Source of the DNA: Flaviflexus sp.
GTDB taxonomy: Bacteria > Actinomycetota > Actinomycetes > Actinomycetales > Actinomycetaceae
Reading direction: 5' to 3'
Length of the DNA: 64,000 nt
Assembly: GCA_030537635.1 (NCBI GenBank)
Contig: JAUNVM010000004.1
Span: 1 to 64,000, forward strand
The notes below the pieces were generated by a model, which saw nothing but the letters and a program-made list of their open reading frames with translations, did no database searches and was not told the DNA's origin. Below are positions 1 through 64,000 of the stretch, piece after piece (position 1 is the stretch's first letter; each line of letters begins with the position of its first letter). The position numbers were made by a program, and so were the translations under genes.

Positions 1-102
1 GAGGAAGACGAGGAAGACGAGGATGATGAGGACGATGATCTCGACTATGACGATGACATCCTCGACCTCGATGAGGACGATCTAGAGCCCCTCGACGACT
101 AG
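1..102 (+). CDS. C-terminal acidic tail of an unidentified protein (partial)
   Basis: Reading frame 1 is open from the window edge to a TAG at 100-102, giving 33 codons of which 25 are Asp or Glu. Only this acidic tail is visible, so the family cannot be read. A perfect hairpin with a T-run follows at 121-147, which fits the true 3' end of a transcribed gene. By position, between the window edge and the uppP-mshC block, a PAC2-family protein would be one possibility, but that is a guess from synteny and not seen in the sequence. Confidence 0.6.
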   Translation, partial: EEDEEDEDDEDDDLDYDDDILDLDEDDLEPLDD

Positions 103-120
103 ATCGCCGACGAGCTCATC

Positions 121-147
121 AAGCGCGCCCGTGAGGGCGCGTTTCGT
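121..147 (+). terminator. rho-independent terminator
   Basis: CGCGCCC at 124-130 pairs perfectly with GGGCGCG at 135-141 around a GTGA loop, and TTTCGTT follows. It lies 20 bases after the stop codon of the acidic-tail gene. Confidence 0.75.
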
Positions 148-272
148 TGTGCTCTTCGGAGGCAAAGGAAGTATCTTGCTGCGCAATCCGGTGGCAGAGG
201 GAGCGCTGCCGAGGCACGGGATGTGCCAGAAGAACGGGCGAAGGGCGCCGGATGCCGGTCGGTGGCGCGAGA

Positions 273-1223
273 TTAAAAGACTTCGGGATATCCGAGGTTG
301 ATCTCGGTGACGTCGCTCAGGGCGGCGGTGATGGCCTCGGGAACCTCGGTGTCCAGCTCATCGAGGATGGCGGAGAACTGGGCGGAGGTGCGCGGGCCGA
401 CGAGGGCGCAGGAGACGCGCGGCCGCGACAGCACCCAGGCGAGAGCCACCGTGGCGATTGAACAGCCCAGGCCCTCGGCCGCGGTGGCAATCGCCTCGAC
501 GACCTGGCGGGAGCGATCATCGAGATAGGGCTGGACCCAGCCGGCGAAATGCGGGGAGGCGGCCCTGGAATCGGCGGGAATTGAATGCCGGTAGCGTCCG
601 GCGAGCACGCCTCGACCGAGTGCGGACCAGGCAATAATGCCGAGATCGTGGGCGGCAGCGCAGGGAATGATCTCGCGTTCGATACCGCGTTGCAGAAGAT
701 GATATTCGGCGTGAATGGCGGCGGGGCGGACGCCGCGTTCGGCCAGCAGCGCCGTCATTGTTCCCGCGTACCAGCCGGGGCAGTTGCCAAGGCCGATGGC
801 GTGCACCTCGCCGCGCTTGGCGAGGCTGGCCAGCGCATCGGCCGTCACCTCGAGCGGGGTGGTGAGATCGGGCTCGGCGAGAACGAGGGTGTCGATCCAG
901 TCGGTGCCAAGCACGGTGAGCGTGTGGTGGACGGCCCGCTCGATTCCGCCACGGGAAGAATCGGGCCCCTCGCCTAAACCGGCTCGGGAAATGATGTGCA
1001 GTTCTTGGCGGGAGACCTGCTCGGACAGGATCTCGGCGAGCACGCCGAGGGCCCGCCCGCCGTAGAAGGCCGGGGAGGTGTCAATGACTGACCCTCCGGC
1101 GTTGAGCAGGTCGGTCACCTGATCGCGAGCCTCGTCGATCGGGGTATCTTCGCCCCAGGTCATGGTGCCAAGACCGACCGCGCTGACGAGCGATCCGGCG
1201 CCACCGAGCTTGCGTTTAATCAC
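273..1223 (-). CDS. aldo/keto reductase family protein lacking two catalytic residues
   Basis: This is a 316-residue (beta/alpha)8 aldo/keto reductase homologue. The family reduces carbonyls with NADPH using an Asp-Tyr-Lys-His tetrad. Asp48 and Tyr54 are present (IDTSPAFYGG), but the Lys position is Arg80 (HIISRAG) and the His position is Ala116 (LVLAEPD). Classical reductase activity is therefore doubtful; a binding or altered catalytic role is an inference. The GTG start at 1221-1223 is chosen because a TAGACT -10 box ends six bases upstream, the leaderless layout used repeatedly here. It is divergent from uppP with about 50 bp between the starts. Confidence 0.88.
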   Translation of the reverse strand: MIKRKLGGAGSLVSAVGLGTMTWGEDTPIDEARDQVTDLLNAGGSVIDTSPAFYGGRALGVLAEILSEQVSRQELHIISRAGLGEGPDSSRGGIERAVHHTLTVLGTDWIDTLVLAEPDLTTPLEVTADALASLAKRGEVHAIGLGNCPGWYAGTMTALLAERGVRPAAIHAEYHLLQRGIEREIIPCAAAHDLGIIAWSALGRGVLAGRYRHSIPADSRAASPHFAGWVQPYLDDRSRQVVEAIATAAEGLGCSIATVALAWVLSRPRVSCALVGPRTSAQFSAILDELDTEVPEAITAALSDVTEINLGYPEVF

Positions 1224-1229
1224 ACCGTG

Positions 1230-1235
1230 AGTCTA
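1230..1235 (-). promoter_or_regulatory. -10 box of the aldo/keto reductase gene, leaderless
   Basis: On the minus strand TAGACT is followed by six bases (CACGGT) and then the GTG start, so transcription should begin at or next to the start codon. No clear -35 element is seen. The same TAGACT-N6-GTG arrangement precedes the ABC ATPase gene at 14297. Confidence 0.5.
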
Positions 1236-1258
1236 ATGCATTTTCCCGGGCGGGGGCC

Positions 1259-1264
1259 TAACGT
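1259..1264 (+). promoter_or_regulatory. possible -10 box of uppP
   Basis: TAACGT ends seven bases before the ATG at 1272, matching the leaderless spacing seen at other genes in this window. The match to consensus is weak and no -35 element is evident. Confidence 0.3.
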
Positions 1265-1271
1265 GAAGTCC

Positions 1272-2111
1272 ATGGGTGTCTTTGAAGCCATGATTCTCGG
1301 CCTGGTCCAGGCCCTCACCGAGTTCCTGCCGGTCTCCTCCTCCGCTCACCTGAGGATTGTGGGCGGTCTCTTCCCCTCCCTGGGAGATCCCGGCGTCACC
1401 TTCACCGCCGTGGTCCAGATCGGCACCGAGCTCGCGGTGGTGTACTACTTCCGTCACGACATCCTCCGCATCCTCCGAGCTTGGTTCGCCCAATTCGGCT
1501 CGAGGCGTGATTCGCTGAGCCCCGCCGAGCGGCAGGATAAGAAGATGGGTTGGATCGTCATCATCGGCACCATTCCCATCGTCGTTCTCGGTCTGGCTTT
1601 GGAGAGCGCGATCGACACGGTGTTCCGCAATCTCTACCTCACCGCCCTCATGCTCGCCCTGTTCGCGATTTTTCTCGGCCTGGCCGACCGGTGGGGACGC
1701 AAGCGGATCCCCGAGGAGAAGATCACGATGCGAGACGGCCTCATTTTGGGTTTTGCCCAGTGCATGGCCCTCATCCCCGGCGTCTCCCGCTCCGGTGGCA
1801 CCATCACCGTGGGCCTTCTGCTCGGCTATACCCGCGAGGCCGCTGCCAGGGTGTCTTTCCTTCTCGCCATTCCGGCCGTTCTCGGCTCGGGCTTTTATCG
1901 GCTGTTCAGCGATGATGGCACGGGCCCGCAGGCCGGCGCACTGCCCACCCTCATCGCCACCGTCATCTCCTTTGTCGTTGGATATGCTGTCATTGTTTGG
2001 TTCCTGCGGCTGATCTCAACGAAGTCCTATCTTCCCTTTGTCATCTACCGGCTCGGCCTCGCCGCCCTCGTCGTGGCGCTGCTGGGCGCGGGCCTGCTCC
2101 AGGCCTACTGA
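1272..2111 (+). CDS. uppP: undecaprenyl-diphosphatase UppP/BacA
   Basis: This integral membrane phosphatase regenerates the lipid carrier undecaprenyl phosphate for peptidoglycan and other envelope polymers, and raises bacitracin tolerance. The 279-residue product shows both family motifs: the (E/Q)xxxE element with Gln13 and Glu17 running into FLPVSSSAH (His26), and PGVSRSGGT at about 169-177 with the phosphate-binding Arg. Several hydrophobic segments follow. The ATG at 1272 places MGVFEAM directly before the motif at the usual distance. A GTG at 1263 and an upstream in-frame start at 1227 are alternatives. mshC follows after 14 bp. Confidence 0.95.
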   Translation: MGVFEAMILGLVQALTEFLPVSSSAHLRIVGGLFPSLGDPGVTFTAVVQIGTELAVVYYFRHDILRILRAWFAQFGSRRDSLSPAERQDKKMGWIVIIGTIPIVVLGLALESAIDTVFRNLYLTALMLALFAIFLGLADRWGRKRIPEEKITMRDGLILGFAQCMALIPGVSRSGGTITVGLLLGYTREAAARVSFLLAIPAVLGSGFYRLFSDDGTGPQAGALPTLIATVISFVVGYAVIVWFLRLISTKSYLPFVIYRLGLAALVVALLGAGLLQAY

Positions 2112-2125
2112 TCCGAAAGGTACTC

Positions 2126-3337
2126 ATGCGCACCTGGTCCGACGTTCCACTTCCCGAGCTGCCCGGGTCTTCCCAACCGGCGCGGATCGTGGAGTCGACC
2201 GGCTCCACCATTGTTCCGGATGGTCGCGCGCGGCTCTACGTGTGCGGCATTACGCCGTACGATGCGACGCATCTGGGCCACGCCTTCACCTACACCTGCT
2301 TCGACATGCTGCAGCGCCAGTGGCGCGACGCGGGCCTCGAGGTCACCTACGCCCAGAACGTCACCGATATTGATGACCCCCTCTTCGAGCGGGCCGCCGC
2401 CACGGGACAGGACCACCGTGAGCTAGCAGCTGAGCAGATCGACCTGTTCCGCTCCGACATGGAGCATCTGCGGGTGCTGCCGCCCGATCACTGGACCGCC
2501 GTGTCCGAGGTGCTCGATGATCTGGAGGCCGATGTGCGCAAGCTGAGCCTGGGCCCCGCCTATGAGCTGAACCAGGCCGGGCGCACCGATTACTTCCTGC
2601 CGACCTCCCCGGCCGATGTGGCCGGGCCGCGCTACCGAGACATCGACCTCGAGCAGGCCCTGCGTGAAACCGGCGAGGACCCGGACCTGCCCGGTAAGAG
2701 TGGCCGTCTCGACCAGCTCATTTGGCGGGGCGCGAAGGGTGAGGACTTCCGCGCCGAGGGGGAGGCCCCCGGGGCGTGGCGTCCCGGATGGCATATTGAA
2801 TGCGCGCGGATTGCGCTCAATGGCCTCGGCCCAATCATTGATGTTCAGGGCGGTGGAGCCGATCTTGTCTTCCCGCACCACTGCCTGTCCAATGTGGCGA
2901 TGACGGCGCTGGAGCCCGCCGCCGAGGTGCGCGGGCAGATGCACACGGGGCTGGTGGCTTACCGGGGCGAGAAGATGAGCAAGTCGCTGGGTAATCTCGA
3001 GCTCGTCTCCCGGCTGGTGAACAAGGGTAACGACCCCATGCTCATTCGGCTTCTTCTCATCGCCCACCGGTGGGATGAGGACTGGGAGTATACCGAAGCC
3101 GATCTTCAGGTGGCCGAACGTCGGCTCACTCGTTGGCGGAGAATGCGGCACACGGGCGGGGCCGGCGCCGCCGATCTCCTTGATGAAGTGCGCGACTGCC
3201 TCGCCGATAACCTCGACACGCCGCGCGCCCTCGCCGCCATCGATGCGCACGTGAAGGATAACGAGAACCGCGATGATCGCGCCGGCGCGCAGCTCTTCGC
3301 CGACATGTGCGACGCGCTGCTCGGGATCGCCCTGTGA
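2126..3337 (+). CDS. mshC: cysteine--1-D-myo-inosityl-glucosaminide ligase MshC
   Basis: MshC performs the ATP-dependent ligation of cysteine to GlcN-inositol, the penultimate step of mycothiol synthesis, and is a cysteinyl-tRNA synthetase paralogue. The 403-residue protein has zinc ligand Cys40 in YVCGITPYDATHLGH (HLGH, residues 49-52, is the HIGH signature), the WHIECARI and FPHH zinc/substrate motifs, and KMSKS at 283-287. CGITPYDATHLGH separates MshC from true CysS. The ATG at 2126 is preceded by GAAAGG. It is co-directional with uppP, and its stop overlaps the next start (GTGA). Its presence means this organism uses mycothiol as its low-molecular-weight thiol. Confidence 0.95.
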   Translation: MRTWSDVPLPELPGSSQPARIVESTGSTIVPDGRARLYVCGITPYDATHLGHAFTYTCFDMLQRQWRDAGLEVTYAQNVTDIDDPLFERAAATGQDHRELAAEQIDLFRSDMEHLRVLPPDHWTAVSEVLDDLEADVRKLSLGPAYELNQAGRTDYFLPTSPADVAGPRYRDIDLEQALRETGEDPDLPGKSGRLDQLIWRGAKGEDFRAEGEAPGAWRPGWHIECARIALNGLGPIIDVQGGGADLVFPHHCLSNVAMTALEPAAEVRGQMHTGLVAYRGEKMSKSLGNLELVSRLVNKGNDPMLIRLLLIAHRWDEDWEYTEADLQVAERRLTRWRRMRHTGGAGAADLLDEVRDCLADNLDTPRALAAIDAHVKDNENRDDRAGAQLFADMCDALLGIAL

Positions 3338-3765
3338 ATCCCGCGGCGATCACCCTCGCGCTCATCTTCCTCATCGCCGCCGGGCGCAAGCTGCGCGGCA
3401 TGCCCACCTCGATGCTGCGCGCCTTCGCCGACCTGCGTATGCCGGTTAGCCTGCAGCGACCAGCCGCAGCCTGGGCCCATCTGGCCTGGCAGGTGCTCAC
3501 CGCGGCCGCCCTGCTCATCGGCCCGATCACCAAGATCGGGGCGGCCAGCGGGCTTATCCTCGCCCTCCTCTACCTGGCGCTTATGGCCAGGGCCAAGGGT
3601 GGCAAATGTCGGTGCCTATCGGACCGGGCCCGCACCATTGACGCGCAGCTTATCTTGCGCGGCGTCCTCCTCATCGCGCTCGCCCTCATCGCCTTTGCCG
3701 CCATGGCAGGGCCGATCGGCTGGGTCGCAAGTATCGGCTTGTTTGCCGTCATTCTTCTTCTCTAA
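3334..3765 (+). CDS. MauE/DoxX-like membrane protein
   Basis: A 143-residue, strongly hydrophobic protein with about four membrane segments. The Cys-x-Cys motif KCRCLSD at about residues 97-103, followed by a charged stretch and a further helix, resembles MauE-type proteins, where a CGC motif near the membrane is linked to disulfide or thiol redox. The start is the GTG of GTGA overlapping the mshC stop, so it is probably coupled to mshC. A redox role linked to mycothiol is only inferred from position. Confidence 0.65.
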   Translation: MNPAAITLALIFLIAAGRKLRGMPTSMLRAFADLRMPVSLQRPAAAWAHLAWQVLTAAALLIGPITKIGAASGLILALLYLALMARAKGGKCRCLSDRARTIDAQLILRGVLLIALALIAFAAMAGPIGWVASIGLFAVILLL

Positions 3766-3794
3766 CGGCCCCGGCAGCGCCCCGCTTGGCGAGG

Positions 3795-4625
3795 CTAGGC
3801 CGACACCGCCACCTTGCGCAGCCGCTCGGCACCGGAGGCGGACATCTCAGGTTCACTGCCGCCAAAGGCTGGGCATCGATCTTGGAATGAGCACCAGTCG
3901 CACAGCTTGGAGGTGGTGGGGCGAAACTTGCCGGCCTCAAGGCAGTCCGAGATTGCCGACCAGGCCCCGTCGATCCGCCCGAGCGCCCGCTGGGTGTCGG
4001 CCGGACCATACCGGTAGGGGAAGGTCTCGTTCGATCCCAGGTAGATGAGATGGCCGAGGTCGGGCATGCGTCCCTCGGCGAGGGAAATGAGCAGGGCATA
4101 GGCGCGCAGCTGGAAGATGGCCTCGCCCTGGTAACGCGGATGTGGTTTACGGCCGGTCTTGTAGTCGATGATCCGGATCGCACCATCGCCCGCCACGTCG
4201 ATGCGGTCGACCGCGCCGCGAAAGCGCAAGCCCGAGGGAAGGACCTCGGTGATCATGCGCTCCCGATTCTCGGCCGCCGGATTGAGCCGCGTCGGATTCT
4301 CCTGGCGGAAGTAGGCGCGAACGAGAGAGGCCACCTTTGACATCCATGCAGCCCGGTCCTCGGTAAGAAAGATCTCCTCCAGCTTCGGATCTTTATCCAC
4401 GAGGGCCTGCCAGGCGGGATCGATGAGAGCCTCGGCGGCCTCGGGGGTGCGATCCTGGGCCGGCAGGTCATAGAGGTTCTCAAGGACGGCGTGCACGAGG
4501 GTGCCGCGCACCGCCGCCGGGGCGGGCGGCTCGGGAATCCGGTCGATGACCCGATAGCGGAATTTCAGCGGGCACGAAAAGAAGTCATTGATCCGCGAAA
4601 CCGACAGCGCTGGTGCATACCTCAT
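3795..4625 (-). CDS. RecB-family PD-(D/E)XK exonuclease with Fe-S cysteines
   Basis: The 276-residue protein is a stand-alone RecB/Cas4-like nuclease domain. His45 (RGTLVHAVLE), Asp140 (GAVDRID), the DYK motif near 154-156 (IIDYKTG) and a Gln near 172 form the metal-dependent nuclease centre. Cys18 together with three cysteines in LCDWCSFQDRC near 242-251 matches the 4Fe-4S clasp of this family. Homologues sit beside trmI in other actinobacteria, and here the two genes are divergent. The ATG at 4625 is preferred over 4634 because a TAGGGT -10 box lies seven bases upstream. Its DNA substrate is unknown. Confidence 0.88.
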   Translation of the reverse strand: MRYAPALSVSRINDFFSCPLKFRYRVIDRIPEPPAPAAVRGTLVHAVLENLYDLPAQDRTPEAAEALIDPAWQALVDKDPKLEEIFLTEDRAAWMSKVASLVRAYFRQENPTRLNPAAENRERMITEVLPSGLRFRGAVDRIDVAGDGAIRIIDYKTGRKPHPRYQGEAIFQLRAYALLISLAEGRMPDLGHLIYLGSNETFPYRYGPADTQRALGRIDGAWSAISDCLEAGKFRPTTSKLCDWCSFQDRCPAFGGSEPEMSASGAERLRKVAVSA

Positions 4626-4632
4626 GGCTCCC

Positions 4633-4638
4633 ACCCTA
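4633..4638 (-). promoter_or_regulatory. -10 box of the RecB-like nuclease gene, leaderless
   Basis: Minus-strand TAGGGT is followed by seven bases and the ATG at 4625. No convincing -35 box is present. Confidence 0.45.
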
Positions 4639-4699
4639 ACCCCGCACCGGACAGGCTGAGCACAGGCGGAGAGGTTACGGGCACGGGAGGTCGGTTCGG

Positions 4700-4705
4700 T
4701 AGAGT
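4700..4705 (+). promoter_or_regulatory. -10 box of trmI, near-leaderless
   Basis: TAGAGT lies eight bases before the GTG at 4714, with an ATG directly after at 4717. The G-rich stretch between them could also act as a weak ribosome-binding site. Confidence 0.4.
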
Positions 4706-4713
4706 GGGGGACT

Positions 4714-5916
4714 GTGATGAATCATCCCTCAGGAGCCTCCCGCCGCCGCGGCCCTTTCCGGGCCGGGGAGCGAGTCCAGCTCACCGACGTCAAGGGCCGC
4801 AAGTATACGACGATGCTCACCCGAGAGGGATACTTCCAGTCCGCTCGCGGCTCCCTGAGACACAGCGAGATCATTGGGCGGGACGAGGGCAGCGTCATCG
4901 AGACCCCGGATGGTCACCGTCTGCTCGCGCTGCGCCCCCTTCTCGATGACTACATCCTGTCCATGCCGCGCGGCGCCGCCGTCATCTATCCCAAGGATGC
5001 GGCCCAGATTATCCACGCCGCCGATATCTTCCCGGGCGCCCGCGTCCTCGAGGCGGGGCTCGGCTCCGGCGCCCTCACCCTCTCCCTGCTCGCCGCCACC
5101 GGACCGGATGGTCTGGTCACCTCCGTCGAGCAGCGCGAGGATTTTGCGCGGATCGCCACCCGGAACGTCGAGTCGTGGTACGGCGAGGAGATTCCACCGT
5201 GGCGGGTCGAGCTCGGTGATGTTGCCGACGTGCTCGCCGACCTGGATGATGCCAGCCTCGACCACGTCATTCTCGACATGCTCGACCCGTGGGAGCACGT
5301 GGGCCAGGCGGCCCGAGTACTGCGCCCCGGCGGCGTCATCGTCGCCTACGTTGCCACCACGACACAGATGTCCCGATTCGTCGAGGACCTGCGTGCTACC
5401 TTCTCGTTCACCGAGGCTCGAGCCACCGAATCACAGGTTCGCACCTGGCATCTCGAGGGCCTCGCGGTGCGTCCCGATCACCGCATGGTTGCCCACACCG
5501 GCTTCCTCATCATTGCCCGCCGGCTCGCCCCGGGCAGCGAACCCCTGCTTGAAAAGCGCCGGCCCGCCAAACTCGCTTATTCGCAGCCCATGCCGTGGGA
5601 TGCTCCGGGAGCCGAACATCCGGCGCCGCGCACCATTTCGCCGAAGAAGCTGCGCCGAGTTCTTCGGGACGTCGACCAGCGCGCCCACATTGAGCGAACC
5701 GGCACCGCGCACCGCACGCCAAACGCGGTTGAGGACGAAGCAAAGTGCACCAATCCGAAAGGCGGCCGGTCCGCCACCGCCCCCGTCGACGAGGCCGCCG
5801 CTCGGCCCGCCGGTGATTGTGCCGCGCGGCGGGAAGATGAGACTCGCGCCGCTCGCGGGGACCTAGGCGGAGACGAGGGGGCCGATGAGCATCCTTCCAC
5901 TCACAGTGAAAACTGA
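4714..5916 (+). CDS. trmI: tRNA (adenine-58-N1)-methyltransferase TrmI
   Basis: TrmI is a SAM-dependent enzyme that methylates A58 in the T-loop of tRNA and normally acts as a homotetramer. Residues 1-85 form the N-terminal beta domain; the SAM motif VLEAGLGSGALT starts at about 111, and the catalytic region DMLDPWEH follows near 190. The methyltransferase proper ends near residue 290. A tail of roughly 110 residues, rich in Ala, Arg and acidic residues, looks disordered and is longer than in most homologues. GTG 4714 and ATG 4717 are both possible starts. The gene precedes arc, as in mycobacteria. Confidence 0.92.
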   Translation: MMNHPSGASRRRGPFRAGERVQLTDVKGRKYTTMLTREGYFQSARGSLRHSEIIGRDEGSVIETPDGHRLLALRPLLDDYILSMPRGAAVIYPKDAAQIIHAADIFPGARVLEAGLGSGALTLSLLAATGPDGLVTSVEQREDFARIATRNVESWYGEEIPPWRVELGDVADVLADLDDASLDHVILDMLDPWEHVGQAARVLRPGGVIVAYVATTTQMSRFVEDLRATFSFTEARATESQVRTWHLEGLAVRPDHRMVAHTGFLIIARRLAPGSEPLLEKRRPAKLAYSQPMPWDAPGAEHPAPRTISPKKLRRVLRDVDQRAHIERTGTAHRTPNAVEDEAKCTNPKGGRSATAPVDEAAARPAGDCAARREDETRAARGDLGGDEGADEHPSTHSEN

Positions 5917-5969
5917 GTTTTATTGCCGTAATCGTTAGATGCGTCATCGCATGTGGTGCTTAAGTGCGC

Positions 5970-5975
5970 GATACT
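5970..5975 (+). promoter_or_regulatory. -10 box of arc, leaderless
   Basis: GATACT is followed by six bases and the GTG start at 5982. It lies in the 65-bp trmI-arc spacer and should drive the arc-dop-pup-pafA-FKBP operon. Confidence 0.5.
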
Positions 5976-5981
5976 GGGGGA

Positions 5982-7505
5982 GTGAATCGTACAGTGACAT
6001 CGGATCTAGCTTCGCTCGGGCAGAAGAATGAGCGCCTTGCGACCGCGCTGAAATCCGCACGGGACGAGCTTGCTCGCCTCGATGAGCGGCTCGAGGCTCT
6101 TGCCACCGCCCCGCTCCAGTACGGTATTTTCCTCGAGCGGGTGGGCGATGGCCGGCATGAGGCCGATGTTCTGCTCGGCGGGCGGCGCACCCGCGTGGGC
6201 ATCGACCCCACCGCACCCGAGCCCGCCCCGGGTCAGCTTGTGCTCCTCACCGAAGGCCTGAGCATTGTTCGTCCCGTCGGATATCCAGAAACCGGTCAGG
6301 TGGGTACCGTCCGCGTTGGCCTGGGTGCCGGCCGCGCCATCGTCGAGGCCAGCCAGGCCGAGCACGTCGTGCGCCTTGCCGGGCGCCTCGAGGTGCGGCC
6401 CGGGGATTCGGTCCGGGTCGATACCACCGCCGGCTTTGCCTACGAGCTACTCGACCGCCCGGATGTGGAAGAGCTGCTGCTTGAGGAAACCCCCGATGTT
6501 TCCTATGCCGATATTGGCGGGCTGGGCGCCCAGATCGAGCAGATCAAGGATTCGGTTGAGCTGCCTTTCGAACAGCCCGAGCTCTATCGCGAGCACGGGC
6601 TCAAGCCGCCCAAGGGGGTTCTTCTCTACGGTCCTCCCGGATGTGGAAAGACCCTCATCGCCAAGGCGGTTGCCACCTCGCTCGCTCGGGGCGGGGAGGG
6701 CTCGCGCGCCTACTTCCTCAACATCAAGGGCCCCCAGCTGCTTGATAAGTTCGTTGGCGAGACCGAACGGCAGATCCGTGAGATCTTTGCCCGGGCCCGC
6801 GAGCGGGCCGCCTCCGGTCAGCCGGTCGTCGTCTTCTTCGATGAGATGGAGGCACTGTTTAAGACTCGTGGTTCGGGCAAGTCCTCGGACGTGGAAACGA
6901 CGATTGTGCCTCAGCTGCTCGCCGAGATTGATGGCGTCGAGGCCCTCGATAACGTCATTGTCATCGGTGCCTCGAATCGTGAAGACATGATCGATCCGGC
7001 TATCTTGCGGCCGGGCCGTCTTGACGTCAAGGTCCGCATCGACCGCCCCGATAAGGCGGGGGCCCGGGAGATCATAAGCAAGTATCTCACCCCCGATCTG
7101 CCCATCCACCCGGCCGAGATTGAGGCCTGGGGGAGCCGGGAGGCGGCCGTGGCGAAGATGGCGGACGCGGCCATCGATTCACTCTTCGCGGTCGACACCG
7201 ATCATGAATACGTTGAGCTCACCTACGCCGATGGCGGCAAGGAAATCCTCTACATCGGCGATTTTGCCTCCGGCGCCATGGTGGCCGCACTCGTCGACCG
7301 CGCGAAAAAGCACGCCATCAAGGATTTGCTCGCCACCGGAATCAAGGGCATCTCCACCGATCATCTCATCGATGCGCTGGAGGAGGAGGCTCGCGAGAAC
7401 GAGGATCTCGCCGGGGTGCAAAATCCCGATGAGTGGGCCCGTGTCAATGGCCGCACCGGCGGCCGACGCATTACTTTCATTCGAGCACTAAGGCAGGCAC
7501 GTTGA
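5982..7505 (+). CDS. arc: AAA+ ATPase ARC/Mpa, pupylated-protein unfoldase without proteasome tail
   Basis: ARC (Mpa in mycobacteria) forms hexamers that recognise Pup through an N-terminal coiled coil and unfold tagged proteins. This 507-residue protein has the coiled coil (about residues 8-42), two OB-fold interdomains, Walker A GPPGCGKT (217-224), Walker B VVVFFDEMEALF and the arginine-finger region. It ends in ALRQAR and lacks the GxYL motif by which Mpa docks on the 20S proteasome. The GTG at 5982 is chosen from the GATACT box six bases upstream; an upstream GTG at 5964 is less likely. Its TGA overlaps the dop start (TTGA). Confidence 0.93.
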   Translation: MNRTVTSDLASLGQKNERLATALKSARDELARLDERLEALATAPLQYGIFLERVGDGRHEADVLLGGRRTRVGIDPTAPEPAPGQLVLLTEGLSIVRPVGYPETGQVGTVRVGLGAGRAIVEASQAEHVVRLAGRLEVRPGDSVRVDTTAGFAYELLDRPDVEELLLEETPDVSYADIGGLGAQIEQIKDSVELPFEQPELYREHGLKPPKGVLLYGPPGCGKTLIAKAVATSLARGGEGSRAYFLNIKGPQLLDKFVGETERQIREIFARARERAASGQPVVVFFDEMEALFKTRGSGKSSDVETTIVPQLLAEIDGVEALDNVIVIGASNREDMIDPAILRPGRLDVKVRIDRPDKAGAREIISKYLTPDLPIHPAEIEAWGSREAAVAKMADAAIDSLFAVDTDHEYVELTYADGGKEILYIGDFASGAMVAALVDRAKKHAIKDLLATGIKGISTDHLIDALEEEARENEDLAGVQNPDEWARVNGRTGGRRITFIRALRQAR

Positions 7506-9034
7506 GAATCATTGGCACCGAGACCGAATTTGGAATCACCTCGGAAGTTCAGCCCAATCCCATCATGTCCTCGGCCCTGTTTGTCCAGGCGTATGCGGCC
7601 GACGGATCCGCCGCCCGCGGCGCTATCCGCTGGGATTATCGGGGCGAGGATCCGCTGCGTGACGCACGGGGCTTTTCCATGGATCGCGCGGCTGCCCACC
7701 CCTCTCAACTCACCGATGAGCCACTCGATGTCGAGGAGGTGGCCCGGCCCTCGGATGCTGAACTCAATCTGCCGCGTCCGGCCAATACGGTGCTGACCAA
7801 TGGCGCGCGGCTCTACGTCGACCACGCACATCCCGAATATTCGTCGCCCGAAGCCGCGGGTGTGGTCGAGGCGGCCCTCTACGATCGGGCGGGAGAGTAC
7901 ATTGCCCGGGAGGCCATCTCCGTGGCCGCCTCCAATGACGCCCTGGGCGTGTATAAGAACAATGTTGATGGCAAGGGCGCTTCCTACGGCAGCCACGAAA
8001 ACTATCTCGTGCGCCGCGATGCCGATCTTGATGATCTCGTCGGCCTCCTCATTCCCTTCTTCGTCACCCGGCAAATCCTCTGCGGGGCCGGCCGCGTGGG
8101 CATCGGCCCCGAGGGACAGCGCCCCGGATTCCAGATCTCCCAGCGCGCCGACTACATCGAAAACGATATCGGCCTGGAGACCACCTTCAATCGTCCCATC
8201 GTCAACACCCGCGATGAGCCGCATGCCTCGTCGACCTGGCGCCGGCTGCACGTCATCATTGGGGATGCCAACCAGTTCGATGTGTCCAATCTGCTCAAGC
8301 TTGGCACCACCTCGCTCGTGCTATGGCTGGCCGAAAACCTCGGCTCCCCGCTCGAGGCCGACGGTCTGCGGCTCGCTGATCCGGTGGATGCGGTGAGCCA
8401 GGTATCCCACGATCCCAGCCTCACCACCCGCCTCGACCTCAAGGCCGGCGGCTCCATGACGCCGATTGAGATTCAACGCGGCTACTACCAGATGTGCCGG
8501 GAGGCTAAGGAGGCCGCCGGGGAGCTCACCGAGGAAGATGAGCTCATCTTCTCCTGGTGGGACAAGATTCTCACTCTCCTCGCCACCGACATCGACTCGG
8601 CCGCCCCCTACGTCGAATGGGTGGGCAAGAAGGTGCTGCTGGAACAGATGGCGGCGCGCGGTGGTCTCGACTATTCGTCCACCAAGCTCAAGGCGCTTGA
8701 CTTGCAGTGGCATGATGTGCGGGTGGGGAAGAATCTCGTCGAGAGGCTCGCCCGGGCCGGGCGGGTGCACCGCCTGTTCAGTGACGCCGAGATTGCTCGG
8801 GCCGCCACCGAGGCGCCGAAGCACACCCGCGCCTATCTGCGCGGCAACATGATCGCCCACCACGCCGAGCGAGTCGTGGGGGCGGGATGGACATCGCTGG
8901 TGCTCGACCTGGGCAGGGAAGACCTGCTGCGGGTGACCATGATGGACCCGGGTGCCATGACCGCCGATGAGCTCGGCGACATCTCAAACTTCAACCATCT
9001 CACCGACATTCTGCAAGGAGTCACCGATGCCTAA
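7502..9034 (+). CDS. dop: deamidase/depupylase Dop
   Basis: Dop converts the C-terminal Gln of Pup to Glu and also removes Pup from substrates. It belongs to the carboxylate-amine ligase fold shared with PafA. The 510-residue product starts RIIGTETEFGI, has the Dop-specific inserted loop at about 38-80, and the active-site Asp107 in RLYVDHAHPEY. The start is a TTG overlapping the arc stop (TTGA), chosen because it lies directly before the conserved N-terminus; AAGGCAGG upstream could serve as the ribosome site. Its end overlaps pup by eight bases. Confidence 0.94.
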   Translation: MRIIGTETEFGITSEVQPNPIMSSALFVQAYAADGSAARGAIRWDYRGEDPLRDARGFSMDRAAAHPSQLTDEPLDVEEVARPSDAELNLPRPANTVLTNGARLYVDHAHPEYSSPEAAGVVEAALYDRAGEYIAREAISVAASNDALGVYKNNVDGKGASYGSHENYLVRRDADLDDLVGLLIPFFVTRQILCGAGRVGIGPEGQRPGFQISQRADYIENDIGLETTFNRPIVNTRDEPHASSTWRRLHVIIGDANQFDVSNLLKLGTTSLVLWLAENLGSPLEADGLRLADPVDAVSQVSHDPSLTTRLDLKAGGSMTPIEIQRGYYQMCREAKEAAGELTEEDELIFSWWDKILTLLATDIDSAAPYVEWVGKKVLLEQMAARGGLDYSSTKLKALDLQWHDVRVGKNLVERLARAGRVHRLFSDAEIARAATEAPKHTRAYLRGNMIAHHAERVVGAGWTSLVLDLGREDLLRVTMMDPGAMTADELGDISNFNHLTDILQGVTDA

Positions 9035-9206
9035 TCAGAAGCAGGTTCCCGGATCCGGGCCCACCGGCGAAGCCGGCCAAGAGCAGATCTCCGCCGCCCA
9101 CATCGAGCATGAGGGCCTCGACGCCCTCCTCGATGACATCGACGCGGTCCTCGAGGACAACGCCGAATCCTTCGTCCAGGGCTTCGTGCAAAAGGGCGGG
9201 CAGTGA
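9027..9206 (+). CDS. pup: prokaryotic ubiquitin-like protein Pup
   Basis: A 59-residue, acidic, Gln-rich small protein modifier. The C-terminus is Gly-Gly-Gln, so Dop must deamidate it to Gly-Gly-Glu before PafA can join it to lysines. The central segment from about 21 to 51 (HIEHEGLDALLDDIDAVLED) is the amphipathic helix that pairs with the ARC coiled coil. AAGGAG at 9015-9020 precedes the ATG. The start lies inside dop and the stop overlaps pafA (GTGA), leaving no room for prcB and prcA, which follow pup in mycobacteria. Confidence 0.96.
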   Translation: MPNQKQVPGSGPTGEAGQEQISAAHIEHEGLDALLDDIDAVLEDNAESFVQGFVQKGGQ

Positions 9207-10576
9207 TCCCTCCCCGCATTCTCGGCATCGAAACCGAATACGGTCTCGTCGCCCATGGGCCCGGGGCAAAAAACTGCACGCCGGAGGATGCGGCGCAAGC
9301 GCTGTTCTCTCGCGTCATGGAGCTCGCCCGGACCACCAACACCTTCCTTTCCAATGGTTCTCGGCTCTACCTTGACGTGGGCGCCCACCCGGAGTACGCG
9401 ACGTGCGAATGCACGACAATCGAGGATCTCGTCGCCCACGATCGCGCCGGCGAGATCATCTACCAGCAGATGGCGGACCGGGTGAATGAACAATTTGCCC
9501 AGGCCGGGCGTGGCAAGACATTGCACCTGTTCAAGAACAATGTCGATTCGCAGGGAAACTCCTACGGCTGCCACGAGAACTATCTGCTGCGCCGCCGCCG
9601 CGACTTCCGCCAGCGCGTCGAAAATCTCATTCCCCACTTCATCACCCGACAAATCTACGCCGGGGCCGGGATTATTCGGCGGACGGCAGCCGGCCCGGAA
9701 TTTGCGATCAGCCAGCGCGCGGACCAGATGTGGGATGCCGTCTCCTCGGCCTCCACCCGCTCCCGCCCCATCGTCAACACTCGCGATGAGCCGCACGGCG
9801 ACATCGATAAGTACCGCCGCATGCACGTCATCGTCGGGGATTCCAACATGTGCGAGGTGGCCACCGGGCTTAAGGTTGCCACCACCGAGATGCTTATCCA
9901 GATGATGGAAGACGGGGCGATCCTGCCCGATCTTGAGCTCGCCGATCCCATGCTCGCGATCCGCAACATTTCGCACGATCTTACTCTCACCGAGAAGGTC
10001 GAGCTCGCCTCCGGATCCACCGCGACCGCGATTGATATTCAACGCGCCTTCGCCGAAGCCGCCCACGCCCACTATGACAAGAAGGGCTACTTTGCCGACC
10101 TGGATCCGGTGCGGACCAAGCTCGCCACATTGTGGATTGACACCCTCGACGCATTGGCAGCCAAGGACGTCGACAAGGTGGCCACGACCATTGACTGGGT
10201 GGCCAAGTACCGCCTGTTGGAGCGATATCGCCAGCGTGCCGGGCTTGCCCTCGATCACCCGAAGATGCTCCGGCTCGAATATGCGTATCACGATATTTCG
10301 GAGCGCGATGGTCTCGCGATCTCCATGATGTCCTCGGGGCTGCTCGGCCGGCTCGTCACCGATGAGCAGATCGCCCACGCCGTCGATCATCCGCCGCACA
10401 CCAGGGCTCTGTTGCGCGGCCGCTTCGTTGCCGCCGCCTCGGCCGCCCGGCGGGACTACCTTGCCGATTGGACGAACCTTCGCCTCCTCGAGGTGTCCGG
10501 GGCTCGAACTGTCACCCTCGATGACCCGTTTGCGACCACCGATGATCGGGTCGATCAGCTGATGGAAGCCTTGTGA
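9203..10576 (+). CDS. pafA: Pup--protein ligase PafA
   Basis: PafA uses ATP to activate the Pup C-terminal glutamate and form an isopeptide bond with substrate lysines. The 457-residue protein begins with ILGIETEYGL and has the catalytic Asp58 in RLYLDVGAHPEY. It lacks the long loop that marks Dop. The GTG start overlaps the pup stop (GTGA) and the stop overlaps the next gene (GTGA). With arc, dop and pup in the same operon, the complete tagging machinery is present. Confidence 0.95.
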   Translation: MIPPRILGIETEYGLVAHGPGAKNCTPEDAAQALFSRVMELARTTNTFLSNGSRLYLDVGAHPEYATCECTTIEDLVAHDRAGEIIYQQMADRVNEQFAQAGRGKTLHLFKNNVDSQGNSYGCHENYLLRRRRDFRQRVENLIPHFITRQIYAGAGIIRRTAAGPEFAISQRADQMWDAVSSASTRSRPIVNTRDEPHGDIDKYRRMHVIVGDSNMCEVATGLKVATTEMLIQMMEDGAILPDLELADPMLAIRNISHDLTLTEKVELASGSTATAIDIQRAFAEAAHAHYDKKGYFADLDPVRTKLATLWIDTLDALAAKDVDKVATTIDWVAKYRLLERYRQRAGLALDHPKMLRLEYAYHDISERDGLAISMMSSGLLGRLVTDEQIAHAVDHPPHTRALLRGRFVAAASAARRDYLADWTNLRLLEVSGARTVTLDDPFATTDDRVDQLMEAL

Positions 10577-11478
10577 GGGCGATGTCGGGGGCGGCATTAG
10601 CCGCCATACTCGTGCTGACGGGCTGTGCAACGTCGGAGCCGCCGGAGGACAATCCCCTGCGGGTGGCCGGCGAGCTCGGCCATCCCGTCATCGTGGATAC
10701 GGCGCGCCCCGCGCCGAGCGAACCGACCGACGAGGTGGCGATCGTGGGGGAGGGCCGCCGTCTTGTGGACGGCAGTTACGTCCTCTACACGATCTCCTCC
10801 TTCGATGAGATGGGTAAGCCGCTCCTCAAAGACAATGCTCAGTTGCGTTCCGGCGTCATCAATGCCGACTTCCCCTACCGGGAGTCCGTCATTGATGCCA
10901 CCGAAGGCTCCCGCATCATCCTCACCCGGCCCCAGGACAACGGCGTCGAAACCATCATCATCGACTTGCTGCACACCCAGGCCTTCGGCACCTCCGAGGG
11001 CGCGCCCAAGGATATTTCCGTCACCACGGGTGATGATGGGGGGCCGATTCTCCAATCCGGGGTCCCCGTCGACTCGCTGTCCTCCTACGTTCTTATCCGC
11101 GGCGAGGGCGTGCAGATCGCCTCCGGCGATGCCGTTTATGCTCAGTACCAGGTGTATCGCGCCGAGGACGGCGAGCAGATCGACTCCACCTGGTCCGAGG
11201 GGCCGCGCCTTATTGACCTGTCCGGAGTCTTCCCCGGACTCGCCACGGCGGTCACCGATGCTCGCATTGGCTCCCGCCTCCTCGTCCTCGTGCCCGCCGC
11301 CGAGGCGCGCGGCACCGCCGACCTCGTCATCATCGTCGACCTCCTTGCCCGCGATGACACCCAGCAACCCACCGGGGACAAGCCGGCACCCAACGAGCCG
11401 GTAACCACCGAGCCGCCGTCGCCCACCGATCCGACCGATCCGGGCGACCCGGATGAGGCGCTCGACGACGCTTCCTAA
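10573..11478 (+). CDS. FKBP-type peptidyl-prolyl isomerase lipoprotein
   Basis: A 301-residue exported protein. A signal peptide ends in the lipobox LTGC with the lipidated Cys near residue 18. Two FKBP-like regions follow: a degenerate one at about 45-135 and a better one near 175-255 (SGDAVYAQYQVYR, then GLATAVTDARIGSRLLVLVP). A Pro/Thr/Asp-rich tail ends the protein. FKBP domains help prolyl isomerisation of secreted proteins. The GTG start overlaps the pafA stop, and this pairing with pafA is common in actinobacteria, although a functional link to pupylation is not established. Confidence 0.85.
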   Translation: MRAMSGAALAAILVLTGCATSEPPEDNPLRVAGELGHPVIVDTARPAPSEPTDEVAIVGEGRRLVDGSYVLYTISSFDEMGKPLLKDNAQLRSGVINADFPYRESVIDATEGSRIILTRPQDNGVETIIIDLLHTQAFGTSEGAPKDISVTTGDDGGPILQSGVPVDSLSSYVLIRGEGVQIASGDAVYAQYQVYRAEDGEQIDSTWSEGPRLIDLSGVFPGLATAVTDARIGSRLLVLVPAAEARGTADLVIIVDLLARDDTQQPTGDKPAPNEPVTTEPPSPTDPTDPGDPDEALDDAS

Positions 11479-11556
11479 CACACGCCAGGTTCGCACAGCG
11501 CCGTAGGTCCACGCATTGCCGCGAGTTGCCGCGAGAGCTGCGGTAAGTGCAGCGAT

Positions 11557-11585
11557 ATCCTGGGGCGCCAATCCCCAGGATTTCC
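11557..11585 (+). terminator. terminator of the arc-dop-pup-pafA-FKBP operon
   Basis: ATCCTGGGG (11557-11565) pairs with CCCCAGGAT (11573-11581) across a seven-base loop, followed by TTCC. The T-run is short. It lies 79 bases after the FKBP gene and before the convergent ctaA. Confidence 0.6.
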
Positions 11586-11713
11586 GAGGGAACTTAGACG
11601 ATCCTCGTGCGGTCCTCAGGGCGTTTCACTAGTGGCTGGCGGCGGGTGCGCCCGGGCTGCCGCATCCCAGGCGGTGCAGCCGGGAACGGATGATCGGTGG
11701 TGCCCGGCGGGCG

Positions 11714-12640
11714 TTAGTTGCCGGTGCCGCGGTCGGTGGCGCCGGTGCGGCTGAACAGCGAGCAGCAGGCGAAGGTGGCGGCGGTGGTGATCAGCGAGGC
11801 ACCGAGCAGGTGGAGGGCGACGAGCACGATCGGCAGCCCGAGAAAGTGCTGGGAGTAACCGATGGCACCCTCGAGGAGAAGCGCCCCGAAGAGCAGCTGC
11901 CACATGGTGACCGCCTTATCCCTGGCCGGGGTGGGCTCGTAGTTCCGCTCCCGGGCGGTGGCAAAAATGCCGAAGAGAGTGATGGCGAGGATGGACCAGG
12001 CGAGCAGGGAGTGGATGCGGGTGACGGCCACCGTGTCCATGGCCCAACGGTAGGGGGCGTCGGAATCCCCGGAGTGCGGGCCGGCCCCGGTGACGACGGT
12101 TCCCATGGTGACGAGGAGGGTTGCGTCCACCGCGAGCACGACGGCCAGTGCCTTGGCCGACGGAATAACGGGTAGGGGAGAGCTGTCGGGCCGGGGCAGG
12201 CGCCACAGGATGTAGGCGGAGATGGCGACGAGGGCGAGCGAGATGAGCATGTGGGAGCCGACAAAGGCCGGATGCAGGTCGAAGATGACGGACATGCCGC
12301 CGATTACGGCTTGAAGGATGATGCCAATGAGGGGCCACCACGACAGCTTCTTCATCGCCGGGCGGTTCTTTACCGGATCGCGTCGGTAGACGGCGACAAC
12401 GAGGGCGACGGCGATGATGATGAGGACGCCGGTGAGGGTGCGGTTGCCGAATTCAATGAAGGGGTGATAACTCGTTGCCTCGTGGAACTTCGGCGTGAAC
12501 TGGCCCGGCTCGCAATAGGGCCAATCCGAGCAGCCGAGCCCGGAGCCGGTGAGGCGCACGAGGCCGCCGGTGACGATGATAACGATCTGGGCGACGAGAT
12601 TGGCAATTGCCACTCGATAGGTGAGCTTATCGACGAACAT
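11714..12640 (-). CDS. ctaA: heme A synthase CtaA (COX15 family)
   Basis: CtaA oxidises heme O to heme A for aa3-type cytochrome oxidase and is a multi-pass membrane protein. The 308-residue product has about eight hydrophobic segments in two pseudo-symmetric halves. Likely heme-ligand His residues lie in SYHPFIEFGNR, GSHMLIS, RIHSLLAW and ALHLLGAS, and the first extracytoplasmic loop has a Cys pair (GCSDWPYC) as in bacterial CtaA. The ATG at 12640 is preceded by GGAG; the frame is open far upstream but that part overlaps the ABC permease. The gene implies aerobic respiration with heme A. Confidence 0.93.
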   Translation of the reverse strand: MFVDKLTYRVAIANLVAQIVIIVTGGLVRLTGSGLGCSDWPYCEPGQFTPKFHEATSYHPFIEFGNRTLTGVLIIIAVALVVAVYRRDPVKNRPAMKKLSWWPLIGIILQAVIGGMSVIFDLHPAFVGSHMLISLALVAISAYILWRLPRPDSSPLPVIPSAKALAVVLAVDATLLVTMGTVVTGAGPHSGDSDAPYRWAMDTVAVTRIHSLLAWSILAITLFGIFATARERNYEPTPARDKAVTMWQLLFGALLLEGAIGYSQHFLGLPIVLVALHLLGASLITTAATFACCSLFSRTGATDRGTGN

Positions 12641-12645
12641 GTCTC

Positions 12646-13371
12646 CTACTTCGAATCCCAGCGGAAGAACCTCGCCGCCGCCAGGCCTCCACCAATGGCC
12701 CAAACGGCGAGCACCGCCAGATGAGCCACCGGAAGCCCGCCCGCGTCCGCGATATCGCGCATGGCCTCGCCGAGCGCGCCGGAGGGAAGATAGCTGATGA
12801 TGGTGGACCAGATACCAGGATAGTCGTCCACGGGCAGAAGGAGGCCACCTCCGCCGGCGAGTGCCACCCACGCAATGTTGGCGAGCGCGAGCACCGCCTC
12901 GGGACGCAGGGTGCCGCCCAGCAGCAGGCCGAGGCCGAGGAAAGCGGCGAGGCCGAACAGGGCGGTGAGCAGGCCCGGCAGGATAACGCCGGAGGTAAAG
13001 CCGAGGCCGAGGGCAAGGCCGATAGCGGTGAGGACGATAAATTCGACGAGGGCGACAAGCCCGACGGCGAGCAGCTTGCCGGCCCACAGACCGCCCGGGC
13101 CGAGCGGGGTCGTGGACAGCATGCGCAGCACCCCGCTGCGGCGGTCGAAGGCGAGGGCGATGGCCTGGGAGGTGAACGCGGTCGAGGTCCAGGCGAGGGC
13201 GAGGCCGGAGGCGTAGGCGGCGGAGATACTCATCGGTGCGCCCCCGCCGGGCACGGGAACCTTGGCGAGAACGATCATGGCCAGGGCGGGAAGAATGATG
13301 TTGAGCAGCGCCTGCTCGCCGTGGCGCAAAATCATGCGGGTTTCGAAACGCGCCTGGGAGATGACCTTCAT
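12646..13371 (-). CDS. ABC-2 type exporter permease
   Basis: A 241-residue membrane protein with about six hydrophobic segments and an N-terminal cytoplasmic stretch. SGVLRMLSTTPLG is typical of the loop before the second helix pair in DrrB-like ABC-2 permeases. Its ATG overlaps the ATPase stop (ATGA), so the pair forms one exporter. Similar ATPase/permease pairs lie between ctaA and sufR in mycobacteria. The substrate is unknown. Confidence 0.85.
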   Translation of the reverse strand: MKVISQARFETRMILRHGEQALLNIILPALAMIVLAKVPVPGGGAPMSISAAYASGLALAWTSTAFTSQAIALAFDRRSGVLRMLSTTPLGPGGLWAGKLLAVGLVALVEFIVLTAIGLALGLGFTSGVILPGLLTALFGLAAFLGLGLLLGGTLRPEAVLALANIAWVALAGGGGLLLPVDDYPGIWSTIISYLPSGALGEAMRDIADAGGLPVAHLAVLAVWAIGGGLAAARFFRWDSK

Positions 13372-14297
13372 GACTCCTCCTTGACGACGTCGAAGTAGAG
13401 ATCCTCGAGGGTGCGCTGACGCAAGGCCACCTTGACCTCGTTCTCGCCCATCTCATCGAGGGCGTGAGCCACCCGCGCCAGGTGGGCGGGTGTGGCCCCG
13501 CCCGGAACCTCGATGAGCACGCTTTGCGGAGTTGCGGTGAGGCTGAACTCGGGTAGTCGGGCAGCCAGTGCCTCCATCGTGCCGGGCCTCCCGCCATCGA
13601 CCCAGATGGCGGGAACGCCGAGCAGGGAGTCGGCCGCGCCATCGGCCACCACCCGGCCCGCGCGCAAGACGATGACCTGATCCGCAAGCAGCTCGGCCTC
13701 CGCCATGAGGTGCGTGGTAAGAACGATCGTCATCCCATTGTCGGCCAGGGCGCGGATATAGGAGTGAATGTGCTGCCGGCTCGCCGGATCCAGGCCGGCC
13801 GAGGGTTCGTCGAGGAAGGCGAGCTCGGGGCGTCCGATCATGGCGCAGGCGAACGCGAGGCGTTGCCGCTGCCCGCCGGACAGGTGGCGGACCCGGGTTT
13901 TGGCTTCACCGGCGAGGCCGAGCTCCCCGAGTAGCTCGTCGACGGGGCGTGGATCGCGGTGCAAGGCCGCCACGTGGGCGAGTACTTCACGGGTGCCGGC
14001 CCCCATCGGGAGCCCGCCATCTTGCAGCATGACTCCCACGCGGTGGCGCAGGCTGCGGGAGGCGCGCGGCTCGCCGAGCACGGTGATGGTTCCGGCATCT
14101 GGGCTCCGCAAGCCCTCGCAGCATTCAACGGTGGTGGTTTTGCCGGCGCCGTTGGGGCCGAGGACCGCGGTGATCGAGCCGGGAGCGACTTCGAAAGATA
14201 CGTCGTCAACGACCCGGCGGCCGGAGTAGCTCATCACCAGGTTCTCAACGCGTAAGGCGGGACCTTGAGCCCGCGCGGGCAATGCTGCGTTAGTCAC
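13368..14297 (-). CDS. ABC exporter ATP-binding protein
   Basis: A 309-residue DrrA/CcmA-type ATPase. Walker A is GPNGAGKTT (about 48-56), the Q-loop is MLQDGG, the signature is LSGGQRQR, Walker B is LAFLDEP and the H-loop is TTHLM. The C-terminal 80 residues form the small regulatory domain common in multidrug or lipid exporters. The GTG start at 14297 has a TAGACT box six bases upstream and is therefore probably leaderless. It is divergent from sufR. Confidence 0.9.
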   Translation of the reverse strand: MTNAALPARAQGPALRVENLVMSYSGRRVVDDVSFEVAPGSITAVLGPNGAGKTTTVECCEGLRSPDAGTITVLGEPRASRSLRHRVGVMLQDGGLPMGAGTREVLAHVAALHRDPRPVDELLGELGLAGEAKTRVRHLSGGQRQRLAFACAMIGRPELAFLDEPSAGLDPASRQHIHSYIRALADNGMTIVLTTHLMAEAELLADQVIVLRAGRVVADGAADSLLGVPAIWVDGGRPGTMEALAARLPEFSLTATPQSVLIEVPGGATPAHLARVAHALDEMGENEVKVALRQRTLEDLYFDVVKEES

Positions 14298-14303
14298 CCT
14301 GTC

Positions 14304-14309
14304 AGTCTA
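14304..14309 (-). promoter_or_regulatory. -10 box of the ABC exporter-ctaA operon, leaderless
   Basis: Minus-strand TAGACT, then six bases (GACAGG), then the GTG start: the same layout and hexamer as upstream of the aldo/keto reductase gene. Confidence 0.5.
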
Positions 14310-14404
14310 AGTGAGAAACCCTACTAGCTCGCTACGCCACGGGAGGAATTGGCGACGAACCGCCATTCAGTGAGGAAAAACCGAGAATATCGTGAGCGGG
14401 CCGA

Positions 14405-14428
14405 CTTGCCAGAATGGATTTAAGCAAG
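14405..14428 (+). promoter_or_regulatory. inverted repeat upstream of sufR, candidate operator
   Basis: CTTGC at 14405-14409 and GCAAG at 14424-14428 are perfect half sites separated by 14 bases, 43 bases before the sufR ATG. SufR proteins usually autoregulate, so this is a reasonable operator candidate, but the site does not resemble a known actinobacterial SufR sequence that I can confirm. Confidence 0.3.
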
Positions 14429-14471
14429 GAGACTGTTGGGTAAAGGAAAGCCGAGTCGGAAGGAGGTTTCG

Positions 14472-15170
14472 ATGGCCGAGGAGACGAGTACGAGGGAGAC
14501 AATCCTCAATCTCATCGCCGAGCGGGGACCGGTTTCCGCCGCCCAGCTCGCCAAGGTTCTCTACCTCACTCCGGCAGCCGTCCGCCGGCATATTGCCGCT
14601 CTCGAGGAGGAGAATCTCATCGAGGTGCACACCCCGGCCGGCCCGACCGTGGCCAAGCGCGGACGCCCCGCGCGCCACTACGTGGCTACCGCCCAGGGGC
14701 GCTCCGAACTCACAAACACCTATTCTGACCTCGCCAACTCTGCGCTGGGCTTTATTCGCCAGCAGATGGGCGAGGAGAAGGTGGAGGAGTTCGCCAACGA
14801 ACGGATCACCCAGTTGGAGGACCGTTACGCGAGGGTTTTGCAGCAGGCCGGATCGGATCCGGCACGCCGCGCCCACGCCCTCGTGGCCGCTCTCAATGAG
14901 GATGGCTACGCGGCGACCCTGCGTTCGGTGGGGCCGCGCGGATTCGCCCTCCAGCTCTGTCAGGGGCACTGCCCCGTGATGGAAGTGGCTGGCCAGTTCC
15001 CCGAACTGTGCGAGGCTGAGACGCGCGCATTCTCTCGACTGCTTGGCGTTCACGTCCAGCGGCTCGCTACCCTGGCGAGCGGGGATCACGTGTGCACCAC
15101 CCATATTCCGCTTCTCATCCCATCTTCGCGCCGTCCCGAGCGGCGCGAGACTACGGAAGGAAATCTATGA
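14472..15170 (+). CDS. sufR: iron-sulfur cluster-sensing repressor SufR
   Basis: SufR is a winged-helix regulator that carries an Fe-S cluster and represses the suf operon when cluster supply is adequate. The 232-residue protein has an N-terminal helix-turn-helix (about 20-50, [19 protein letters not shown]) and a C-terminal cysteine set, Cys163, Cys167, Cys180 and Cys208, spaced like mycobacterial SufR. The ATG at 14472 has AAGGAGG at 14459-14465; an upstream ATG at 14436 lacks this. Its stop overlaps sufB (ATGA), so it is the first gene of the operon. Confidence 0.93.
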
Positions 15171-16609
15171 CGCAGACACAGCCACAGAGTGTCGGCGAGC
15201 CGTTGTCTCAGGAGGAGACAATTGCGTCGCTTGGACACTATCGCTTCGGCTGGCATGACCCTGACGAGGCCGGCGAGAAGGCCCAGCGGGGCCTGAGCGA
15301 GGAGGTTGTTCGCAACATCTCTCAGCTGAAGGACGAGCCGGAGTGGATGCTCAAGCGCCGTCTCAAGGCACTGAAGATGTTTGACCGCAAGCCGCTGCCC
15401 ACGTGGGGTGCGGACCTGTCGGGCATCGACTTCGATCGGATCAAGTATTTCGTGCGCTCCACCGAGGAGCAGGCGACCTCCTGGGAGGACCTGCCCGAGG
15501 ATATTCGCAACACCTATGATCGCCTTGGCATTCCCGAGGCCGAGAAGCAGCGCCTCGTTGCCGGTGTGGCCGCTCAGTACGAATCCGAGGTGGTTTACCA
15601 CCAGATCCGCGAGGATCTGGAGCGTCAGGGCGTCATCTTCCTCGATACCGACACCGGGCTGCGTGAGCACCCGGAGATCTTTGAGGAATACTTCGGTACC
15701 GTGATTCCGGCCGGTGACAATAAGTTTGCCGCGCTCAATACGGCCGTGTGGTCCGGCGGTTCCTTCGTCTACGTTCCCAAGGGCGTGCACGTTGATATTC
15801 CGCTGCAGGCCTACTTCCGGATCAACACCGAGAACATGGGCCAGTTTGAGCGCACCCTCATCATCGCCGACGAAGGCTCCTACGTGCACTATGTGGAGGG
15901 CTGCACTGCCCCCATCTACAAGTCGGATTCCCTGCACTCGGCGGTCGTTGAGATCATCGTGAAGAAGGATGCCCGGGTGCGCTACACGACGATCCAGAAC
16001 TGGTCGAATAATGTCTACAACCTCGTCACCAAGCGCACGACGGTGGAAGAGGGCGGCACCATGGAGTGGATCGATGGCAACATCGGCTCCAAGGTGACGA
16101 TGAAGTACCCGGCTGTCTACCTCATGGGCGAGCACGCCCGAGGCGAGACCCTCTCAGTCGCCTTCGCCGGCGAAGGACAGCATCAGGACACCGGGTCGAA
16201 GATGGTGCACATGGCCCCCAACACCTCGTCTTCGATCGTCTCCAAGTCGGTATCCAGGGGCGGCGGACGCTCCTCCTACCGAGGACTCGTCCAGGTGCAC
16301 CCGGAGGCGAGCCATTCGAAGTCCAACGTGTTGTGCGATGCTCTGCTCGTCGACACGATTTCCCGCTCGGATACGTATCCGTATGTCGACGTGCGCGTCG
16401 ACGATGTGGAGATGGGCCATGAGGCCACGGTGTCGAAGGTGAGCGAGGATCAGCTCTTCTACCTGCAGTCGCGCGGGCTCGAAGAGACCGAGGCGATGGC
16501 CATGATCGTGCGTGGCTTCGTTGAGCCGATCGCCCGCGAGCTCCCCATGGAGTACGCCCTTGAGCTCAACCGACTGATCGAACTGCAGATGGAAGGGAGC
16601 GTCGGCTAA
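15167..16609 (+). CDS. sufB: Fe-S cluster assembly scaffold SufB
   Basis: SufB is the scaffold subunit of the SufBCD complex, on which Fe-S clusters are built from SufS/SufU-delivered sulfur. The 480-residue protein shows the beta-helix core and the C-terminal segment [22 protein letters not shown]... in which Cys and Glu residues support cluster assembly. No intein is present, unlike in M. tuberculosis SufB. The ATG at 15167 follows GGAAGG. It starts within the sufR stop and ends in TAATG with sufD. Confidence 0.96.
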
Positions 16610-17784
16610 TGACGACGACCGATCATTCTCAGGCAACCCTCGTTGCCGATGATCCCCAGGTTCAGGCCGGCGGCGGCTCCTCGTCGCGCGCCGACCGGGC
16701 CACGTCCTACGATCCCGCGATTTTCCCGGTTCCCACCGGGCGCGAGGAGGATTGGCGCTTCACCCCGATTGAGGCTCTGGACAAGTTCTTCGAGGAATCC
16801 TTCACCGGTGACGCCGTCACCATCTCCGCGACCGGTGCCGAGCTCGAGCAGGTTCCCATGGACGATCCTCGACTCGGCCAACTGGCCGCCCCGGGAGACC
16901 GGGTGGCCGCGCTGAGCTGGCGCAATGCCAAGCGGGCGCACGTGCTCACCGTGTCCGGCGAGGAGCCCTCCGAGGCCATCATCACCGCCACTGGCACCGG
17001 GGGAGAGGACGTCACCCCGCTCGTCTTCCACATTCGAGCCGAGGAGAACTCCTCCGGCACCGTCGTGCTCAACCACGTCGGCGCTGGCCGGGTGGCCGAG
17101 GGCGTGGAGATCGATGTGGCGGATGGCGCGCACCTCACCTTCGTCACCGTTCAGGACTGGGACGATGAGGCGCAGCACCTGTCCGCCAACCGCCTGCGGC
17201 TTGGTAAGGATGCGACCCTGCGGCACATCGTCGTCACGCTCGGGGGCAAGATCGTCCGCGTGACCACCGATTCCGAGTACGCGGGCACCGGGGGTGATCT
17301 CGAGCTGCTCGGCGCCTACTTCACGGACTCCGGCCAGCATCAGGAGCACCGCCTGTTCGTCGATCACACCCCGCCGAACTGCCGCTCGAATGCCACCTAC
17401 AAGGGTGCGCTGCAGGGCGAGTCGGCCCACTCGGTGTGGGTTGGTGACGTCCTCATCCGCCCGACGGCGGAAGGCACCGATACCTACGAGCTCAACCGCA
17501 ATCTCGTCCTCACACTGGGGGCAATGGCGGACTCGGTTCCCAACCTGGAGATCGAAACCGGCGAAATCGAGGGGGCCGGCCACGCCTCGGCCACCGGTCG
17601 CTTCGACGATGAGCAGCTGTTCTACCTGCGCGCCCGCGGCATCCCTGAGGATGTTGCCCGCCGGCTCGTCGTGCGCGGTTTCTTCGCCGAGCTCATCAAC
17701 CAGATTGGCGTCGAATCCGTGCAGAACAAGCTCATGGAAGCCATTGAAGAAGAGCTGGACCAGACCATGAAGGTTGCTTCATGA
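16609..17784 (+). CDS. sufD: Fe-S cluster assembly protein SufD
   Basis: SufD is the SufB paralogue that completes the SufBC2D scaffold complex. The 391-residue protein has the N-terminal segment FPVPTGREEDWRFTP, the typical SufD entry motif, and a C-terminal region (GHASATGRFDDEQLFYLRARG) like that of SufB. Start and stop overlap both neighbours by one and four bases, so translation should be coupled with sufB and the Rieske gene. Confidence 0.95.
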   Translation: MTTTDHSQATLVADDPQVQAGGGSSSRADRATSYDPAIFPVPTGREEDWRFTPIEALDKFFEESFTGDAVTISATGAELEQVPMDDPRLGQLAAPGDRVAALSWRNAKRAHVLTVSGEEPSEAIITATGTGGEDVTPLVFHIRAEENSSGTVVLNHVGAGRVAEGVEIDVADGAHLTFVTVQDWDDEAQHLSANRLRLGKDATLRHIVVTLGGKIVRVTTDSEYAGTGGDLELLGAYFTDSGQHQEHRLFVDHTPPNCRSNATYKGALQGESAHSVWVGDVLIRPTAEGTDTYELNRNLVLTLGAMADSVPNLEIETGEIEGAGHASATGRFDDEQLFYLRARGIPEDVARRLVVRGFFAELINQIGVESVQNKLMEAIEEELDQTMKVAS

Positions 17785-18107
17785 CCTTCCAGCTCGCCTG
17801 CGCCGCAAACGCGCTGGAACCCGAGGAGGTCGAGGCACTCGAGCTCAACGGGATCCGGCTCGCACTCGTGCGCGATGAGGACGGCTCGTGGCACTGCCTG
17901 GATGACCTGTGCACCCACGAGAACGTTCCGCTGTCCGACGGGGACGTCGAAGACGGCGAGCTGGAGTGCTGGAAGCACGGCTCCGCCTTCGATCTGCGCA
18001 CCGGCAAGCCCAGCTGCCTGCCGGCCACCAAACCCGTCAAGGTCTATCCCGTCAAGGTCGAAGATGGCTCCGTCTGGGTTGACGTCGACCGCCCCATCAA
18101 CGCATAG
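17781..18107 (+). CDS. Rieske-type [2Fe-2S] ferredoxin in the suf operon
   Basis: A 108-residue Rieske ferredoxin. Cys44-x-His46 (CTH) and Cys63-x2-His66 (CWKH) are the four cluster ligands, and the fold is complete without further domains, as in the ferredoxin component of aromatic dioxygenases. The gene sits between sufD and sufC, overlapping sufD (ATGA). An electron-transfer role in cluster assembly, or serving as an early acceptor, is inferred from this position. Confidence 0.93.
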   Translation: MTFQLACAANALEPEEVEALELNGIRLALVRDEDGSWHCLDDLCTHENVPLSDGDVEDGELECWKHGSAFDLRTGKPSCLPATKPVKVYPVKVEDGSVWVDVDRPINA

Positions 18108-18118
18108 AAAGAACTGAA

Positions 18119-18865
18119 GTGTCCAAGCTCGAAATCAAGAACCTTCACGTGTCCGTCGAAACGGCCGAGGGCCCCAAGCCGATCCTCCACGGTGTGGACC
18201 TCACCATCAACGCCGGTGAGATTCACGCCGTCATGGGCCCCAACGGCTCCGGCAAGTCCACCCTCGCCTACGCCCTCGCCGGGCATCCCAAGTACGAGAT
18301 CACCGAGGGTGAGGTGATCATGGATGGCGAAAACATCGAGGAGATGAGTGCCGATGAGCGCGCCCGCGCCGGCCTCTTCCTCGCCATGCAGTACCCGGTC
18401 GAGGTACCCGGCGTCACCGTCTCGAACTTCCTGCGCACCGCCAAGACCGCGATCGATGGCGAGGCCCCCGCGCTGCGCCAGTGGATCGGCCAGGTCAAGG
18501 ACTCGATGCAGAATCTGCGCATGGACGAGGACTTTGCCCAGCGCGACCTCAACACCGGTTTCTCCGGCGGCGAGAAGAAGCGCAATGAGATCCTCCAGAT
18601 GGAGCTGCTCGAGCCGAAGTTCGCCGTCCTCGACGAGACCGACTCCGGCCTGGACGTCGACGCGCTTCGCGTCGTCTCCAAGGGCGTGAACCGAGTGCAT
18701 GAGAAGACCAACAACGGCATCCTCCTCATCACCCACTACACCCGGATCCTCAACTACATTGAGCCGGACTACGTCCACGTGTTTGCGGGCGGCCGGGTGG
18801 CCGACTCCGGCGGCCCGGATCTCGCCGCTCGCCTCGAGGACGAAGGGTACGACCGGTACCTGTGA
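18119..18865 (+). CDS. sufC: Fe-S assembly ATPase SufC
   Basis: SufC is the ABC-type ATPase of the SufBCD complex, driving the conformational change that opens the scaffold. The 248-residue protein has Walker A GPNGSGKST at about 40-48, the signature FSGGEKKRNEI, and Walker B AVLDETDSGLD, with the SufC-specific SGLDVDALR extension. It starts with GTG 11 bases after the Rieske gene and ends overlapping sufS (GTGA). Confidence 0.96.
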   Translation: MSKLEIKNLHVSVETAEGPKPILHGVDLTINAGEIHAVMGPNGSGKSTLAYALAGHPKYEITEGEVIMDGENIEEMSADERARAGLFLAMQYPVEVPGVTVSNFLRTAKTAIDGEAPALRQWIGQVKDSMQNLRMDEDFAQRDLNTGFSGGEKKRNEILQMELLEPKFAVLDETDSGLDVDALRVVSKGVNRVHEKTNNGILLITHYTRILNYIEPDYVHVFAGGRVADSGGPDLAARLEDEGYDRYL

Positions 18866-20115
18866 CCAGCGCCGTTCCCCTCGCAGACTTTCCGCTTCTG
18901 GCCCGCACCGGGCGCGGCGGGTCCCGCTTGGTCTACCTGGACTCGGCGGCGACCTCGCAGCGCCCGCGTGCGGTGCTTCAGGCGGAGCGGGACTTCCTGT
19001 TCCATTCCTATGGCCCGGTGGGCCGCGGCTCGCACATCCTCGCCGAGGAGGCCTCCACGGCCGTTGAGGATGCGCGAGACAAGGTGGCCGGCTTTGTTGG
19101 CGTGCCCAGCTCCGAGCTCATCTGGACGAAGAACGCTACCGAGGCCATCAACATCGTCTCCTACGGGTTGCTGAACGCCGGCCTGGATGGCGGGGAGCTC
19201 GGACTCAAGGAAGGCGACACCATCGTCGTCACCCGCGCCGAGCATCACGCGAATCTCGTGCCGTGGCAGCTGCTTGCCGCTCGCACGGGAGCGAAGCTTG
19301 CGTGGCTCGATGTTATCAGCGAGGGGCCGGATGCCGGGCGCATCGACCTCGACACCCTCTCGGTCATCACCGAGCGGACAAAGGTCGTGGCGATCACCCA
19401 CGTCTCCAACGTCACCGGGGCGATCACCCCGGTCGAAGAGATCGCCCGAGCCGCGAAGGCGGTGGGCGCCCTCGTCGTTCTTGACGCGTGCCAGTCGGTT
19501 CCGCACTTCGGCGTTGATCTCGACGCCCTCGGGGTCGATGCCGCTGCCTTCTCCGCGCACAAGATGCTCGGGCCCACCGGCATCGGCGGGCTGTGGATGC
19601 GCGGCGAGCTCGCCGAGAAACTGCCCCCGGTCATCACCGGCGGCTCGATGGTTGAGATCGTCACCATGGAGAACACGACGTACGCGGCGCCGCCCGCCAA
19701 GTTTGAGCCCGGCACCCAGCCGGTCAGCCAGATCGTGGGATTCGGTGCGGCGTGCGACTACCTCCAGGCCGTCGGCATGGAGACGATTGCGGCCCACGAG
19801 CATGCACTCACCGAGCGTATGATTCGCGGCATGGCCGATGTTGACGGAGTCCGGATTCTCGGCCCGACGACGCTGGAGAACCGGGTCGGGGCCGTGGCCT
19901 TCGACGTGGCCGATGTCCACCCCCACGATGTTGGCCAGGTGCTCGATGCTTCCGGTGTCCTCGTCCGGGTGGGCCACCATTGTGCCCAACCCATCCACCG
20001 GGTGTTTGACACCTTCTCTTCGTCTCGGGCCTCAATCGGGCCGTACAATACAACGGACGATGTCGACGCGTTCCTCGAGGCCCTGCCCCGGGTTCGCAGC
20101 TACTTTGGAGTGTGA
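18862..20115 (+). CDS. sufS: cysteine desulfurase SufS
   Basis: SufS is a PLP enzyme that takes sulfur from cysteine as a persulfide and passes it to SufU. The 417-residue protein has Lys234 in SAHKMLGPTG for the cofactor and Cys374 in RVGHHCAQP for the persulfide, the class II desulfurase arrangement. sufU begins on the base after its stop codon, matching their functional pairing. Confidence 0.95.
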   Translation: MTSAVPLADFPLLARTGRGGSRLVYLDSAATSQRPRAVLQAERDFLFHSYGPVGRGSHILAEEASTAVEDARDKVAGFVGVPSSELIWTKNATEAINIVSYGLLNAGLDGGELGLKEGDTIVVTRAEHHANLVPWQLLAARTGAKLAWLDVISEGPDAGRIDLDTLSVITERTKVVAITHVSNVTGAITPVEEIARAAKAVGALVVLDACQSVPHFGVDLDALGVDAAAFSAHKMLGPTGIGGLWMRGELAEKLPPVITGGSMVEIVTMENTTYAAPPAKFEPGTQPVSQIVGFGAACDYLQAVGMETIAAHEHALTERMIRGMADVDGVRILGPTTLENRVGAVAFDVADVHPHDVGQVLDASGVLVRVGHHCAQPIHRVFDTFSSSRASIGPYNTTDDVDAFLEALPRVRSYFGV

Positions 20116-20574
20116 ATGAACGAACTCGATCAGCTCTATCAGCAGATCATCCTCGAACACGCCAAGCTCCGCCACGGCCAGGGTATCCTCGGCGATCCCG
20201 ACGGGGAGTCCTTTCAGGTCAATCCCACGTGCGGTGATCAGGTCAATCTGCAGGTTCGCCTCGATGGAGACCGGATCGGCGAGCTTGCCTGGGACGGCAA
20301 GGGCTGCTCGATTTCGCAGGCCTCCATTTCCGTCATGTCGACCCTCGTGGAGGGCAAGACGATTGAGCAGGCCGAGCACCTGCACGAGATCTTCTCCGAT
20401 CTCATGAACTCTCGTGGCAAGGGCATCGATCCGAAGCGCGAGGAGGAGCTGGAGGACGCCTCTGCCTTCGTCGGCGTCGCCCAGTTCCCGGCCCGCATCA
20501 AATGCGCCCTGCTGGGGTGGATGGCCCTGCGCGACGCAACCGCGAAGGCACAAGCGAAAGGAGAGGGACAGTGA
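20116..20574 (+). CDS. sufU: SufU zinc-dependent sulfurtransferase
   Basis: SufU accepts sulfur from SufS by zinc-ligand exchange and hands it to the SufBCD scaffold. The 152-residue protein has the four typical ligands: Cys39 and Asp41 (PTCGD), Cys64 (GKGCSISQAS) and Cys130 (RIKCALLGW). It directly abuts sufS and overlaps the next gene (GTGA). Confidence 0.95.
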   Translation: MNELDQLYQQIILEHAKLRHGQGILGDPDGESFQVNPTCGDQVNLQVRLDGDRIGELAWDGKGCSISQASISVMSTLVEGKTIEQAEHLHEIFSDLMNSRGKGIDPKREEELEDASAFVGVAQFPARIKCALLGWMALRDATAKAQAKGEGQ

Positions 20575-20888
20575 CTGAGTCCCCGCTGACCGTTATGGAC
20601 GTGGAGGAGGCCCTCCACGACGTGATCGATCCCGAGCTGGGCATCAACATTGTTGATCTCGGCCTGCTCTACGGCGTAACCCTTGAACACAACACCGCTA
20701 TCATCGACATGACTCTGACCTCGCCGGCCTGCCCGCTGACCGACGTCATCGAGGACCAGGCCACTCAGGCGCTGGAGGGCCTTGTCGACGAGGTCCGCAT
20801 CAACTGGGTGTGGCTGCCGCCGTGGGGACCCGAGAAGATCACCGAATCCGGCCGCGAGCAACTACGTGCGCTCGGCTTCAACGTCTGA
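20571..20888 (+). CDS. sufT: SufT/MIP18-family (DUF59) Fe-S maturation protein
   Basis: A 105-residue DUF59 protein with the core motifs DPELGINIVDLGL and SPACPLTDVIED, including the conserved Cys. Proteins of this family help mature Fe-S proteins, and the gene ends the suf operon. The GTG start overlaps the sufU stop. The stop is followed by about 100 bp that contain the dxs promoter. Confidence 0.9.
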   Translation: MTESPLTVMDVEEALHDVIDPELGINIVDLGLLYGVTLEHNTAIIDMTLTSPACPLTDVIEDQATQALEGLVDEVRINWVWLPPWGPEKITESGREQLRALGFNV

Positions 20889-20945
20889 CCGACATTTCCG
20901 GGGCGTGACCTGCCCGGATTCCACCCACGCCGCCCGGCGCGGTGA

Positions 20946-20951
20946 TAGGGT
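20946..20951 (+). promoter_or_regulatory. -10 box of dxs
   Basis: TAGGGT lies 42 bases before the preferred dxs start, leaving room for a leader of about 35 bases with GGAAGG. No clear -35 element is visible. Confidence 0.4.
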
Positions 20952-20993
20952 AGGGCAGCTAGTCCCAGCATCTATCGAGGGAAGGTGAGCGGC

Positions 20994-22868
20994 GTGTCCT
21001 TGCTGTCGACGATTCATCAACCGGGCGATCTTGCCCGGCTGTCATCGAAGCAGCTGCGCCAGCTGGCCCGGGAGATCCGTACCTTCCTCGTCGAGACCGT
21101 GGCCGTCACGGGCGGCCACCTCGGGCCGAACCTCGGCGTCGTCGAGCTCACCATGGCGCTGCACCGGATCTTCGATTCGCCGCGCGACACCCTCATTTTC
21201 GACACCGGCCACCAGGCCTACGTGCACAAGATTCTCACGGGCCGCAAGGACTTCTCCAAGCTGCGGCAGGCCGGCGGGCTGTCCGGATATCCCTCGCGGG
21301 CCGAATCCGCCCACGACGTCGTCGAGAATTCCCACGCCTCGACCGCGCTGTCCTGGGGGGCCGGCGTGGCCCGCGGGTATCAGCTCCTGGAACAGGAGCG
21401 CTCCGTTGTTGCCGTGATCGGCGATGGTGCGCTCACGGGTGGTATGGCCTGGGAGGCCCTCAATAACATCGCCGAGGATCCAAGCCTTCCTCTCATTATC
21501 GTCGTCAACGATAATGGTCGCTCCTATGCACCCACGGTGGGGGGTATGGCCAGGCGGTTTGATCACATGCGGGTCAATCGCAACTACGAGTCCCTCCTCG
21601 ACTGGGGCAAGAAGACGCTGCGCTCCACCGGCGCGCCCGGCCGGCTCGCCTACGATGCTCTGCACGGACTTAAGCAGGGCGTCAAAGACGTCTTCTTCGA
21701 CGCCGGCATCTTCGACTCGCTCGGGATCAAATACATCGGACCGGTGGACGGTCACGATATGGAATCCCTGGAATCGGCCCTGCGGCTCGCCAAGGAGTAT
21801 CGCGGACCCGTCGTTGTCCACACCATCACCGAGAAGGGCCGCGGTTATCAGCCCGCCCTTGACGACGATGCGGACCGGTTCCACGCGGTCGGTAAGATTC
21901 ACCCCGAAACCGGCCTTCCCGTCGCCCCCTCCCGCTTTGGTTGGACCTCTGTCTTCGCCGATGAGATTGTGCGTCTCGCCGACGAGGACGACCGCATCAT
22001 CGGACTCACGGCGGCGATGATGCAGCCGGTGGGTCTCGGCCCGCTCGCCAAGAAGTATCCGCACCGGGTCATCGACACCGGCATCGCCGAGCAGCACACC
22101 GTGACCGCGGCCGCGGGACTCGCCTTCGCGGGTATGCACCCCGTCGTCGCTGTGTACGCCACCTTCCTCAACCGTGCCTACGATCAGCTGCTCATGGATG
22201 TGGCGCTGCACAATGCCCCCGTCACCATTGCGCTCGACCGTGCCGGCATCACCGGGGATGATGGGGCCTCCCACAATGGCATGTGGGATCTGTCGCTGGC
22301 CGCCATGATCCCCAATCTATCCGTGGCTGCCCCGCGCGACGAAAATACGCTGCGCACGGAGCTCCGCGAGGCCCTTGCCACGGACGCTCCGACCCTGCTG
22401 CGCTACCCCAAGGGCGAGATCCCCGAGGCAATTCCCGCCATCGACACCGTCTCCAGCATCGACATCCTCGGCCGCCATGACGGCCCCGGCGCGAAGATTG
22501 CGGTCGTCTCCATTGGCGCCATGGCGCCCGCCGCACTCGAGGCTCTCCAGGTGGGTGAGGCTGACGTCACGGTCCTTGACCCGCGATGGGTCCTCCCCGT
22601 CAGCGATGATCTGGTGGCCATGCTCGAGGGCTTCGATGCCGTTTTGACGATCGAGGATGGTCTGCGCGATGGCGGAGTGGGCGAGCAGATTCGCGACCGT
22701 CTCACCATTCCCGTCACCGTCCTTGGCATCTCTCGCCACTTCCTGGCCCACGCGAAGCGCGACGCACTGCTTACCGAGGAACACATGACCGGAAGCGACG
22801 TCGTGCGAGAGGTGCGCCGCCTTGCCGGCCTGCCCGGCGTCCAGGCCGTCCGCGACACCACCGCGTAA
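20994..22868 (+). CDS. dxs: 1-deoxy-D-xylulose-5-phosphate synthase Dxs
   Basis: Dxs condenses pyruvate and glyceraldehyde 3-phosphate, the first committed step of the MEP isoprenoid pathway, using thiamine diphosphate. The 624-residue protein has GGHLGPNLGVVE near the N-terminus, the ThDP motif GDGALTGGMAWEALNN and a transketolase C-domain (AEQHTVTAAAGLA, DRAGITGDDGASHNG). The GTG at 20994 gives the usual start SLLSTI and has GGAAGG eight bases upstream; GTG 20985 is the alternative. It converges on the RNase D gene. Confidence 0.95.
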   Translation: MSLLSTIHQPGDLARLSSKQLRQLAREIRTFLVETVAVTGGHLGPNLGVVELTMALHRIFDSPRDTLIFDTGHQAYVHKILTGRKDFSKLRQAGGLSGYPSRAESAHDVVENSHASTALSWGAGVARGYQLLEQERSVVAVIGDGALTGGMAWEALNNIAEDPSLPLIIVVNDNGRSYAPTVGGMARRFDHMRVNRNYESLLDWGKKTLRSTGAPGRLAYDALHGLKQGVKDVFFDAGIFDSLGIKYIGPVDGHDMESLESALRLAKEYRGPVVVHTITEKGRGYQPALDDDADRFHAVGKIHPETGLPVAPSRFGWTSVFADEIVRLADEDDRIIGLTAAMMQPVGLGPLAKKYPHRVIDTGIAEQHTVTAAAGLAFAGMHPVVAVYATFLNRAYDQLLMDVALHNAPVTIALDRAGITGDDGASHNGMWDLSLAAMIPNLSVAAPRDENTLRTELREALATDAPTLLRYPKGEIPEAIPAIDTVSSIDILGRHDGPGAKIAVVSIGAMAPAALEALQVGEADVTVLDPRWVLPVSDDLVAMLEGFDAVLTIEDGLRDGGVGEQIRDRLTIPVTVLGISRHFLAHAKRDALLTEEHMTGSDVVREVRRLAGLPGVQAVRDTTA

Positions 22869-22963
22869 TCGGCCCAGCCTCGACGCCTTCGCAGCGTTCC
22901 AAAACGGCTCGGAACAGCTCAACGAAGCGGAGCCAACAAGGGATAACCGGCAAGCCTACACTC

Positions 22964-23002
22964 GGCCCGCACTGACGCCGCCATGCATCGTCAGTGCGGG
23001 CC
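22964..23002. terminator. strong bidirectional hairpin between dxs and the RNase D gene
   Basis: A 14-bp perfect stem (22964-22977 with 22989-23002) encloses an 11-base loop. A T-rich stretch after it is weak (GCTTTGATT on the plus strand). It lies about midway between the two convergent stop codons. Confidence 0.65.
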
Positions 23003-23100
23003 GCGGGCTTTGATTGTGTCTGCACTCGGGTGACACGTCCCGGCCGACTTCTTCCGCTAGGCAGCGGCCCGCTTAGAGTATCTGCGTTCGGGTGCGCGGG

Positions 23101-24270
23101 TTACCGAGAACTGCGGGGTAGCTGGGTGAGAACCTCTTCGATCTGCCAGGGGCGGGCACCCGCCGCAAGCAGCTTCTCGGTTGCATCCATGACCGACGAC
23201 CAGCCCCGCCAGGCAAGTTCTTGCTGGTGTGCGGGACGCATGAGGACCTCCTGGCGGATCCCCAGCTCATCGGCGCGGGCGAGAACCGCCGGGCGCACGA
23301 TGTTCCACCGCTTGGCGGCATCGGGATACTTGCGTTCCCAGCGTTGGGGCCGCGGGCGGCCTTCGGCCGGCTTCGGGGAGGGCAGCTCATCCTCGTCAAG
23401 GTGCCAGGCGGTGTCAATGGCTTCCCAGAATTCGCGCGCATAGCGGCCGGCCCGGCCACGCACCCGGTGACGCACGTCGGCTGCCGATCGCGGCTTGGTA
23501 GCGGCAAGATGAGCAAGATCGTTGTCGCGAATAATCTTCAGCGGCGCGAGATCAGCGTCCTTGGCAACCTCATCGCGCACCTCCCACAGCTCCCTGGCCA
23601 TGCCCAGCGCACGGGGATCATCGATCTTCTCGCGCTTGGCGCTGCGCCGCCACGGATCGGGCCGGGGCTCCGGATCGGGGGAGAGGCGAAGATGCTCGCA
23701 CTCCTCTTCCAGCCATCGCATGCGACCGGCCTCCTCGACTCGGGCGGTGAGCTCTCGCTCCAGCTCGATGAGGAATTCGACATCAAGCGCGGCATAGGAC
23801 AGGAGTGAATCCTGAAGCGGCCGCTTCGACCAGTCGGAATTTGCGTGGTCCTTGGCAATGTCGATGCCGAGCTCGGATTGAAGGACCGCCTGCAGGGACA
23901 CGTGCTCGCGGCCGAGCAGCTGAGCGGCCACCTGGGTGTCGTATACCTTCGGCGCCTCCAGGCCGTCCATGTGCAGGCAGGGCAAATCCTGATCCACCGC
24001 GTGCAAAATCCACATGTCGGTGGCGAGCACCTCGGCCAGCTCGCCCATGATCTCCTCCAATGCCGGGGCATCGAGGAGGAATAGTCCGGAACCCTCGCGC
24101 TTGATCTGAATGAGGTAAGCGCGAGACGAATAACGGAAGGTGGCAGCCCGCTCGGTGTCAATCGCGAAGGGGCCGTGTCCCTTCGCCAGGGCCGCGACGG
24201 CCCGTCGACCAGCGGTAAGCGATGAGGTGAGCGGGGGAGTACCCTCGCGGGGCTCGGAATAAAAGGTCAC
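23101..24270 (-). CDS. rnd: ribonuclease D family 3'-5' exonuclease with HRDC domain
   Basis: RNase D trims 3' ends of tRNA and other stable RNAs. The 389-residue protein has the DEDDy exonuclease residues: Asp and Glu in FAIDTERA, Asp in HAVDQDLPCL, and Tyr/Asp in LLSYAALDVEFL. An HRDC-like helical domain follows at about 195-270 (RALGMARELWEVRDEVAKDADL). The GTG at 24270 overlaps the DUF3000 stop (GTGA) and gives the usual start just before the domain; an upstream frame-open start at 24345 would overlap DUF3000 by 79 bases. Confidence 0.9.
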   Translation of the reverse strand: MTFYSEPREGTPPLTSSLTAGRRAVAALAKGHGPFAIDTERAATFRYSSRAYLIQIKREGSGLFLLDAPALEEIMGELAEVLATDMWILHAVDQDLPCLHMDGLEAPKVYDTQVAAQLLGREHVSLQAVLQSELGIDIAKDHANSDWSKRPLQDSLLSYAALDVEFLIELERELTARVEEAGRMRWLEEECEHLRLSPDPEPRPDPWRRSAKREKIDDPRALGMARELWEVRDEVAKDADLAPLKIIRDNDLAHLAATKPRSAADVRHRVRGRAGRYAREFWEAIDTAWHLDEDELPSPKPAEGRPRPQRWERKYPDAAKRWNIVRPAVLARADELGIRQEVLMRPAHQQELAWRGWSSVMDATEKLLAAGARPWQIEEVLTQLPRSSR

Positions 24271-24836
24271 GTGCTCTCCAAAGAGGGGGTGATCGTCGGC
24301 AGGTCCGGATCCAGCCCGCCGGCCTGGCAGGCAAAGCGTGCCCACGCGTCAAGGTGATCAGACACGTCTTCCGACTCCGGTGACCACGAGGCTCGAATCT
24401 CTACCGAGACGTGGGTGCCGGCGAGGGTGAGACCGCCAAAAGTCTCATCGATCTGCCGGGTGACGGTGCCGTTAAGGCTGTGGTACTGCGCATTGTGGCG
24501 GGCCAGAGCATCGGTTAGCCACGACCATGCCACCTCGCCCAGAAGCGGATCTGCGGCCAACTCAGATTCCACGGGGGCGGACACGTGGGCGACAATGCGG
24601 AAGGTGGAATTCCACGCCGGTTGCCCCTCAGGATCATAAAGAAGGACGAAGCGCGCGGCTCCACGATAACCATCGGGATCGAGTTCGGCACCGGTGAGGT
24701 TGATCTCGGCCGCCAGCGCCGCCGCCCAGGGCGCAATCTTCTTGGGGGCGGGAATCTCCGCGAGGTGGAACTCCTCGCGGAAGCTGTGGCCACGCAGCGA
24801 GTCCAGCGCGGCAAGAAAGACTGGCGGAACAGGCAC
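24267..24836 (-). CDS. DUF3000 domain-containing protein
   Basis: A 189-residue protein of an actinobacterial family of unknown function, recognised by its partner gene and by the pattern EIPAPKKIAPWAAALAAE, FVLLYDPEGQPAWNS and WSWLTDAL. It has no membrane segment or catalytic motif that I recognise. The GTG start has a TAGGGT box six bases upstream. It overlaps the RNase D gene, a pairing that is common in actinobacteria, but the biochemical role is not known. Confidence 0.8.
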   Translation of the reverse strand: MPVPPVFLAALDSLRGHSFREEFHLAEIPAPKKIAPWAAALAAEINLTGAELDPDGYRGAARFVLLYDPEGQPAWNSTFRIVAHVSAPVESELAADPLLGEVAWSWLTDALARHNAQYHSLNGTVTRQIDETFGGLTLAGTHVSVEIRASWSPESEDVSDHLDAWARFACQAGGLDPDLPTITPSLEST

Positions 24837-24842
24837 ACCGTC

Positions 24843-24848
24843 ACCCTA
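24843..24848 (-). promoter_or_regulatory. -10 box of the DUF3000-rnd operon, leaderless
   Basis: Minus-strand TAGGGT, six bases (GACGGT), then GTG at 24836. Apart from strand, the layout is identical to the other leaderless starts of the window. Confidence 0.5.
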
Positions 24849-24875
24849 ACGGGTGGAGAGTTTATGCCGATGCAG

Positions 24876-24922
24876 GCGCGCCGGGCCCTCCGCCCCCGGA
24901 AGTACCGGCGGGCCCGGCGCGC
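24876..24922. repeat. 13-bp perfect inverted repeat
   Basis: GCGCGCCGGGCCC (24876-24888) and its exact complement (24910-24922) flank a 21-base spacer in the 152-bp gap between DUF3000 and DUF1540. It could be a second terminator for the DUF1540 transcript or a regulatory site upstream of DUF3000; the sequence alone does not decide. Confidence 0.5.
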
Positions 24923-24943
24923 TGGCGAAAGATCAGAGCGGGT

Positions 24944-24977
24944 AAGAAACAGAGGGCGGCCCACCGGCCGCCCTCTG
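24944..24977 (-). terminator. rho-independent terminator of the DUF1540 gene
   Basis: CAGAGGGCGGCC (24950-24961) pairs perfectly with GGCCGCCCTCTG (24966-24977) around a four-base loop. Read on the minus strand the stem is followed by TTTCTT, and it begins 11 bases after the DUF1540 stop. Confidence 0.8.
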
Positions 24978-24988
24978 ATGGATGTGGA

Positions 24989-25267
24989 TTAGCGAGCCTC
25001 AAACGACAGGCATTCGGCGGTCATGCCGCCAATGCGCACCGTGTCGGCGGTGCATTCGAGGTTCGCATTGTGTGCGCAGTTGTCGCGCTGGCAGGCGCCA
25101 ACCTGGCTGAGCACCTTGCCGAGTCCGCCACGCATATCGAGCGGAATGAACGTCTGGCAGGCGGCATTCTGTCCCACCGTCACGGCGAAGGCCTGGCAGC
25201 CATCATCGTTGTAGGAACATCCAGCCACCGTGCACTCGGCCACCTTGGGCATCTCAGAAACAGTCAT
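24989..25267 (-). CDS. DUF1540 cysteine-rich protein, two-repeat
   Basis: A 92-residue protein made of two DUF1540-like repeats. The first has Cys12, 17, 24 and 37 (C-x4-C-x6-C-x12-C) and the second Cys59, 64, 72 and 86 (C-x4-C-x7-C-x13-C). Such four-cysteine repeats suggest metal or disulfide binding, but no function is established. The ATG at 25267 has AGGAG upstream; an earlier ATG at 25297 is less supported. It is divergent from the siderophore operon, so a link to metal handling is possible but unproven. Confidence 0.82.
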   Translation of the reverse strand: MTVSEMPKVAECTVAGCSYNDDGCQAFAVTVGQNAACQTFIPLDMRGGLGKVLSQVGACQRDNCAHNANLECTADTVRIGGMTAECLSFEAR

Positions 25268-25564
25268 GATCTTCTCCTTTTCGATCGACACTTTCACGCT
25301 AGATTCTGCGAGTTATCGACGCCAGGAAGGAGTGGCTTGGCGAAATACGACAGGCACAAATTTAAAAAAGCTTCGCATAGAGAAAAGGGAATGGCGGAAT
25401 CTCGCGGAAAGGCACGATCTTTCTGACGCAAGATTGAAATCTGTCACATAGTGCGGGCTGGTGTGACGGTTATTAACGCTACGAAATTCTTAGCTTTTCC
25501 TGCTGTGGCGCGGTTCCGCAAGCTTGGCCGGAGTGGTGGAGAGGAGGGTAACAGTTTCTCAAGC

Positions 25565-25594
25565 TTGCCCTCTCTTGATAGGCGAGGGTAACCT
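25565..25594 (+). promoter_or_regulatory. candidate promoter of the siderophore uptake operon
   Basis: TTGCCC at 25565-25570 and TAACCT at 25589-25594 are 18 bases apart. The -10 lies inside the DtxR/IdeR-like box, so an iron-loaded repressor would block RNA polymerase binding. Confidence 0.4.
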
Positions 25595-25596
25595 CA
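25578..25596 (+). promoter_or_regulatory. DtxR/IdeR-type iron box 1
   Basis: The 19-bp ATAGGCGAGGGTAACCTCA agrees with the actinobacterial iron-box consensus TTAGGTTAGSCTAACCTAA at 14 of 19 positions, including the full TAACCT half. It is 33 bases before the start of an iron-siderophore binding-protein gene. Repression by Fe(II)-DtxR/IdeR is the expected mode. Confidence 0.65.
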
Positions 25597-25628
25597 TACA
25601 GTTCCAGCATCACACAAAGGAGACATAC

Positions 25629-26696
25629 ATGTCGATCTCGAAGACATACCGTACGGCCTTTGCGGCTGTTGCAGCGGCCAGCCTCGCACTTGCCGGCTGT
25701 TCCTCTAGCGAGGAGGACGCCGAGAAGACGGCCGAGGAAACCACGGAGGAAGCCGAGGCTGAAGAGACCGAAGAGTCCGAGAGCGCCGAAGAGACCGAGG
25801 GGGAGACCAAGGCTGCCGAACCCGGCACTGCCACGGTGCAGAGCTGGCAGGGTGCGGTGGAGGTTCCGGTTCCCCCGAAGCGCCCCGTTGTCACCGATAA
25901 TCGCGCCTTCCAGATCCTGGAGGCGTGGGGAGTTGACCTTGTTGCGGCCCCGCGTAAGCTGATGTCCCCCGAGCTCGCCTACCGGAGCAACGAGGATATT
26001 GCCGATCTCGGCATGCACTTTGAGCCGAACCTTGAGGCCCTTGTGGCGGCTGAGCCTGACGTCGTGCTCAATGGCTACCGCTTTGCTTCCTACTTTGAGG
26101 ATATGAAGGAACTCGTTCCGGATGCCGTCGTGGTCGATATCTCCATGGATTTCGCGGAGAACGGTCTTGCTGAGGAGTTCAAGAAGCAGCTGGATCTGCT
26201 GGGCACCGTCTTCCAGAAGGAGGATGAGGCTGCGGCCCTGTACGCGGACTTCGAGGAGGCTCGCGACCGCGCGAAGGAGGCCTATGATCCGGAGCAGAGC
26301 GTCATGGGTCTGCTGACCTCCGGCGGCAAGATTGCCTACGCCGCCCCGGGAACCGGTCGCTCGGTTGGCCCGCTGTTCACCGCACTCGATCTCACCCCGG
26401 CCTATGAACAGGAGGGCGAGGACAATACGCACGGCGATGAGATCTCCGTCGAGGCCATTGCTGAGGCGAATCCCGACTGGATCATCGTGCTTGACCGCGA
26501 TGCTGCCTTCCCGCACGAGGATGGCGATGGGTACCAGACCGCCGAGGAGCTCATTACGAACTCCGAGGCTCTGCAGAATGTCACCGCCGTGGAGAAGGGG
26601 CAGATCTACGTTCTGCCCGCCACCTTCTACGTCACCGAGGACATCATCGAATACACCGAGGTGCTCAACGCGCTCGCCGATTCCTTCGAGGGCTAG
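25629..26696 (+). CDS. siderophore ABC transporter binding lipoprotein 1
   Basis: A 355-residue lipoprotein that should capture a ferric siderophore outside the membrane and deliver it to the FecCD-type permeases downstream. The signal peptide ends in LALAGC (lipid-anchored Cys24). Residues 25-62 form a Glu/Thr-rich spacer. The class III periplasmic-binding fold follows (NLEALVAAEPDVVLNGYR, NPDWIIVLDRDAAF). It resembles CeuA/FatB-type proteins for catecholate or petrobactin-like siderophores, though the ligand is not fixed by the sequence. AAAGGAG at 25616-25622 supports the ATG. The next gene is its paralogue. Confidence 0.88.
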   Translation: MSISKTYRTAFAAVAAASLALAGCSSSEEDAEKTAEETTEEAEAEETEESESAEETEGETKAAEPGTATVQSWQGAVEVPVPPKRPVVTDNRAFQILEAWGVDLVAAPRKLMSPELAYRSNEDIADLGMHFEPNLEALVAAEPDVVLNGYRFASYFEDMKELVPDAVVVDISMDFAENGLAEEFKKQLDLLGTVFQKEDEAAALYADFEEARDRAKEAYDPEQSVMGLLTSGGKIAYAAPGTGRSVGPLFTALDLTPAYEQEGEDNTHGDEISVEAIAEANPDWIIVLDRDAAFPHEDGDGYQTAEELITNSEALQNVTAVEKGQIYVLPATFYVTEDIIEYTEVLNALADSFEG

Positions 26697-26736
26697 TGGT
26701 GCTCGCGCGCCGCGGACTCATGTGAGCAACGGCATG

Positions 26737-26765
26737 GCGTGCCCCCGCAAACCGCGGGGGCACGC
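26737..26765 (+). terminator. hairpin between the two binding-protein genes
   Basis: A 12-bp perfect stem (GCGTGCCCCCGC and complement) surrounds a five-base loop, 40 bases after the first binding-protein stop. There is no T-run, so it may be a partial terminator or mRNA-stabilising hairpin that makes the first gene more abundant than the rest. Confidence 0.5.
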
Positions 26766-26811
26766 GGCCGCCGCCTCATCCGCGGGATGTCGGTTGGAAG
26801 ATATTGATACG

Positions 26812-26817
26812 TAGTAT
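26812..26817 (+). promoter_or_regulatory. possible -10 box for the second binding-protein gene
   Basis: TAGTAT lies 17 bases before iron box 2, which would then cover the transcription start region. No good -35 is found at the standard distance. Confidence 0.3.
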
Positions 26818-26833
26818 TGCTCCCCGGGAACCA

Positions 26834-26852
26834 ATTGGTTAGCCTGGCCTTC
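26834..26852 (+). promoter_or_regulatory. DtxR/IdeR-type iron box 2
   Basis: ATTGGTTAGCCTGGCCTTC matches the iron-box consensus at 13 of 19 positions with an intact GGTTAGCCT core. It is 40 bases before the ATG of the second binding-protein gene, giving that gene its own iron control. Confidence 0.6.
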
Positions 26853-26891
26853 GACACGGGATCAATTGCCGCCAATAAGGAGACGACACCT

Positions 26892-27938
26892 ATGTCGATT
26901 AAAAGGAAGTGTCACCTGGCTGGAGCCGCGCTGACGGCTCTTGCCCTCGCCCTCACCGGCTGTTCCGCGGCCGAGGATTCGGCCGACGAGGAATATCCTG
27001 CAGCCGGCTCGGATCGTGAGTCGACCGATGTTGAGTCGGCCGACTCCGCCTCGGATGGCACCGGCGCCACCGTCACGGTGGAAAGCTGGCGCGGTCCGGT
27101 CGATGTTCCGGCGCCGCCGGAGCGCCCGGCTGTCACCGATAACCGCGCCGCCCGCATCCTCGACAACTGGGGCATCGACGTCGTCGCCGCTCCGCTTGAC
27201 GTCTTTCCGGCAGACCTGAGCTATCGCGGGGATGACTCCGTGGCGAACATGGGAGCGCACTTCGAGCCGAACCTCGAGGCCCTCGTTGCTGCCCAGCCCG
27301 ATGTCGTGCTCAACGGATACCGCTTTGCCGAGCTGTATGACGATATCGAAGCCGTGGTTCCGGACGCCACCATGGTCGATATTTCTATGGACATTGTGGA
27401 CAATGATCCGGCGGGTGAGTTCAGGAAGCAGCTTGACCTGCTGGGTGCGATCTTCGACAAGCAGGCCGAGGCCGATGCTCTCTATGCCGATTTCGAGGAT
27501 GCGGGGGAGAGGGCGGCTGAGGCTTATGATCCGGAGCAAACCGTCATGGGCCTCCTCACCAGCGGTGGGAATATTTCCTATGTCGCTCCGGTCACCGGCC
27601 GCTCGGTGGGCCCGCTGTTTTCGATCATCGACATGACGCCAGCCCTTGAGCAAGAGGGCGATGACAATACCCACGGCGATGACATCTCCGTCGAGGCCAT
27701 TGCCCAGGCGGATCCGGACTGGATCATCGTCCTGGACCGGGACGCCGCCGTGGCGAGCGATGATGACGAGGACTACCGTAGCGCGCGGGAGCTCATTGCC
27801 GATTCTGAGGCTCTGCAGAACGTCACCGCGGTCAAGGAGGACCAGATCATCTACCTGGCCGAGGACTTCTACCTCACCGAGGACATCATGGCTTACACGG
27901 TGGCGCTGGAGCGCATGGCCGAAGCGTTCGCCAAGTAA
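26892..27938 (+). CDS. siderophore ABC transporter binding lipoprotein 2 (paralogue)
   Basis: A 348-residue lipoprotein (lipobox LALTGC, Cys24) clearly paralogous to the preceding gene: long identical stretches such as HFEPNLEALVAA, PDVVLNGYRFA and GLLTSGG show a tandem duplication. The linker after the Cys is Asp/Ser-rich rather than Glu-rich. AAGGAG at 26877-26882 precedes the ATG. Different or overlapping siderophore specificity is an inference. The permease genes follow after nine bases. Confidence 0.88.
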   Translation: MSIKRKCHLAGAALTALALALTGCSAAEDSADEEYPAAGSDRESTDVESADSASDGTGATVTVESWRGPVDVPAPPERPAVTDNRAARILDNWGIDVVAAPLDVFPADLSYRGDDSVANMGAHFEPNLEALVAAQPDVVLNGYRFAELYDDIEAVVPDATMVDISMDIVDNDPAGEFRKQLDLLGAIFDKQAEADALYADFEDAGERAAEAYDPEQTVMGLLTSGGNISYVAPVTGRSVGPLFSIIDMTPALEQEGDDNTHGDDISVEAIAQADPDWIIVLDRDAAVASDDDEDYRSARELIADSEALQNVTAVKEDQIIYLAEDFYLTEDIMAYTVALERMAEAFAK

Positions 27939-27947
27939 AGGACCCGC

Positions 27948-28949
27948 ATGGCAGCTAAGCCCCTCGCGGGCCCCACGCAGCCTCGCCGGGAAGCCCCCCG
28001 GCGAGGTCTGCCCAACCTCGCCCTCCCCGTCGCCCTCATCATTACGGTTGCGCTGCTTGCGGCCTCTCTTGCGGTTGGTGTCTATGACATCACCGGGGGA
28101 GAGGACGGCTGGGAGATGTTTGCCATTACTCGGGTGCCGCGCACCATCGCTCTCGTGCTCGCCGGCGCCGCCATGTCCGTCTGCGGGCTCATCATGCAGC
28201 TGCTCACTCAGAACCGGTTCGTCGAGCCGACAACGACGGGCACCACCGAGTGGGCAGGCCTGGGGCTCATGGTAACGATGGTGATCTTCCCAGCGGCCTC
28301 GATCACTGAGCGAATGATCGGTGCCATCATCTTCGCCTTCGTCGGCACCACCATCTTCTTCCTCTTTCTGCGTCGAGTCTCCCTGCGTTCCTCACTCATC
28401 GTCCCCATCGTCGGCATCATGCTCGGTGCGGTCGTCGGATCGGTCTCCACTTTCGTCGCCCTCGCGACGAACATGCTGCAGAACCTGGGGATATGGTTTG
28501 CTGGATCGTTCACCTCGGTGATCCGCGGCAAGTACGAGATCTTGTGGATCGTCCTCCTCGTCCTCGTTGCCGTCGCCATCGTCGCCGACCGATTCACGGT
28601 GGCCGGGCTCGGCAAGGACATCGCCACCAATGTGGGCCTCAACTACGATCTCATCGTTCTCATTGGCGTCGGCATGGTCTCCATCGCCACCGGGGTGGTC
28701 ACCGTTGTCATCGGTGCCCTGCCCTTCCTCGGCCTCATTGTTCCCAATGTCGTGTCGATGTTCCGGGGCGATAATCTGCGGAGTAATCTGCCCTGGGTGT
28801 GCCTCGTGGGAATCTGGGTTGTCACCGTATGCGACATCATTGGCCGGACGATCATCATGCCCTTCGAGGTTCCCGTCTCTCTTATCCTCGGCGTCATTGG
28901 CGCCACTTTCTTTGTTGTCCTGCTCGCCCGCCGACGGAGGTCAATGTGA
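27948..28949 (+). CDS. iron-siderophore ABC permease 1 (FecCD family)
   Basis: A 333-residue membrane protein with about nine to ten hydrophobic segments. The segment ITRVPRTIALVLAGAAMSVCG and the ATP-coupling loop region GALPFLGLIVPNVV are hallmarks of FecCD/BtuC-type permeases. Together with the next gene it should form the heterodimeric channel of the importer. The stop overlaps the next start (GTGA). Confidence 0.92.
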   Translation: MAAKPLAGPTQPRREAPRRGLPNLALPVALIITVALLAASLAVGVYDITGGEDGWEMFAITRVPRTIALVLAGAAMSVCGLIMQLLTQNRFVEPTTTGTTEWAGLGLMVTMVIFPAASITERMIGAIIFAFVGTTIFFLFLRRVSLRSSLIVPIVGIMLGAVVGSVSTFVALATNMLQNLGIWFAGSFTSVIRGKYEILWIVLLVLVAVAIVADRFTVAGLGKDIATNVGLNYDLIVLIGVGMVSIATGVVTVVIGALPFLGLIVPNVVSMFRGDNLRSNLPWVCLVGIWVVTVCDIIGRTIIMPFEVPVSLILGVIGATFFVVLLARRRRSM

Positions 28950-29998
28950 CTGCACCCGCCGCGCTCAAAACTCCGTCGGCCCCGCCCGCCCCGGCCGAGC
29001 GCCACTCTGGCTCCCTACCCACCCGGGCCGCAAAGACCCGCTACGTTATCATTCTCACCGCCCTTCTTATGGGGGCAGCCTTCTTCACCTTCATGGTGCT
29101 CTCGTATCGGAATCCGATGCCACCGGGCAGCCAAGGCTTTTGGATCATCGCGAAGATGAGGGGAACGAATCTCGTGGTGATGGCGGTGGTTGCTATCTGC
29201 CAGGCGTGCGCCACGGTAGCCTTTCAAACGGTCACCGCCAACCGGATCATCACCCCGTCAATCATGGGCTTTGAGGCCCTCTACGTCGCCATCCAAACGA
29301 CCCTCGTCTTTATTTTCGGGATTGCCGGCGTCACGTGGGCCACCCCGACAACGAGGTTCTTTCTCCAGGCGGCCATCATGGTCGCCTTTGCCTCCCTGCT
29401 CTACGGCTGGCTATTGTCGGGCCGATTCGGGAACATGCATATCATGCTGCTGGTCGGCGTGGTCATTGGCGGCGGGCTCGGTGCCCTGTCGACGTTTATG
29501 CAGCGCCTGCTCGCCCCCTCCGAATTTGATGTTCTCGCGGCGAAGCTCTTCGGCTCGGTGGCCAATGCGGACGGGGAGAACCTGCCCTACGTCATTCCCA
29601 TCGTCCTCATCGTCGCCGGGATTCTCTTTTTCCATGCTCGCCGCCTCAACGTCCTTGCTCTCGGCGCTGATCTCGCCAACAATCTCGGCCTCGACCACCG
29701 GCGGGAAACCATGAAGGTGCTCTTTTTGGTTTCGGTGCTCATGGCGATGACCACTTCCCTTGTCGGGCCCATGACCTTCCTCGGTTTCCTCGTGGCCACC
29801 CTCGCCTACCAGGCGGCGGACACCTACGATCACCGCCTCATCTTCCCGCTTGCCGTTCTCATTGGCTACAACATTCTCGCCGGCGCCTACACGATCATGC
29901 GCCACGTTTTCTACGCCTACGGAGTCGTCACCGTCATCATCGAAATGATTGGTGGCCTCACCTTCCTCATCGTCATCATGAAGAAGGGCCGGCTCTAG
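28946..29998 (+). CDS. iron-siderophore ABC permease 2 (FecCD family)
   Basis: A 350-residue FecCD-type permease. About 40 mostly polar residues precede the first membrane segment (YVIILTALLMGAAFF). The typical GPMTFLGFLVATLAYQ element lies near the C-terminus. The start is the GTG of GTGA, overlapping permease 1, because the frame upstream is only a shadow of that gene. The ATPase gene follows after 32 bases. Confidence 0.9.
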   Translation: MTAPAALKTPSAPPAPAERHSGSLPTRAAKTRYVIILTALLMGAAFFTFMVLSYRNPMPPGSQGFWIIAKMRGTNLVVMAVVAICQACATVAFQTVTANRIITPSIMGFEALYVAIQTTLVFIFGIAGVTWATPTTRFFLQAAIMVAFASLLYGWLLSGRFGNMHIMLLVGVVIGGGLGALSTFMQRLLAPSEFDVLAAKLFGSVANADGENLPYVIPIVLIVAGILFFHARRLNVLALGADLANNLGLDHRRETMKVLFLVSVLMAMTTSLVGPMTFLGFLVATLAYQAADTYDHRLIFPLAVLIGYNILAGAYTIMRHVFYAYGVVTVIIEMIGGLTFLIVIMKKGRL

Positions 29999-30030
29999 GC
30001 CACTCCTTCACCCTCACCTTAAGGACGCAC

Positions 30031-30846
30031 ATGAACGCCCTCAGCGACCACCAGCCCGCGCAGATCCACCGGGTGGATGCTCCGGGAGCCCCGGCGATCT
30101 CCACCCGCGAGGTCGTGCGCGACTACGGGGAAGCCGTCATCGGCCCCGTCTCCATCGACATCCCCACCGGTGGCATCACCGCGCTCGTGGGCCCGAATGG
30201 TGCCGGCAAGTCCACCCTGTTGACGATGATGGGCAGGCTGCAGGAGGTGGATAGTGGGCAGATCCAGGTGGCCGGCAATGATCTTGTGTCGACCCCGTCA
30301 AAGAAGATTGCACGCCTCCTGTCCATCCTCCGCCAGGAGAACCACTTCGTCACCCGCCTCACCGTCCGCCAGCTAGTGGGCTTCGGTCGCTTTCCCTATT
30401 CGCAGGGCCGGCTCACCATCGAGGATGAGAAGCACATCACGGATGCCATCGACTTCCTCAATCTGGGCGATCTCGAGCACCGCTATCTCGACCAGCTCTC
30501 CGGGGGTCAGCGCCAGCGCGCCTACGTTGCCATGGTTATCGCCCAGGACACCGATATCCTCCTGCTCGACGAGCCGCTCAACAATCTCGATATGAAGCAC
30601 TCGGTGCAAATGATGCAGCAGCTAAAGCGGGCCGCCGATGAGCTGGGCAAAACCATTGTCATCGTCTTGCACGACATCAACTTCGCAGGCCACTACGCCG
30701 ACTGGATCTGCGCCATGAACGACGGCAAGGTTTCCCACTTTGCCCCGGCGGGCGAGATCATGCGGGCAGAGATTCTCAGCGAGGTCTTTGACACTCCCAT
30801 CGACGTCATTGACGGGCCCTCTGGGCCCCTCGCCGTCTACTACTAG
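30031..30846 (+). CDS. iron-siderophore ABC transporter ATPase (FepC-like)
   Basis: A 271-residue ATP-binding subunit powering the siderophore importer. Walker A is GPNGAGKST (about 54-62), the Q-loop is LRQENH, the signature LSGGQRQRAY, Walker B ILLLDEPLNNLD and the switch LHDIN. AAGGA precedes the ATG. It is the last gene of the operon. Confidence 0.94.
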   Translation: MNALSDHQPAQIHRVDAPGAPAISTREVVRDYGEAVIGPVSIDIPTGGITALVGPNGAGKSTLLTMMGRLQEVDSGQIQVAGNDLVSTPSKKIARLLSILRQENHFVTRLTVRQLVGFGRFPYSQGRLTIEDEKHITDAIDFLNLGDLEHRYLDQLSGGQRQRAYVAMVIAQDTDILLLDEPLNNLDMKHSVQMMQQLKRAADELGKTIVIVLHDINFAGHYADWICAMNDGKVSHFAPAGEIMRAEILSEVFDTPIDVIDGPSGPLAVYY

Positions 30847-30864
30847 CCGCGGTCCGTACCGCGG
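30847..30864 (+). terminator. hairpin after the siderophore operon
   Basis: CCGCGGT (30847-30853) and ACCGCGG (30858-30864) pair perfectly around CCGT directly after the ATPase stop. There is no T-run, so termination strength is uncertain. Confidence 0.45.
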
Positions 30865-30895
30865 GCGCTACGGTAGCTCGGCTCGGCCGGTGATA

Positions 30896-31297
30896 CTAGG
30901 GGAGGGGATCGCTCGGTTCCTCCGCTACGGGAGCATCATCCGAATCCGCCCCGTGGCCAGTGCGCCCAGTATCTGCTGTCTGCCCGGAGCCTTGTTCTGC
31001 ATGCCCGTGGGCGCAGCATTCGCACGGACCGACCGGGCCCGTGCCCCACTTCTTGAGGAAAACGAAGACAGCGACACCGCCGATGAGGGCGAGACCGAGC
31101 AGCGCGAATACCTTGGTACCAAAGCTGGACGGGACGTAGATGCCGGCGAGGATGATGGCGGCAAAGAAGAGAATCTGGGTGAACAGCACCGACCGCGGAT
31201 GCCACCAGGGCAGAGCCTCCCCGGAGAGGATGTATCGCGCAACGTTGGCTGCGAGGTAGACGGCGAGCGCGGCGAGGATGAGAAGGGCAATCCACAT
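30896..31297 (-). CDS. small membrane protein with Cys/His-rich cytoplasmic tail
   Basis: A 133-residue protein with three hydrophobic segments (about 3-18, 37-54 and 63-83). A polar tail follows that begins with the cluster CECCAHGH (three Cys, two His within eight residues) and ends in Asp/Glu/Pro-rich sequence. I do not recognise a family. The Cys/His cluster could bind a metal ion. The gene starts five bases after the treZ stop and is probably co-transcribed with the trehalose operon, with no obvious biochemical link to it. Confidence 0.7.
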   Translation of the reverse strand: MWIALLILAALAVYLAANVARYILSGEALPWWHPRSVLFTQILFFAAIILAGIYVPSSFGTKVFALLGLALIGGVAVFVFLKKWGTGPVGPCECCAHGHAEQGSGQTADTGRTGHGADSDDAPVAEEPSDPLP

Positions 31298-31301
31298 GGT
31301 G

Positions 31302-33032
31302 CTATCCCTCGTTGATGACGACGGCGATGGAGCGGGGGCCCACGGTGAGAGTCTCCGCGCTGTTCACCTCGCCGAAGGAGGAGAGGAGGGTGCCGAGCGG
31401 GTGCTGGGCGGGCTGCTCAGAGAAGTTGACGATGACGCGGCCGGCGCCCCGGTGGAGCACCAACCCCGTCTCGGAGCGCTCGAGGGAGGAGGCGGTCCGG
31501 TCCGGGCTGGCAAAGCACTCAACGCTCGCCCGAATCTCGATGAGAGCGCGAATGAAGGAGGAGAACTCCGGATCGTTATCCTTCGCCTCCCAGGTGAGCT
31601 TCGAGGCGGTGAAGGTCTCCTCGGCCTGGGGGTCGGGAACGTCGAAGGTATCGCCGTAGATCTCTTCCCAGCCGTGGGTGGAAAACTCCTTGATGCGCCC
31701 CTTCGAGACCGCCTTGCCAAGCTCGTCGGCATGCTCGGAGAAGAAGGCAAAACGGTCGCGCGATCCCCATTCCTCGCCCTGGAAGATCATCGGGGTGAAG
31801 GGTGATAGGAGCACGAGGGCAAGCTGGGCGGCCAATTCGGTGCGGTCGAGATGCTCGGCGGGCCGATCACCCTGGGCCCGGTTGCCGATCTGATCGTGAT
31901 TGGCATCGTAGACAACAAAGGCGTGACCATCGATCTCGGCGGGAACCGGGGCGCCCCAGGGCTGGCCGCGGAAGGTGGAGATCGTACCGTCGTGGAAGAA
32001 GACCTTGCTCATGACCTTCTCCAGCGCGTCCTCGCTGTCAAAGTCGGCGAAGTAGCCGTGCGCCTCCCCGGTAAAGAAGGTGTGAAGAGCATGGTGAACA
32101 TCATCGGCCCACTGCATGTCCATGCCCCACCCGCCCTTCGCGGTGGGGGTGACGACCTTGGGATCGTTGAGATCGGATTCGGCGATGAGGGTGAGGGGCC
32201 GGTCGAGCTCGACCTCGAGCTCGGCGACGCGGTCGGAGAGCTCGGCGAGGATGTGATAGGGCGAATCGTCGATCATCGCGTGAATGGCATCCAGGCGCAG
32301 CGCATCGACGTGGAAATCACGCAGCCAGCGCAGCGCCGCATCGATAAGGTGGGCGCGCACGTACTCCGAGCCCTCGCCGTCGAAGTTGAGGGCCGAGCCC
32401 CACGGCGTCGTGTGTCGGTCGGTGAAGTAGGGGCCAAAGGCACCAAGGTAGTTCCCGTCCGGGCCGAGGTGATTGTAGACGACGTCGAGGCACACTCCCA
32501 TGCCCGCGCGGTGTGCGGCATTGACGAAGGCGGCAAGGCCGGCGGGGCCGCCATAGGCCTCGTGGACGGCCGTCCAGCTCACCCCGTCATAGCCCCAGCC
32601 GCGATTGCCGGGGAAGGGCGCGATCGGCATGAGCTCAATGAGCTGTACCCCAAGATCGGCGAGATAATCCAGGCGCTCGATTGCCGAGGCGAAGGTGCCC
32701 TGCGGGGTGAAGGTGCCCACGTGGAGCTCGTAGATGAGAGCGCCCCTGCCATCCACCCCGGCCCAGTTCTCATCGCTCCAGTCGATGGCGGCGGTGTCAA
32801 AGACCCGGGAGGGGCCGTGAACGCCATACGGCTGGGCGGCGCTGCGCGGATCCGGGCGCAATGGCGAGCCGTCCACGGAGAACCCGTAATCGGTACCGGC
32901 CGGCAGATCCGGCGCGGTGACCCATTGCCCCTCCCGGCTCATCTCCACCCGGCGAACCGGGGTATCCGGTCCGTACCAGGCCTCGGTGGGCAGCAGCAGC
33001 TCAACCTCGCCGGTGGGAGCCCAAACCCTCAC
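31302..33032 (-). CDS. treZ: malto-oligosyltrehalose trehalohydrolase TreZ
   Basis: TreZ (GH13) releases free trehalose from maltooligosyltrehalose made by TreY. The 576-residue protein has an N-terminal beta domain (about 1-90), then the barrel motifs GVCLDVVYNHLGP, the nucleophile in LRLDAIHAMIDD, the acid in LIAESDLNDP and NHDQIGNRAQGDR. The GTG start overlaps the treY stop (GTGA). It is the third enzyme of the operon. Confidence 0.95.
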   Translation of the reverse strand: MRVWAPTGEVELLLPTEAWYGPDTPVRRVEMSREGQWVTAPDLPAGTDYGFSVDGSPLRPDPRSAAQPYGVHGPSRVFDTAAIDWSDENWAGVDGRGALIYELHVGTFTPQGTFASAIERLDYLADLGVQLIELMPIAPFPGNRGWGYDGVSWTAVHEAYGGPAGLAAFVNAAHRAGMGVCLDVVYNHLGPDGNYLGAFGPYFTDRHTTPWGSALNFDGEGSEYVRAHLIDAALRWLRDFHVDALRLDAIHAMIDDSPYHILAELSDRVAELEVELDRPLTLIAESDLNDPKVVTPTAKGGWGMDMQWADDVHHALHTFFTGEAHGYFADFDSEDALEKVMSKVFFHDGTISTFRGQPWGAPVPAEIDGHAFVVYDANHDQIGNRAQGDRPAEHLDRTELAAQLALVLLSPFTPMIFQGEEWGSRDRFAFFSEHADELGKAVSKGRIKEFSTHGWEEIYGDTFDVPDPQAEETFTASKLTWEAKDNDPEFSSFIRALIEIRASVECFASPDRTASSLERSETGLVLHRGAGRVIVNFSEQPAQHPLGTLLSSFGEVNSAETLTVGPRSIAVVINEG

Positions 33033-35533
33033 TGTTCCTCCTTGACCAAGACAGCAGCCGGCAGGCGGTCGAGCAGCTCGACCAGAGAAACCTGCCCGCC
33101 CTCGTAGACCTCATCGGTGAGTACGTCGCGCCAGCTGCCCTCCGGCAGGACGACGCTGTGTTCGCCAAAACCGCCGGTGGCCGCCAGGGTGGCGGAGAGC
33201 CGCTCGGTGATGATGCAGGCGGCCGGCTCGCCAGCACGGGTGCGAGCATAGGCAAAGGCGTGTCCGGTTGTGGCGGGCAGCACCTGATATCCCGAATGTT
33301 CGCCGACGAAGGCATCGGGCAGTTCCCGGCGGGTGCGCAGGATGCGGGAGACGATCCACAGCTTTTCTTCGCTCAAGGTGGCCTCTCCGCCCAGCCCGGA
33401 CTCGTCGAGGTGCTCGAGCAGGGGAGAGATCTGCCGGTAGTCAACCGGCCGGCGATTATCCGGGTCGACAAGCGAATTGTGGAGGACCTCTTCGCCCTGA
33501 TAATTGTCTGCCACACCCAGGCAGGTGAGCTGGATGGTCTTCGTGGCAAGCAGCGCGGCGCGCATGGCCGGAGCGGTGAGCTCGAAGAAGTCGGTGAACA
33601 GCTCGACGATCCTCTCATCGGTGATGAGGTAGCGGGCGTAGAGGAAGAGGGCCTGCTCGGCCTCCTCGGCCGGCTTCGTCCATGTCGTCCACGTCTTCTG
33701 CTCTCGGGAGGCCTTGCGCAGGTAGTCGATGAGCCGCTCGTGCTCGATCGGTCCGTCTTCCGTCCACGTGCCCCAGATGGTCTGCCACAGGAGATTCTCG
33801 GTGCGCCCATCGAGCGAGGCAGGGCGCTGCTTGGCCGAGTGCTCGCGGGCGGTGTCGAGGAGCTCGCGCCACTGCTCGGAGAACTGGGAAAGAATGCCGA
33901 TGCGGGCGCGGACATCCTCGCCGCGCTTGGTATCGTGCGTCGTGCCGAGCGTCATCGTGGCGGGCCAGGCAGGCATGGTCTTGGCAATCCACCCGTGCAT
34001 CTCGTCCGGAGAGTAGGTGGGCTTTTCCGGATTGGCGCCCACCTCGCAGGTCGAGGTGAGCAGGGTCCAACGGTAGAAGGCCGTATCCTCCACGCCCTTG
34101 GCCATGACCGGACCGCAGGTCTGCTGGAAGCGAATGATCGCCTCGGCGCGCTTGGCCTCATGGGTGCGACCCGCGGAGCCAATCTCCTCGCCGAGCAGCA
34201 GCTTGAGGACGATGTCAAGGGTTTCCGAGCGATCATCGGCCAGCCGCTTGCGCGCCCGATCGGCCGCCTCGGTCAGCGCCCGCTCCGACACCGGGGAGGG
34301 CGCCTCCCCGGGATGAATGTAGGCGCGATACCTGTCCATTTCGCAGATCAAGGCGAACAGGCAGTCATGGATGGAGCGGAAGGTGTGGTCGCGCAGCCGC
34401 ACGTCCTCGCGGCACAGGCCGGAGATGAGGTGGGCGAGACGGTCCAGCTCGGCGTACAGCGACGACGAGATGACCTCCTCCTTTGCCGCCATGATCATCG
34501 GTTCCAGATCGGCCGGGGAGTCCCCGGCAATCTGGTTGAGTAGGATGCCAAGATCGACGAGTCCGCGCGGATCGGTCTGCAGGGCTTGGATGCGCCATGC
34601 GGCGTCATATCCGGTGGTGCCGGCGATCGGCCACTCGCCCGGAAGCTCCTCGTCTCCATCGAGAATCTTCTCCGCGACAATCCAGGCCCCGCCCGTGGCC
34701 TCGGAGAGATTGCGGAAGTAGCCGCGTGGATCCGCGAGCCCATCCGGGTGGTCAATCCTAAAGCCGTCGATGAGGCCCTCATCGTGCAGCCGCAGCAGCA
34801 GCTCGTGGGTGGCCGAGAAGACCTCGTCATCCTCGACCCGGACGGCAGCCAGCGTGTCGACGTCGAAGAAGCGCCGGTAGTTGAGCTCCTCATCCGCCAC
34901 CCGCCAGTAGGCGAGCCGATAGAACTGCCGGTCCAGCAGCTCGGCCAGCGGCAGCGCCTCGGTGCCCTCCCGGACCGGGAAGACATGCTCGAAGTAGCGC
35001 AGCACCTTCTGCTCGCCCTCGTCCTCAAAGCCGGGAACCACCATCTCGTCCAAGGTGAGATCCCCGGAGGCAAGCACGGTGCCGATTCGCTGGCCCAGGA
35101 CGGGCATGAGCAAGCCGGCGCCGGCCTCGTCGAGGTTGAAATCGAACCATCGGTAGTAGGGGGAGTCCTCGCCGGTGCGAAGCACCGACCACAGGGCCCG
35201 GTTGAGGTAGAGCGGGGTGGGCACCGCCATGTGATTGGGCACCACGTCGACAATGACACCGAGATCCAGCTCGTGCGCCCGCGTCGCAAACGACCTAAAG
35301 CCGGTCTCGCCGCCCATCTCCTCGCTGATCGCGCTGTGATCGACCACGTCATAGCCATGGGTCGAGCCCGGCGTGGCCTGGAGGATGGGGGAGCAGTAAA
35401 CGTCGGTGACGCCGAGCTCCTTGAGGTAGGGGAGAAGATCACGCGCCTGCGAGAAGGGCAGCTCGGGCCCCAGCTGCAGACGATACGTCGAATTCGGGAG
35501 CCGGTGTCCTTCGGCAGGGGTGTGCGAGTGCAT
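33029..35533 (-). CDS. treY: maltooligosyl trehalose synthase TreY
   Basis: TreY (GH13) rearranges the reducing-end alpha-1,4 linkage of a maltooligosaccharide to alpha,alpha-1,1. The 834-residue protein starts with the family motif NSTYRLQLGPELPF and has VIVDVVPNHMAVPTP, the nucleophile in GFRIDHPDGLADP and the acid in IVAEKILDGDEELP. Its ATG overlaps the glgX stop (TAATG) and its stop overlaps treZ. Confidence 0.95.
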   Translation of the reverse strand: MHSHTPAEGHRLPNSTYRLQLGPELPFSQARDLLPYLKELGVTDVYCSPILQATPGSTHGYDVVDHSAISEEMGGETGFRSFATRAHELDLGVIVDVVPNHMAVPTPLYLNRALWSVLRTGEDSPYYRWFDFNLDEAGAGLLMPVLGQRIGTVLASGDLTLDEMVVPGFEDEGEQKVLRYFEHVFPVREGTEALPLAELLDRQFYRLAYWRVADEELNYRRFFDVDTLAAVRVEDDEVFSATHELLLRLHDEGLIDGFRIDHPDGLADPRGYFRNLSEATGGAWIVAEKILDGDEELPGEWPIAGTTGYDAAWRIQALQTDPRGLVDLGILLNQIAGDSPADLEPMIMAAKEEVISSSLYAELDRLAHLISGLCREDVRLRDHTFRSIHDCLFALICEMDRYRAYIHPGEAPSPVSERALTEAADRARKRLADDRSETLDIVLKLLLGEEIGSAGRTHEAKRAEAIIRFQQTCGPVMAKGVEDTAFYRWTLLTSTCEVGANPEKPTYSPDEMHGWIAKTMPAWPATMTLGTTHDTKRGEDVRARIGILSQFSEQWRELLDTAREHSAKQRPASLDGRTENLLWQTIWGTWTEDGPIEHERLIDYLRKASREQKTWTTWTKPAEEAEQALFLYARYLITDERIVELFTDFFELTAPAMRAALLATKTIQLTCLGVADNYQGEEVLHNSLVDPDNRRPVDYRQISPLLEHLDESGLGGEATLSEEKLWIVSRILRTRRELPDAFVGEHSGYQVLPATTGHAFAYARTRAGEPAACIITERLSATLAATGGFGEHSVVLPEGSWRDVLTDEVYEGGQVSLVELLDRLPAAVLVKEEQ

Positions 35534-37908
35534 TACTTCTCCTCATCCTCTACTGTCTCATCGACAAGCTCAGTTTCCGAGTCCTCGTCCTGCTCCTGCT
35601 CAGTATCTGCCTGTTCAGCATCAGCTCGGTCAGACTGGTTGGTCTCTTGAGCATCCTCGTTCAGCCCGGCGTCCGGTTCGGCGGGGGTCTTCGCGCCGAG
35701 CTGTGCGGTCTCTCGGTCGACCTCCTCGGCCAGGGCTACGGTCGGGTCGTTCTCGCGCTGTTCGGCGAGGGCCTCGGCCTCCGCGCGGGTGCGCGGCTCG
35801 GTGTAGGGGCGGCGCAGGATAACAATGGAGCGCCCGCCGACAACGAATGTTTCCTCGGCGTCGTGGGAGGCGGAGGGATCCGCCGGCGACATCGTATTAA
35901 TCGCCTCGTACCAGGTCATCCCGTAGGACTCGGCCGGCAGCGTGAAAGAGATTTCTTCGGCGTCGGCGTTGATGAGCAGGAGGAGATCATCATCGATGAT
36001 CTCCTGGCCGCGATGATCGGGCTCGGGAATGGCCTGGCCGTTGAGGTAGACCATGACGGACTTGGCGTACCAGGTATTCCAGTCCGAGTCCTCCATCTTC
36101 TCTCCCGTCGGCCGCATCCATTCGATGTCGCCAATGTTCGACTGGCCGCCGTGGAAGGAATCCCCGGCGAAGAAGCGGCGGCGGCGCAGCACGGGATGGT
36201 TGTGCCGCAGCTGAATCATCTTCGCGGTGAACTTGAGAAGGTCCGTCTGGTCCTTATTGAGGTCCCAGTTCACCCAGGAGATCTCATTGTCCTGGCAGTA
36301 CGTGTTGTTATTGCCGCCCTGGGTGCGGCCCATCTCATCGCCGTGGGCGATCATGGGCACGCCCTGGGAGATAAGGAGGGTGGTGAGGAAGTTGCGCTGC
36401 TGGCGGGCCCGAAGCTTGAGCACCTCGGGATCGTCCGTGGGGCCTTCGGCACCGCAGTTCCACGAGCGGTTATGAGACTCGCCATCTCCACCGCCCTCCT
36501 GGTTAGCCTCATTGCGCTTCTCGTTATAGGACACGAGGTCGCGCAGGGTGAATCCGTCGTGGGCGGTAACAAAATTGATCGAGGCCATGGGCCGGCGACC
36601 CGAATGCTCGTACAGGTCGGAGGAGCCGGTGAGCCGGCTCGCCAGCTCGGAGAGCACCGAGGGCTCGCCACGCCAAAAATCGCGCACCGTGTCGCGATAC
36701 TTGCCATTCCACTCGGTCCACAGGGGCGGGAAGCCGCCCACCTGATATCCGCCCGGGCCCACGTCCCACGGCTCAGCAATGAGCTTGACCTGGGAAATCA
36801 GTGGATCCTGCTGGATGATGTCGAAGAAGGCGGACAGCCGGTCGACATCGTGCAGCTCGCGGGCCAGAGTGGAGGCCAGGTCGAAGCGGAAGCCGTCGAC
36901 GTGCATCTCCGAGATCCAGTACCGCAGCGAGTCCATGATGAGCTGGAGGGTGTGCGGGGAGGACATCTTCAGGGAGTTGCCGGTTCCGGTGGTGTCGAAG
37001 TAGTGCGCCTCATCGCCCTCGACCAGGCGATAGTAGGAGGCATTGTCGATGCCGCGCATGGACAGGGTGGGGCCCATGTGATTGCCCTCGGCGGTGTGGT
37101 TATACACCACGTCCATGATGACCTCAATGCCCTCCTCGTGGAAGGCCTTGACCATCGACTTGAATTCCTCGACCTGCTCGCCGCGGGTACCCCGACCGGC
37201 GTAGTCATTGTGCGGGGCGAAGAAGCCGATCGTGTTGTAGCCCCAATAGTTCGACAGACCCTTGGCTCGAAGATAGGTGTCGTTGACGAACTGGTGGCAC
37301 GGCATGAGCTCGATGGCGGTGATGCCAAGCTTGTGCAGATGCTCGAGGATGACCGGATGGGCGAGGCCGGCGTAGGTGCCGCGGAGCTCCTCGGGAATAT
37401 CCGGGTGGAGCATGGTCATGCCCTTGACATGGGCCTCGTAGATCACCGAGTCGTGGTATTCGTGGCCCGGCGGCCGATCATGACCCCAGTCAAAGTAGGG
37501 ATTGATGACGACGGAGGTCATCGTATGCCCCAGCGAATCTTCCTCGTTACGCTCATCCGGGTTGTCGAATTGATAGGAGAAGTTGGCCGGAGAGTTGTCG
37601 ACGTAGCCGTCAATCGCCTTGGCATACGGGTCCAGTAGCAGCTTGGAGGGATCGCACCGGTGCCCGTGATCGGGATCGTAGGGGCCGTAGACGCGATATC
37701 CGTAGCGCTGCCCGGGGCGCAGGCCCGGAATATAGCAGTGCCAAACGTAGGCATCGACTTCGGTGACCTCGATACGGGTCTCGTTCTTCTCGTCGTCAAG
37801 CAGGCAGAGTTCAACCCTGTCGGCGACCGAGGAGTAAAGCGCAAAATTCGTTCCCGTTCCATCGAAGGTTGCTCCGAGGGGATAGGGATGACCAGGCCAG
37901 ATTTCCAT
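35533..37908 (-). CDS. glgX: glycogen debranching enzyme GlgX/TreX with acidic C-terminal extension
   Basis: GlgX/TreX hydrolyses alpha-1,6 branches of glycogen, supplying linear chains to TreY. The 791-residue protein has the GH13 isoamylase motifs EVIMDVVYNHTAEGN, the nucleophile in GFRFDLASTL, the acid in LIAEPWDVGPGGYQVG and FVTAHDGFTLRDLV. The enzyme proper ends near 700. The last ~90 residues are Ala/Glu/Asp-rich and low-complexity, an extra tail not usual in the family. The ATG at 37908 is first in the glgX-treY-treZ operon, which converts glycogen to trehalose. Confidence 0.94.
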   Translation of the reverse strand: MEIWPGHPYPLGATFDGTGTNFALYSSVADRVELCLLDDEKNETRIEVTEVDAYVWHCYIPGLRPGQRYGYRVYGPYDPDHGHRCDPSKLLLDPYAKAIDGYVDNSPANFSYQFDNPDERNEEDSLGHTMTSVVINPYFDWGHDRPPGHEYHDSVIYEAHVKGMTMLHPDIPEELRGTYAGLAHPVILEHLHKLGITAIELMPCHQFVNDTYLRAKGLSNYWGYNTIGFFAPHNDYAGRGTRGEQVEEFKSMVKAFHEEGIEVIMDVVYNHTAEGNHMGPTLSMRGIDNASYYRLVEGDEAHYFDTTGTGNSLKMSSPHTLQLIMDSLRYWISEMHVDGFRFDLASTLARELHDVDRLSAFFDIIQQDPLISQVKLIAEPWDVGPGGYQVGGFPPLWTEWNGKYRDTVRDFWRGEPSVLSELASRLTGSSDLYEHSGRRPMASINFVTAHDGFTLRDLVSYNEKRNEANQEGGGDGESHNRSWNCGAEGPTDDPEVLKLRARQQRNFLTTLLISQGVPMIAHGDEMGRTQGGNNNTYCQDNEISWVNWDLNKDQTDLLKFTAKMIQLRHNHPVLRRRRFFAGDSFHGGQSNIGDIEWMRPTGEKMEDSDWNTWYAKSVMVYLNGQAIPEPDHRGQEIIDDDLLLLINADAEEISFTLPAESYGMTWYEAINTMSPADPSASHDAEETFVVGGRSIVILRRPYTEPRTRAEAEALAEQRENDPTVALAEEVDRETAQLGAKTPAEPDAGLNEDAQETNQSDRADAEQADTEQEQDEDSETELVDETVEDEEK

Positions 37909-37931
37909 AGAACTACACTCTCATGTTCTGC

Positions 37932-37960
37932 TGACTAAACCAGCGTGGAGGGTTGTGCAA
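37932..37960 (-). promoter_or_regulatory. candidate promoter of the glgX-treY-treZ operon
   Basis: On the minus strand TTGCAC (37955-37960) and TAGTCA (37932-37937) are 17 bases apart, about 24 bases before the glgX ATG. Confidence 0.45.
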
Positions 37961-37979
37961 CTGTTCTCAACGCCGCTCC

Positions 37980-38009
37980 AAAACGAAAGCCCCGAGGAAA
38001 ACTCGGGGC
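37980..38009 (-). terminator. terminator of tRNA-Val(CAC)
   Basis: GCCCCGAG and its complement (37989-37996 with 38002-38009) form an eight-bp stem around a five-base loop. Read on the minus strand, TTTCGTTTT follows. It starts five bases after the tRNA 3' end. Confidence 0.85.
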
Positions 38010-38013
38010 CGGG

Positions 38014-38085
38014 TGGGCGATACTGGGTTCGAACCAGTGACCTCCTCGGTGTGAACGAGGCGCTCTACCACTGAGCCAATCGCCC
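38014..38085 (-). tRNA. tRNA-Val (anticodon CAC)
   Basis: A complete 72-nt cloverleaf. The acceptor stem GGGCGAT pairs with ATCGCCC, the anticodon stem CCTCG/CGAGG encloses TTCACAC with anticodon CAC, and the T-arm has the GTTCGAACC loop. CCA is not encoded. It reads GUG codons, which are frequent in this GC-rich genome. Confidence 0.95.
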
Positions 38086-38111
38086 GCGGGCTCGAAAGCC
38101 TGCAGGACTAG

Positions 38112-38140
38112 AGAATACCGCCCCGGGGCTCCCCCGGCAA
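38112..38140 (-). promoter_or_regulatory. promoter of tRNA-Val(CAC)
   Basis: Minus-strand TTGCCG (38135-38140) and TATTCT (38112-38117) with a 17-base spacer, about 26 bases before the mature 5' end. Confidence 0.6.
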
Positions 38141-38196
38141 ATAATGGGTCGATCGACAGGTGGAGACGTGGGGATGATCACGACTTGCTCACGGGT

Positions 38197-38226
38197 TTGC
38201 CAAGTACGCATCTCCATGGCTATATT
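38197..38226 (+). promoter_or_regulatory. promoter of the tRNA-Gly-Cys-Val operon
   Basis: TTGCCA (38197-38202) and TATATT (38221-38226) are 18 bases apart; the first tRNA begins 34 bases after the -10. Confidence 0.65.
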
Positions 38227-38260
38227 GATGGGGCACCTCCGGGAAACCGGAAGCCAGCAC

Positions 38261-38333
38261 GCGGATGTGGCTCAGTTGGTAGAGCATCACCTTGCCAAGG
38301 TGAGGGTCGCGGGTTCGAGTCCCGTCATCCGCT
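38261..38333 (+). tRNA. tRNA-Gly (anticodon GCC)
   Basis: A 73-nt cloverleaf: acceptor GCGGATG/CATCCGC, D-arm with AGTTGGTAGA, anticodon stem CACC/GGTG around TTGCCAA and T-loop GTTCGAGTC. CCA is not encoded. Confidence 0.95.
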
Positions 38334-38357
38334 CGGAGGAGCCTAGAGGTTCCACAC

Positions 38358-38428
38358 GGTGGGTTGGCCGAGAGGCGAGGCAACGGCCTGCAAAGCCGTG
38401 TACACGGGTTCGAATCCCGTACCCACCT
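38358..38428 (+). tRNA. tRNA-Cys (anticodon GCA)
   Basis: A 71-nt cloverleaf: acceptor GGTGGGT/ACCCACC, anticodon stem ACGGC/GCCGT around CTGCAAA, T-loop GTTCGAATC. It is 24 bases after tRNA-Gly; CCA is not encoded. Confidence 0.95.
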
Positions 38429-38444
38429 CGCAAGAATATTGCAT

Positions 38445-38519
38445 GGGCGATTGGCGCAGCGGTAGCGCGCTTCCCTGACACGGAAGAGGTCACTGGTTCG
38501 AACCCAGTATCGCCCACCA
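38445..38519 (+). tRNA. tRNA-Val (anticodon GAC), CCA encoded
   Basis: Acceptor GGGCGAT/ATCGCCC, anticodon stem CTTCC/GGAAG around CTGACAC. The discriminator A at 38516 is followed by CCA at 38517-38519, unlike the other three tRNAs here. Its 3' half is identical to that of the tRNA-Val(CAC) gene on the opposite strand. Confidence 0.95.
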
Positions 38520-38520
38520 G

Positions 38521-38546
38521 AAGCGAGCCACTGGCTCGCTTTTTTC
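38521..38546 (+). terminator. rho-independent terminator of the tRNA operon
   Basis: AAGCGAGCC (38521-38529) pairs with GGCTCGCTT (38533-38541) around ACT and runs into TTTTT. This is the best canonical terminator in the window. Confidence 0.92.
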
Positions 38547-38633
38547 GTCTCCGGATACCGTTATCCCCTTCTGTCAGCTTGGCTCGCTGCTCCGCGCCCG
38601 CCGCGCCCGCGCTCCCATCTGCGCCGCGCCCGG

Positions 38634-38662
38634 TATGATGGCCCCGTGCACCGATTGGTGCA
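38634..38662 (+). promoter_or_regulatory. -10 box and leader hairpin of thrS
   Basis: TATGAT at 38634-38639 should start transcription near 38646. The first bases of the transcript can form TGCACC-GATT-GGTGCA (38647-38662). The leader is only about 40 bases, too short for a T-box; the hairpin may stabilise the 5' end. Confidence 0.5.
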
Positions 38663-38686
38663 TGGAAGAACCCAGGAGGAGACTTC

Positions 38687-40692
<2,006 letters not shown>

Positions 40693-40696
<4 letters not shown>

Positions 40697-41229
40697 TGCA
40701 CGAGGCGGCAGAGTTTCCCGGCGAACCGGATGGCTTTCAGCGCCTGTGGACCCCGCACCGGGCGGCCTACGTGGGCCGGGATAAGGAACCGAGCGGACAC
40801 GAACCCGACTGCCCGTTTTGTTCGGCCCCGAAGGGCAGCGATGAGGAGGGGCTGATCGTGGCCCGGGGTGAGCACACCTTCTGCGTGCTCAACCTGTTTC
40901 CGTACAATGCCGGACATCTGCTCGTGTGTACCTACCGGCACGTGGCCGATTACGCCGAACTCACCGAGGAAGAGCGAGTGGAGATGGGGGAGATGACGGC
41001 GAAGGCCATGACGGTCATTCGCTCCGCCATGAGCCCCGCCGGCTTCAATCTCGGCATGAACCAGGGTCAGGTGGCCGGTGCCGGGATCGCCGCCCACATT
41101 CACCAGCACATCGTGCCCAGGTGGCTCGGGGACGCTAACTTCTTCCCCATCATCGGGCGCACCAAGGCGGTTCCCGCCCTGCTGGCCGATACCCGCGCGC
41201 AGCTGGCGAAGGCGTGGTTGGAGTGCTGA
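40693..41229 (+). CDS. HIT-domain hydrolase/phosphorylase (Ap4A phosphorylase-like)
   Basis: A 178-residue HIT protein with the triad His135-x-His137-x-His139 ([10 protein letters not shown]) and CPFC (Cys40, Cys43) typical of Rv2613c-like diadenosine tetraphosphate phosphorylases. These act on AppppA, a by-product of aminoacyl-tRNA synthetases, which fits the coupling to thrS. ATG 40693 and ATG 40696 are both usable. It overlaps pgsA by seven bases. Confidence 0.9.
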
Positions 41230-41834
41230 GCCGCTCCGGACGCCCGCTCGCCCAGGCGCTGTTTGGCCCGATCGCCAAGGTGTTTATCCGCGCCGGCATC
41301 ACCGCCGACCAGGTGACCATTGCCGGAACCGTGCTCACCAGCGCGCTCGCCCTTACCCTCATTCCCACCAATCACCTCATCCTCGGCCCCTGGCTCATCT
41401 TGGCCGCCGTCATCTTCGATAATCTTGACGGCCAGATCGCCCGGCGCACCGGCACCTCCTCGGCGTGGGGTGCCTTCCTCGATTCGACGATGGACAGGAT
41501 TGCCGACGGGGCACTCTTCCTTGCCGTGGGGATGTGGGCCTGGCAGTATGCCGACGATTCGCTTCGGGCCTGGACGCTTGCCGGCACCGCGCTCGCCATG
41601 TGGCTTGGCTCCGTCGTTCCCTATGCCAGGGCGCGGGCTGAGTCCATCGGCGCCGAAGCCAATGTCGGGCTGGCGGAGCGGGCCGACCGCCTCGCCGTCA
41701 TCCTCATCGTCCTTTTCCTCACCGGCCTGGGCCTGGGGCAGTGGTGGATCACCGCCGGGGTGTGGCTGCTCTCCCTCGGCGCCGCCATCACCATCGTCCA
41801 GCGCATCATCGTCGTGGCCCAACAGAAGAAATGA
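41223..41834 (+). CDS. pgsA: CDP-alcohol phosphatidyltransferase, likely phosphatidylinositol phosphate synthase PgsA
   Basis: By cluster this enzyme should make phosphatidylinositol phosphate from CDP-diacylglycerol and inositol 1-phosphate. The 203-residue membrane protein has the eight-residue signature DxxDGxxAR...GxxxDxxxD, with Asp66, Asp69, Asp87 and Asp91. Hydrophobic segments flank it. The GTG at 41223 is chosen over 41214 because it sits closest to the conserved N-terminus. The stop overlaps the acyltransferase (ATGA). Confidence 0.88.
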   Translation: MLSRSGRPLAQALFGPIAKVFIRAGITADQVTIAGTVLTSALALTLIPTNHLILGPWLILAAVIFDNLDGQIARRTGTSSAWGAFLDSTMDRIADGALFLAVGMWAWQYADDSLRAWTLAGTALAMWLGSVVPYARARAESIGAEANVGLAERADRLAVILIVLFLTGLGLGQWWITAGVWLLSLGAAITIVQRIIVVAQQKK

Positions 41835-42790
41835 TCGACACGTATTCAGTCTTCGCGGCCGCCCGGAAGGCGGTGGAGATCCTGCCCGAGTCGGTCGGCC
41901 GGGCCCTTTTCGATGCCGCGGGGGCGATAGCCGGGTGCCTGCCGCTTGCCGGGGTTACCCAGCTGAAGAAGAACTACGCGCGGGTCGCACCCCCGGGCAC
42001 GGATCTTCGCCGGGCCGCAATCCGGGGCATGCGCAACTACCTGCGCTACTACTATGAGATCTTCCGCCTCTCGGTTATTCCCACCGAGAATCTTGATGAG
42101 CGGGTGTGGCTGGTGGATGGGGAGCACATGCGGGCCAGCTTTGCCGCCGGCCGGCCGGTGCCGGCAGCCCTGCTCCATTCGGGCAACTGGGATCTTGCCG
42201 GGGCCTGGTCCGAGCACTATCTCGCCCACGTTGTCACCGTGGCCGAAAAGCTTAAAGACGAGCGGCTGGTCGAGGGCTTCGTGCGCTTCCGCCAGCGTCT
42301 CGGCATGACGATCCACCTCTCCGTTCCCGGCGTTTTTTCCACCCTCGTGGATGATGCTCACGGGGCCACCCTACTGCCGCTGCTCGCCGACCGGGATCTG
42401 CGGGCCAGCGGGGTGACCGTCCGCTTGTGCGGGCACGAGGCCATGGTGGCCGCGGGCCCGGCTTCGCTCGCCCAGCACACGGGAGAGCCCCTCGTTCCCA
42501 TCTGTATCAAGCACATCCGCCTCGATGCGGCCACACGGAAGGCTGCGGGGACGCCATGGGGCCTTGAGGTACGGGCCATGGGGGAGATTCACCCCGGGGC
42601 GGGCCCCGCGGATCCACCCGAGGTTCGGCGCGCCGATGTGGAGCGCATGTGCCAGGAATGGATGGAGCTCATCGAGCCGTGGCTGAAAGAGAATTACGAG
42701 CATTGGCACATGCTGCAAAAGGTGTTTGTCGCGGATCTGGATCGCCAGCGGCTCGCCCGGGCCCGCCAACAGATGAAGGAGGGGGCATGA
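41831..42790 (+). CDS. patA: phosphatidylinositol mannoside acyltransferase (PatA-like)
   Basis: A 319-residue membrane-associated acyltransferase of the LpxL/HtrB family. In mycobacteria PatA acylates the mannose of PIM. The catalytic HxxxxD motif is His116...Asp121 in LHSGNWDLAG, and further family elements (LLADRD, GEPLVPI) follow. It overlaps pgsA and pimA by ATGA on both sides. The role is taken from the conserved gene order. Confidence 0.87.
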   Translation: MIDTYSVFAAARKAVEILPESVGRALFDAAGAIAGCLPLAGVTQLKKNYARVAPPGTDLRRAAIRGMRNYLRYYYEIFRLSVIPTENLDERVWLVDGEHMRASFAAGRPVPAALLHSGNWDLAGAWSEHYLAHVVTVAEKLKDERLVEGFVRFRQRLGMTIHLSVPGVFSTLVDDAHGATLLPLLADRDLRASGVTVRLCGHEAMVAAGPASLAQHTGEPLVPICIKHIRLDAATRKAAGTPWGLEVRAMGEIHPGAGPADPPEVRRADVERMCQEWMELIEPWLKENYEHWHMLQKVFVADLDRQRLARARQQMKEGA

Positions 42791-43914
42791 GAATCGGCAT
42801 TGCCTGCCCGTATTCGTGGGATGTGCCGGGGGGAGTGCAGTTCCATATTCGTGACGTTGCCGAGGAGTTCATCCGGCGCGGTCACGAGGTTTCCGTCATC
42901 GCCCCGGCCTCCGAAGGCACCGAGGTGCCCGACTTCGTTGAGGCCACCGGCGCCGCCATTCCCATTCCCTACAACGGGTCGGTAGCCCGCCTCGCCTTTG
43001 GCCCCCGCGTCAACCATCAGGTGCGCAAGTGGCTCGAGGCGGGAAGTTTCGATGTGGTGCACGTGCACGAGCCCTTCGTTCCCTCGCTGGCGATGTTGGC
43101 GCTCATGAGCGCGGAATGCCCGGTCGTCTCCACCTTTCACACGGCGATCGATCGATCGAAGTTCCTCTCGCTGGCGGCCCCCTTCCTTGTTCCCGTCCTG
43201 GAAAAGATCCAGGCCCGCATCGCCGTTTCCGAGGAGGCTCGACGCACCGCCGTCGAACACCTGGGTGGGGATGCCTACGTCATTCCCAACGGCGTCAACG
43301 TCGAGTACTTTGCCAAGGCCGGCCGCGATGATCGCTTTGCCGGCCCCGGCCCCACGCTCGCTTTCCTCGGTCGCATCGATGAGCCACGCAAGGGCCTGCC
43401 CATCCTCGCCGCCGCCATCGGCCGGGTGCGCGAACAGCATCCGGATCTGCGAGTTTTCGTTGCCGGGCGGGGAGATAATGCCGAGGCCCTCAATGTTTTG
43501 GGCGAGCATGCCGACTGCGTGACCTTCCTCGGCTCGGTAAGCGAGGAAGACAAGGCGAAGATGCTGGCCTCGGTCGATATTTACGTCGCCCCGCAAACCG
43601 GTGGAGAATCCTTTGGTATCGTCCTCGTCGAGGCCATGAGCGCGGGTTCCTTCGTTGTCTCCTCCGATATTCCGGCCTTCCGCGCAGTCCTTGAGCAGGG
43701 CCGGCTCGGTGATCATTTCGCCAATGGGGATGCCGAGGATCTGGCCCGGGTCATCCTCGCCGCACTCGCCGAACCGCAGCGCCGGCGGGACACCATTGAG
43801 GAGGCCGCGAAGGCGGCCTGGCGCTACGACTGGTCGACGGTGGCCTCCCAGGTTCTCTCCGTCTACTCGATTGCCATCAAAACCGCGACGTACGACCTGG
43901 AGGACTGGTCATGA
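42787..43914 (+). CDS. pimA: phosphatidylinositol alpha-mannosyltransferase PimA
   Basis: PimA transfers the first mannose from GDP-mannose to phosphatidylinositol. The 375-residue GT4/GT-B enzyme begins RIGIACPYSWDVPGGVQFH, the N-terminal acceptor-binding loop, and has the C-terminal ExxxxxxxE motif in GGESFGIVLVEAM. It overlaps patA (ATGA). With pgsA and patA it indicates that this organism makes PIM or lipoglycans. Confidence 0.93.
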   Translation: MRIGIACPYSWDVPGGVQFHIRDVAEEFIRRGHEVSVIAPASEGTEVPDFVEATGAAIPIPYNGSVARLAFGPRVNHQVRKWLEAGSFDVVHVHEPFVPSLAMLALMSAECPVVSTFHTAIDRSKFLSLAAPFLVPVLEKIQARIAVSEEARRTAVEHLGGDAYVIPNGVNVEYFAKAGRDDRFAGPGPTLAFLGRIDEPRKGLPILAAAIGRVREQHPDLRVFVAGRGDNAEALNVLGEHADCVTFLGSVSEEDKAKMLASVDIYVAPQTGGESFGIVLVEAMSAGSFVVSSDIPAFRAVLEQGRLGDHFANGDAEDLARVILAALAEPQRRRDTIEEAAKAAWRYDWSTVASQVLSVYSIAIKTATYDLEDWS

Positions 43915-44477
43915 GCTGGCTCGAGATTGTCGCCTTGATTGCCGGATTCCTCCTCGTCATTGCCATCATCTGGTGGGTGCGCACCGCCCGGCGTCTTGAC
44001 GGCCTCCACCGCACCGTCGTCCAGTCCCGGGCCATGCTCGGCGATGCTCTCGCGGAGCGCGCCCGCGAGTCCTCCGCCTTCGCCGCCTGCCGGGCGTTGG
44101 ATATGGCGGGGGCGATCCTCCTCGCCGAGGCTGCAGCGGAGGCCACCGAGGCCGAGCACCTCCCACTCGTCGATGATGGTCTGGTACTGCGGCCCGCGCC
44201 CAAGCGGACCCCGGTTGACCGTCGGTTGCTCGAATCGAATCTCTCGCGAACCCTGCGCCTCGTTCTCGAGGACCTACCCGCCGAGGAACTCACCGACGAG
44301 CAGAACACCCGACTTTCCAAGCTCAATGAGGCCCGGGAGGATGTACGCCTGTCCCGGCGCTTTCACAACACCAAGGTTGATCAGGCCCGGAGGCTGCGCA
44401 GCGGCCGCCTTGTGCGATTGACGAAGATGGCGGGACGGGCCGGCCTGCCCGAGCCGGTGGATATGGACGATGAATAA
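43911..44477 (+). CDS. LemA-like membrane-anchored protein (divergent)
   Basis: A 188-residue protein with one N-terminal membrane helix (about 4-24) followed by helical, Arg/Glu-rich sequence. The middle is less conserved, but the end (EAREDVRLSRRFHNTKVDQA, then LRSGRLVRLTKMAG) resembles the LemA pattern. Function is unknown. It overlaps pimA (ATGA) and the Nudix gene by eight bases, so it is a coupled member of the PIM operon. Confidence 0.6.
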   Translation: MSWLEIVALIAGFLLVIAIIWWVRTARRLDGLHRTVVQSRAMLGDALAERARESSAFAACRALDMAGAILLAEAAAEATEAEHLPLVDDGLVLRPAPKRTPVDRRLLESNLSRTLRLVLEDLPAEELTDEQNTRLSKLNEAREDVRLSRRFHNTKVDQARRLRSGRLVRLTKMAGRAGLPEPVDMDDE

Positions 44478-45045
44478 CACCTCGCTTGGCCCCGACTGGA
44501 TCATCGGCCCGGAGGGCATCCCCGAGCGGGACGCCGCCCGGGTCGTTCTCTTCGACCCCGGGGGCAGAATCGGGCTCGTGCGCGGCCACGACTCTGGAGA
44601 TACCGCGCACGAATGGTGGTTCACCGTGGGCGGTGGCCGTCACGGCGAGGAAACCCCGCGGCAAACCGCAGTACGGGAACTCGCCGAAGAAACCGATCTG
44701 CATGTTGCCCCCGACCGGCTCATTGGTCCGGTGCTCACCCGCTCCGCGCTCTTCCGCTTCGCCCGCGCTACCTGCCGGCAACGCGAAGACTTCTTTCTCC
44801 TGCACCTCACGACGGAAGAGGCGGCCCGTTTCGGTATGTCGACCACCGGGCTCACCGAGCTGGAACGCGACGTGCTTGATGAAATGAAATGGTGGGACCT
44901 CGACGAGTTAGCCGAGCATGCCGGCGCCGGCCACGCCGTCTATCCCACCGGCCTCGCCGATTATGCTCGCAGCTGGCGGGAGGGCTGGGATGGCGGGGTG
45001 CCGCACCTTGACGACGTCAGTGGAGATCCCCTCGAATCCTCTTAG
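44470..45045 (+). CDS. Nudix hydrolase
   Basis: A 191-residue Nudix protein. The box G-x5-E-x7-R-E-L-x-E-E-x-D (GGGRHGEETPRQTAVRELAE, then ETDL) has the metal-binding glutamates; Asp/Leu replace the usual final Gly-hydrophobic pair. Nudix enzymes cleave nucleoside diphosphates linked to another group, and the substrate is not indicated. A Nudix gene also ends the mycobacterial PIM cluster. Confidence 0.88.
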   Translation: MNNTSLGPDWIIGPEGIPERDAARVVLFDPGGRIGLVRGHDSGDTAHEWWFTVGGGRHGEETPRQTAVRELAEETDLHVAPDRLIGPVLTRSALFRFARATCRQREDFFLLHLTTEEAARFGMSTTGLTELERDVLDEMKWWDLDELAEHAGAGHAVYPTGLADYARSWREGWDGGVPHLDDVSGDPLESS

Positions 45046-45149
45046 GCGGGGGCGGTCAGCGCCTAGGCTCGCGTGGCGATGGTGTCACGTGAGGAAGGCT
45101 CTGCCGCTGGGCATGAAGCTGCGCGGCACGCTGAAAGACTCTAGGGCAT

Positions 45150-45176
45150 TTGGGAAAAGCCAGTCTGCGCTAGAAT
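45150..45176 (+). promoter_or_regulatory. promoter of yebC-ruvC
   Basis: TTGGGA (45150-45155) and TAGAAT (45171-45176) with a short 15-base spacer; the gene starts 37 bases downstream after AAGGAG. The rest of the 167-bp gap 45046-45212 shows nothing else clear. Confidence 0.5.
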
Positions 45177-45212
45177 AGAGCGGCATACCTGAATCTATTC
45201 CAAGGAGAACCG

Positions 45213-45974
45213 GTGGCGGGTCATTCTAAGTGGGCAACTACGAAGCACAAGAAGGCTGCGCTTGATGCCAAGCGCGGCAAGCTGTTCGCCAGGCTCATCA
45301 AGAACGTGGAGGTTGCCGCCCGTACCGGCGGCCCCGATCCAGACGGTAACCCGACCCTGTACGACGCCATTCAGAAGGCGAAGAAGAACTCCGTTCCCGG
45401 CGACAACATCGAGCGTGCTCTCAAGCGTGCCTCGGGCGATGACGCCGATGCGGTGAACTATGAGTCGATCATGTACGAGGGCTATGCGGCCGGCGGTGTC
45501 GCCGTTCTCATGGAGTGCCTGACCGATAATCGTAATCGCGCGGCATCCGATGTGCGCGTGGCCCTGTCACGCAATGGCGGCACGCTGGCCGATCCGGGCT
45601 CGGTGTCTTACCTGTTTGCCCGCAAGGGCGTTGTCGAGCTCGCCAAGGCCGACGGGGTGACCGAGGATGACATTCTCATGGCCGTGCTGGATGCCGGGGC
45701 CGAGGAGGTCAATGACGAGGGGGATACCTTCGAGGTCATCTGCGAGGCCACCGACGTGGTCGCCGTGCGCACCGCGCTGCAGGAGGCCGGAATCGACTAC
45801 GACTCGGCCGAGGTGCAGTTCGTTCCCTCGATGAAGGTGGAGGTTGATCTCGAGACCGCGAAGAAGGCCATGAAGGTCATCGACGCGCTCGATGATGTCG
45901 ACGACATCCAAAATGTCTTCTCCAACATGGATATCCCGGATGATGTTCTCGCCCAGCTGGAGTCCGAAGACTAA
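45213..45974 (+). CDS. yebC: YebC/PmpR-family protein
   Basis: A 253-residue member of the YebC/TACO1 family, which was described as a DNA-binding regulator and more recently as a ribosome-associated factor for difficult translation. The N-terminus [20 protein letters not shown] is the family signature. GTG start with AAGGAG at 45200-45205. It overlaps ruvC by one base, and yebC-ruvC-ruvA-ruvB is a common order. Confidence 0.95.
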
Positions 45975-46606
45975 TGCGCATCCTCGGGGTCGATCCGGGC
46001 TTGACCCGGTGCGGACTCGGGGTCATTGATCAGAACGGCCCTCGCGCCGTCAGCCTGGTCGACGTAGCGGTGGTGCGATCCTCCTCGACGGAGGAGCCGC
46101 ACCGCCGACTCGCGTTGATCGCCGATGGCATCGAGGCCATGATTGCCAAGCACCGGCCGGATGTCGTGGCCGTCGAGCGCGTCTTTGCTGAGGCGAACGT
46201 CCGCTCCATCATCTCCACCGCCCAGGTGGCGGGAGTGGCCATGCTCGCGGCGGCCCGCGCCGACCTTCCGCTCGCCCTGCACTCCCCGTCTGAGGTCAAG
46301 GCTGCTGTGACGGGGGATGGGCGGGCCGATAAGGCGGCAGTCACCCTCATGGTCACCCGCATTCTGCGCCTAGATAAGGCACCGCGCCCGGCCGATGCCG
46401 CCGACGCCCTCGCCCTGGCGATCACCCACGCCTGGCGTGCCGGCCCGCTCAGCCTTCCCTCCGCCGCCCGCGCCCAGCACGGCGGGGCCGGTATGCTTCC
46501 CGCCGACAATGCTCCCGGGATGACCGCAGCCCAGCGAGCCTGGGCCAAGGCCGAACGCGAATCGAAGATGACCGGGGCGGCCGACCCGCGGCGGCGCACC
46601 TCGTAG
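45974..46606 (+). CDS. ruvC: Holliday junction resolvase RuvC
   Basis: RuvC cuts Holliday junctions after branch migration. The 210-residue protein has the RNase H-fold acidic residues: Asp7 in ILGVDPGL, Glu in VVAVERVF and Asp in [10 protein letters not shown]. It has a C-terminal tail of about 45 residues beyond the usual length, Ala/Arg-rich. The ATG overlaps yebC (TAATG). ruvA follows after 62 bp with its own regulatory region. Confidence 0.95.
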
Positions 46607-46635
46607 AAAGCGTCCTGCTCTTTGCTAGCCTGGTT

Positions 46636-46651
46636 CCGTACACCTGTTCGA
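46636..46651 (+). promoter_or_regulatory. LexA-type SOS box upstream of ruvAB
   Basis: CCGTAC-ACCT-GTTCGA matches the actinobacterial SOS palindrome TCGAAC-N4-GTTCGA at 10 of 12 fixed positions, with one perfect half. It lies 17 bases before the ruvA ATG, so DNA-damage induction of ruvAB, but not ruvC, is predicted. Confidence 0.6.
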
Positions 46652-46668
46652 TACGTGAAGGAGCTTCC

Positions 46669-47247
46669 ATGATTGCCTCCGTCTCCGGCACGGTGCTTGA
46701 GCGCCACGGAGATTACGCGATTCTCGAGGTCGGCGGCGTCGGCCTCAAGGTGATGACGACGCCGCGTGCTTCCTCGGCCCTGCGCACGGGGGAGCGCGGA
46801 ACCCTCCACACCTGCCTCGTCGTGCGGGAAGACTCCCTCACGCTCTACGGCTTCGCCGAGGCTGATGAGCGCGCCACCTTTGACGTTCTCCTCGGTGTCT
46901 CCGGAATTGGTCCCCGCACCGCCCTCGCGGTCCTGTCCGTGCACAGCCCGGACGAGCTACGCCGCGCGGTGGCCGCGAAGAACATTGCGGCGCTCACCCA
47001 GGTTCCCGGAATCGGCAAGAAGGGCGCTCAGCGCATGATCCTTGAGTTGGAGAATAAGCTGGGCCCGGTGAGCGGGGATGCCGTGACTACCGGCGAGGGC
47101 GCCGAAAGCGATGAGGTCATTGCCGCGCTCGTCTCGCTCGGCTGGCCGGAATCCGATGCTCGGGCCGCGGTGGCCGAGGTGGCGAATGAGGCCGACTCTA
47201 CCTCCGAGGCCTTGCGGGCCGCCCTCCAGCGGTTGGGGAGGCGCTAA
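46669..47247 (+). CDS. ruvA: Holliday junction branch migration protein RuvA
   Basis: RuvA tetramers hold the Holliday junction and recruit RuvB. The 192-residue protein has the OB-fold domain (about 1-62), two helix-hairpin-helix motifs ([32 protein letters not shown]) and the C-terminal RuvB-binding domain. GAAGGAG precedes the ATG. It overlaps ruvB by one base (TAATG). Confidence 0.95.
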
Positions 47248-48257
47248 TGTCGATCACGGATATGGATGCCGGGGGATCGGAGCGGGCCGCCGAGGCGGCA
47301 CTGCGCCCCAAGGTCCTCGATGAATTCGTCGGCCAGGAAACCGTCCGCACCCAGCTTTCCCTCGTGCTCAAGGCCGCGGTAGGCCGAGGCACCTGCCCCG
47401 ATCACGTCCTGCTGTCTGGACCGCCCGGTCTTGGAAAGACCACCCTCGCCATGATCATCGCCGGCGAGGTGGGCTCAGCCCTGCGCCTCACCTCCGGCCC
47501 CGCAATTCAACACGCCGGTGATCTCGCCGCCGTCCTGTCTTCCCTGCAAGAGGGCGACGTGCTGTTTATCGATGAGATTCATCGCCTGGCGCGCACCGCC
47601 GAGGAGATGCTGTATCTGGCGATGGAGGACTTCCGGGTCGATGTCATGGTGGGTAAGGGGCCCGGCGCCACCTCGATTCCGCTGCCGCTGCCGCCGTTCA
47701 CCGTCGTCGGGGCGACCACCCGGGCGGGACTGCTGCCCGCCCCGCTTCGAGACCGGTTCGGCTTCACCGGTCATCTTGAGTTCTACGACGCCCCGGAGCT
47801 CGCCCGGATCGTCACCCGGTCCGCAGGCTTGCTTGAGGCCGAGCTGACGAAGGATGCCGCACTTGAGCTTGCCTCCCGCTCGCGCGGCACCCCGCGCATC
47901 GCCAACCGCCTGCTGCGCCGCGTTCAAGACTGGGCTCAGGTCAACGGCACAGGTGTCCTCGATCTCGAGGCGGCCCGCAGTGCGCTTGCCGTCTTCGAAG
48001 TCGATGAGCTGGGGCTGGACCGGCTCGACCGCTCCGTCCTCGAGGCTATTTGCACTCGATTTGCCGGCGGCCCTGTGGGATTGAGCACCCTCGCGGTGTC
48101 GGTGGGCGAGGAGGCCGAGACGGTGGAAACCGTCGCGGAACCGTTCCTCGTGCGGGAAGGGCTGCTTGTGCGCACCCCACGCGGACGCGCCGCAACGCCG
48201 CTTGCCTTCTCCCATCTCGGTCTGACCCCGCCAGCCGATACTCTCTTCGGGCCGTAA
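47247..48257 (+). CDS. ruvB: Holliday junction branch migration ATPase RuvB
   Basis: RuvB is the AAA+ motor of branch migration. The 336-residue protein has [12 protein letters not shown], Walker [10 protein letters not shown], Walker [10 protein letters not shown], the sensor [17 protein letters not shown] and a C-terminal winged helix. It is translationally coupled to ruvA. Confidence 0.96.
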
Positions 48258-48261
48258 CCGG

Positions 48262-48267
48262 TATACT
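48262..48267 (+). promoter_or_regulatory. -10 box of the yajC-secD-secF-apt operon
   Basis: TATACT, 33 bases before the yajC GTG, in the 43-bp gap after ruvB. It is the best -10 match here; no strong -35 is seen. Confidence 0.5.
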
Positions 48268-48300
48268 CGAGCGCGGTTGACCAAATGAAAGCGAGTACCC

Positions 48301-48744
48301 GTGCCTCCTGAATTGATTATTATCTTCGCCTTCTTCGCGCTCATGATGTGGTTCATGTCGCGTTCGCAGAAGAAAATGGCCGCGAAAATGGCCGAGCAGC
48401 GTGAGGCCGCGCTGGTTATTGGCAAGACGGTTGTCACCCAGGCCGGCATGATCGGCGAAATCGTTGACATTGACGGCGATGTCGTCACCCTCGAATCTCC
48501 CTCCGGGGACGAGACGCAGTGGCTGAAGACCGGCATTCAGAGCGAGATTGAGCCGCCTTACGCCTCGACCTTTGAGGAGGACGAGATGGACGACGGTGCT
48601 GCGGAAGCTGATCTCGATGGGGAAGAGTCCTTCATGGACCTCGATGAGGACACCGACGAGGCACACGATGGCCTGACCCCGCACGATGTCGATCTCGGCG
48701 CAACCCTCGATGATGACGATCGCGGGGGAGAAGCCCTGCGGTGA
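48301..48744 (+). CDS. yajC: preprotein translocase subunit YajC
   Basis: YajC associates with SecDF in the inner membrane. The 147-residue protein has one N-terminal membrane helix (about 4-18), a basic stretch (RSQKKMAAKM), the conserved VVTQAGMIGEIVDIDGD domain and an acidic C-terminal tail of about 50 residues, longer than in proteobacterial YajC. It overlaps secD (GTGA). Confidence 0.92.
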   Translation: MPPELIIIFAFFALMMWFMSRSQKKMAAKMAEQREAALVIGKTVVTQAGMIGEIVDIDGDVVTLESPSGDETQWLKTGIQSEIEPPYASTFEEDEMDDGAAEADLDGEESFMDLDEDTDEAHDGLTPHDVDLGATLDDDDRGGEALR

Positions 48745-50663
48745 ACGTTCAGACAAAAACCCCTCCCACCGATCGGCGGCCGTGGCCGAGACTGGTGGTT
48801 CTCCTCGTCCTTATCGTGGCGCTGCTGGCCTCCCTGGCCATCGGCTCCCTCGGTAAGGACACGCGGTGGACCCCGGATCTCGCCCTCGACCTTGAGGGCG
48901 GAACCCAGATTATTTTGACCCCGGTGACAACCGACGGCCGGGAGATTACCGACTCCGATATTCAGCAGGCCATCGAGATTATCCGGCAGCGCGTGGACGC
49001 CTCTGGCGTCTCCGAGGCGGAGATTACCTCCCAGGGCGGATCCAACATCGTCGTCGGTCTGCCCGGTACTCCCAGCCAGGAAACCCTCGACCTCGTGCGC
49101 ACCTCCGCGGTGCTGCGCCTGCGTCCCGTCATCAACTTTGCCGAGGCCGAGCTTGCGAGCCGGGGCCTCAGCCCCGTCTTTGCCCCGCAGGCCCCCGCGG
49201 CTGAAGACGAGGAGAGCACGCCGACCGATGAGGGTGAGGACGGTGCTACGGCACCTGCCGAGGAGCAAACCGAGGCCTCCTCGGGCAGCGACGGCACCGA
49301 GGTGGACGTCGCCGAGCTCACCCAGGAGCAGAAGGATCGCGCATTCAAGGCGGCGGATCTCGATGGTGACGGCAAGCTCTCCGATGAACCGACGATGACT
49401 CCGGAGTCGATCAACTCCCGGAACTGGATCACCGAGGAGGTCCTCTACCAGGCCCAGGTTCTCAACTGCAATGATCCTGCAGCGCGCGTTGCGGCCACCG
49501 ATGATGATCCGAAGAAGGCCATTGTCGCCTGCGATCCGGACCGCGCCCTGGCCTATATTCTTGGCCCGGCCGATCTGGAGGGCTCCGATATTAAGCTGGC
49601 CAGCTCCGGCCCCAAGGTCAACGAGCAGGGCCAGCAGATTGGCGGCTGGCAGGTCAACATCCAGTTCCACTCCGAGGGTGGGGAGAAGTTCTACGAGATC
49701 ACCAAGCATCTGGCCAGGGCGCAGTACCAGAGCCCGCCCAACCAGTTCGCCATGGTTCTCGACAGCTCGATCATCTCCGTCGCGGGCCTGCAGGCTCCCA
49801 TCGCTGGCGGCTCCGCCGCGATTTCCGGCGACTTCACGGCCCCGGAGGCGGCGACGCTTGCCAATCAGCTGTCCTTCGGTTCCCTGCCGCTCACCTTTAA
49901 CGTGCAGTCCGAAGAGCAGATCTCGGCCACGCTGGGCTCCGAGCAGCTGCAGAATTCACTCCTTGCCGGCCTCGTCGGCCTCGGCCTTATCGTCCTGTAC
50001 CTGCTGTGGCAGTACCACGGCCTGGGAGTCATGGCGATCCTGTCGATCATCCTCACGACCGGCGTTTCCTACCTGGTGGTGTCGCTGCTGTCCTGGCTTA
50101 TCGGCTACCGACTCTCCCTCGCCGGCGTCATCGGTCTCATCATCTCCATCGGCATCTCCGCAGACTCGTTCATCGTGTTCTTCGAGCGTATCCGCGACGA
50201 GATCCGCGAGGGACGGACGCTGCGCGGAGCGGTAGAATTCGGCTGGTCGCGCGCCAAGCGCACCATCCTGGTGTCCGATGCGGTGAACTTCGTGGCCGCC
50301 CTCGTGCTGTACTTCCTCGCGGTAGGCGGGGTACGCGGCTTTGCCTTCACGCTGGGCCTCACCACCGTCATTGACCTCATGGTCGTCATGATGTTCACCT
50401 ACCCGGTCATGACCTTCCTCGTGCGCACGAAGTTCTTTGGCTCCGGCTCGCGCTGGTCTGGCATGTCCGCCGAGTCACTCGGCCGCACCCCGGTATATCG
50501 TGGCCGCGGTGGAGCAAAGAAGGCCGAGCCCACACCGAAGGTGGCCGTACCAACCGCCGCCGGGGAGGCGGCACCGGCCCAGCCGGAGGGCGACGGCTTG
50601 ACCCTGGCGCAGCGCCGGGCACAGGCACGCCGCGCCGCCAAGGCCAAGGAGGACGAGAACTAA
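48741..50663 (+). CDS. secD: protein translocase subunit SecD with EF-hand-like loop
   Basis: SecD uses the proton gradient to aid late steps of Sec export. The 640-residue protein has a first membrane helix (17-37), the P1 head entry region DLALDLEGGTQIILTP, a large extracytoplasmic domain and five C-terminal helices (AGVIGLIISIGISADSFIVF; FFERIRDEIREG). Within the extracytoplasmic part, about 150-195 is an acidic low-complexity linker, then TQEQKDRAFKAADLDGDGKL at 194-213 forms a helix plus an EF-hand-like calcium loop (206-217). A basic tail ends the protein. secF overlaps by one base. Confidence 0.95.
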   Translation: MNVQTKTPPTDRRPWPRLVVLLVLIVALLASLAIGSLGKDTRWTPDLALDLEGGTQIILTPVTTDGREITDSDIQQAIEIIRQRVDASGVSEAEITSQGGSNIVVGLPGTPSQETLDLVRTSAVLRLRPVINFAEAELASRGLSPVFAPQAPAAEDEESTPTDEGEDGATAPAEEQTEASSGSDGTEVDVAELTQEQKDRAFKAADLDGDGKLSDEPTMTPESINSRNWITEEVLYQAQVLNCNDPAARVAATDDDPKKAIVACDPDRALAYILGPADLEGSDIKLASSGPKVNEQGQQIGGWQVNIQFHSEGGEKFYEITKHLARAQYQSPPNQFAMVLDSSIISVAGLQAPIAGGSAAISGDFTAPEAATLANQLSFGSLPLTFNVQSEEQISATLGSEQLQNSLLAGLVGLGLIVLYLLWQYHGLGVMAILSIILTTGVSYLVVSLLSWLIGYRLSLAGVIGLIISIGISADSFIVFFERIRDEIREGRTLRGAVEFGWSRAKRTILVSDAVNFVAALVLYFLAVGGVRGFAFTLGLTTVIDLMVVMMFTYPVMTFLVRTKFFGSGSRWSGMSAESLGRTPVYRGRGGAKKAEPTPKVAVPTAAGEAAPAQPEGDGLTLAQRRAQARRAAKAKEDEN

Positions 50664-51736
50664 TGTCCATGTACACCTTGGGCAACGCCCTGTACACCGG
50701 TGAGCGTTCCTACAACATCATTGGTCGGCGCAAGCTCTGGTTCACCATTGCCGGCGCCCTCATCCTCATCTCCGTGCTCATGTTCGCCGTGCGCGACGTC
50801 AACCTCGGCATCGAATTCCGGGGCGGATCCCAGTTCACGGTTTCCGGCGCCCAGACGAAGAGCCAGTCGCTTGCCGTCGATGTCGTGCGGGAGAATTCCA
50901 CCGACGATTCGGCGCGCGTCTCCGAGGTGGGTGCGGATTCGATCCGCGTCCAGACGGCGGAGCTGGATGACATTCAGACCCAGGAGGTGCGCTCTGGCCT
51001 CGCCGAGGCCTACGGTGTGGATGAGGCCAACGTGGCTTCGACCTACATCGGCCCCACCTGGGGTGCGGACGTGTTGAAGAAGGCCGTTCAATCCTTCCTC
51101 ATCTTCGTCTGCCTCATCGTCTTGATCCTGTGGGCCTACTTCCGTACCTGGACGATCGCCATTGGCGCGGTCGGGGCCCTCGTCAACGACCTCATCATCA
51201 CGGCGGGGGTGTACGTGGCCTCGGGCTTCGAAGTCACACCCGCCACCGTCATTGGCTTCCTGACGATTCTCGGCTACTCCCTCTACGACACCGTCGTCGT
51301 CTTCGATAAGGTTCGGGAGAATACCGAGGCATTCAAGAGCCAGACCGCCTTCACCTATGGGGAGCAGGCGAATCTTGCCGTCAACCAGACGCTGATTCGC
51401 TCGATCAATACCTCGGTGACCGGACTGCTGCCCGTGGGCGCCGTCCTCGTCATCGGCGTGGCCTTCCAGGGTGCGGGCACGCTGCGCGACCTGTCTCTCG
51501 CCCTGTTCGTCGGCATGACCGTCTCGGCCCTCTCCTCCATCTTCATCGCGGCTCCCATCGCGGTGTGGTTTAAGGAACGGTCCCCGGACATCCAGGACCA
51601 CACCGAGCGAGTCCTCCGACTTCGCGGAGATGCAGCCCCCGTCGCGGCCCATCCCGACACCGATATCAAGCCTGCAAATGCCGGCCAGCATCTTGGGCAG
51701 CGTGCCCAGCCGAAGCGCCGGAGGAAGAAGAAATGA
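50663..51736 (+). CDS. secF: protein translocase subunit SecF
   Basis: SecF pairs with SecD in the translocase accessory complex. The 357-residue protein has an N-terminal helix, the domain with NLGIEFRGGSQFTV, and five C-terminal helices including GFLTILGYSLYDTVVVFDKV and TLIRSINTSVTGLLPVGAV. A basic tail (QPKRRRKKK) ends it. Stop overlaps apt (ATGA). Confidence 0.95.
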   Translation: MSMYTLGNALYTGERSYNIIGRRKLWFTIAGALILISVLMFAVRDVNLGIEFRGGSQFTVSGAQTKSQSLAVDVVRENSTDDSARVSEVGADSIRVQTAELDDIQTQEVRSGLAEAYGVDEANVASTYIGPTWGADVLKKAVQSFLIFVCLIVLILWAYFRTWTIAIGAVGALVNDLIITAGVYVASGFEVTPATVIGFLTILGYSLYDTVVVFDKVRENTEAFKSQTAFTYGEQANLAVNQTLIRSINTSVTGLLPVGAVLVIGVAFQGAGTLRDLSLALFVGMTVSALSSIFIAAPIAVWFKERSPDIQDHTERVLRLRGDAAPVAAHPDTDIKPANAGQHLGQRAQPKRRRKKK

Positions 51737-52275
51737 ACCAGCAGATTTTCCCCAAGGACGTCGTCGATCTCGTCGAGTCGCACCTGCGCCAGGTCCAGGA
51801 TTTCCCGGCTCCCGGCGTGCTGTTTCGGGACATTACCCCGCTGATCGCCGATCCGGAGGCCTTCGCTACCCTCATCAACACCCTCGCGGACCGCTACCGC
51901 GGCAAGGTGGATGCGGTGGCCGGTCTGGAATCGCGGGGCTTCATTCTCGGCGCTCCGCTCGCCATGGCCCTCGGGGTGGGCATGCTGACCGTCCGCAAGG
52001 CGGGCCGGCTGCCCGGACCGGTCGTCACCGAGCACTACGAGCTCGAATACGGTGAGGCGTCGATGGAGCTGCAGCCCTTCACGGTTAAGGATGGGGCGCG
52101 CGTCCTCGTCATCGATGACGTGCTCGCCACCGGCGGGACTGCGACCGCAGCCTTCAACCTCATTGAGCGGGCGGGCGGCATCGCCGACACCCTTTGCGTG
52201 CTTATCGAGCTGGAGGAGCTGGGCGGGCGAGCCCGGCTCGAGGGCCGGACTGTCGAGTCCGTGCTCAGCTACTAA
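51733..52275 (+). CDS. apt: adenine phosphoribosyltransferase Apt
   Basis: Apt salvages adenine to AMP using PRPP. The 180-residue protein has the PRPP-binding motif VLVIDDVLATGGTA and the family motifs DFPAPGVLFRDITPL and GLESRGFILGAPLA. It is the last gene of the yajC operon and is followed by the poly-G hairpin. Its placement before rel is shared with mycobacteria. Confidence 0.94.
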   Translation: MNQQIFPKDVVDLVESHLRQVQDFPAPGVLFRDITPLIADPEAFATLINTLADRYRGKVDAVAGLESRGFILGAPLAMALGVGMLTVRKAGRLPGPVVTEHYELEYGEASMELQPFTVKDGARVLVIDDVLATGGTATAAFNLIERAGGIADTLCVLIELEELGGRARLEGRTVESVLSY

Positions 52276-52283
52276 AACAACCT

Positions 52284-52323
52284 CGTCGTGGGGGGGGGGG
52301 GGGGGTGCGCCCCCCCCCCGACG
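52284..52323. repeat. poly-G/poly-C hairpin (G16, C10) between apt and rel
   Basis: Sixteen consecutive G (52290-52305), TGCG, then ten consecutive C (52310-52319). Outer CGTCG (52284-52288) also complements CGACG (52319-52323). The structure looks like an apt terminator whose G arm is six or so bases longer than its partner. There is no T-run. Long homopolymers of this kind slip easily during replication, so length heterogeneity or a sequencing error is possible. Confidence 0.8.
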
Positions 52324-52494
52324 CTTCGTTATGCGGCGTCATTTCCGGCGCCGCGAGGGAGTTGACCGGTCAGCGCCGGATGTCCGCGGGGTCGTGCTCG
52401 ACTCTCTCCCCCCGATTATCAGCGCGCGGGTGAGCTGCCGGTATTCCCCTGTTGTCAGTACGTGGCGTGTTTCTCTTTCTCGGCTGGTCCGGCC

Positions 52495-52500
52495 TAGAAT
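52495..52500 (+). promoter_or_regulatory. -10 box of rel, leaderless
   Basis: TAGAAT followed by seven bases and the ATG at 52508. There is no ribosome-binding site before the ATG, consistent with a leaderless mRNA. Confidence 0.55.
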
Positions 52501-52507
52501 GTGTTGC

Positions 52508-54814
52508 ATGGCAGATTCGGTAGAGACGGACGTTCCGAGGGTACGGTCTCGGTGGGCGTGGCTGGCAGGGCGCAGCGCCCAGGTTCCGGCTGCCCTCGAG
52601 CCGCTGATGAGGGCGGTGGAAGGCAGCGCCATTGATCGCGCCAAGCTGCAGGAGGCCTACACGGTGGCCGAGCGCTGCCACGCCGGCCAGTACCGCAAGT
52701 CGGGAGAGCCCTACATCACCCACCCGGTTGCGGTGGCGACGATTCTTGCCGAGCTCGGAATGGATACCGACACGCTCGTTGCCGCCCTGCTTCACGACAC
52801 GGTCGAGGACACCGACTATTCCCTTGAGGAGGCGGAGAAGGCCTTCGGTAAGGATGTCGCCCTCCTCGTCGACGGGGTGACCAAGCTCGACAAGGTGGAA
52901 TACGGGGAGGCCGCGCAGGCAGAGACCGTCCGCAAGATGGTGATCGCGATGTCGAAGGACATTCGGGTTCTCCTCATCAAGCTCGGCGACCGTTTGCACA
53001 ATGCACGCACCTGGCGCTACGTCTCGGCCTCCTCGGCGCAGAAGAAGGCCCGCGAGACGCTGGAGATCTACGCCCCGCTTGCTCACCGCCTCGGCATGAA
53101 TTCCATCAAGTGGGAGCTGGAGGACCTCTCCTTCAAGACCCTCTACCCGGATGTGTATCGGGAGATTGAGCGGCTCGTCGCCGAACGCTCATCGGACCGT
53201 GAGGCCTACCTGGAAAAGGTCAAGGACGTCCTCGCCAAGGAGCTCAAGGATGCTCGGATCCGATGCACGATCACCGGTCGGCCCAAGCACTACTATTCGA
53301 TCTACCAGAAAATGATTCTGCGGGGCCGCGACTTCGAGGATATCTACGACCTCATCGGCATTCGCGTGCTCGTCGAATCGGTGCGCGACTGCTATGCCGC
53401 CCTCGGCGTGGCCAACACCGTCTTCACTCCCATCCAGGGCCGGATCAAGGACTACATCACCACTCCGAAATTCAATCTCTATCAGTCGATCCACACCACA
53501 GTGATTGGGCCGGAGAAGAAGACGATGGAGATTCAGATCCGCACGTATGACATGCATAAGCGGGCCGAATACGGGGTGGCGGCGCACTGGCGCTACAAGG
53601 AGAATCCGAACGCAACGGGAAAGAACAAGCAGGCCACCACCGAGGATGATACGCAGCTCAACTGGTTGCGCCAGCTCGTGGACTGGCAGCGAGAAACTGC
53701 GGATCCCACCGAGTTTCTCGATTCCCTCCGCTACGAGATGTCCGGGTCGCGGGTCTACGTGTTCACCCCGCGCGGCCAGGTACTCGAGCTTCCCGGCGGC
53801 TCCACCCCGGTCGACTTCGCCTATGCCGTGCACACCGAGGTTGGTCACCGCACCGTCGGCGCCAAGGTCAACGATCGGCTTGTCACCCTCGACCACAAGC
53901 TTGAATCCGGCGACACCTGCGAGATTATTACCGCGAAATCCCCGGGGGCCGGACCCTCCCAGGGCTGGCTCGACTTCGTGGCAAGTCCGCGTGCCCGCGC
54001 CAAGATCAAGGCCTGGTTCACACGCTCCCGGCGTGATGAGGCACTCGAGGCCGGCAAGGACAAGCTGGCCAAGGCCATTCGGCGCAAGAATCAGCCGGTG
54101 CAGCGGCTCATGTCCCACGACACCCTGCGCGGGATCGCCCACGACCTTAACCGTAATGACGTCACCGATGTCTACGTGGCAATCGGGGAGGGTCACCTCT
54201 CACCCGAGACGATCGTGCGCCGGCTCATCGCCTCCCAGGGCGGCACCCCGGGCGTGGAGGAAACCCTCGCGGAGGCGGTAACCCCGACCCGGATTAGGGC
54301 GCGCCGTTCGGCCTCCTCCGGTGGTGCCGTCGTCGTGGAGAACCTCGATGACTCCGATGTGCTGGTCAAGCTCGCCAAGTGCTGCACCCCGCTGCCCCCG
54401 GACCGGATCACCGGCTTCGTCACCCGGGGAAACGGCCTGTCCGTCCACCGCCAGGACTGCCCGAACATCAAGTCGATGAGGAAGGAACCGGACCGGTTCT
54501 TGCCGGTCTCCTGGTCCGATGAGGCCGATGCGGTGTATCTCGTCCAGGTCCAGATCGAGGCGCTAGACCGCGCCGGCCTGCTCGCCGACATTGCCCGCGT
54601 GCTCTCCGAGCACGGAGTCAACATGCTGTCCGGGAACGTTTCCACCTCGAAGGAGCGGGTGGCTAAGGCCCGGTTTACGTTTGAGATGGCGGATGCTCGG
54701 CACCTGCAGCAGGTGCTCCTCGCGCTGCGCAGAATCGAGGGCGTCTACGATGCCTACCGCGTCACGGGCGCGACTGAGGAAGCATCTGGAGCTGACGAGA
54801 TATCTCCCGCATAA
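52508..54814 (+). CDS. rel: bifunctional (p)ppGpp synthetase/hydrolase Rel
   Basis: Rel makes and breaks the alarmone (p)ppGpp on amino-acid starvation. The 768-residue protein has the HD hydrolase domain (His96-Asp97 in LLHDTVED; KLGDRLHNART), the synthetase domain (GRIKDYITTPKFNLYQSIHT; ERAEYGVAAHWRYK-type end), TGS (VYVFTPRGQVLELPGGSTPV), a zinc-finger-like segment (KLAKCCTPLPPDRITGFVTRG) and a C-terminal ACT domain. The ATG at 52508 is set by the TAGAAT box and by the distance to the HD domain; the open frame upstream is not conserved sequence. The 3' end overlaps the convergent gene by 53 bases. Confidence 0.95.
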   Translation: MADSVETDVPRVRSRWAWLAGRSAQVPAALEPLMRAVEGSAIDRAKLQEAYTVAERCHAGQYRKSGEPYITHPVAVATILAELGMDTDTLVAALLHDTVEDTDYSLEEAEKAFGKDVALLVDGVTKLDKVEYGEAAQAETVRKMVIAMSKDIRVLLIKLGDRLHNARTWRYVSASSAQKKARETLEIYAPLAHRLGMNSIKWELEDLSFKTLYPDVYREIERLVAERSSDREAYLEKVKDVLAKELKDARIRCTITGRPKHYYSIYQKMILRGRDFEDIYDLIGIRVLVESVRDCYAALGVANTVFTPIQGRIKDYITTPKFNLYQSIHTTVIGPEKKTMEIQIRTYDMHKRAEYGVAAHWRYKENPNATGKNKQATTEDDTQLNWLRQLVDWQRETADPTEFLDSLRYEMSGSRVYVFTPRGQVLELPGGSTPVDFAYAVHTEVGHRTVGAKVNDRLVTLDHKLESGDTCEIITAKSPGAGPSQGWLDFVASPRARAKIKAWFTRSRRDEALEAGKDKLAKAIRRKNQPVQRLMSHDTLRGIAHDLNRNDVTDVYVAIGEGHLSPETIVRRLIASQGGTPGVEETLAEAVTPTRIRARRSASSGGAVVVENLDDSDVLVKLAKCCTPLPPDRITGFVTRGNGLSVHRQDCPNIKSMRKEPDRFLPVSWSDEADAVYLVQVQIEALDRAGLLADIARVLSEHGVNMLSGNVSTSKERVAKARFTFEMADARHLQQVLLALRRIEGVYDAYRVTGATEEASGADEISPA

Positions 54815-55301
54815 CCCCCGTGGGCTGGGTCCGAAAATGATCGCCTAGCCGGGCCGAGATTTCCCGGTGGGTGACCCCGAGCCGCATGAGGGCGACAACG
54901 CCCACAAGGGCGGTGTCGCGTGGTCGGCAGGCAAGCAAATCCGCAGCGGTGCGCGTCATGGTCGTCACCGGATAGTCACCGAGGATGACGATGTCATCCT
55001 CGCGTAAGAGCCGCCGGTCGCTCGTCCACCGCGTTGACCGCCCCGGCAGGGGAGCGCATCTCGGCAGGCCGCGCACGAGCGGAGACATGATCCATCGGCC
55101 CGTATAGACCCACACGGCGGATTCATCAGCCAGTGCGGCTGGCCCTGGCAGCAGCGGCCCCAGCGCCGCAGCCCGCAGGGCGGGAGTCGTCGCCAGATCC
55201 GCCGCTATCGCGTGCCCCGGGGCTAGCGGAACCCAGGCCGGCTCGTGCGGGTGATGAAACATGGGGGCGGTGAGATCCACCCGGGTAATCGGGATCGCCA
55301 T
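54762..55301 (-). CDS. AbiEi-antitoxin-like hypothetical protein
   Basis: A 179-residue protein of no certain family. The order TPALRAAALGPLLPGPAALA, then YTGRWIMSPLVRG and the late VTTMTRTAADLLACRP recalls the second half of AbiEi-type antitoxin or related DUF559-associated proteins, whose V-T-x-x-R-T-x-x-D-L motif is characteristic. No toxin gene is adjacent. ATG 55301 is preferred because the alternative ATG 55364 lies inside the terminator of the neighbouring gene. It ends inside rel (convergent overlap). Confidence 0.5.
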   Translation of the reverse strand: MAIPITRVDLTAPMFHHPHEPAWVPLAPGHAIAADLATTPALRAAALGPLLPGPAALADESAVWVYTGRWIMSPLVRGLPRCAPLPGRSTRWTSDRRLLREDDIVILGDYPVTTMTRTAADLLACRPRDTALVGVVALMRLGVTHREISARLGDHFRTQPTGVMREISRQLQMLPQSRP

Positions 55302-55356
55302 GATCCCAGCACAGCACGAGCGGCGTGGCTGATGCACCGATTTCCTGCGGCTGTGG

Positions 55357-55391
55357 AAAACCATGTGCCCGGCACGGAGCCGGGCACATGG
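55357..55391 (-). terminator. rho-independent terminator of the DUF349 gene
   Basis: A 13-bp perfect stem (55361-55373 with 55379-55391) around a five-base loop, followed on the minus strand by TTTTCC. It lies 15 bases after the DUF349 stop. Confidence 0.85.
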
Positions 55392-55406
55392 AGGGGGTGG
55401 TATTAC

Positions 55407-57644
55407 TCAGCCCTTGTCGAGGGCCTTCATCCACGCCTTGCGGGCCTCAAGGGCCTCCTCGGCCTCCTTCTCGGCCTTGGGGTCGCCGGAGGCCTTCGCG
55501 TCGGCCAGCTCCTTTTCGAGCTTGGCAATCGACTCTTCCAACTGGGCGGCCAGGCCGGAGGCGCGCTGAGCCTTCGTCGGATCGGACTTGCGCCACTGAT
55601 CCTCCTCGGCGCGGCGAATCGCCTCCTCGACCTCGCGCAGCTTGCCTTCGGTGCGGCCGATATCCTTGCGCGGGACGAAACCGATGTTTTCCCAGCGATC
55701 CTGAATATCGTGGAGCTTCGTCTTCGCGGCCTTGATGTCACGGACCGGCAGGAGCGCCTGTGCCTCCTTGACCAGTTCGAGCTTTGCCTTGAGATTGGCA
55801 TTCTGCTCGGAGGCCTGAGAGTCGTGGTGCTCCTGGCGAGCATCGAAGAACACCTGTTGGGCGGCGCGGAAGCGCGACCACAGCTCGTTATCCTCCTTGC
55901 GGGAGGCGTGGCCGGCAGCCTTCCATTCCTCAAGAAGATCCCGGTAGGCGGCGGAGGTAGCACCCCAATCCGTCGAGGAATTCATTGACTGTGCACGCTT
56001 GATGAGGGCTTCCTTGCGGGCAATAACCTCGGCGCGTTCCGCCTCCCGGCGCGAGAAAAATTGGCGGCGATGACGGTCAAAGGTGGTGCGGGCGCGGGAG
56101 AACCGCTGCCACAGCTCCTCCTCCTTCTTCCGATCAATCTTCGGGCCCTCGCGCTGCTCGGACTTCCACTGTTCGAACAGCTGGTTGAGCCGGGCGCGAG
56201 AATCCCGCCAGTGCGTCTTATCCGGATCCTGGCCCGCGATCTCCTCGACCTTATCGATGATCTTGGTGCGGCGCTCCAGAGCCTCGGCCTTGAGCCGGCG
56301 ACGCTCCTCGGCGAACTCCACGTGGCGTTCCTTCAACCGTGCCTTGAGCCGCTCGGTGCGTTCCTGCAGGGACTTGACGTCGCCGACAACAGCGGGCTCG
56401 ACAAGGGACTGCTCGAGAGTCTTCAGACCCGCGGTGATCTCTTGGGGATTGACGTTCTCGATGCGAGACTCCAGCAGCGCGACGTGCGCCACCAGATCCA
56501 AGTAGCGGCGGACAAACATGCCGAGAGCATCGTCCTTGGAGCCGCCGGCCGCGTACTGGCCGACAAGCCGCTCGCCCTCGTCTCCCGAGGAGCGGAGATA
56601 GACATTACCCTCGTCATCGACGCGGCCCCAGCTGGCCGCCTCGGCGGCAGCGCGAGGATCAACCGGGGGAGTGGGAGCTGCCTTGCGAACCGCGGCAGCC
56701 GGGCGCTTCGGCCGCGGACGCGGCTTCGGACGGCCCGGGCGCGGCTTGGCAGCCGGTTTCGGTCCGGGCTTGGTTGCCTCATGCGAGCTGTCGGCAGCGG
56801 GCTTCTCAGCGCTTTGCGCCGGCGAAGCCTCCTGATCGGAGGACGTGGCCGCAGCGGCAGGCTTGTCGGCACCGGCCTTGGACTCCGGCGTGGTCTGCGG
56901 AGCCTCCGGTTCGGAGACGGTCGTGGCAGTGGGAGCCTCAGGTGTATTGGGGACGGCAGTGGCCTCCTTGGCGGGAGTGTCCTCAGCAGCGGGCTCCTCG
57001 GTGGGGGTCTCCGGCGCGGGATTCTCGGGTGCTGCCTTCTCCTCGGCGTTCTCAGCCGAGGGCTGCTCGGCGGGCGCCTCCTGGGCGGGAGCATCCGGCG
57101 TTGCCTGCTCCGCAGCGGGGGTGTCCTCGGCGGCGGACTGGTCGGAGGGAGCGTCGGCGGGCTGGTCGCCTGTGGCCGCCGTGATGGACTCGCGGGCTGG
57201 GGCCTCCGGGGCGGTTGCCTGCGCGGGCTCCTTCATCGGATCCTCGGCGGCTTCCTTCTCCTTGGCCTCAATGTCGGCGGCCTCAGCCTGATCCTTGTCG
57301 GCGCCCTCGGGGGCGGGCGGCGCGGCCTGGTCGTGCCCGGATGCGGCTGCGGTGCTTGCGGGCTCATCCCGCTGGGCGGAATTCTCCGCCGACTCCTCGC
57401 CGTCGCTGGGCGCCGGGGCGTCTGATCCCTCGGTGGGTGCGTCGGTATCGATTCGCTGCTCCGCTAGCTCCTCGGCGGCTTCCTTGCGCTCCTCGGTGGC
57501 GAGGGCCTGCGGATCGGGGCTTACCGGGACGTCGACTCCCGATTCCGCCGGGGGAATCTGCTCGCCGGAAACGGCGGTGGGGTCAAGCTGTTCGGGGCGA
57601 CCCTGAGGGTCAGTTAGACCGGACTCTTCGTGCGGCATGGTCAT
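55407..57644 (-). CDS. DUF349 domain protein with long Ala/Pro/Glu-rich N-terminal region
   Basis: A 745-residue protein in two parts. Residues 1 to about 330 are low-complexity, rich in Ala, Pro, Glu and Thr, ending in a Pro/Arg/Lys-rich stretch (KPRPGRPKPRPRPKRPAAA). From about 340 to the end come several DUF349 repeats: helical, Trp-containing segments such as WRDSRARLNQLFEQWKSEQ and DLLEEWKAAGHASRKEDNEL, strongly coiled-coil. DUF349 proteins are common in actinobacteria but poorly understood. The ATG at 57644 has AAGGAGG upstream and a TAGACT box 48 bases before it. Confidence 0.85.
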   Translation of the reverse strand: MTMPHEESGLTDPQGRPEQLDPTAVSGEQIPPAESGVDVPVSPDPQALATEERKEAAEELAEQRIDTDAPTEGSDAPAPSDGEESAENSAQRDEPASTAAASGHDQAAPPAPEGADKDQAEAADIEAKEKEAAEDPMKEPAQATAPEAPARESITAATGDQPADAPSDQSAAEDTPAAEQATPDAPAQEAPAEQPSAENAEEKAAPENPAPETPTEEPAAEDTPAKEATAVPNTPEAPTATTVSEPEAPQTTPESKAGADKPAAAATSSDQEASPAQSAEKPAADSSHEATKPGPKPAAKPRPGRPKPRPRPKRPAAAVRKAAPTPPVDPRAAAEAASWGRVDDEGNVYLRSSGDEGERLVGQYAAGGSKDDALGMFVRRYLDLVAHVALLESRIENVNPQEITAGLKTLEQSLVEPAVVGDVKSLQERTERLKARLKERHVEFAEERRRLKAEALERRTKIIDKVEEIAGQDPDKTHWRDSRARLNQLFEQWKSEQREGPKIDRKKEEELWQRFSRARTTFDRHRRQFFSRREAERAEVIARKEALIKRAQSMNSSTDWGATSAAYRDLLEEWKAAGHASRKEDNELWSRFRAAQQVFFDARQEHHDSQASEQNANLKAKLELVKEAQALLPVRDIKAAKTKLHDIQDRWENIGFVPRKDIGRTEGKLREVEEAIRRAEEDQWRKSDPTKAQRASGLAAQLEESIAKLEKELADAKASGDPKAEKEAEEALEARKAWMKALDKG

Positions 57645-57692
57645 GCCTTCCTCCTTATGCCGGGGTGATGAACCGTTCTCGTCGGAAACACC

Positions 57693-57698
57693 AGTCTA
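57693..57698 (-). promoter_or_regulatory. -10 box of the DUF349 gene
   Basis: Minus-strand TAGACT, with a leader of about 45 bases containing AAGGAGG. The same hexamer is used at two leaderless genes of this window, here with a normal leader. Confidence 0.45.
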
Positions 57699-57751
57699 GT
57701 CTATGGTGGCGCGCTTCACGAGGGATGTCGGAACGTGATCAGTGGCGTACA

Positions 57752-57781
57752 TTGAGGCACCTGTGCCAACCGGGCTAGGTT
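57752..57781 (+). promoter_or_regulatory. leaderless promoter of the MBL-fold hydrolase gene
   Basis: TTGAGG (57752-57757) and TAGGTT (57776-57781) with an 18-base spacer; six bases later comes the GTG start. This is the only leaderless gene in the window with a plausible -35 element. Confidence 0.55.
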
Positions 57782-57787
57782 AGAGAC

Positions 57788-58687
57788 GTGAAGCTATTTA
57801 TTTATTCTGATACTGTCCTTCGTGCTAACTGCTACCTCTGGGTGAATACCGAGACCCAGCAGGCCCTCGTGGTGGACCCGGGTGCGGGTAGCGCGGACTG
57901 GGTGCGTACCAAGGCCGAGGCCGAGGGCGTCACCATTGCCGGGGTGCTGCTCACCCATGGGCATCCCGATCACGTGTGGGATGCCGCGGCGGTGGCCGGG
58001 GATAAACCCGTCTTCATTTCCGAGGCCGACCGTTATCGCCTCGATGATCCGATGAGCCACCTGCCGGCAGCGATGGGGGTGGTCATGGGACAGTGGACGC
58101 GTCCAGAGAATATTGAGACCATTCCCGCCCTGTGCCTCCAGGGTGGCGGAGCCCAGATCCTTCCGGGTTTCCCGGTCCGGGCCATCCCCGTGCCCGGCCA
58201 CACCGAGGGTTCGGTTGGTTACCTCACCGCCGGAATCCTCGAAGAGGGCGAAGGCGCGATCACGGTGTCGCGCGGCTGCGGCGGCGGCGGTGGCTGCGGC
58301 TGTGGCGGCGGTGGCTGCGGTGGCGGCAAGGGTCATGGCGGAGGCCAGGGTGGCTGCGGATGCGGCGGTGGGGGCTGTGCGGAGGAGCGCGATGCTGAGG
58401 CAGGCGGATGTGGCTGCGGCACGGACGAGTGCACCGAGGATGGTGCGGAGCCGCAGGACTCCGGCGAGCACGTGGGCCTCATCTTCCTTGGCGATGTGCT
58501 GCTTGGCGATTCGATTGGCCGCACCGACCTGCCGGGTGGAGATGAGAAGGAAATGAAGTCCACCTTGCGCATGCTCGCGGTGTCCATCGATCCGGCGACG
58601 GTGGTGGCGACCGGCCACGGCCCGCTCATGTCCTTTGAGTTCCAGCTCCAGTCCAACATGATGATGCGCAGGGCCCTGACGGAGTAG
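57788..58687 (+). CDS. metallo-beta-lactamase-fold hydrolase with Gly/Cys-rich insert
   Basis: A 299-residue glyoxalase II-like hydrolase. The metal-binding motif THGHPDH (56-62), His138 (GHTEGS), Asp236 (FLGDVLL) and His277 (TGHGPL) are all present, so the binuclear site should form. Between His138 and Asp236 the usual short strand-loop is expanded by about 65 residues (163-229), nearly half Gly, with ten Cys (164, 170, 172, 177, 190, 192, 197, 208, 210, 215) in GC-GC-type pairs plus one His. The reading frame is intact through the insert. Position before hisS matches the mycobacterial glyoxalase II gene. The insert may bind metal; no known domain is recognised. Confidence 0.9.
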   Translation: MKLFIYSDTVLRANCYLWVNTETQQALVVDPGAGSADWVRTKAEAEGVTIAGVLLTHGHPDHVWDAAAVAGDKPVFISEADRYRLDDPMSHLPAAMGVVMGQWTRPENIETIPALCLQGGGAQILPGFPVRAIPVPGHTEGSVGYLTAGILEEGEGAITVSRGCGGGGGCGCGGGGCGGGKGHGGGQGGCGCGGGGCAEERDAEAGGCGCGTDECTEDGAEPQDSGEHVGLIFLGDVLLGDSIGRTDLPGGDEKEMKSTLRMLAVSIDPATVVATGHGPLMSFEFQLQSNMMMRRALTE

Positions 58688-58718
58688 CGGTACCGCGCGC
58701 AGTTGATGGCAATCATGA

Positions 58719-58724
58719 GAGAAT
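58719..58724 (+). promoter_or_regulatory. -10 box of hisS, leaderless
   Basis: GAGAAT, six bases (AGACGA), then the ATG at 58731, 31 bases after the hydrolase stop. The hexamer is a weak match. Confidence 0.4.
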
Positions 58725-58730
58725 AGACGA

Positions 58731-60041
58731 ATGGCCCGACACACCTCACTTTCCGGTTTTCCCGAATGGCTTCCGAGTAAGCAGCTCGTTGAAGACCAGG
58801 TCCTCGACCATCTCCGACGCTCCTTTGAGATACACGGGTTCTCGCCCGTCGTCACGCGGGCGGTGGAACCGGTGGAGCAGCTCTTGTCCAAGGGGGAGAC
58901 CTCCAAGGAAATCTATCTGCTCTCCCGGCTGCAGGCCGAGGAGAACGAGGATGCCCAGCTCGGCCTTCACTTCGACCACACGGTGCCGTTGGCCCGCTAC
59001 GTCGTGGAAAACGCCGGACATCTCACCTTCCCGTTCAAGCGCTATGCGATCGGCCGAGTGTGGCGAGGGGAGCGTCCCCAGGAAGGTCGCTTCCGCGAGT
59101 TCATTCAGGCCGACGTTGACGTGGTCGGGGATGGTCAGCTGGCCCTGCATCACGACCTCGAGCTGCCGCTGGTCATGGCAGATGCTCTGGGTTCGCTACC
59201 GCTTCCCAAGCTCACCATCCACACCTCGAACCGGAAGATCGCCCAGGGCTTCTACGAGGCCATCGGTATCGCCGATATTGCCGAGACCCTGCGGATCGTT
59301 GACAAGCTCGACAAGATTGGCCCGAAGGCGGTGGCCGAGCAGCTCGTCCAGTCCGGCACCACCGAGGAGCAGGCCAATCAGGCACTCGCCCTGGCCGAGA
59401 TCAGCGGCGGCGTCGAGGTGGCCGACCGGGTGCTCGCCCTGGGTGCGCGCTCGGAGCTGCTCGATGAGGGCCTCGACGAACTCGTCTACGTGCTCGAGGG
59501 TGGGCAGGAGATGTCTCCCGGCTCGATCGTCGCCGATCTCAAGATCGCCCGGGGCTTGGACTACTACACGGGCACCGTCTATGAATCGTTGCTTGAGGGC
59601 CACGAGGATCTCGGCGCCATCTGCTCCGGCGGGCGTTATGACTCGCTGGCCAGCTCCGGCAAGAAGACCTATCCCGGGGTGGGTCTGTCTATTGGCGTGT
59701 CCCGGATTCTCTCCCGCATGATCTCCTCGGAGGCGCTCACCGTCACCCGGCAAAGCCCAACCACCGTGCTCGTTGCCGTCTTGAACGAAGATCAGCGGCG
59801 CGAATCAGAGCTCATTGCTCGCGCCCTGCGCGCCCGTGGTATCGCCACCGATGTGTCCCCGGGCAGTCAGAAGCTCGGCAAGCAGATTCGGTACGCCGAT
59901 CGGCGCACCATCCCCTACGTGTGGTTCCCCGATTCAGGCGAGGTCAAGGATATTCGTTCCGGCGAGCAAATCCCGGCCGACCCCGAGACGTGGGTTCCCG
60001 CGCGCGAGGATATGCGCCCGATACTCATGGGGGAACAGTGA
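58731..60041 (+). CDS. hisS: histidine--tRNA ligase HisS
   Basis: HisS charges tRNA-His. The 436-residue class II synthetase has motif 2 (RYAIGRVWRGERPQEGRFRE), the histidine-specific IARGLDYYTGTVYE, motif 3 (GVGLSIGVSRIL) and a C-terminal anticodon-binding domain. The start lacks a ribosome-binding site and appears leaderless. Its stop overlaps the GTPase gene (GTGA). Confidence 0.94.
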   Translation: MARHTSLSGFPEWLPSKQLVEDQVLDHLRRSFEIHGFSPVVTRAVEPVEQLLSKGETSKEIYLLSRLQAEENEDAQLGLHFDHTVPLARYVVENAGHLTFPFKRYAIGRVWRGERPQEGRFREFIQADVDVVGDGQLALHHDLELPLVMADALGSLPLPKLTIHTSNRKIAQGFYEAIGIADIAETLRIVDKLDKIGPKAVAEQLVQSGTTEEQANQALALAEISGGVEVADRVLALGARSELLDEGLDELVYVLEGGQEMSPGSIVADLKIARGLDYYTGTVYESLLEGHEDLGAICSGGRYDSLASSGKKTYPGVGLSIGVSRILSRMISSEALTVTRQSPTTVLVAVLNEDQRRESELIARALRARGIATDVSPGSQKLGKQIRYADRRTIPYVWFPDSGEVKDIRSGEQIPADPETWVPAREDMRPILMGEQ

Positions 60042-61765
60042 ACGCCCAGCGCGGATCCAGCCGCGAGGTCATCAGCCTGCTCAAGGAGCTGCGAGAGGCG
60101 CTTGCCACCGTGAGCTTCCCCCTTGATCTGCCGCAGGCGGTGGATGGGCGGGAGGAAACCGCCGATCTCATTCACCAGTTCGACGATTACGTCCTGCCCA
60201 GATACGCCTCGTTAGAGGCCCCTTTGCTTGCGGTAGTGGGCGGATCCACCGGATCCGGAAAGTCGGCCCTCGTCAATGCGCTCGTGCGCGAGCAGGTGGC
60301 CTCGTCGACCGCGATTCGGCCCACCACGCGCCGTCCGCTCCTCGTTCACCATCCGGCGGATGCCGAATGGTTTGGCTCCGACCGCATCCTGCCCGAGCTG
60401 GCCCGGGTTCGCGGCGCGGAAGATTCCGGCTCGCACACCGAGCTCGGCTTGGCGGAAACCACCTCTCTTCCCGAGGGCCTGGCCCTTCTCGACTCCCCGG
60501 ATATTGACTCGGTGGTCGAGGATAATCGCCGGCTTGCCGCCCAGCTGCTGGCCGCCGCCGACCTGTGGGTCTTCGTCACGACCGCAGCCCGCTACTCGGA
60601 TGCCATTCCCTGGGCGCTGCTGGACGATGCTGCGGGACGTGATGTTGTGGTGGCCGTTGTGCTCAACCGGATTCCGCCCGGCGTGGGAGCCGAGGTACGC
60701 GCGGATCTTGCCCGTCGCCTCGAGGAACATGGGCTCGAGCACGCGCCCCTGTTCGCGGTCATGGAGACCGCTTTCGACGAGGATGGCTTTATCCCGCAGG
60801 CCGATATCGAGCCCATCCGTCAGTGGCTCGCCGGGCTGGCAGCCGATACGCAGGCGCGGGTCAACGTCGCCCGGCAAACCCTCGGCGGAGCCGTTGATCA
60901 GATTATTGTGCGCGCCTCCAGCCTCGTTCCCGCCCTCGGGGAGCAGCGGGCCGCCCTCGTCACCCTCGCCTCCCAGGTCGATGATGCCTTCGATCGGGCC
61001 CAGGCCCGGGTGCTCGAATCGGTGGATGATGGCTCGGTCCTGCGCGGAGAGGTGCTCGCCCGCTGGCAGGACTTCGTCGGCACCGGCGAGATCCTGCGTC
61101 AGGTCGAAGAACGTGTCGGCCGCTTCCGAGACCGGATCACCGCCTGGTTCAAGGGCTCGAGCGTTCCTGAACCGGAACACATCGAGGAGGCCATCGAGCA
61201 CGGCATTGCCGGCATGCTCATCGGCGAGACCGAGGCCGCCATCGCCGCCGTCGAACGCTCGTGGGCGCGCGGTCTGGGCGGTGAGGAACTTGCCGGCCAG
61301 GCGGCGGCCGCCCTGCGCAGCCACGAGGATCGAGAGCGGGCCGCCCAGGAGCTGGTGCGCGAATGGCAGCGCTCGATTATGCATCTGGTTGAGCATGAGG
61401 GCGAGGATCGTCGTGCCACTGCCCGCATTCTTTCCTTTGGCCTCAACACCGTTGCGGTCGCCCTCATGATCGTCATCTTCGCCTCCACCGCCGGCCTGTC
61501 CGGCGGCGAGGTCGTCGTGGCCGGCTCCACCGCCGTCATTGCTCAGAAGCTCCTCGAGGCCATCTTCGGCGACGAGGCGGTGCGGAAGATGGCGCAGGCG
61601 GCCAAAAACGACCTTGAACAGCGCACCGGCGAATTCCTTCTCACCGAGGCCGAGGCCTTCCGCGGCCGGCTGGCCACGCTCGGCGTGGATGCCGCCGCGG
61701 CTGAGGACCTGGCCGAATTGCTGGCCCTGCTGCGCGGGGCGAGGCGAGCGGAGGGAGGACGATGA
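60038..61765 (+). CDS. dynamin-like GTPase 1 (membrane-associated)
   Basis: A 575-residue P-loop GTPase. G1 is GGSTGSGKSA (68-77), G3 is LDSPDIDSV, and the G4 position is VLNRIP instead of NKxD. The C-terminal half is helical with one hydrophobic segment near residue 470 (VAVALMIVIFAST) and a long amphipathic region. Bacterial dynamin-like proteins remodel or tether membranes, often as pairs, and Streptomyces DynA/DynB is the actinobacterial precedent. GTG start overlaps hisS; the stop overlaps the partner gene (ATGA). Confidence 0.8.
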   Translation: MNAQRGSSREVISLLKELREALATVSFPLDLPQAVDGREETADLIHQFDDYVLPRYASLEAPLLAVVGGSTGSGKSALVNALVREQVASSTAIRPTTRRPLLVHHPADAEWFGSDRILPELARVRGAEDSGSHTELGLAETTSLPEGLALLDSPDIDSVVEDNRRLAAQLLAAADLWVFVTTAARYSDAIPWALLDDAAGRDVVVAVVLNRIPPGVGAEVRADLARRLEEHGLEHAPLFAVMETAFDEDGFIPQADIEPIRQWLAGLAADTQARVNVARQTLGGAVDQIIVRASSLVPALGEQRAALVTLASQVDDAFDRAQARVLESVDDGSVLRGEVLARWQDFVGTGEILRQVEERVGRFRDRITAWFKGSSVPEPEHIEEAIEHGIAGMLIGETEAAIAAVERSWARGLGGEELAGQAAAALRSHEDRERAAQELVREWQRSIMHLVEHEGEDRRATARILSFGLNTVAVALMIVIFASTAGLSGGEVVVAGSTAVIAQKLLEAIFGDEAVRKMAQAAKNDLEQRTGEFLLTEAEAFRGRLATLGVDAAAAEDLAELLALLRGARRAEGGR

Positions 61766-63345
61766 TTTCGCTTGCCGAAGGACTCTCCGAACTCACCCGG
61801 CTCATCGAGCGGGGGACCGGACACCTTCCCGCCGAACAGATCGAACGCGCCCTCGTGCTCAAGGAGCGGGCCGTCGAGCGGCAAAATGCCGGGCTGGATA
61901 CCACCGTCGTCGCCCTCCTGGGCGCCACCGGGGCGGGCAAATCCTCGCTTGTCAACGGCCTGGCCGGAGCCGAGGTGTCAACCGTGACAGCGCGACGTCC
62001 GACCACCCGGTCCCCGCTTGCCGTCTCACCCGCCGCCCACCCCGAGCTGCTCGATTGGCTCGATATTCCGGACCGGGTGAGCGTGCCCATGCCGTGGGCC
62101 ACCCATGCCGACCGGCTCGTCCTCCTCGACCTGCCCGATATTGACTCTTCGGAGGCCGAGCACCGCCTCATTGCGGAGCGTATGGCCGAGATTGTTGACG
62201 TCCTTATCTGGGTGCTCGATCCGCAAAAGTATGCCGACGCCGTCGTCCATGAGGACTTCCTGTCCAAGCTATCCGAGCACGGTGCCGTCACCCTCGTCGT
62301 CCTCAACCAGATTGACCGGGTCGCCCCCACCGATCGCCCGGGCATGCTGCGCGATGCTCAGCGGCTGCTCGCGGCCGATGGATTGGATGCCGAGCTGATT
62401 GCCACCTCCGCCCGCACCGGAGAGGGACTTGATGAACTCACCGGCCGGATCAATGCGATTGCCTCGAGCCAGGCGGCTGACGCCGAGCGGCTCGCCGCCG
62501 ATCTGCGCACGCTCGGTGCGGAACTGTCGACCGGACTGGGCACCGATCCGGCTGGGCTCACCAAGCGGGCTCGAGCAGACATTGCCTCCGCGGTCGCCTC
62601 GGGAGCCGGGGTTGACCGGGTGGCCCGAGCTGCCGGCGGTTCCTACCGCTATCGCTCGCGAAAGCATGTGGGATGGCCGCCGCTGCGATGGGTGAGGGGA
62701 GTGCGGGTGGATCCACTCAAGGCCCTCCACCTGCTCGGCCGGAGCGAGGAATCTGCCCCGGCGGTGACCGGGGCCAGGGCCACCCCCGCCTCGGAGGCCC
62801 AAGTCCGCTCCGCGATCCGCACCGCCACCGAGCAGGCCGCCTCCGGCATGCCCCCGGCGTGGCGCCGGGATGCGGTGGAGGAGGCAGAAAACCGGGCCGA
62901 TGTTGTACTCGACCGGGCGGATGCCATGATTGGCCGCGCCGATCTCGGCCAGCGCACCACCCCCGGCTGGTGGAAGCTGGGCGGAGTACTTCAGGTGATC
63001 GCCTTGCTCATCGCCGTTGCCGGGCTCGCCTGGCTCGGCGTGCTGTGGGGCCTATCCATCCTCCAATTCCCCACCGGGGATGTTCCGATGGTGGGGCCCT
63101 TCCCCATGCCAACCGCACTGCTCGCGGCGGGTCTTGTGCTCGGTGCCATCCTCACCATTGTTTTGCGCTGGTGTGCTTCGGTAGGCGCGGGACGAGTCGA
63201 ACGCCGGGTGCGCAAGCAGCTCACCGGCCAGATCCACGGCGTGGTCGACGAGCATCTACTTCGCGGTATTGATGCCGAGCTGGAACGCTACCGGGAGATC
63301 TCCGGACTGGCCCGGCGCCTGGAGACGGTCAAGGCTCCCGCTTAG
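61762..63345 (+). CDS. YfjP/dynamin-like GTPase 2 with two membrane helices
   Basis: A 527-residue GTPase paired with the preceding gene. G1 is GATGAGKSS (54-62), G3 DLPDIDSSEA and G4 LNQIDRV (close to NKxD). Residues about 240-360 are helical and basic near the middle (YRYRSRKHVGW). Two C-terminal hydrophobic segments (VLQVIALLIAVAGLAWLGVL; ALLAAGLVLGAILTIVLRW) should anchor it in the membrane. The ATG overlaps gene 1, suggesting stoichiometric partners. Confidence 0.82.
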   Translation: MISLAEGLSELTRLIERGTGHLPAEQIERALVLKERAVERQNAGLDTTVVALLGATGAGKSSLVNGLAGAEVSTVTARRPTTRSPLAVSPAAHPELLDWLDIPDRVSVPMPWATHADRLVLLDLPDIDSSEAEHRLIAERMAEIVDVLIWVLDPQKYADAVVHEDFLSKLSEHGAVTLVVLNQIDRVAPTDRPGMLRDAQRLLAADGLDAELIATSARTGEGLDELTGRINAIASSQAADAERLAADLRTLGAELSTGLGTDPAGLTKRARADIASAVASGAGVDRVARAAGGSYRYRSRKHVGWPPLRWVRGVRVDPLKALHLLGRSEESAPAVTGARATPASEAQVRSAIRTATEQAASGMPPAWRRDAVEEAENRADVVLDRADAMIGRADLGQRTTPGWWKLGGVLQVIALLIAVAGLAWLGVLWGLSILQFPTGDVPMVGPFPMPTALLAAGLVLGAILTIVLRWCASVGAGRVERRVRKQLTGQIHGVVDEHLLRGIDAELERYREISGLARRLETVKAPA

Positions 63346-63361
63346 GCAACCGTGCGTGATG

Positions 63362-63398
63362 AGTGGCTCGAGGAGATCCTCGAGCCACTTACGTTTAT
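63362..63398 (+). terminator. terminator after the GTPase pair
   Basis: AGTGGCTCGAGGA (63362-63374) is exactly complementary to TCCTCGAGCCACT (63377-63389), with an effective loop of four to six bases, then TACGTTTATG. It lies 16 bases after the stop codon and faces the convergent helicase gene. Confidence 0.7.
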
Positions 63399-63467
63399 GT
63401 GCGGATGCACGCTCTGTTGCGCGCACCGTCATGCGCCTGACCGGCCCCGCGTGGGACTGGTGATGAT

Positions 63468-64000
63468 TTAGCGGAAGCGCTTTCCGCCTCGGCCACCTTC
63501 GTCGGGGCGGATCCGCAGGGCGCGGCCGGCCACCTTGGCGTGGGCGATCTTGTTGGTGGAATCCTGAGAAAGCTCAGGATAGACCTCGACAAGGGAGAAG
63601 GACGGGAAGATGTCGATGCGGCCGAGGTCGGAGCCGCGCAGGCCGCCTTCATTCGTCATGGCGCCAACGATGGCACCGGGGCCAACGCCATCGCGCTTGC
63701 CGACCTCGACGCGGTAGCGCCGCGACGGACCCGAGCTGCGGCCGGAACGCTCGCGTCCGCGGCCGGCGCGGTCGCTCATGCGCCGCTTCTCGCGGTCCTC
63801 CCGCTTGGGCTCATAATCATCGGGCTGGGGGCCCGGATCGCGCACGCCGAGGGCGAGGAGGGCGAGCAGAAGCTGCTCGTTCGTGAGCTCATCCTCGCCG
63901 AGCTCTCTGCGCTCGTCCAGCTCCTCGAGCAGGGCCTGATACACGCCGAGGCGCCCGATCTGGTAGCGCTCCTTCGCCTTGGTCAGCAGGGCTGCGGCGC
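63468..64000 (-). CDS. DEAD-box RNA helicase, C-terminal part (partial)
   Basis: The frame is open from the right window edge to a TAA at 63468-63470, giving 176 residues. The first ~60 are helical, ending the helicase or linker region (ERYQIGRLGVYQALLEELDE). An Arg/Ser/Gly-rich linker follows, then a DbpA-type RNA-binding domain (YRVEVGKRDGVGPGAIVGAM, FPSFSLVEVYPEL), found at the C-terminus of DeaD/CsdA helicases. A short Arg/Gly tail ends it. The helicase core lies outside the window. Confidence 0.85.
   Translation of the reverse strand, partial: AAALLTKAKERYQIGRLGVYQALLEELDERRELGEDELTNEQLLLALLALGVRDPGPQPDDYEPKREDREKRRMSDRAGRGRERSGRSSGPSRRYRVEVGKRDGVGPGAIVGAMTNEGGLRGSDLGRIDIFPSFSLVEVYPELSQDSTNKIAHAKVAGRALRIRPDEGGRGGKRFR

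Follow-up and report, generated by a model that had tools for sequence, protein, structure and literature searches.

The closest described relatives of the enzyme considered here are YcbL (2XF4), BLEG-1 (7EV5), TTHA1623 (2ZWR/2ZZI) and S. aureus GloB (7L0B), single-domain hydrolases with which it shares the whole fold, all metal ligands and the lack of a C-terminal helical domain. In YcbL, the ligands His-132 and Asp-151 lie 19 residues apart (PMC8431146), whereas in the Flaviflexus protein the corresponding spacing is 98 residues and the intervening stretch is rich in Gly and Cys. The insertion already known from BLEG-1 and YcbL is elsewhere, in the N-terminal half near the metal site, unlike the Flaviflexus arm.

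Cysteine-bearing appendages are known from other proteins. The tail of SlyD is unstructured, rich in Cys and His, and binds up to seven Ni(II) (PMC7055735); like the arm, it is disordered, contains Cys, varies in length and is attached to a folded enzyme. However, the SlyD tail is C-terminal and rich in His, Asp and Glu, whereas the Flaviflexus arm is internal and made of Gly and Cys with one His, and its host is an MBL-fold hydrolase, not an FKBP/PPIase with a C-terminal His/Cys tail; the likeness is one of analogy only. MymT binds Cu(I) through Cys, and methylglyoxal lowers its Cu-thiolate luminescence (PMC10470581). MymT and the bacterial metallothioneins are likewise short Cys-rich stretches, but they are free small proteins, and no sequence match between them and the insert was found.

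The hydrolase gene and its product

The window is a 64,000-nucleotide stretch of a Flaviflexus genome, one that groups with Flaviflexus in our comparisons. The gene and its landmarks are as follows.

57788..58687, + strand: MBL-fold glyoxalase II-like hydrolase, 299 aa, GTG start (open reading frame; Pfam Lactamase_B; structure matches)
57956..57973, + strand: motif HGHPDH (residues 57-62) of metal ligands, unchanged across a 33-row alignment
58199..58201, + strand: metal ligand His138 (in PGHTEGS), invariant in the same alignment
58493..58495, + strand: metal ligand Asp236 (in GDVLL), invariant, on the strand returning from the hairpin (strand 229-239 of the model)
58616..58618, + strand: metal ligand His277 (in TGHG), invariant in the same alignment
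58731..60041, + strand: hisS, downstream neighbour of the hydrolase gene, in conserved context

The gene occupies the position of Rv2581c, upstream of hisS, and the same order is found in F. huanghaiensis (L075). The gene on the other side is divergent and presumably DUF349-like.

The 299-residue protein is a glyoxalase II-like hydrolase of the YcbL/TTHA1623 type. Pfam Lactamase_B matches it with an E-value of 5.6e-13, and H57, H59, D61, H62, H138, D236 and H277 are invariant in the 33 aligned rows. Together with the AlphaFold model described below, this bears out the proposal, made earlier from the sequence, of a glyoxalase II-like fold that keeps every metal ligand. The protein scores 46 bits against the classical hydroxyacylglutathione hydrolase profile TIGR03413, the cut-off of which is 200.8, and thioesterase action on lactoylglutathione or its mycothiol analogue is putative. 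Where most relatives beyond the genus have PGHG as the final ligand motif, the Flaviflexus hydrolases have TGHG. Cys116, which lies outside the loop discussed below, is common to all six Flaviflexus hydrolases.

A glycine- and cysteine-rich insert

Between His138 and Asp236, the frame carries a Gly/Cys-rich stretch in which most of the cysteines fall into three short units.

58277..58432, + strand: Gly/Cys segment, residues 164-215, from the first to the last Cys (translation; pLDDT below 50 for most residues)
58289..58318, + strand: unit 1, GGCGCGGGGC, residues 168-177
58349..58378, + strand: unit 2, GGCGCGGGGC, residues 188-197
58403..58432, + strand: unit 3, GGCGCGTDEC, residues 206-215

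Of the 52 residues of the segment, 10 are Cys, 28 are Gly and 1 is His; the wider stretch 58268-58477 translates into 70 residues, among them 32 Gly, 2 His and the same 10 Cys. This stretch is covered by the open reading frame, and its description in the sequence-only reading as an in-frame Gly/Cys insert was correct. The ten cysteines between His138 and Asp236 were also correctly counted; the extra length, put at about 65 residues, is nearer 60, as the stretch from PGH to the GD motif counts 104 residues here and 41-45 in most of the relatives.

The units follow the pattern GGCGCGxxxC, and successive units are offset by 20 and 18 residues. Between units 1 and 2, 5 of the 30 bases have changed, every one at a synonymous third position (p about 0.002 if changes were random), and unit 3 has TDE in place of GGG before its last Cys while its three Cys are unchanged. 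Residues 163-199 contain no Ser, Arg, Asp or Val, and Gly is replaced there mainly by Cys. When the same residues were shuffled 20,000 times, three CxCx4C units turned up 14 times, for a motif that was picked after the sequence had been seen.

These features bear on the idea that the insert of this species owes its length mostly to tolerated growth of a GC-rich repeat in a surface loop, with little function beyond an ancestral four-Cys core. The insert DNA is indeed made of GGC/GGT-rich repeats with periods of 6, 9, 18 and 21, loop length varies within the hydrolase family, and the direction of the change in length is not fixed (see below). But units 1 and 2 have diverged by synonymous changes only, unit 3 has retained its cysteines in spite of the TDE replacement, Cys is favoured over the other one-step neighbours of Gly, and three such units are rare among the shuffles. 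We consider this explanation unlikely. The insert can also be read as an open Ala-, Arg- or Pro-rich peptide in other frames or on the other strand, as is expected of GC-rich repeats, and coding there was rejected.

That no described domain resembles the insert, as had been claimed, was upheld by our searches: neither Pfam nor NCBIfam gave a match, the best PDB sequence match had an E-value of 0.42, and a known domain as the identity of the insert is ruled out to that extent. The insert searched alone against Pfam and NCBIfam hit no family, metallothionein families included, and literature searches on Flaviflexus, on Rv2581c and on Cys-rich MBL inserts turned up no mention of it.

Position of the insert in the predicted structure

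An AlphaFold model of the protein was built with the 33-row alignment. The MBL fold is predicted with pLDDT above 90, whereas residues 164-180 and 182-215 fall below 50. The models show the alpha-beta/beta-alpha fold of MBL proteins without a C-terminal helical domain, and the closest solved structures (Foldseek/VIA) are TTHA1623, BLEG-1, YcbL and S. aureus GloB, onto which the F. massiliensis model superimposes with VIA Z scores of 25-26 and an rmsd of 1.9-2.2 over about 200 residues. The frame is open throughout, and Asp236 and His277 are kept, in agreement with the earlier view that there is no frameshift and that the fold resumes cleanly past the insert.

The model has strand 143-149 running out from His138 and strand 229-239 running back to Asp236. 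Given this layout, the insert would hang from a hairpin away from the active site, and is predicted to be disordered without metal and anchored on that hairpin. Judging from the strand length, somewhere around 20 angstroms would separate the hairpin from the metals. By default, therefore, the insert is not read as directly catalytic.

Distribution, ancestry and selection

The genus set comprised the genome of the window and five other Flaviflexus genomes (G001-G005); the named relatives are F. massiliensis (L037) and F. huanghaiensis (L075). All five carry an insert in the same loop, shorter than that of the window species, with four invariant Cys spaced C-x3/4-C-x2-C-x-C and a core that reads GCGGGGC[DE]GC[DN]CG, or GCGGGCDGCDCG in G002. 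The four align to Cys172, Cys177, Cys190 and Cys192 of the window protein. Hence the prospect, raised in the sequence-only reading, of close relatives lacking the insert did not materialize: the cysteine chemistry is the same in each of them.

Outside the genus the picture is different. The hydrolase family is present in 212 of 213 genomes searched, the loop having been read at fetched loci only; in about 85 loops from other genera, mostly Actinomycetaceae, the insert is absent, and the loop mostly has 41-45 residues with 0-2 Cys. The Actinomycetaceae orthologues beside hisS show 33-44% identity outside the genus and their ligands are invariant, but they differ in having this short, Cys-poor loop. 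What is common to the genus is the four-Cys core, with a loop that exceeds that of other genera by about 18 residues; the ten-Cys length is peculiar to the window species.

These relatives also bear on whether the G-rich stretch might be an assembly or sequencing error. The genome is a draft in 45 contigs and the repeat is GC-rich, which would favour an error, but the frame stays open, the repeats differ from one another in sequence, and five independent genomes, of which three are single-contig assemblies, carry a shorter homologous insert. The relatives' inserts and the divergence of the repeats speak against a frameshift or misassembly, and we regard an error as extremely unlikely.

In a tree computed with the loop removed, Flaviflexus forms one clade (100/100), and the window protein is placed next to the other five (96/92). 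The simplest reading would be a single origin of the insert, on the genus stem, with an ancestral count of either four or ten Cys; because of this placement of the window protein, the direction of the change in loop length is not fixed. The genus stem branch of the hydrolase is unusually long (0.93 changes per column).

Between pairs of the four relatives with equal core length, core differences at codon positions 1, 2 and 3 number 3, 0 and 42, that is, 38 synonymous to 6 nonsynonymous codon differences, against 955 synonymous to 484 nonsynonymous over the whole gene in five relatives; counts from such pairs lack independence, and Gly codons raise the number of synonymous changes. Since 42 of the 45 changes fall at third positions, the peptide encoded by the insert is under selection. 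The four Cys are constant in the six Flaviflexus species, and the surrounding loop residues vary. These comparisons confirm, at the level of sequence, a real loop that selection has held across the genus.

A proposed thiolate metal-binding arm

Metal loading, a redox switch and thiol transfer had been put forward as possible functions from the sequence, and metal binding seems to us the best of the three. We would give roughly even odds, about 0.5, to the Gly/Cys arm being a flexible thiolate metal-binding arm that buffers or loads zinc or copper. On this proposal, a YcbL-type hydrolase in the lineage that gave rise to Flaviflexus would have acquired the arm, which sits in the hairpin linking the strand that follows His138 to the one that carries Asp236. 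Its clustered thiolates, four genus-wide and ten in the window species, would bind soft metals, most likely Zn(II) or Cu(I), and the arm would fold upon binding. It could thereby keep metal near the enzyme, either loading and maintaining the enzyme's own binuclear site or buffering cellular metal, in the manner of the disordered Cys/His tail of SlyD or of a small metallothionein fused in line. Metal binding, the identity of the metal and transfer to the active site are steps that we infer.

A disordered, Gly-rich arm with clusters of CxC and Cx4C thiols is suited to soft metals. Other points in favour are the four invariant Cys, the selection on the peptide, the purely synonymous differences between units 1 and 2, the preference for Cys among the neighbours of Gly, and apo models that leave the insert disordered while the fold is confident; Gly/Cys/His modules (GCGCGGHGH) occur, moreover, in a small protein encoded next to ribF in the same family. 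Against it, searches of Pfam, NCBIfam and PDB sequences brought up no metal-binding profile or structure for the insert, the segment 164-215 has one His only, and the conserved Cys are equally suited to a redox or an Fe-S role. The hairpin also starts at least 7 strand residues from Asp236, so that direct delivery of metal would require the arm to fold back.

The main rival is a thiol or aldehyde-reactive arm, whose cysteines would pair in disulfides, bear persulfide or mycothiol, or capture aldehydes of the methylglyoxal type, and so protect or regulate the hydrolase. Enzymes of this class act on thioesters arising from aldehyde detoxification, vicinal CxC pairs make good dithiols, and the dimming by methylglyoxal of the Cu-thiolate luminescence of MymT has been read as aldehyde attack on Cys (PMC10470581). 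The earlier statement that the organism has mycothiol stands in part only. In favour of this rival, MshD matches at 177.6 bits, over a cut-off of 163.1, and an MshC-like gene is present in the window:

2129-3334 of the window: MshC-like gene, 408 bits, under the 485-bit cut-off

The search for MshA gave no match over its cut-off, the best scoring 125.6 against 462.5, which tells against this rival. In addition, the flexible, Gly-dense spacing and up to ten Cys exceed the needs of a switch, and no partner protein was identified. We hold this alternative to be not very likely. Taken together, the scores of the three Msh proteins may mean that the mycothiol pathway of Flaviflexus is divergent.

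The four-Cys core might also hold an iron-sulfur cluster of small size. Plant-type [2Fe-2S] ferredoxins have loop cysteines spaced C-x4-C-x2-C, with a fourth Cys further off, and C-x4-C-x2-C-x-C is found in four of the five relatives. But one species (L002) has C-x3-C-x2, the aligned cysteines of the window species are spaced C-x4-C-x12-C-x-C, and the models predict no ferredoxin-like fold, all of which makes a cluster very unlikely.

Lastly, metal binding and aldehyde reactivity might be combined. The arm would then be a metallothionein-like thiolate centre coupling metal or aldehyde status to activity: attack of methylglyoxal or oxidants on its Cys would release arm metal to the binuclear site, or cause it to be lost. 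This we consider distinctly unlikely; if true, an enzyme of the glyoxalase pathway would sense its own stress through the arm.

Related elements elsewhere

All six Flaviflexus and many other Actinomycetaceae (L142-L146, L156-L160, L165 and L167-L190) have a short Gly/Cys/His-rich reading frame immediately upstream of ribF. The products, of 36 to about 100 aa, consist of GCGCGG(HGH)n modules and a C-terminal SEGRxQLGLR motif. A profile of them matches in 67 of the 213 genomes of the family, some of the matches being other proteins, and ribF is next door in most loci read. Neither Pfam nor NCBIfam matches these proteins, which form an undescribed family of probable metal-binding peptides. In the window species, the protein has shrunk to 36 aa, MAENKGCGCGCGCGEKKQEAKRPENGREDLGLKQKK, with GCGCGCGCG only:

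G000:C43:21571-21681, approximately (L152): small protein of the window species, 36 aa

These proteins share GCGCGG units and Gly-rich spacers with the insert but differ in being encoded by a separate gene, in their many His and in the SEGRxQLGLR motif. Derivation of the insert from them is attractive, a long insert being accompanied by a shrunken protein, but the score of the insert against them (81.3) was equalled or exceeded in 123 of 2,000 shuffles, a likeness not beyond composition, and the inverse relation concerns one species; this origin was not retained.

DUF2249 proteins of another Actinomycetaceae genus carry a GCGCGD-type element before the domain (L183, L185, L187, L191, L192). 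A genome-wide search with the GCGCG DNA pattern gave about as many control matches as real ones and is useful for leads only; the C-GGGG-C pattern was specific. GCGCGG-type Gly/Cys units thus recur in several unrelated actinobacterial proteins, including the small protein next to ribF.

Implications

The insert may best be viewed as a variation on a known kind of enzyme, a genus-wide and selected feature with a putative function. A housekeeping hydrolase has gained, in line, a conserved multi-cysteine arm that can be dated to one genus, its close relatives outside that genus being without it. Relatives with and without the arm form a before-and-after pair in which one may test how a metalloenzyme acquires a metal or thiol buffer of its own.
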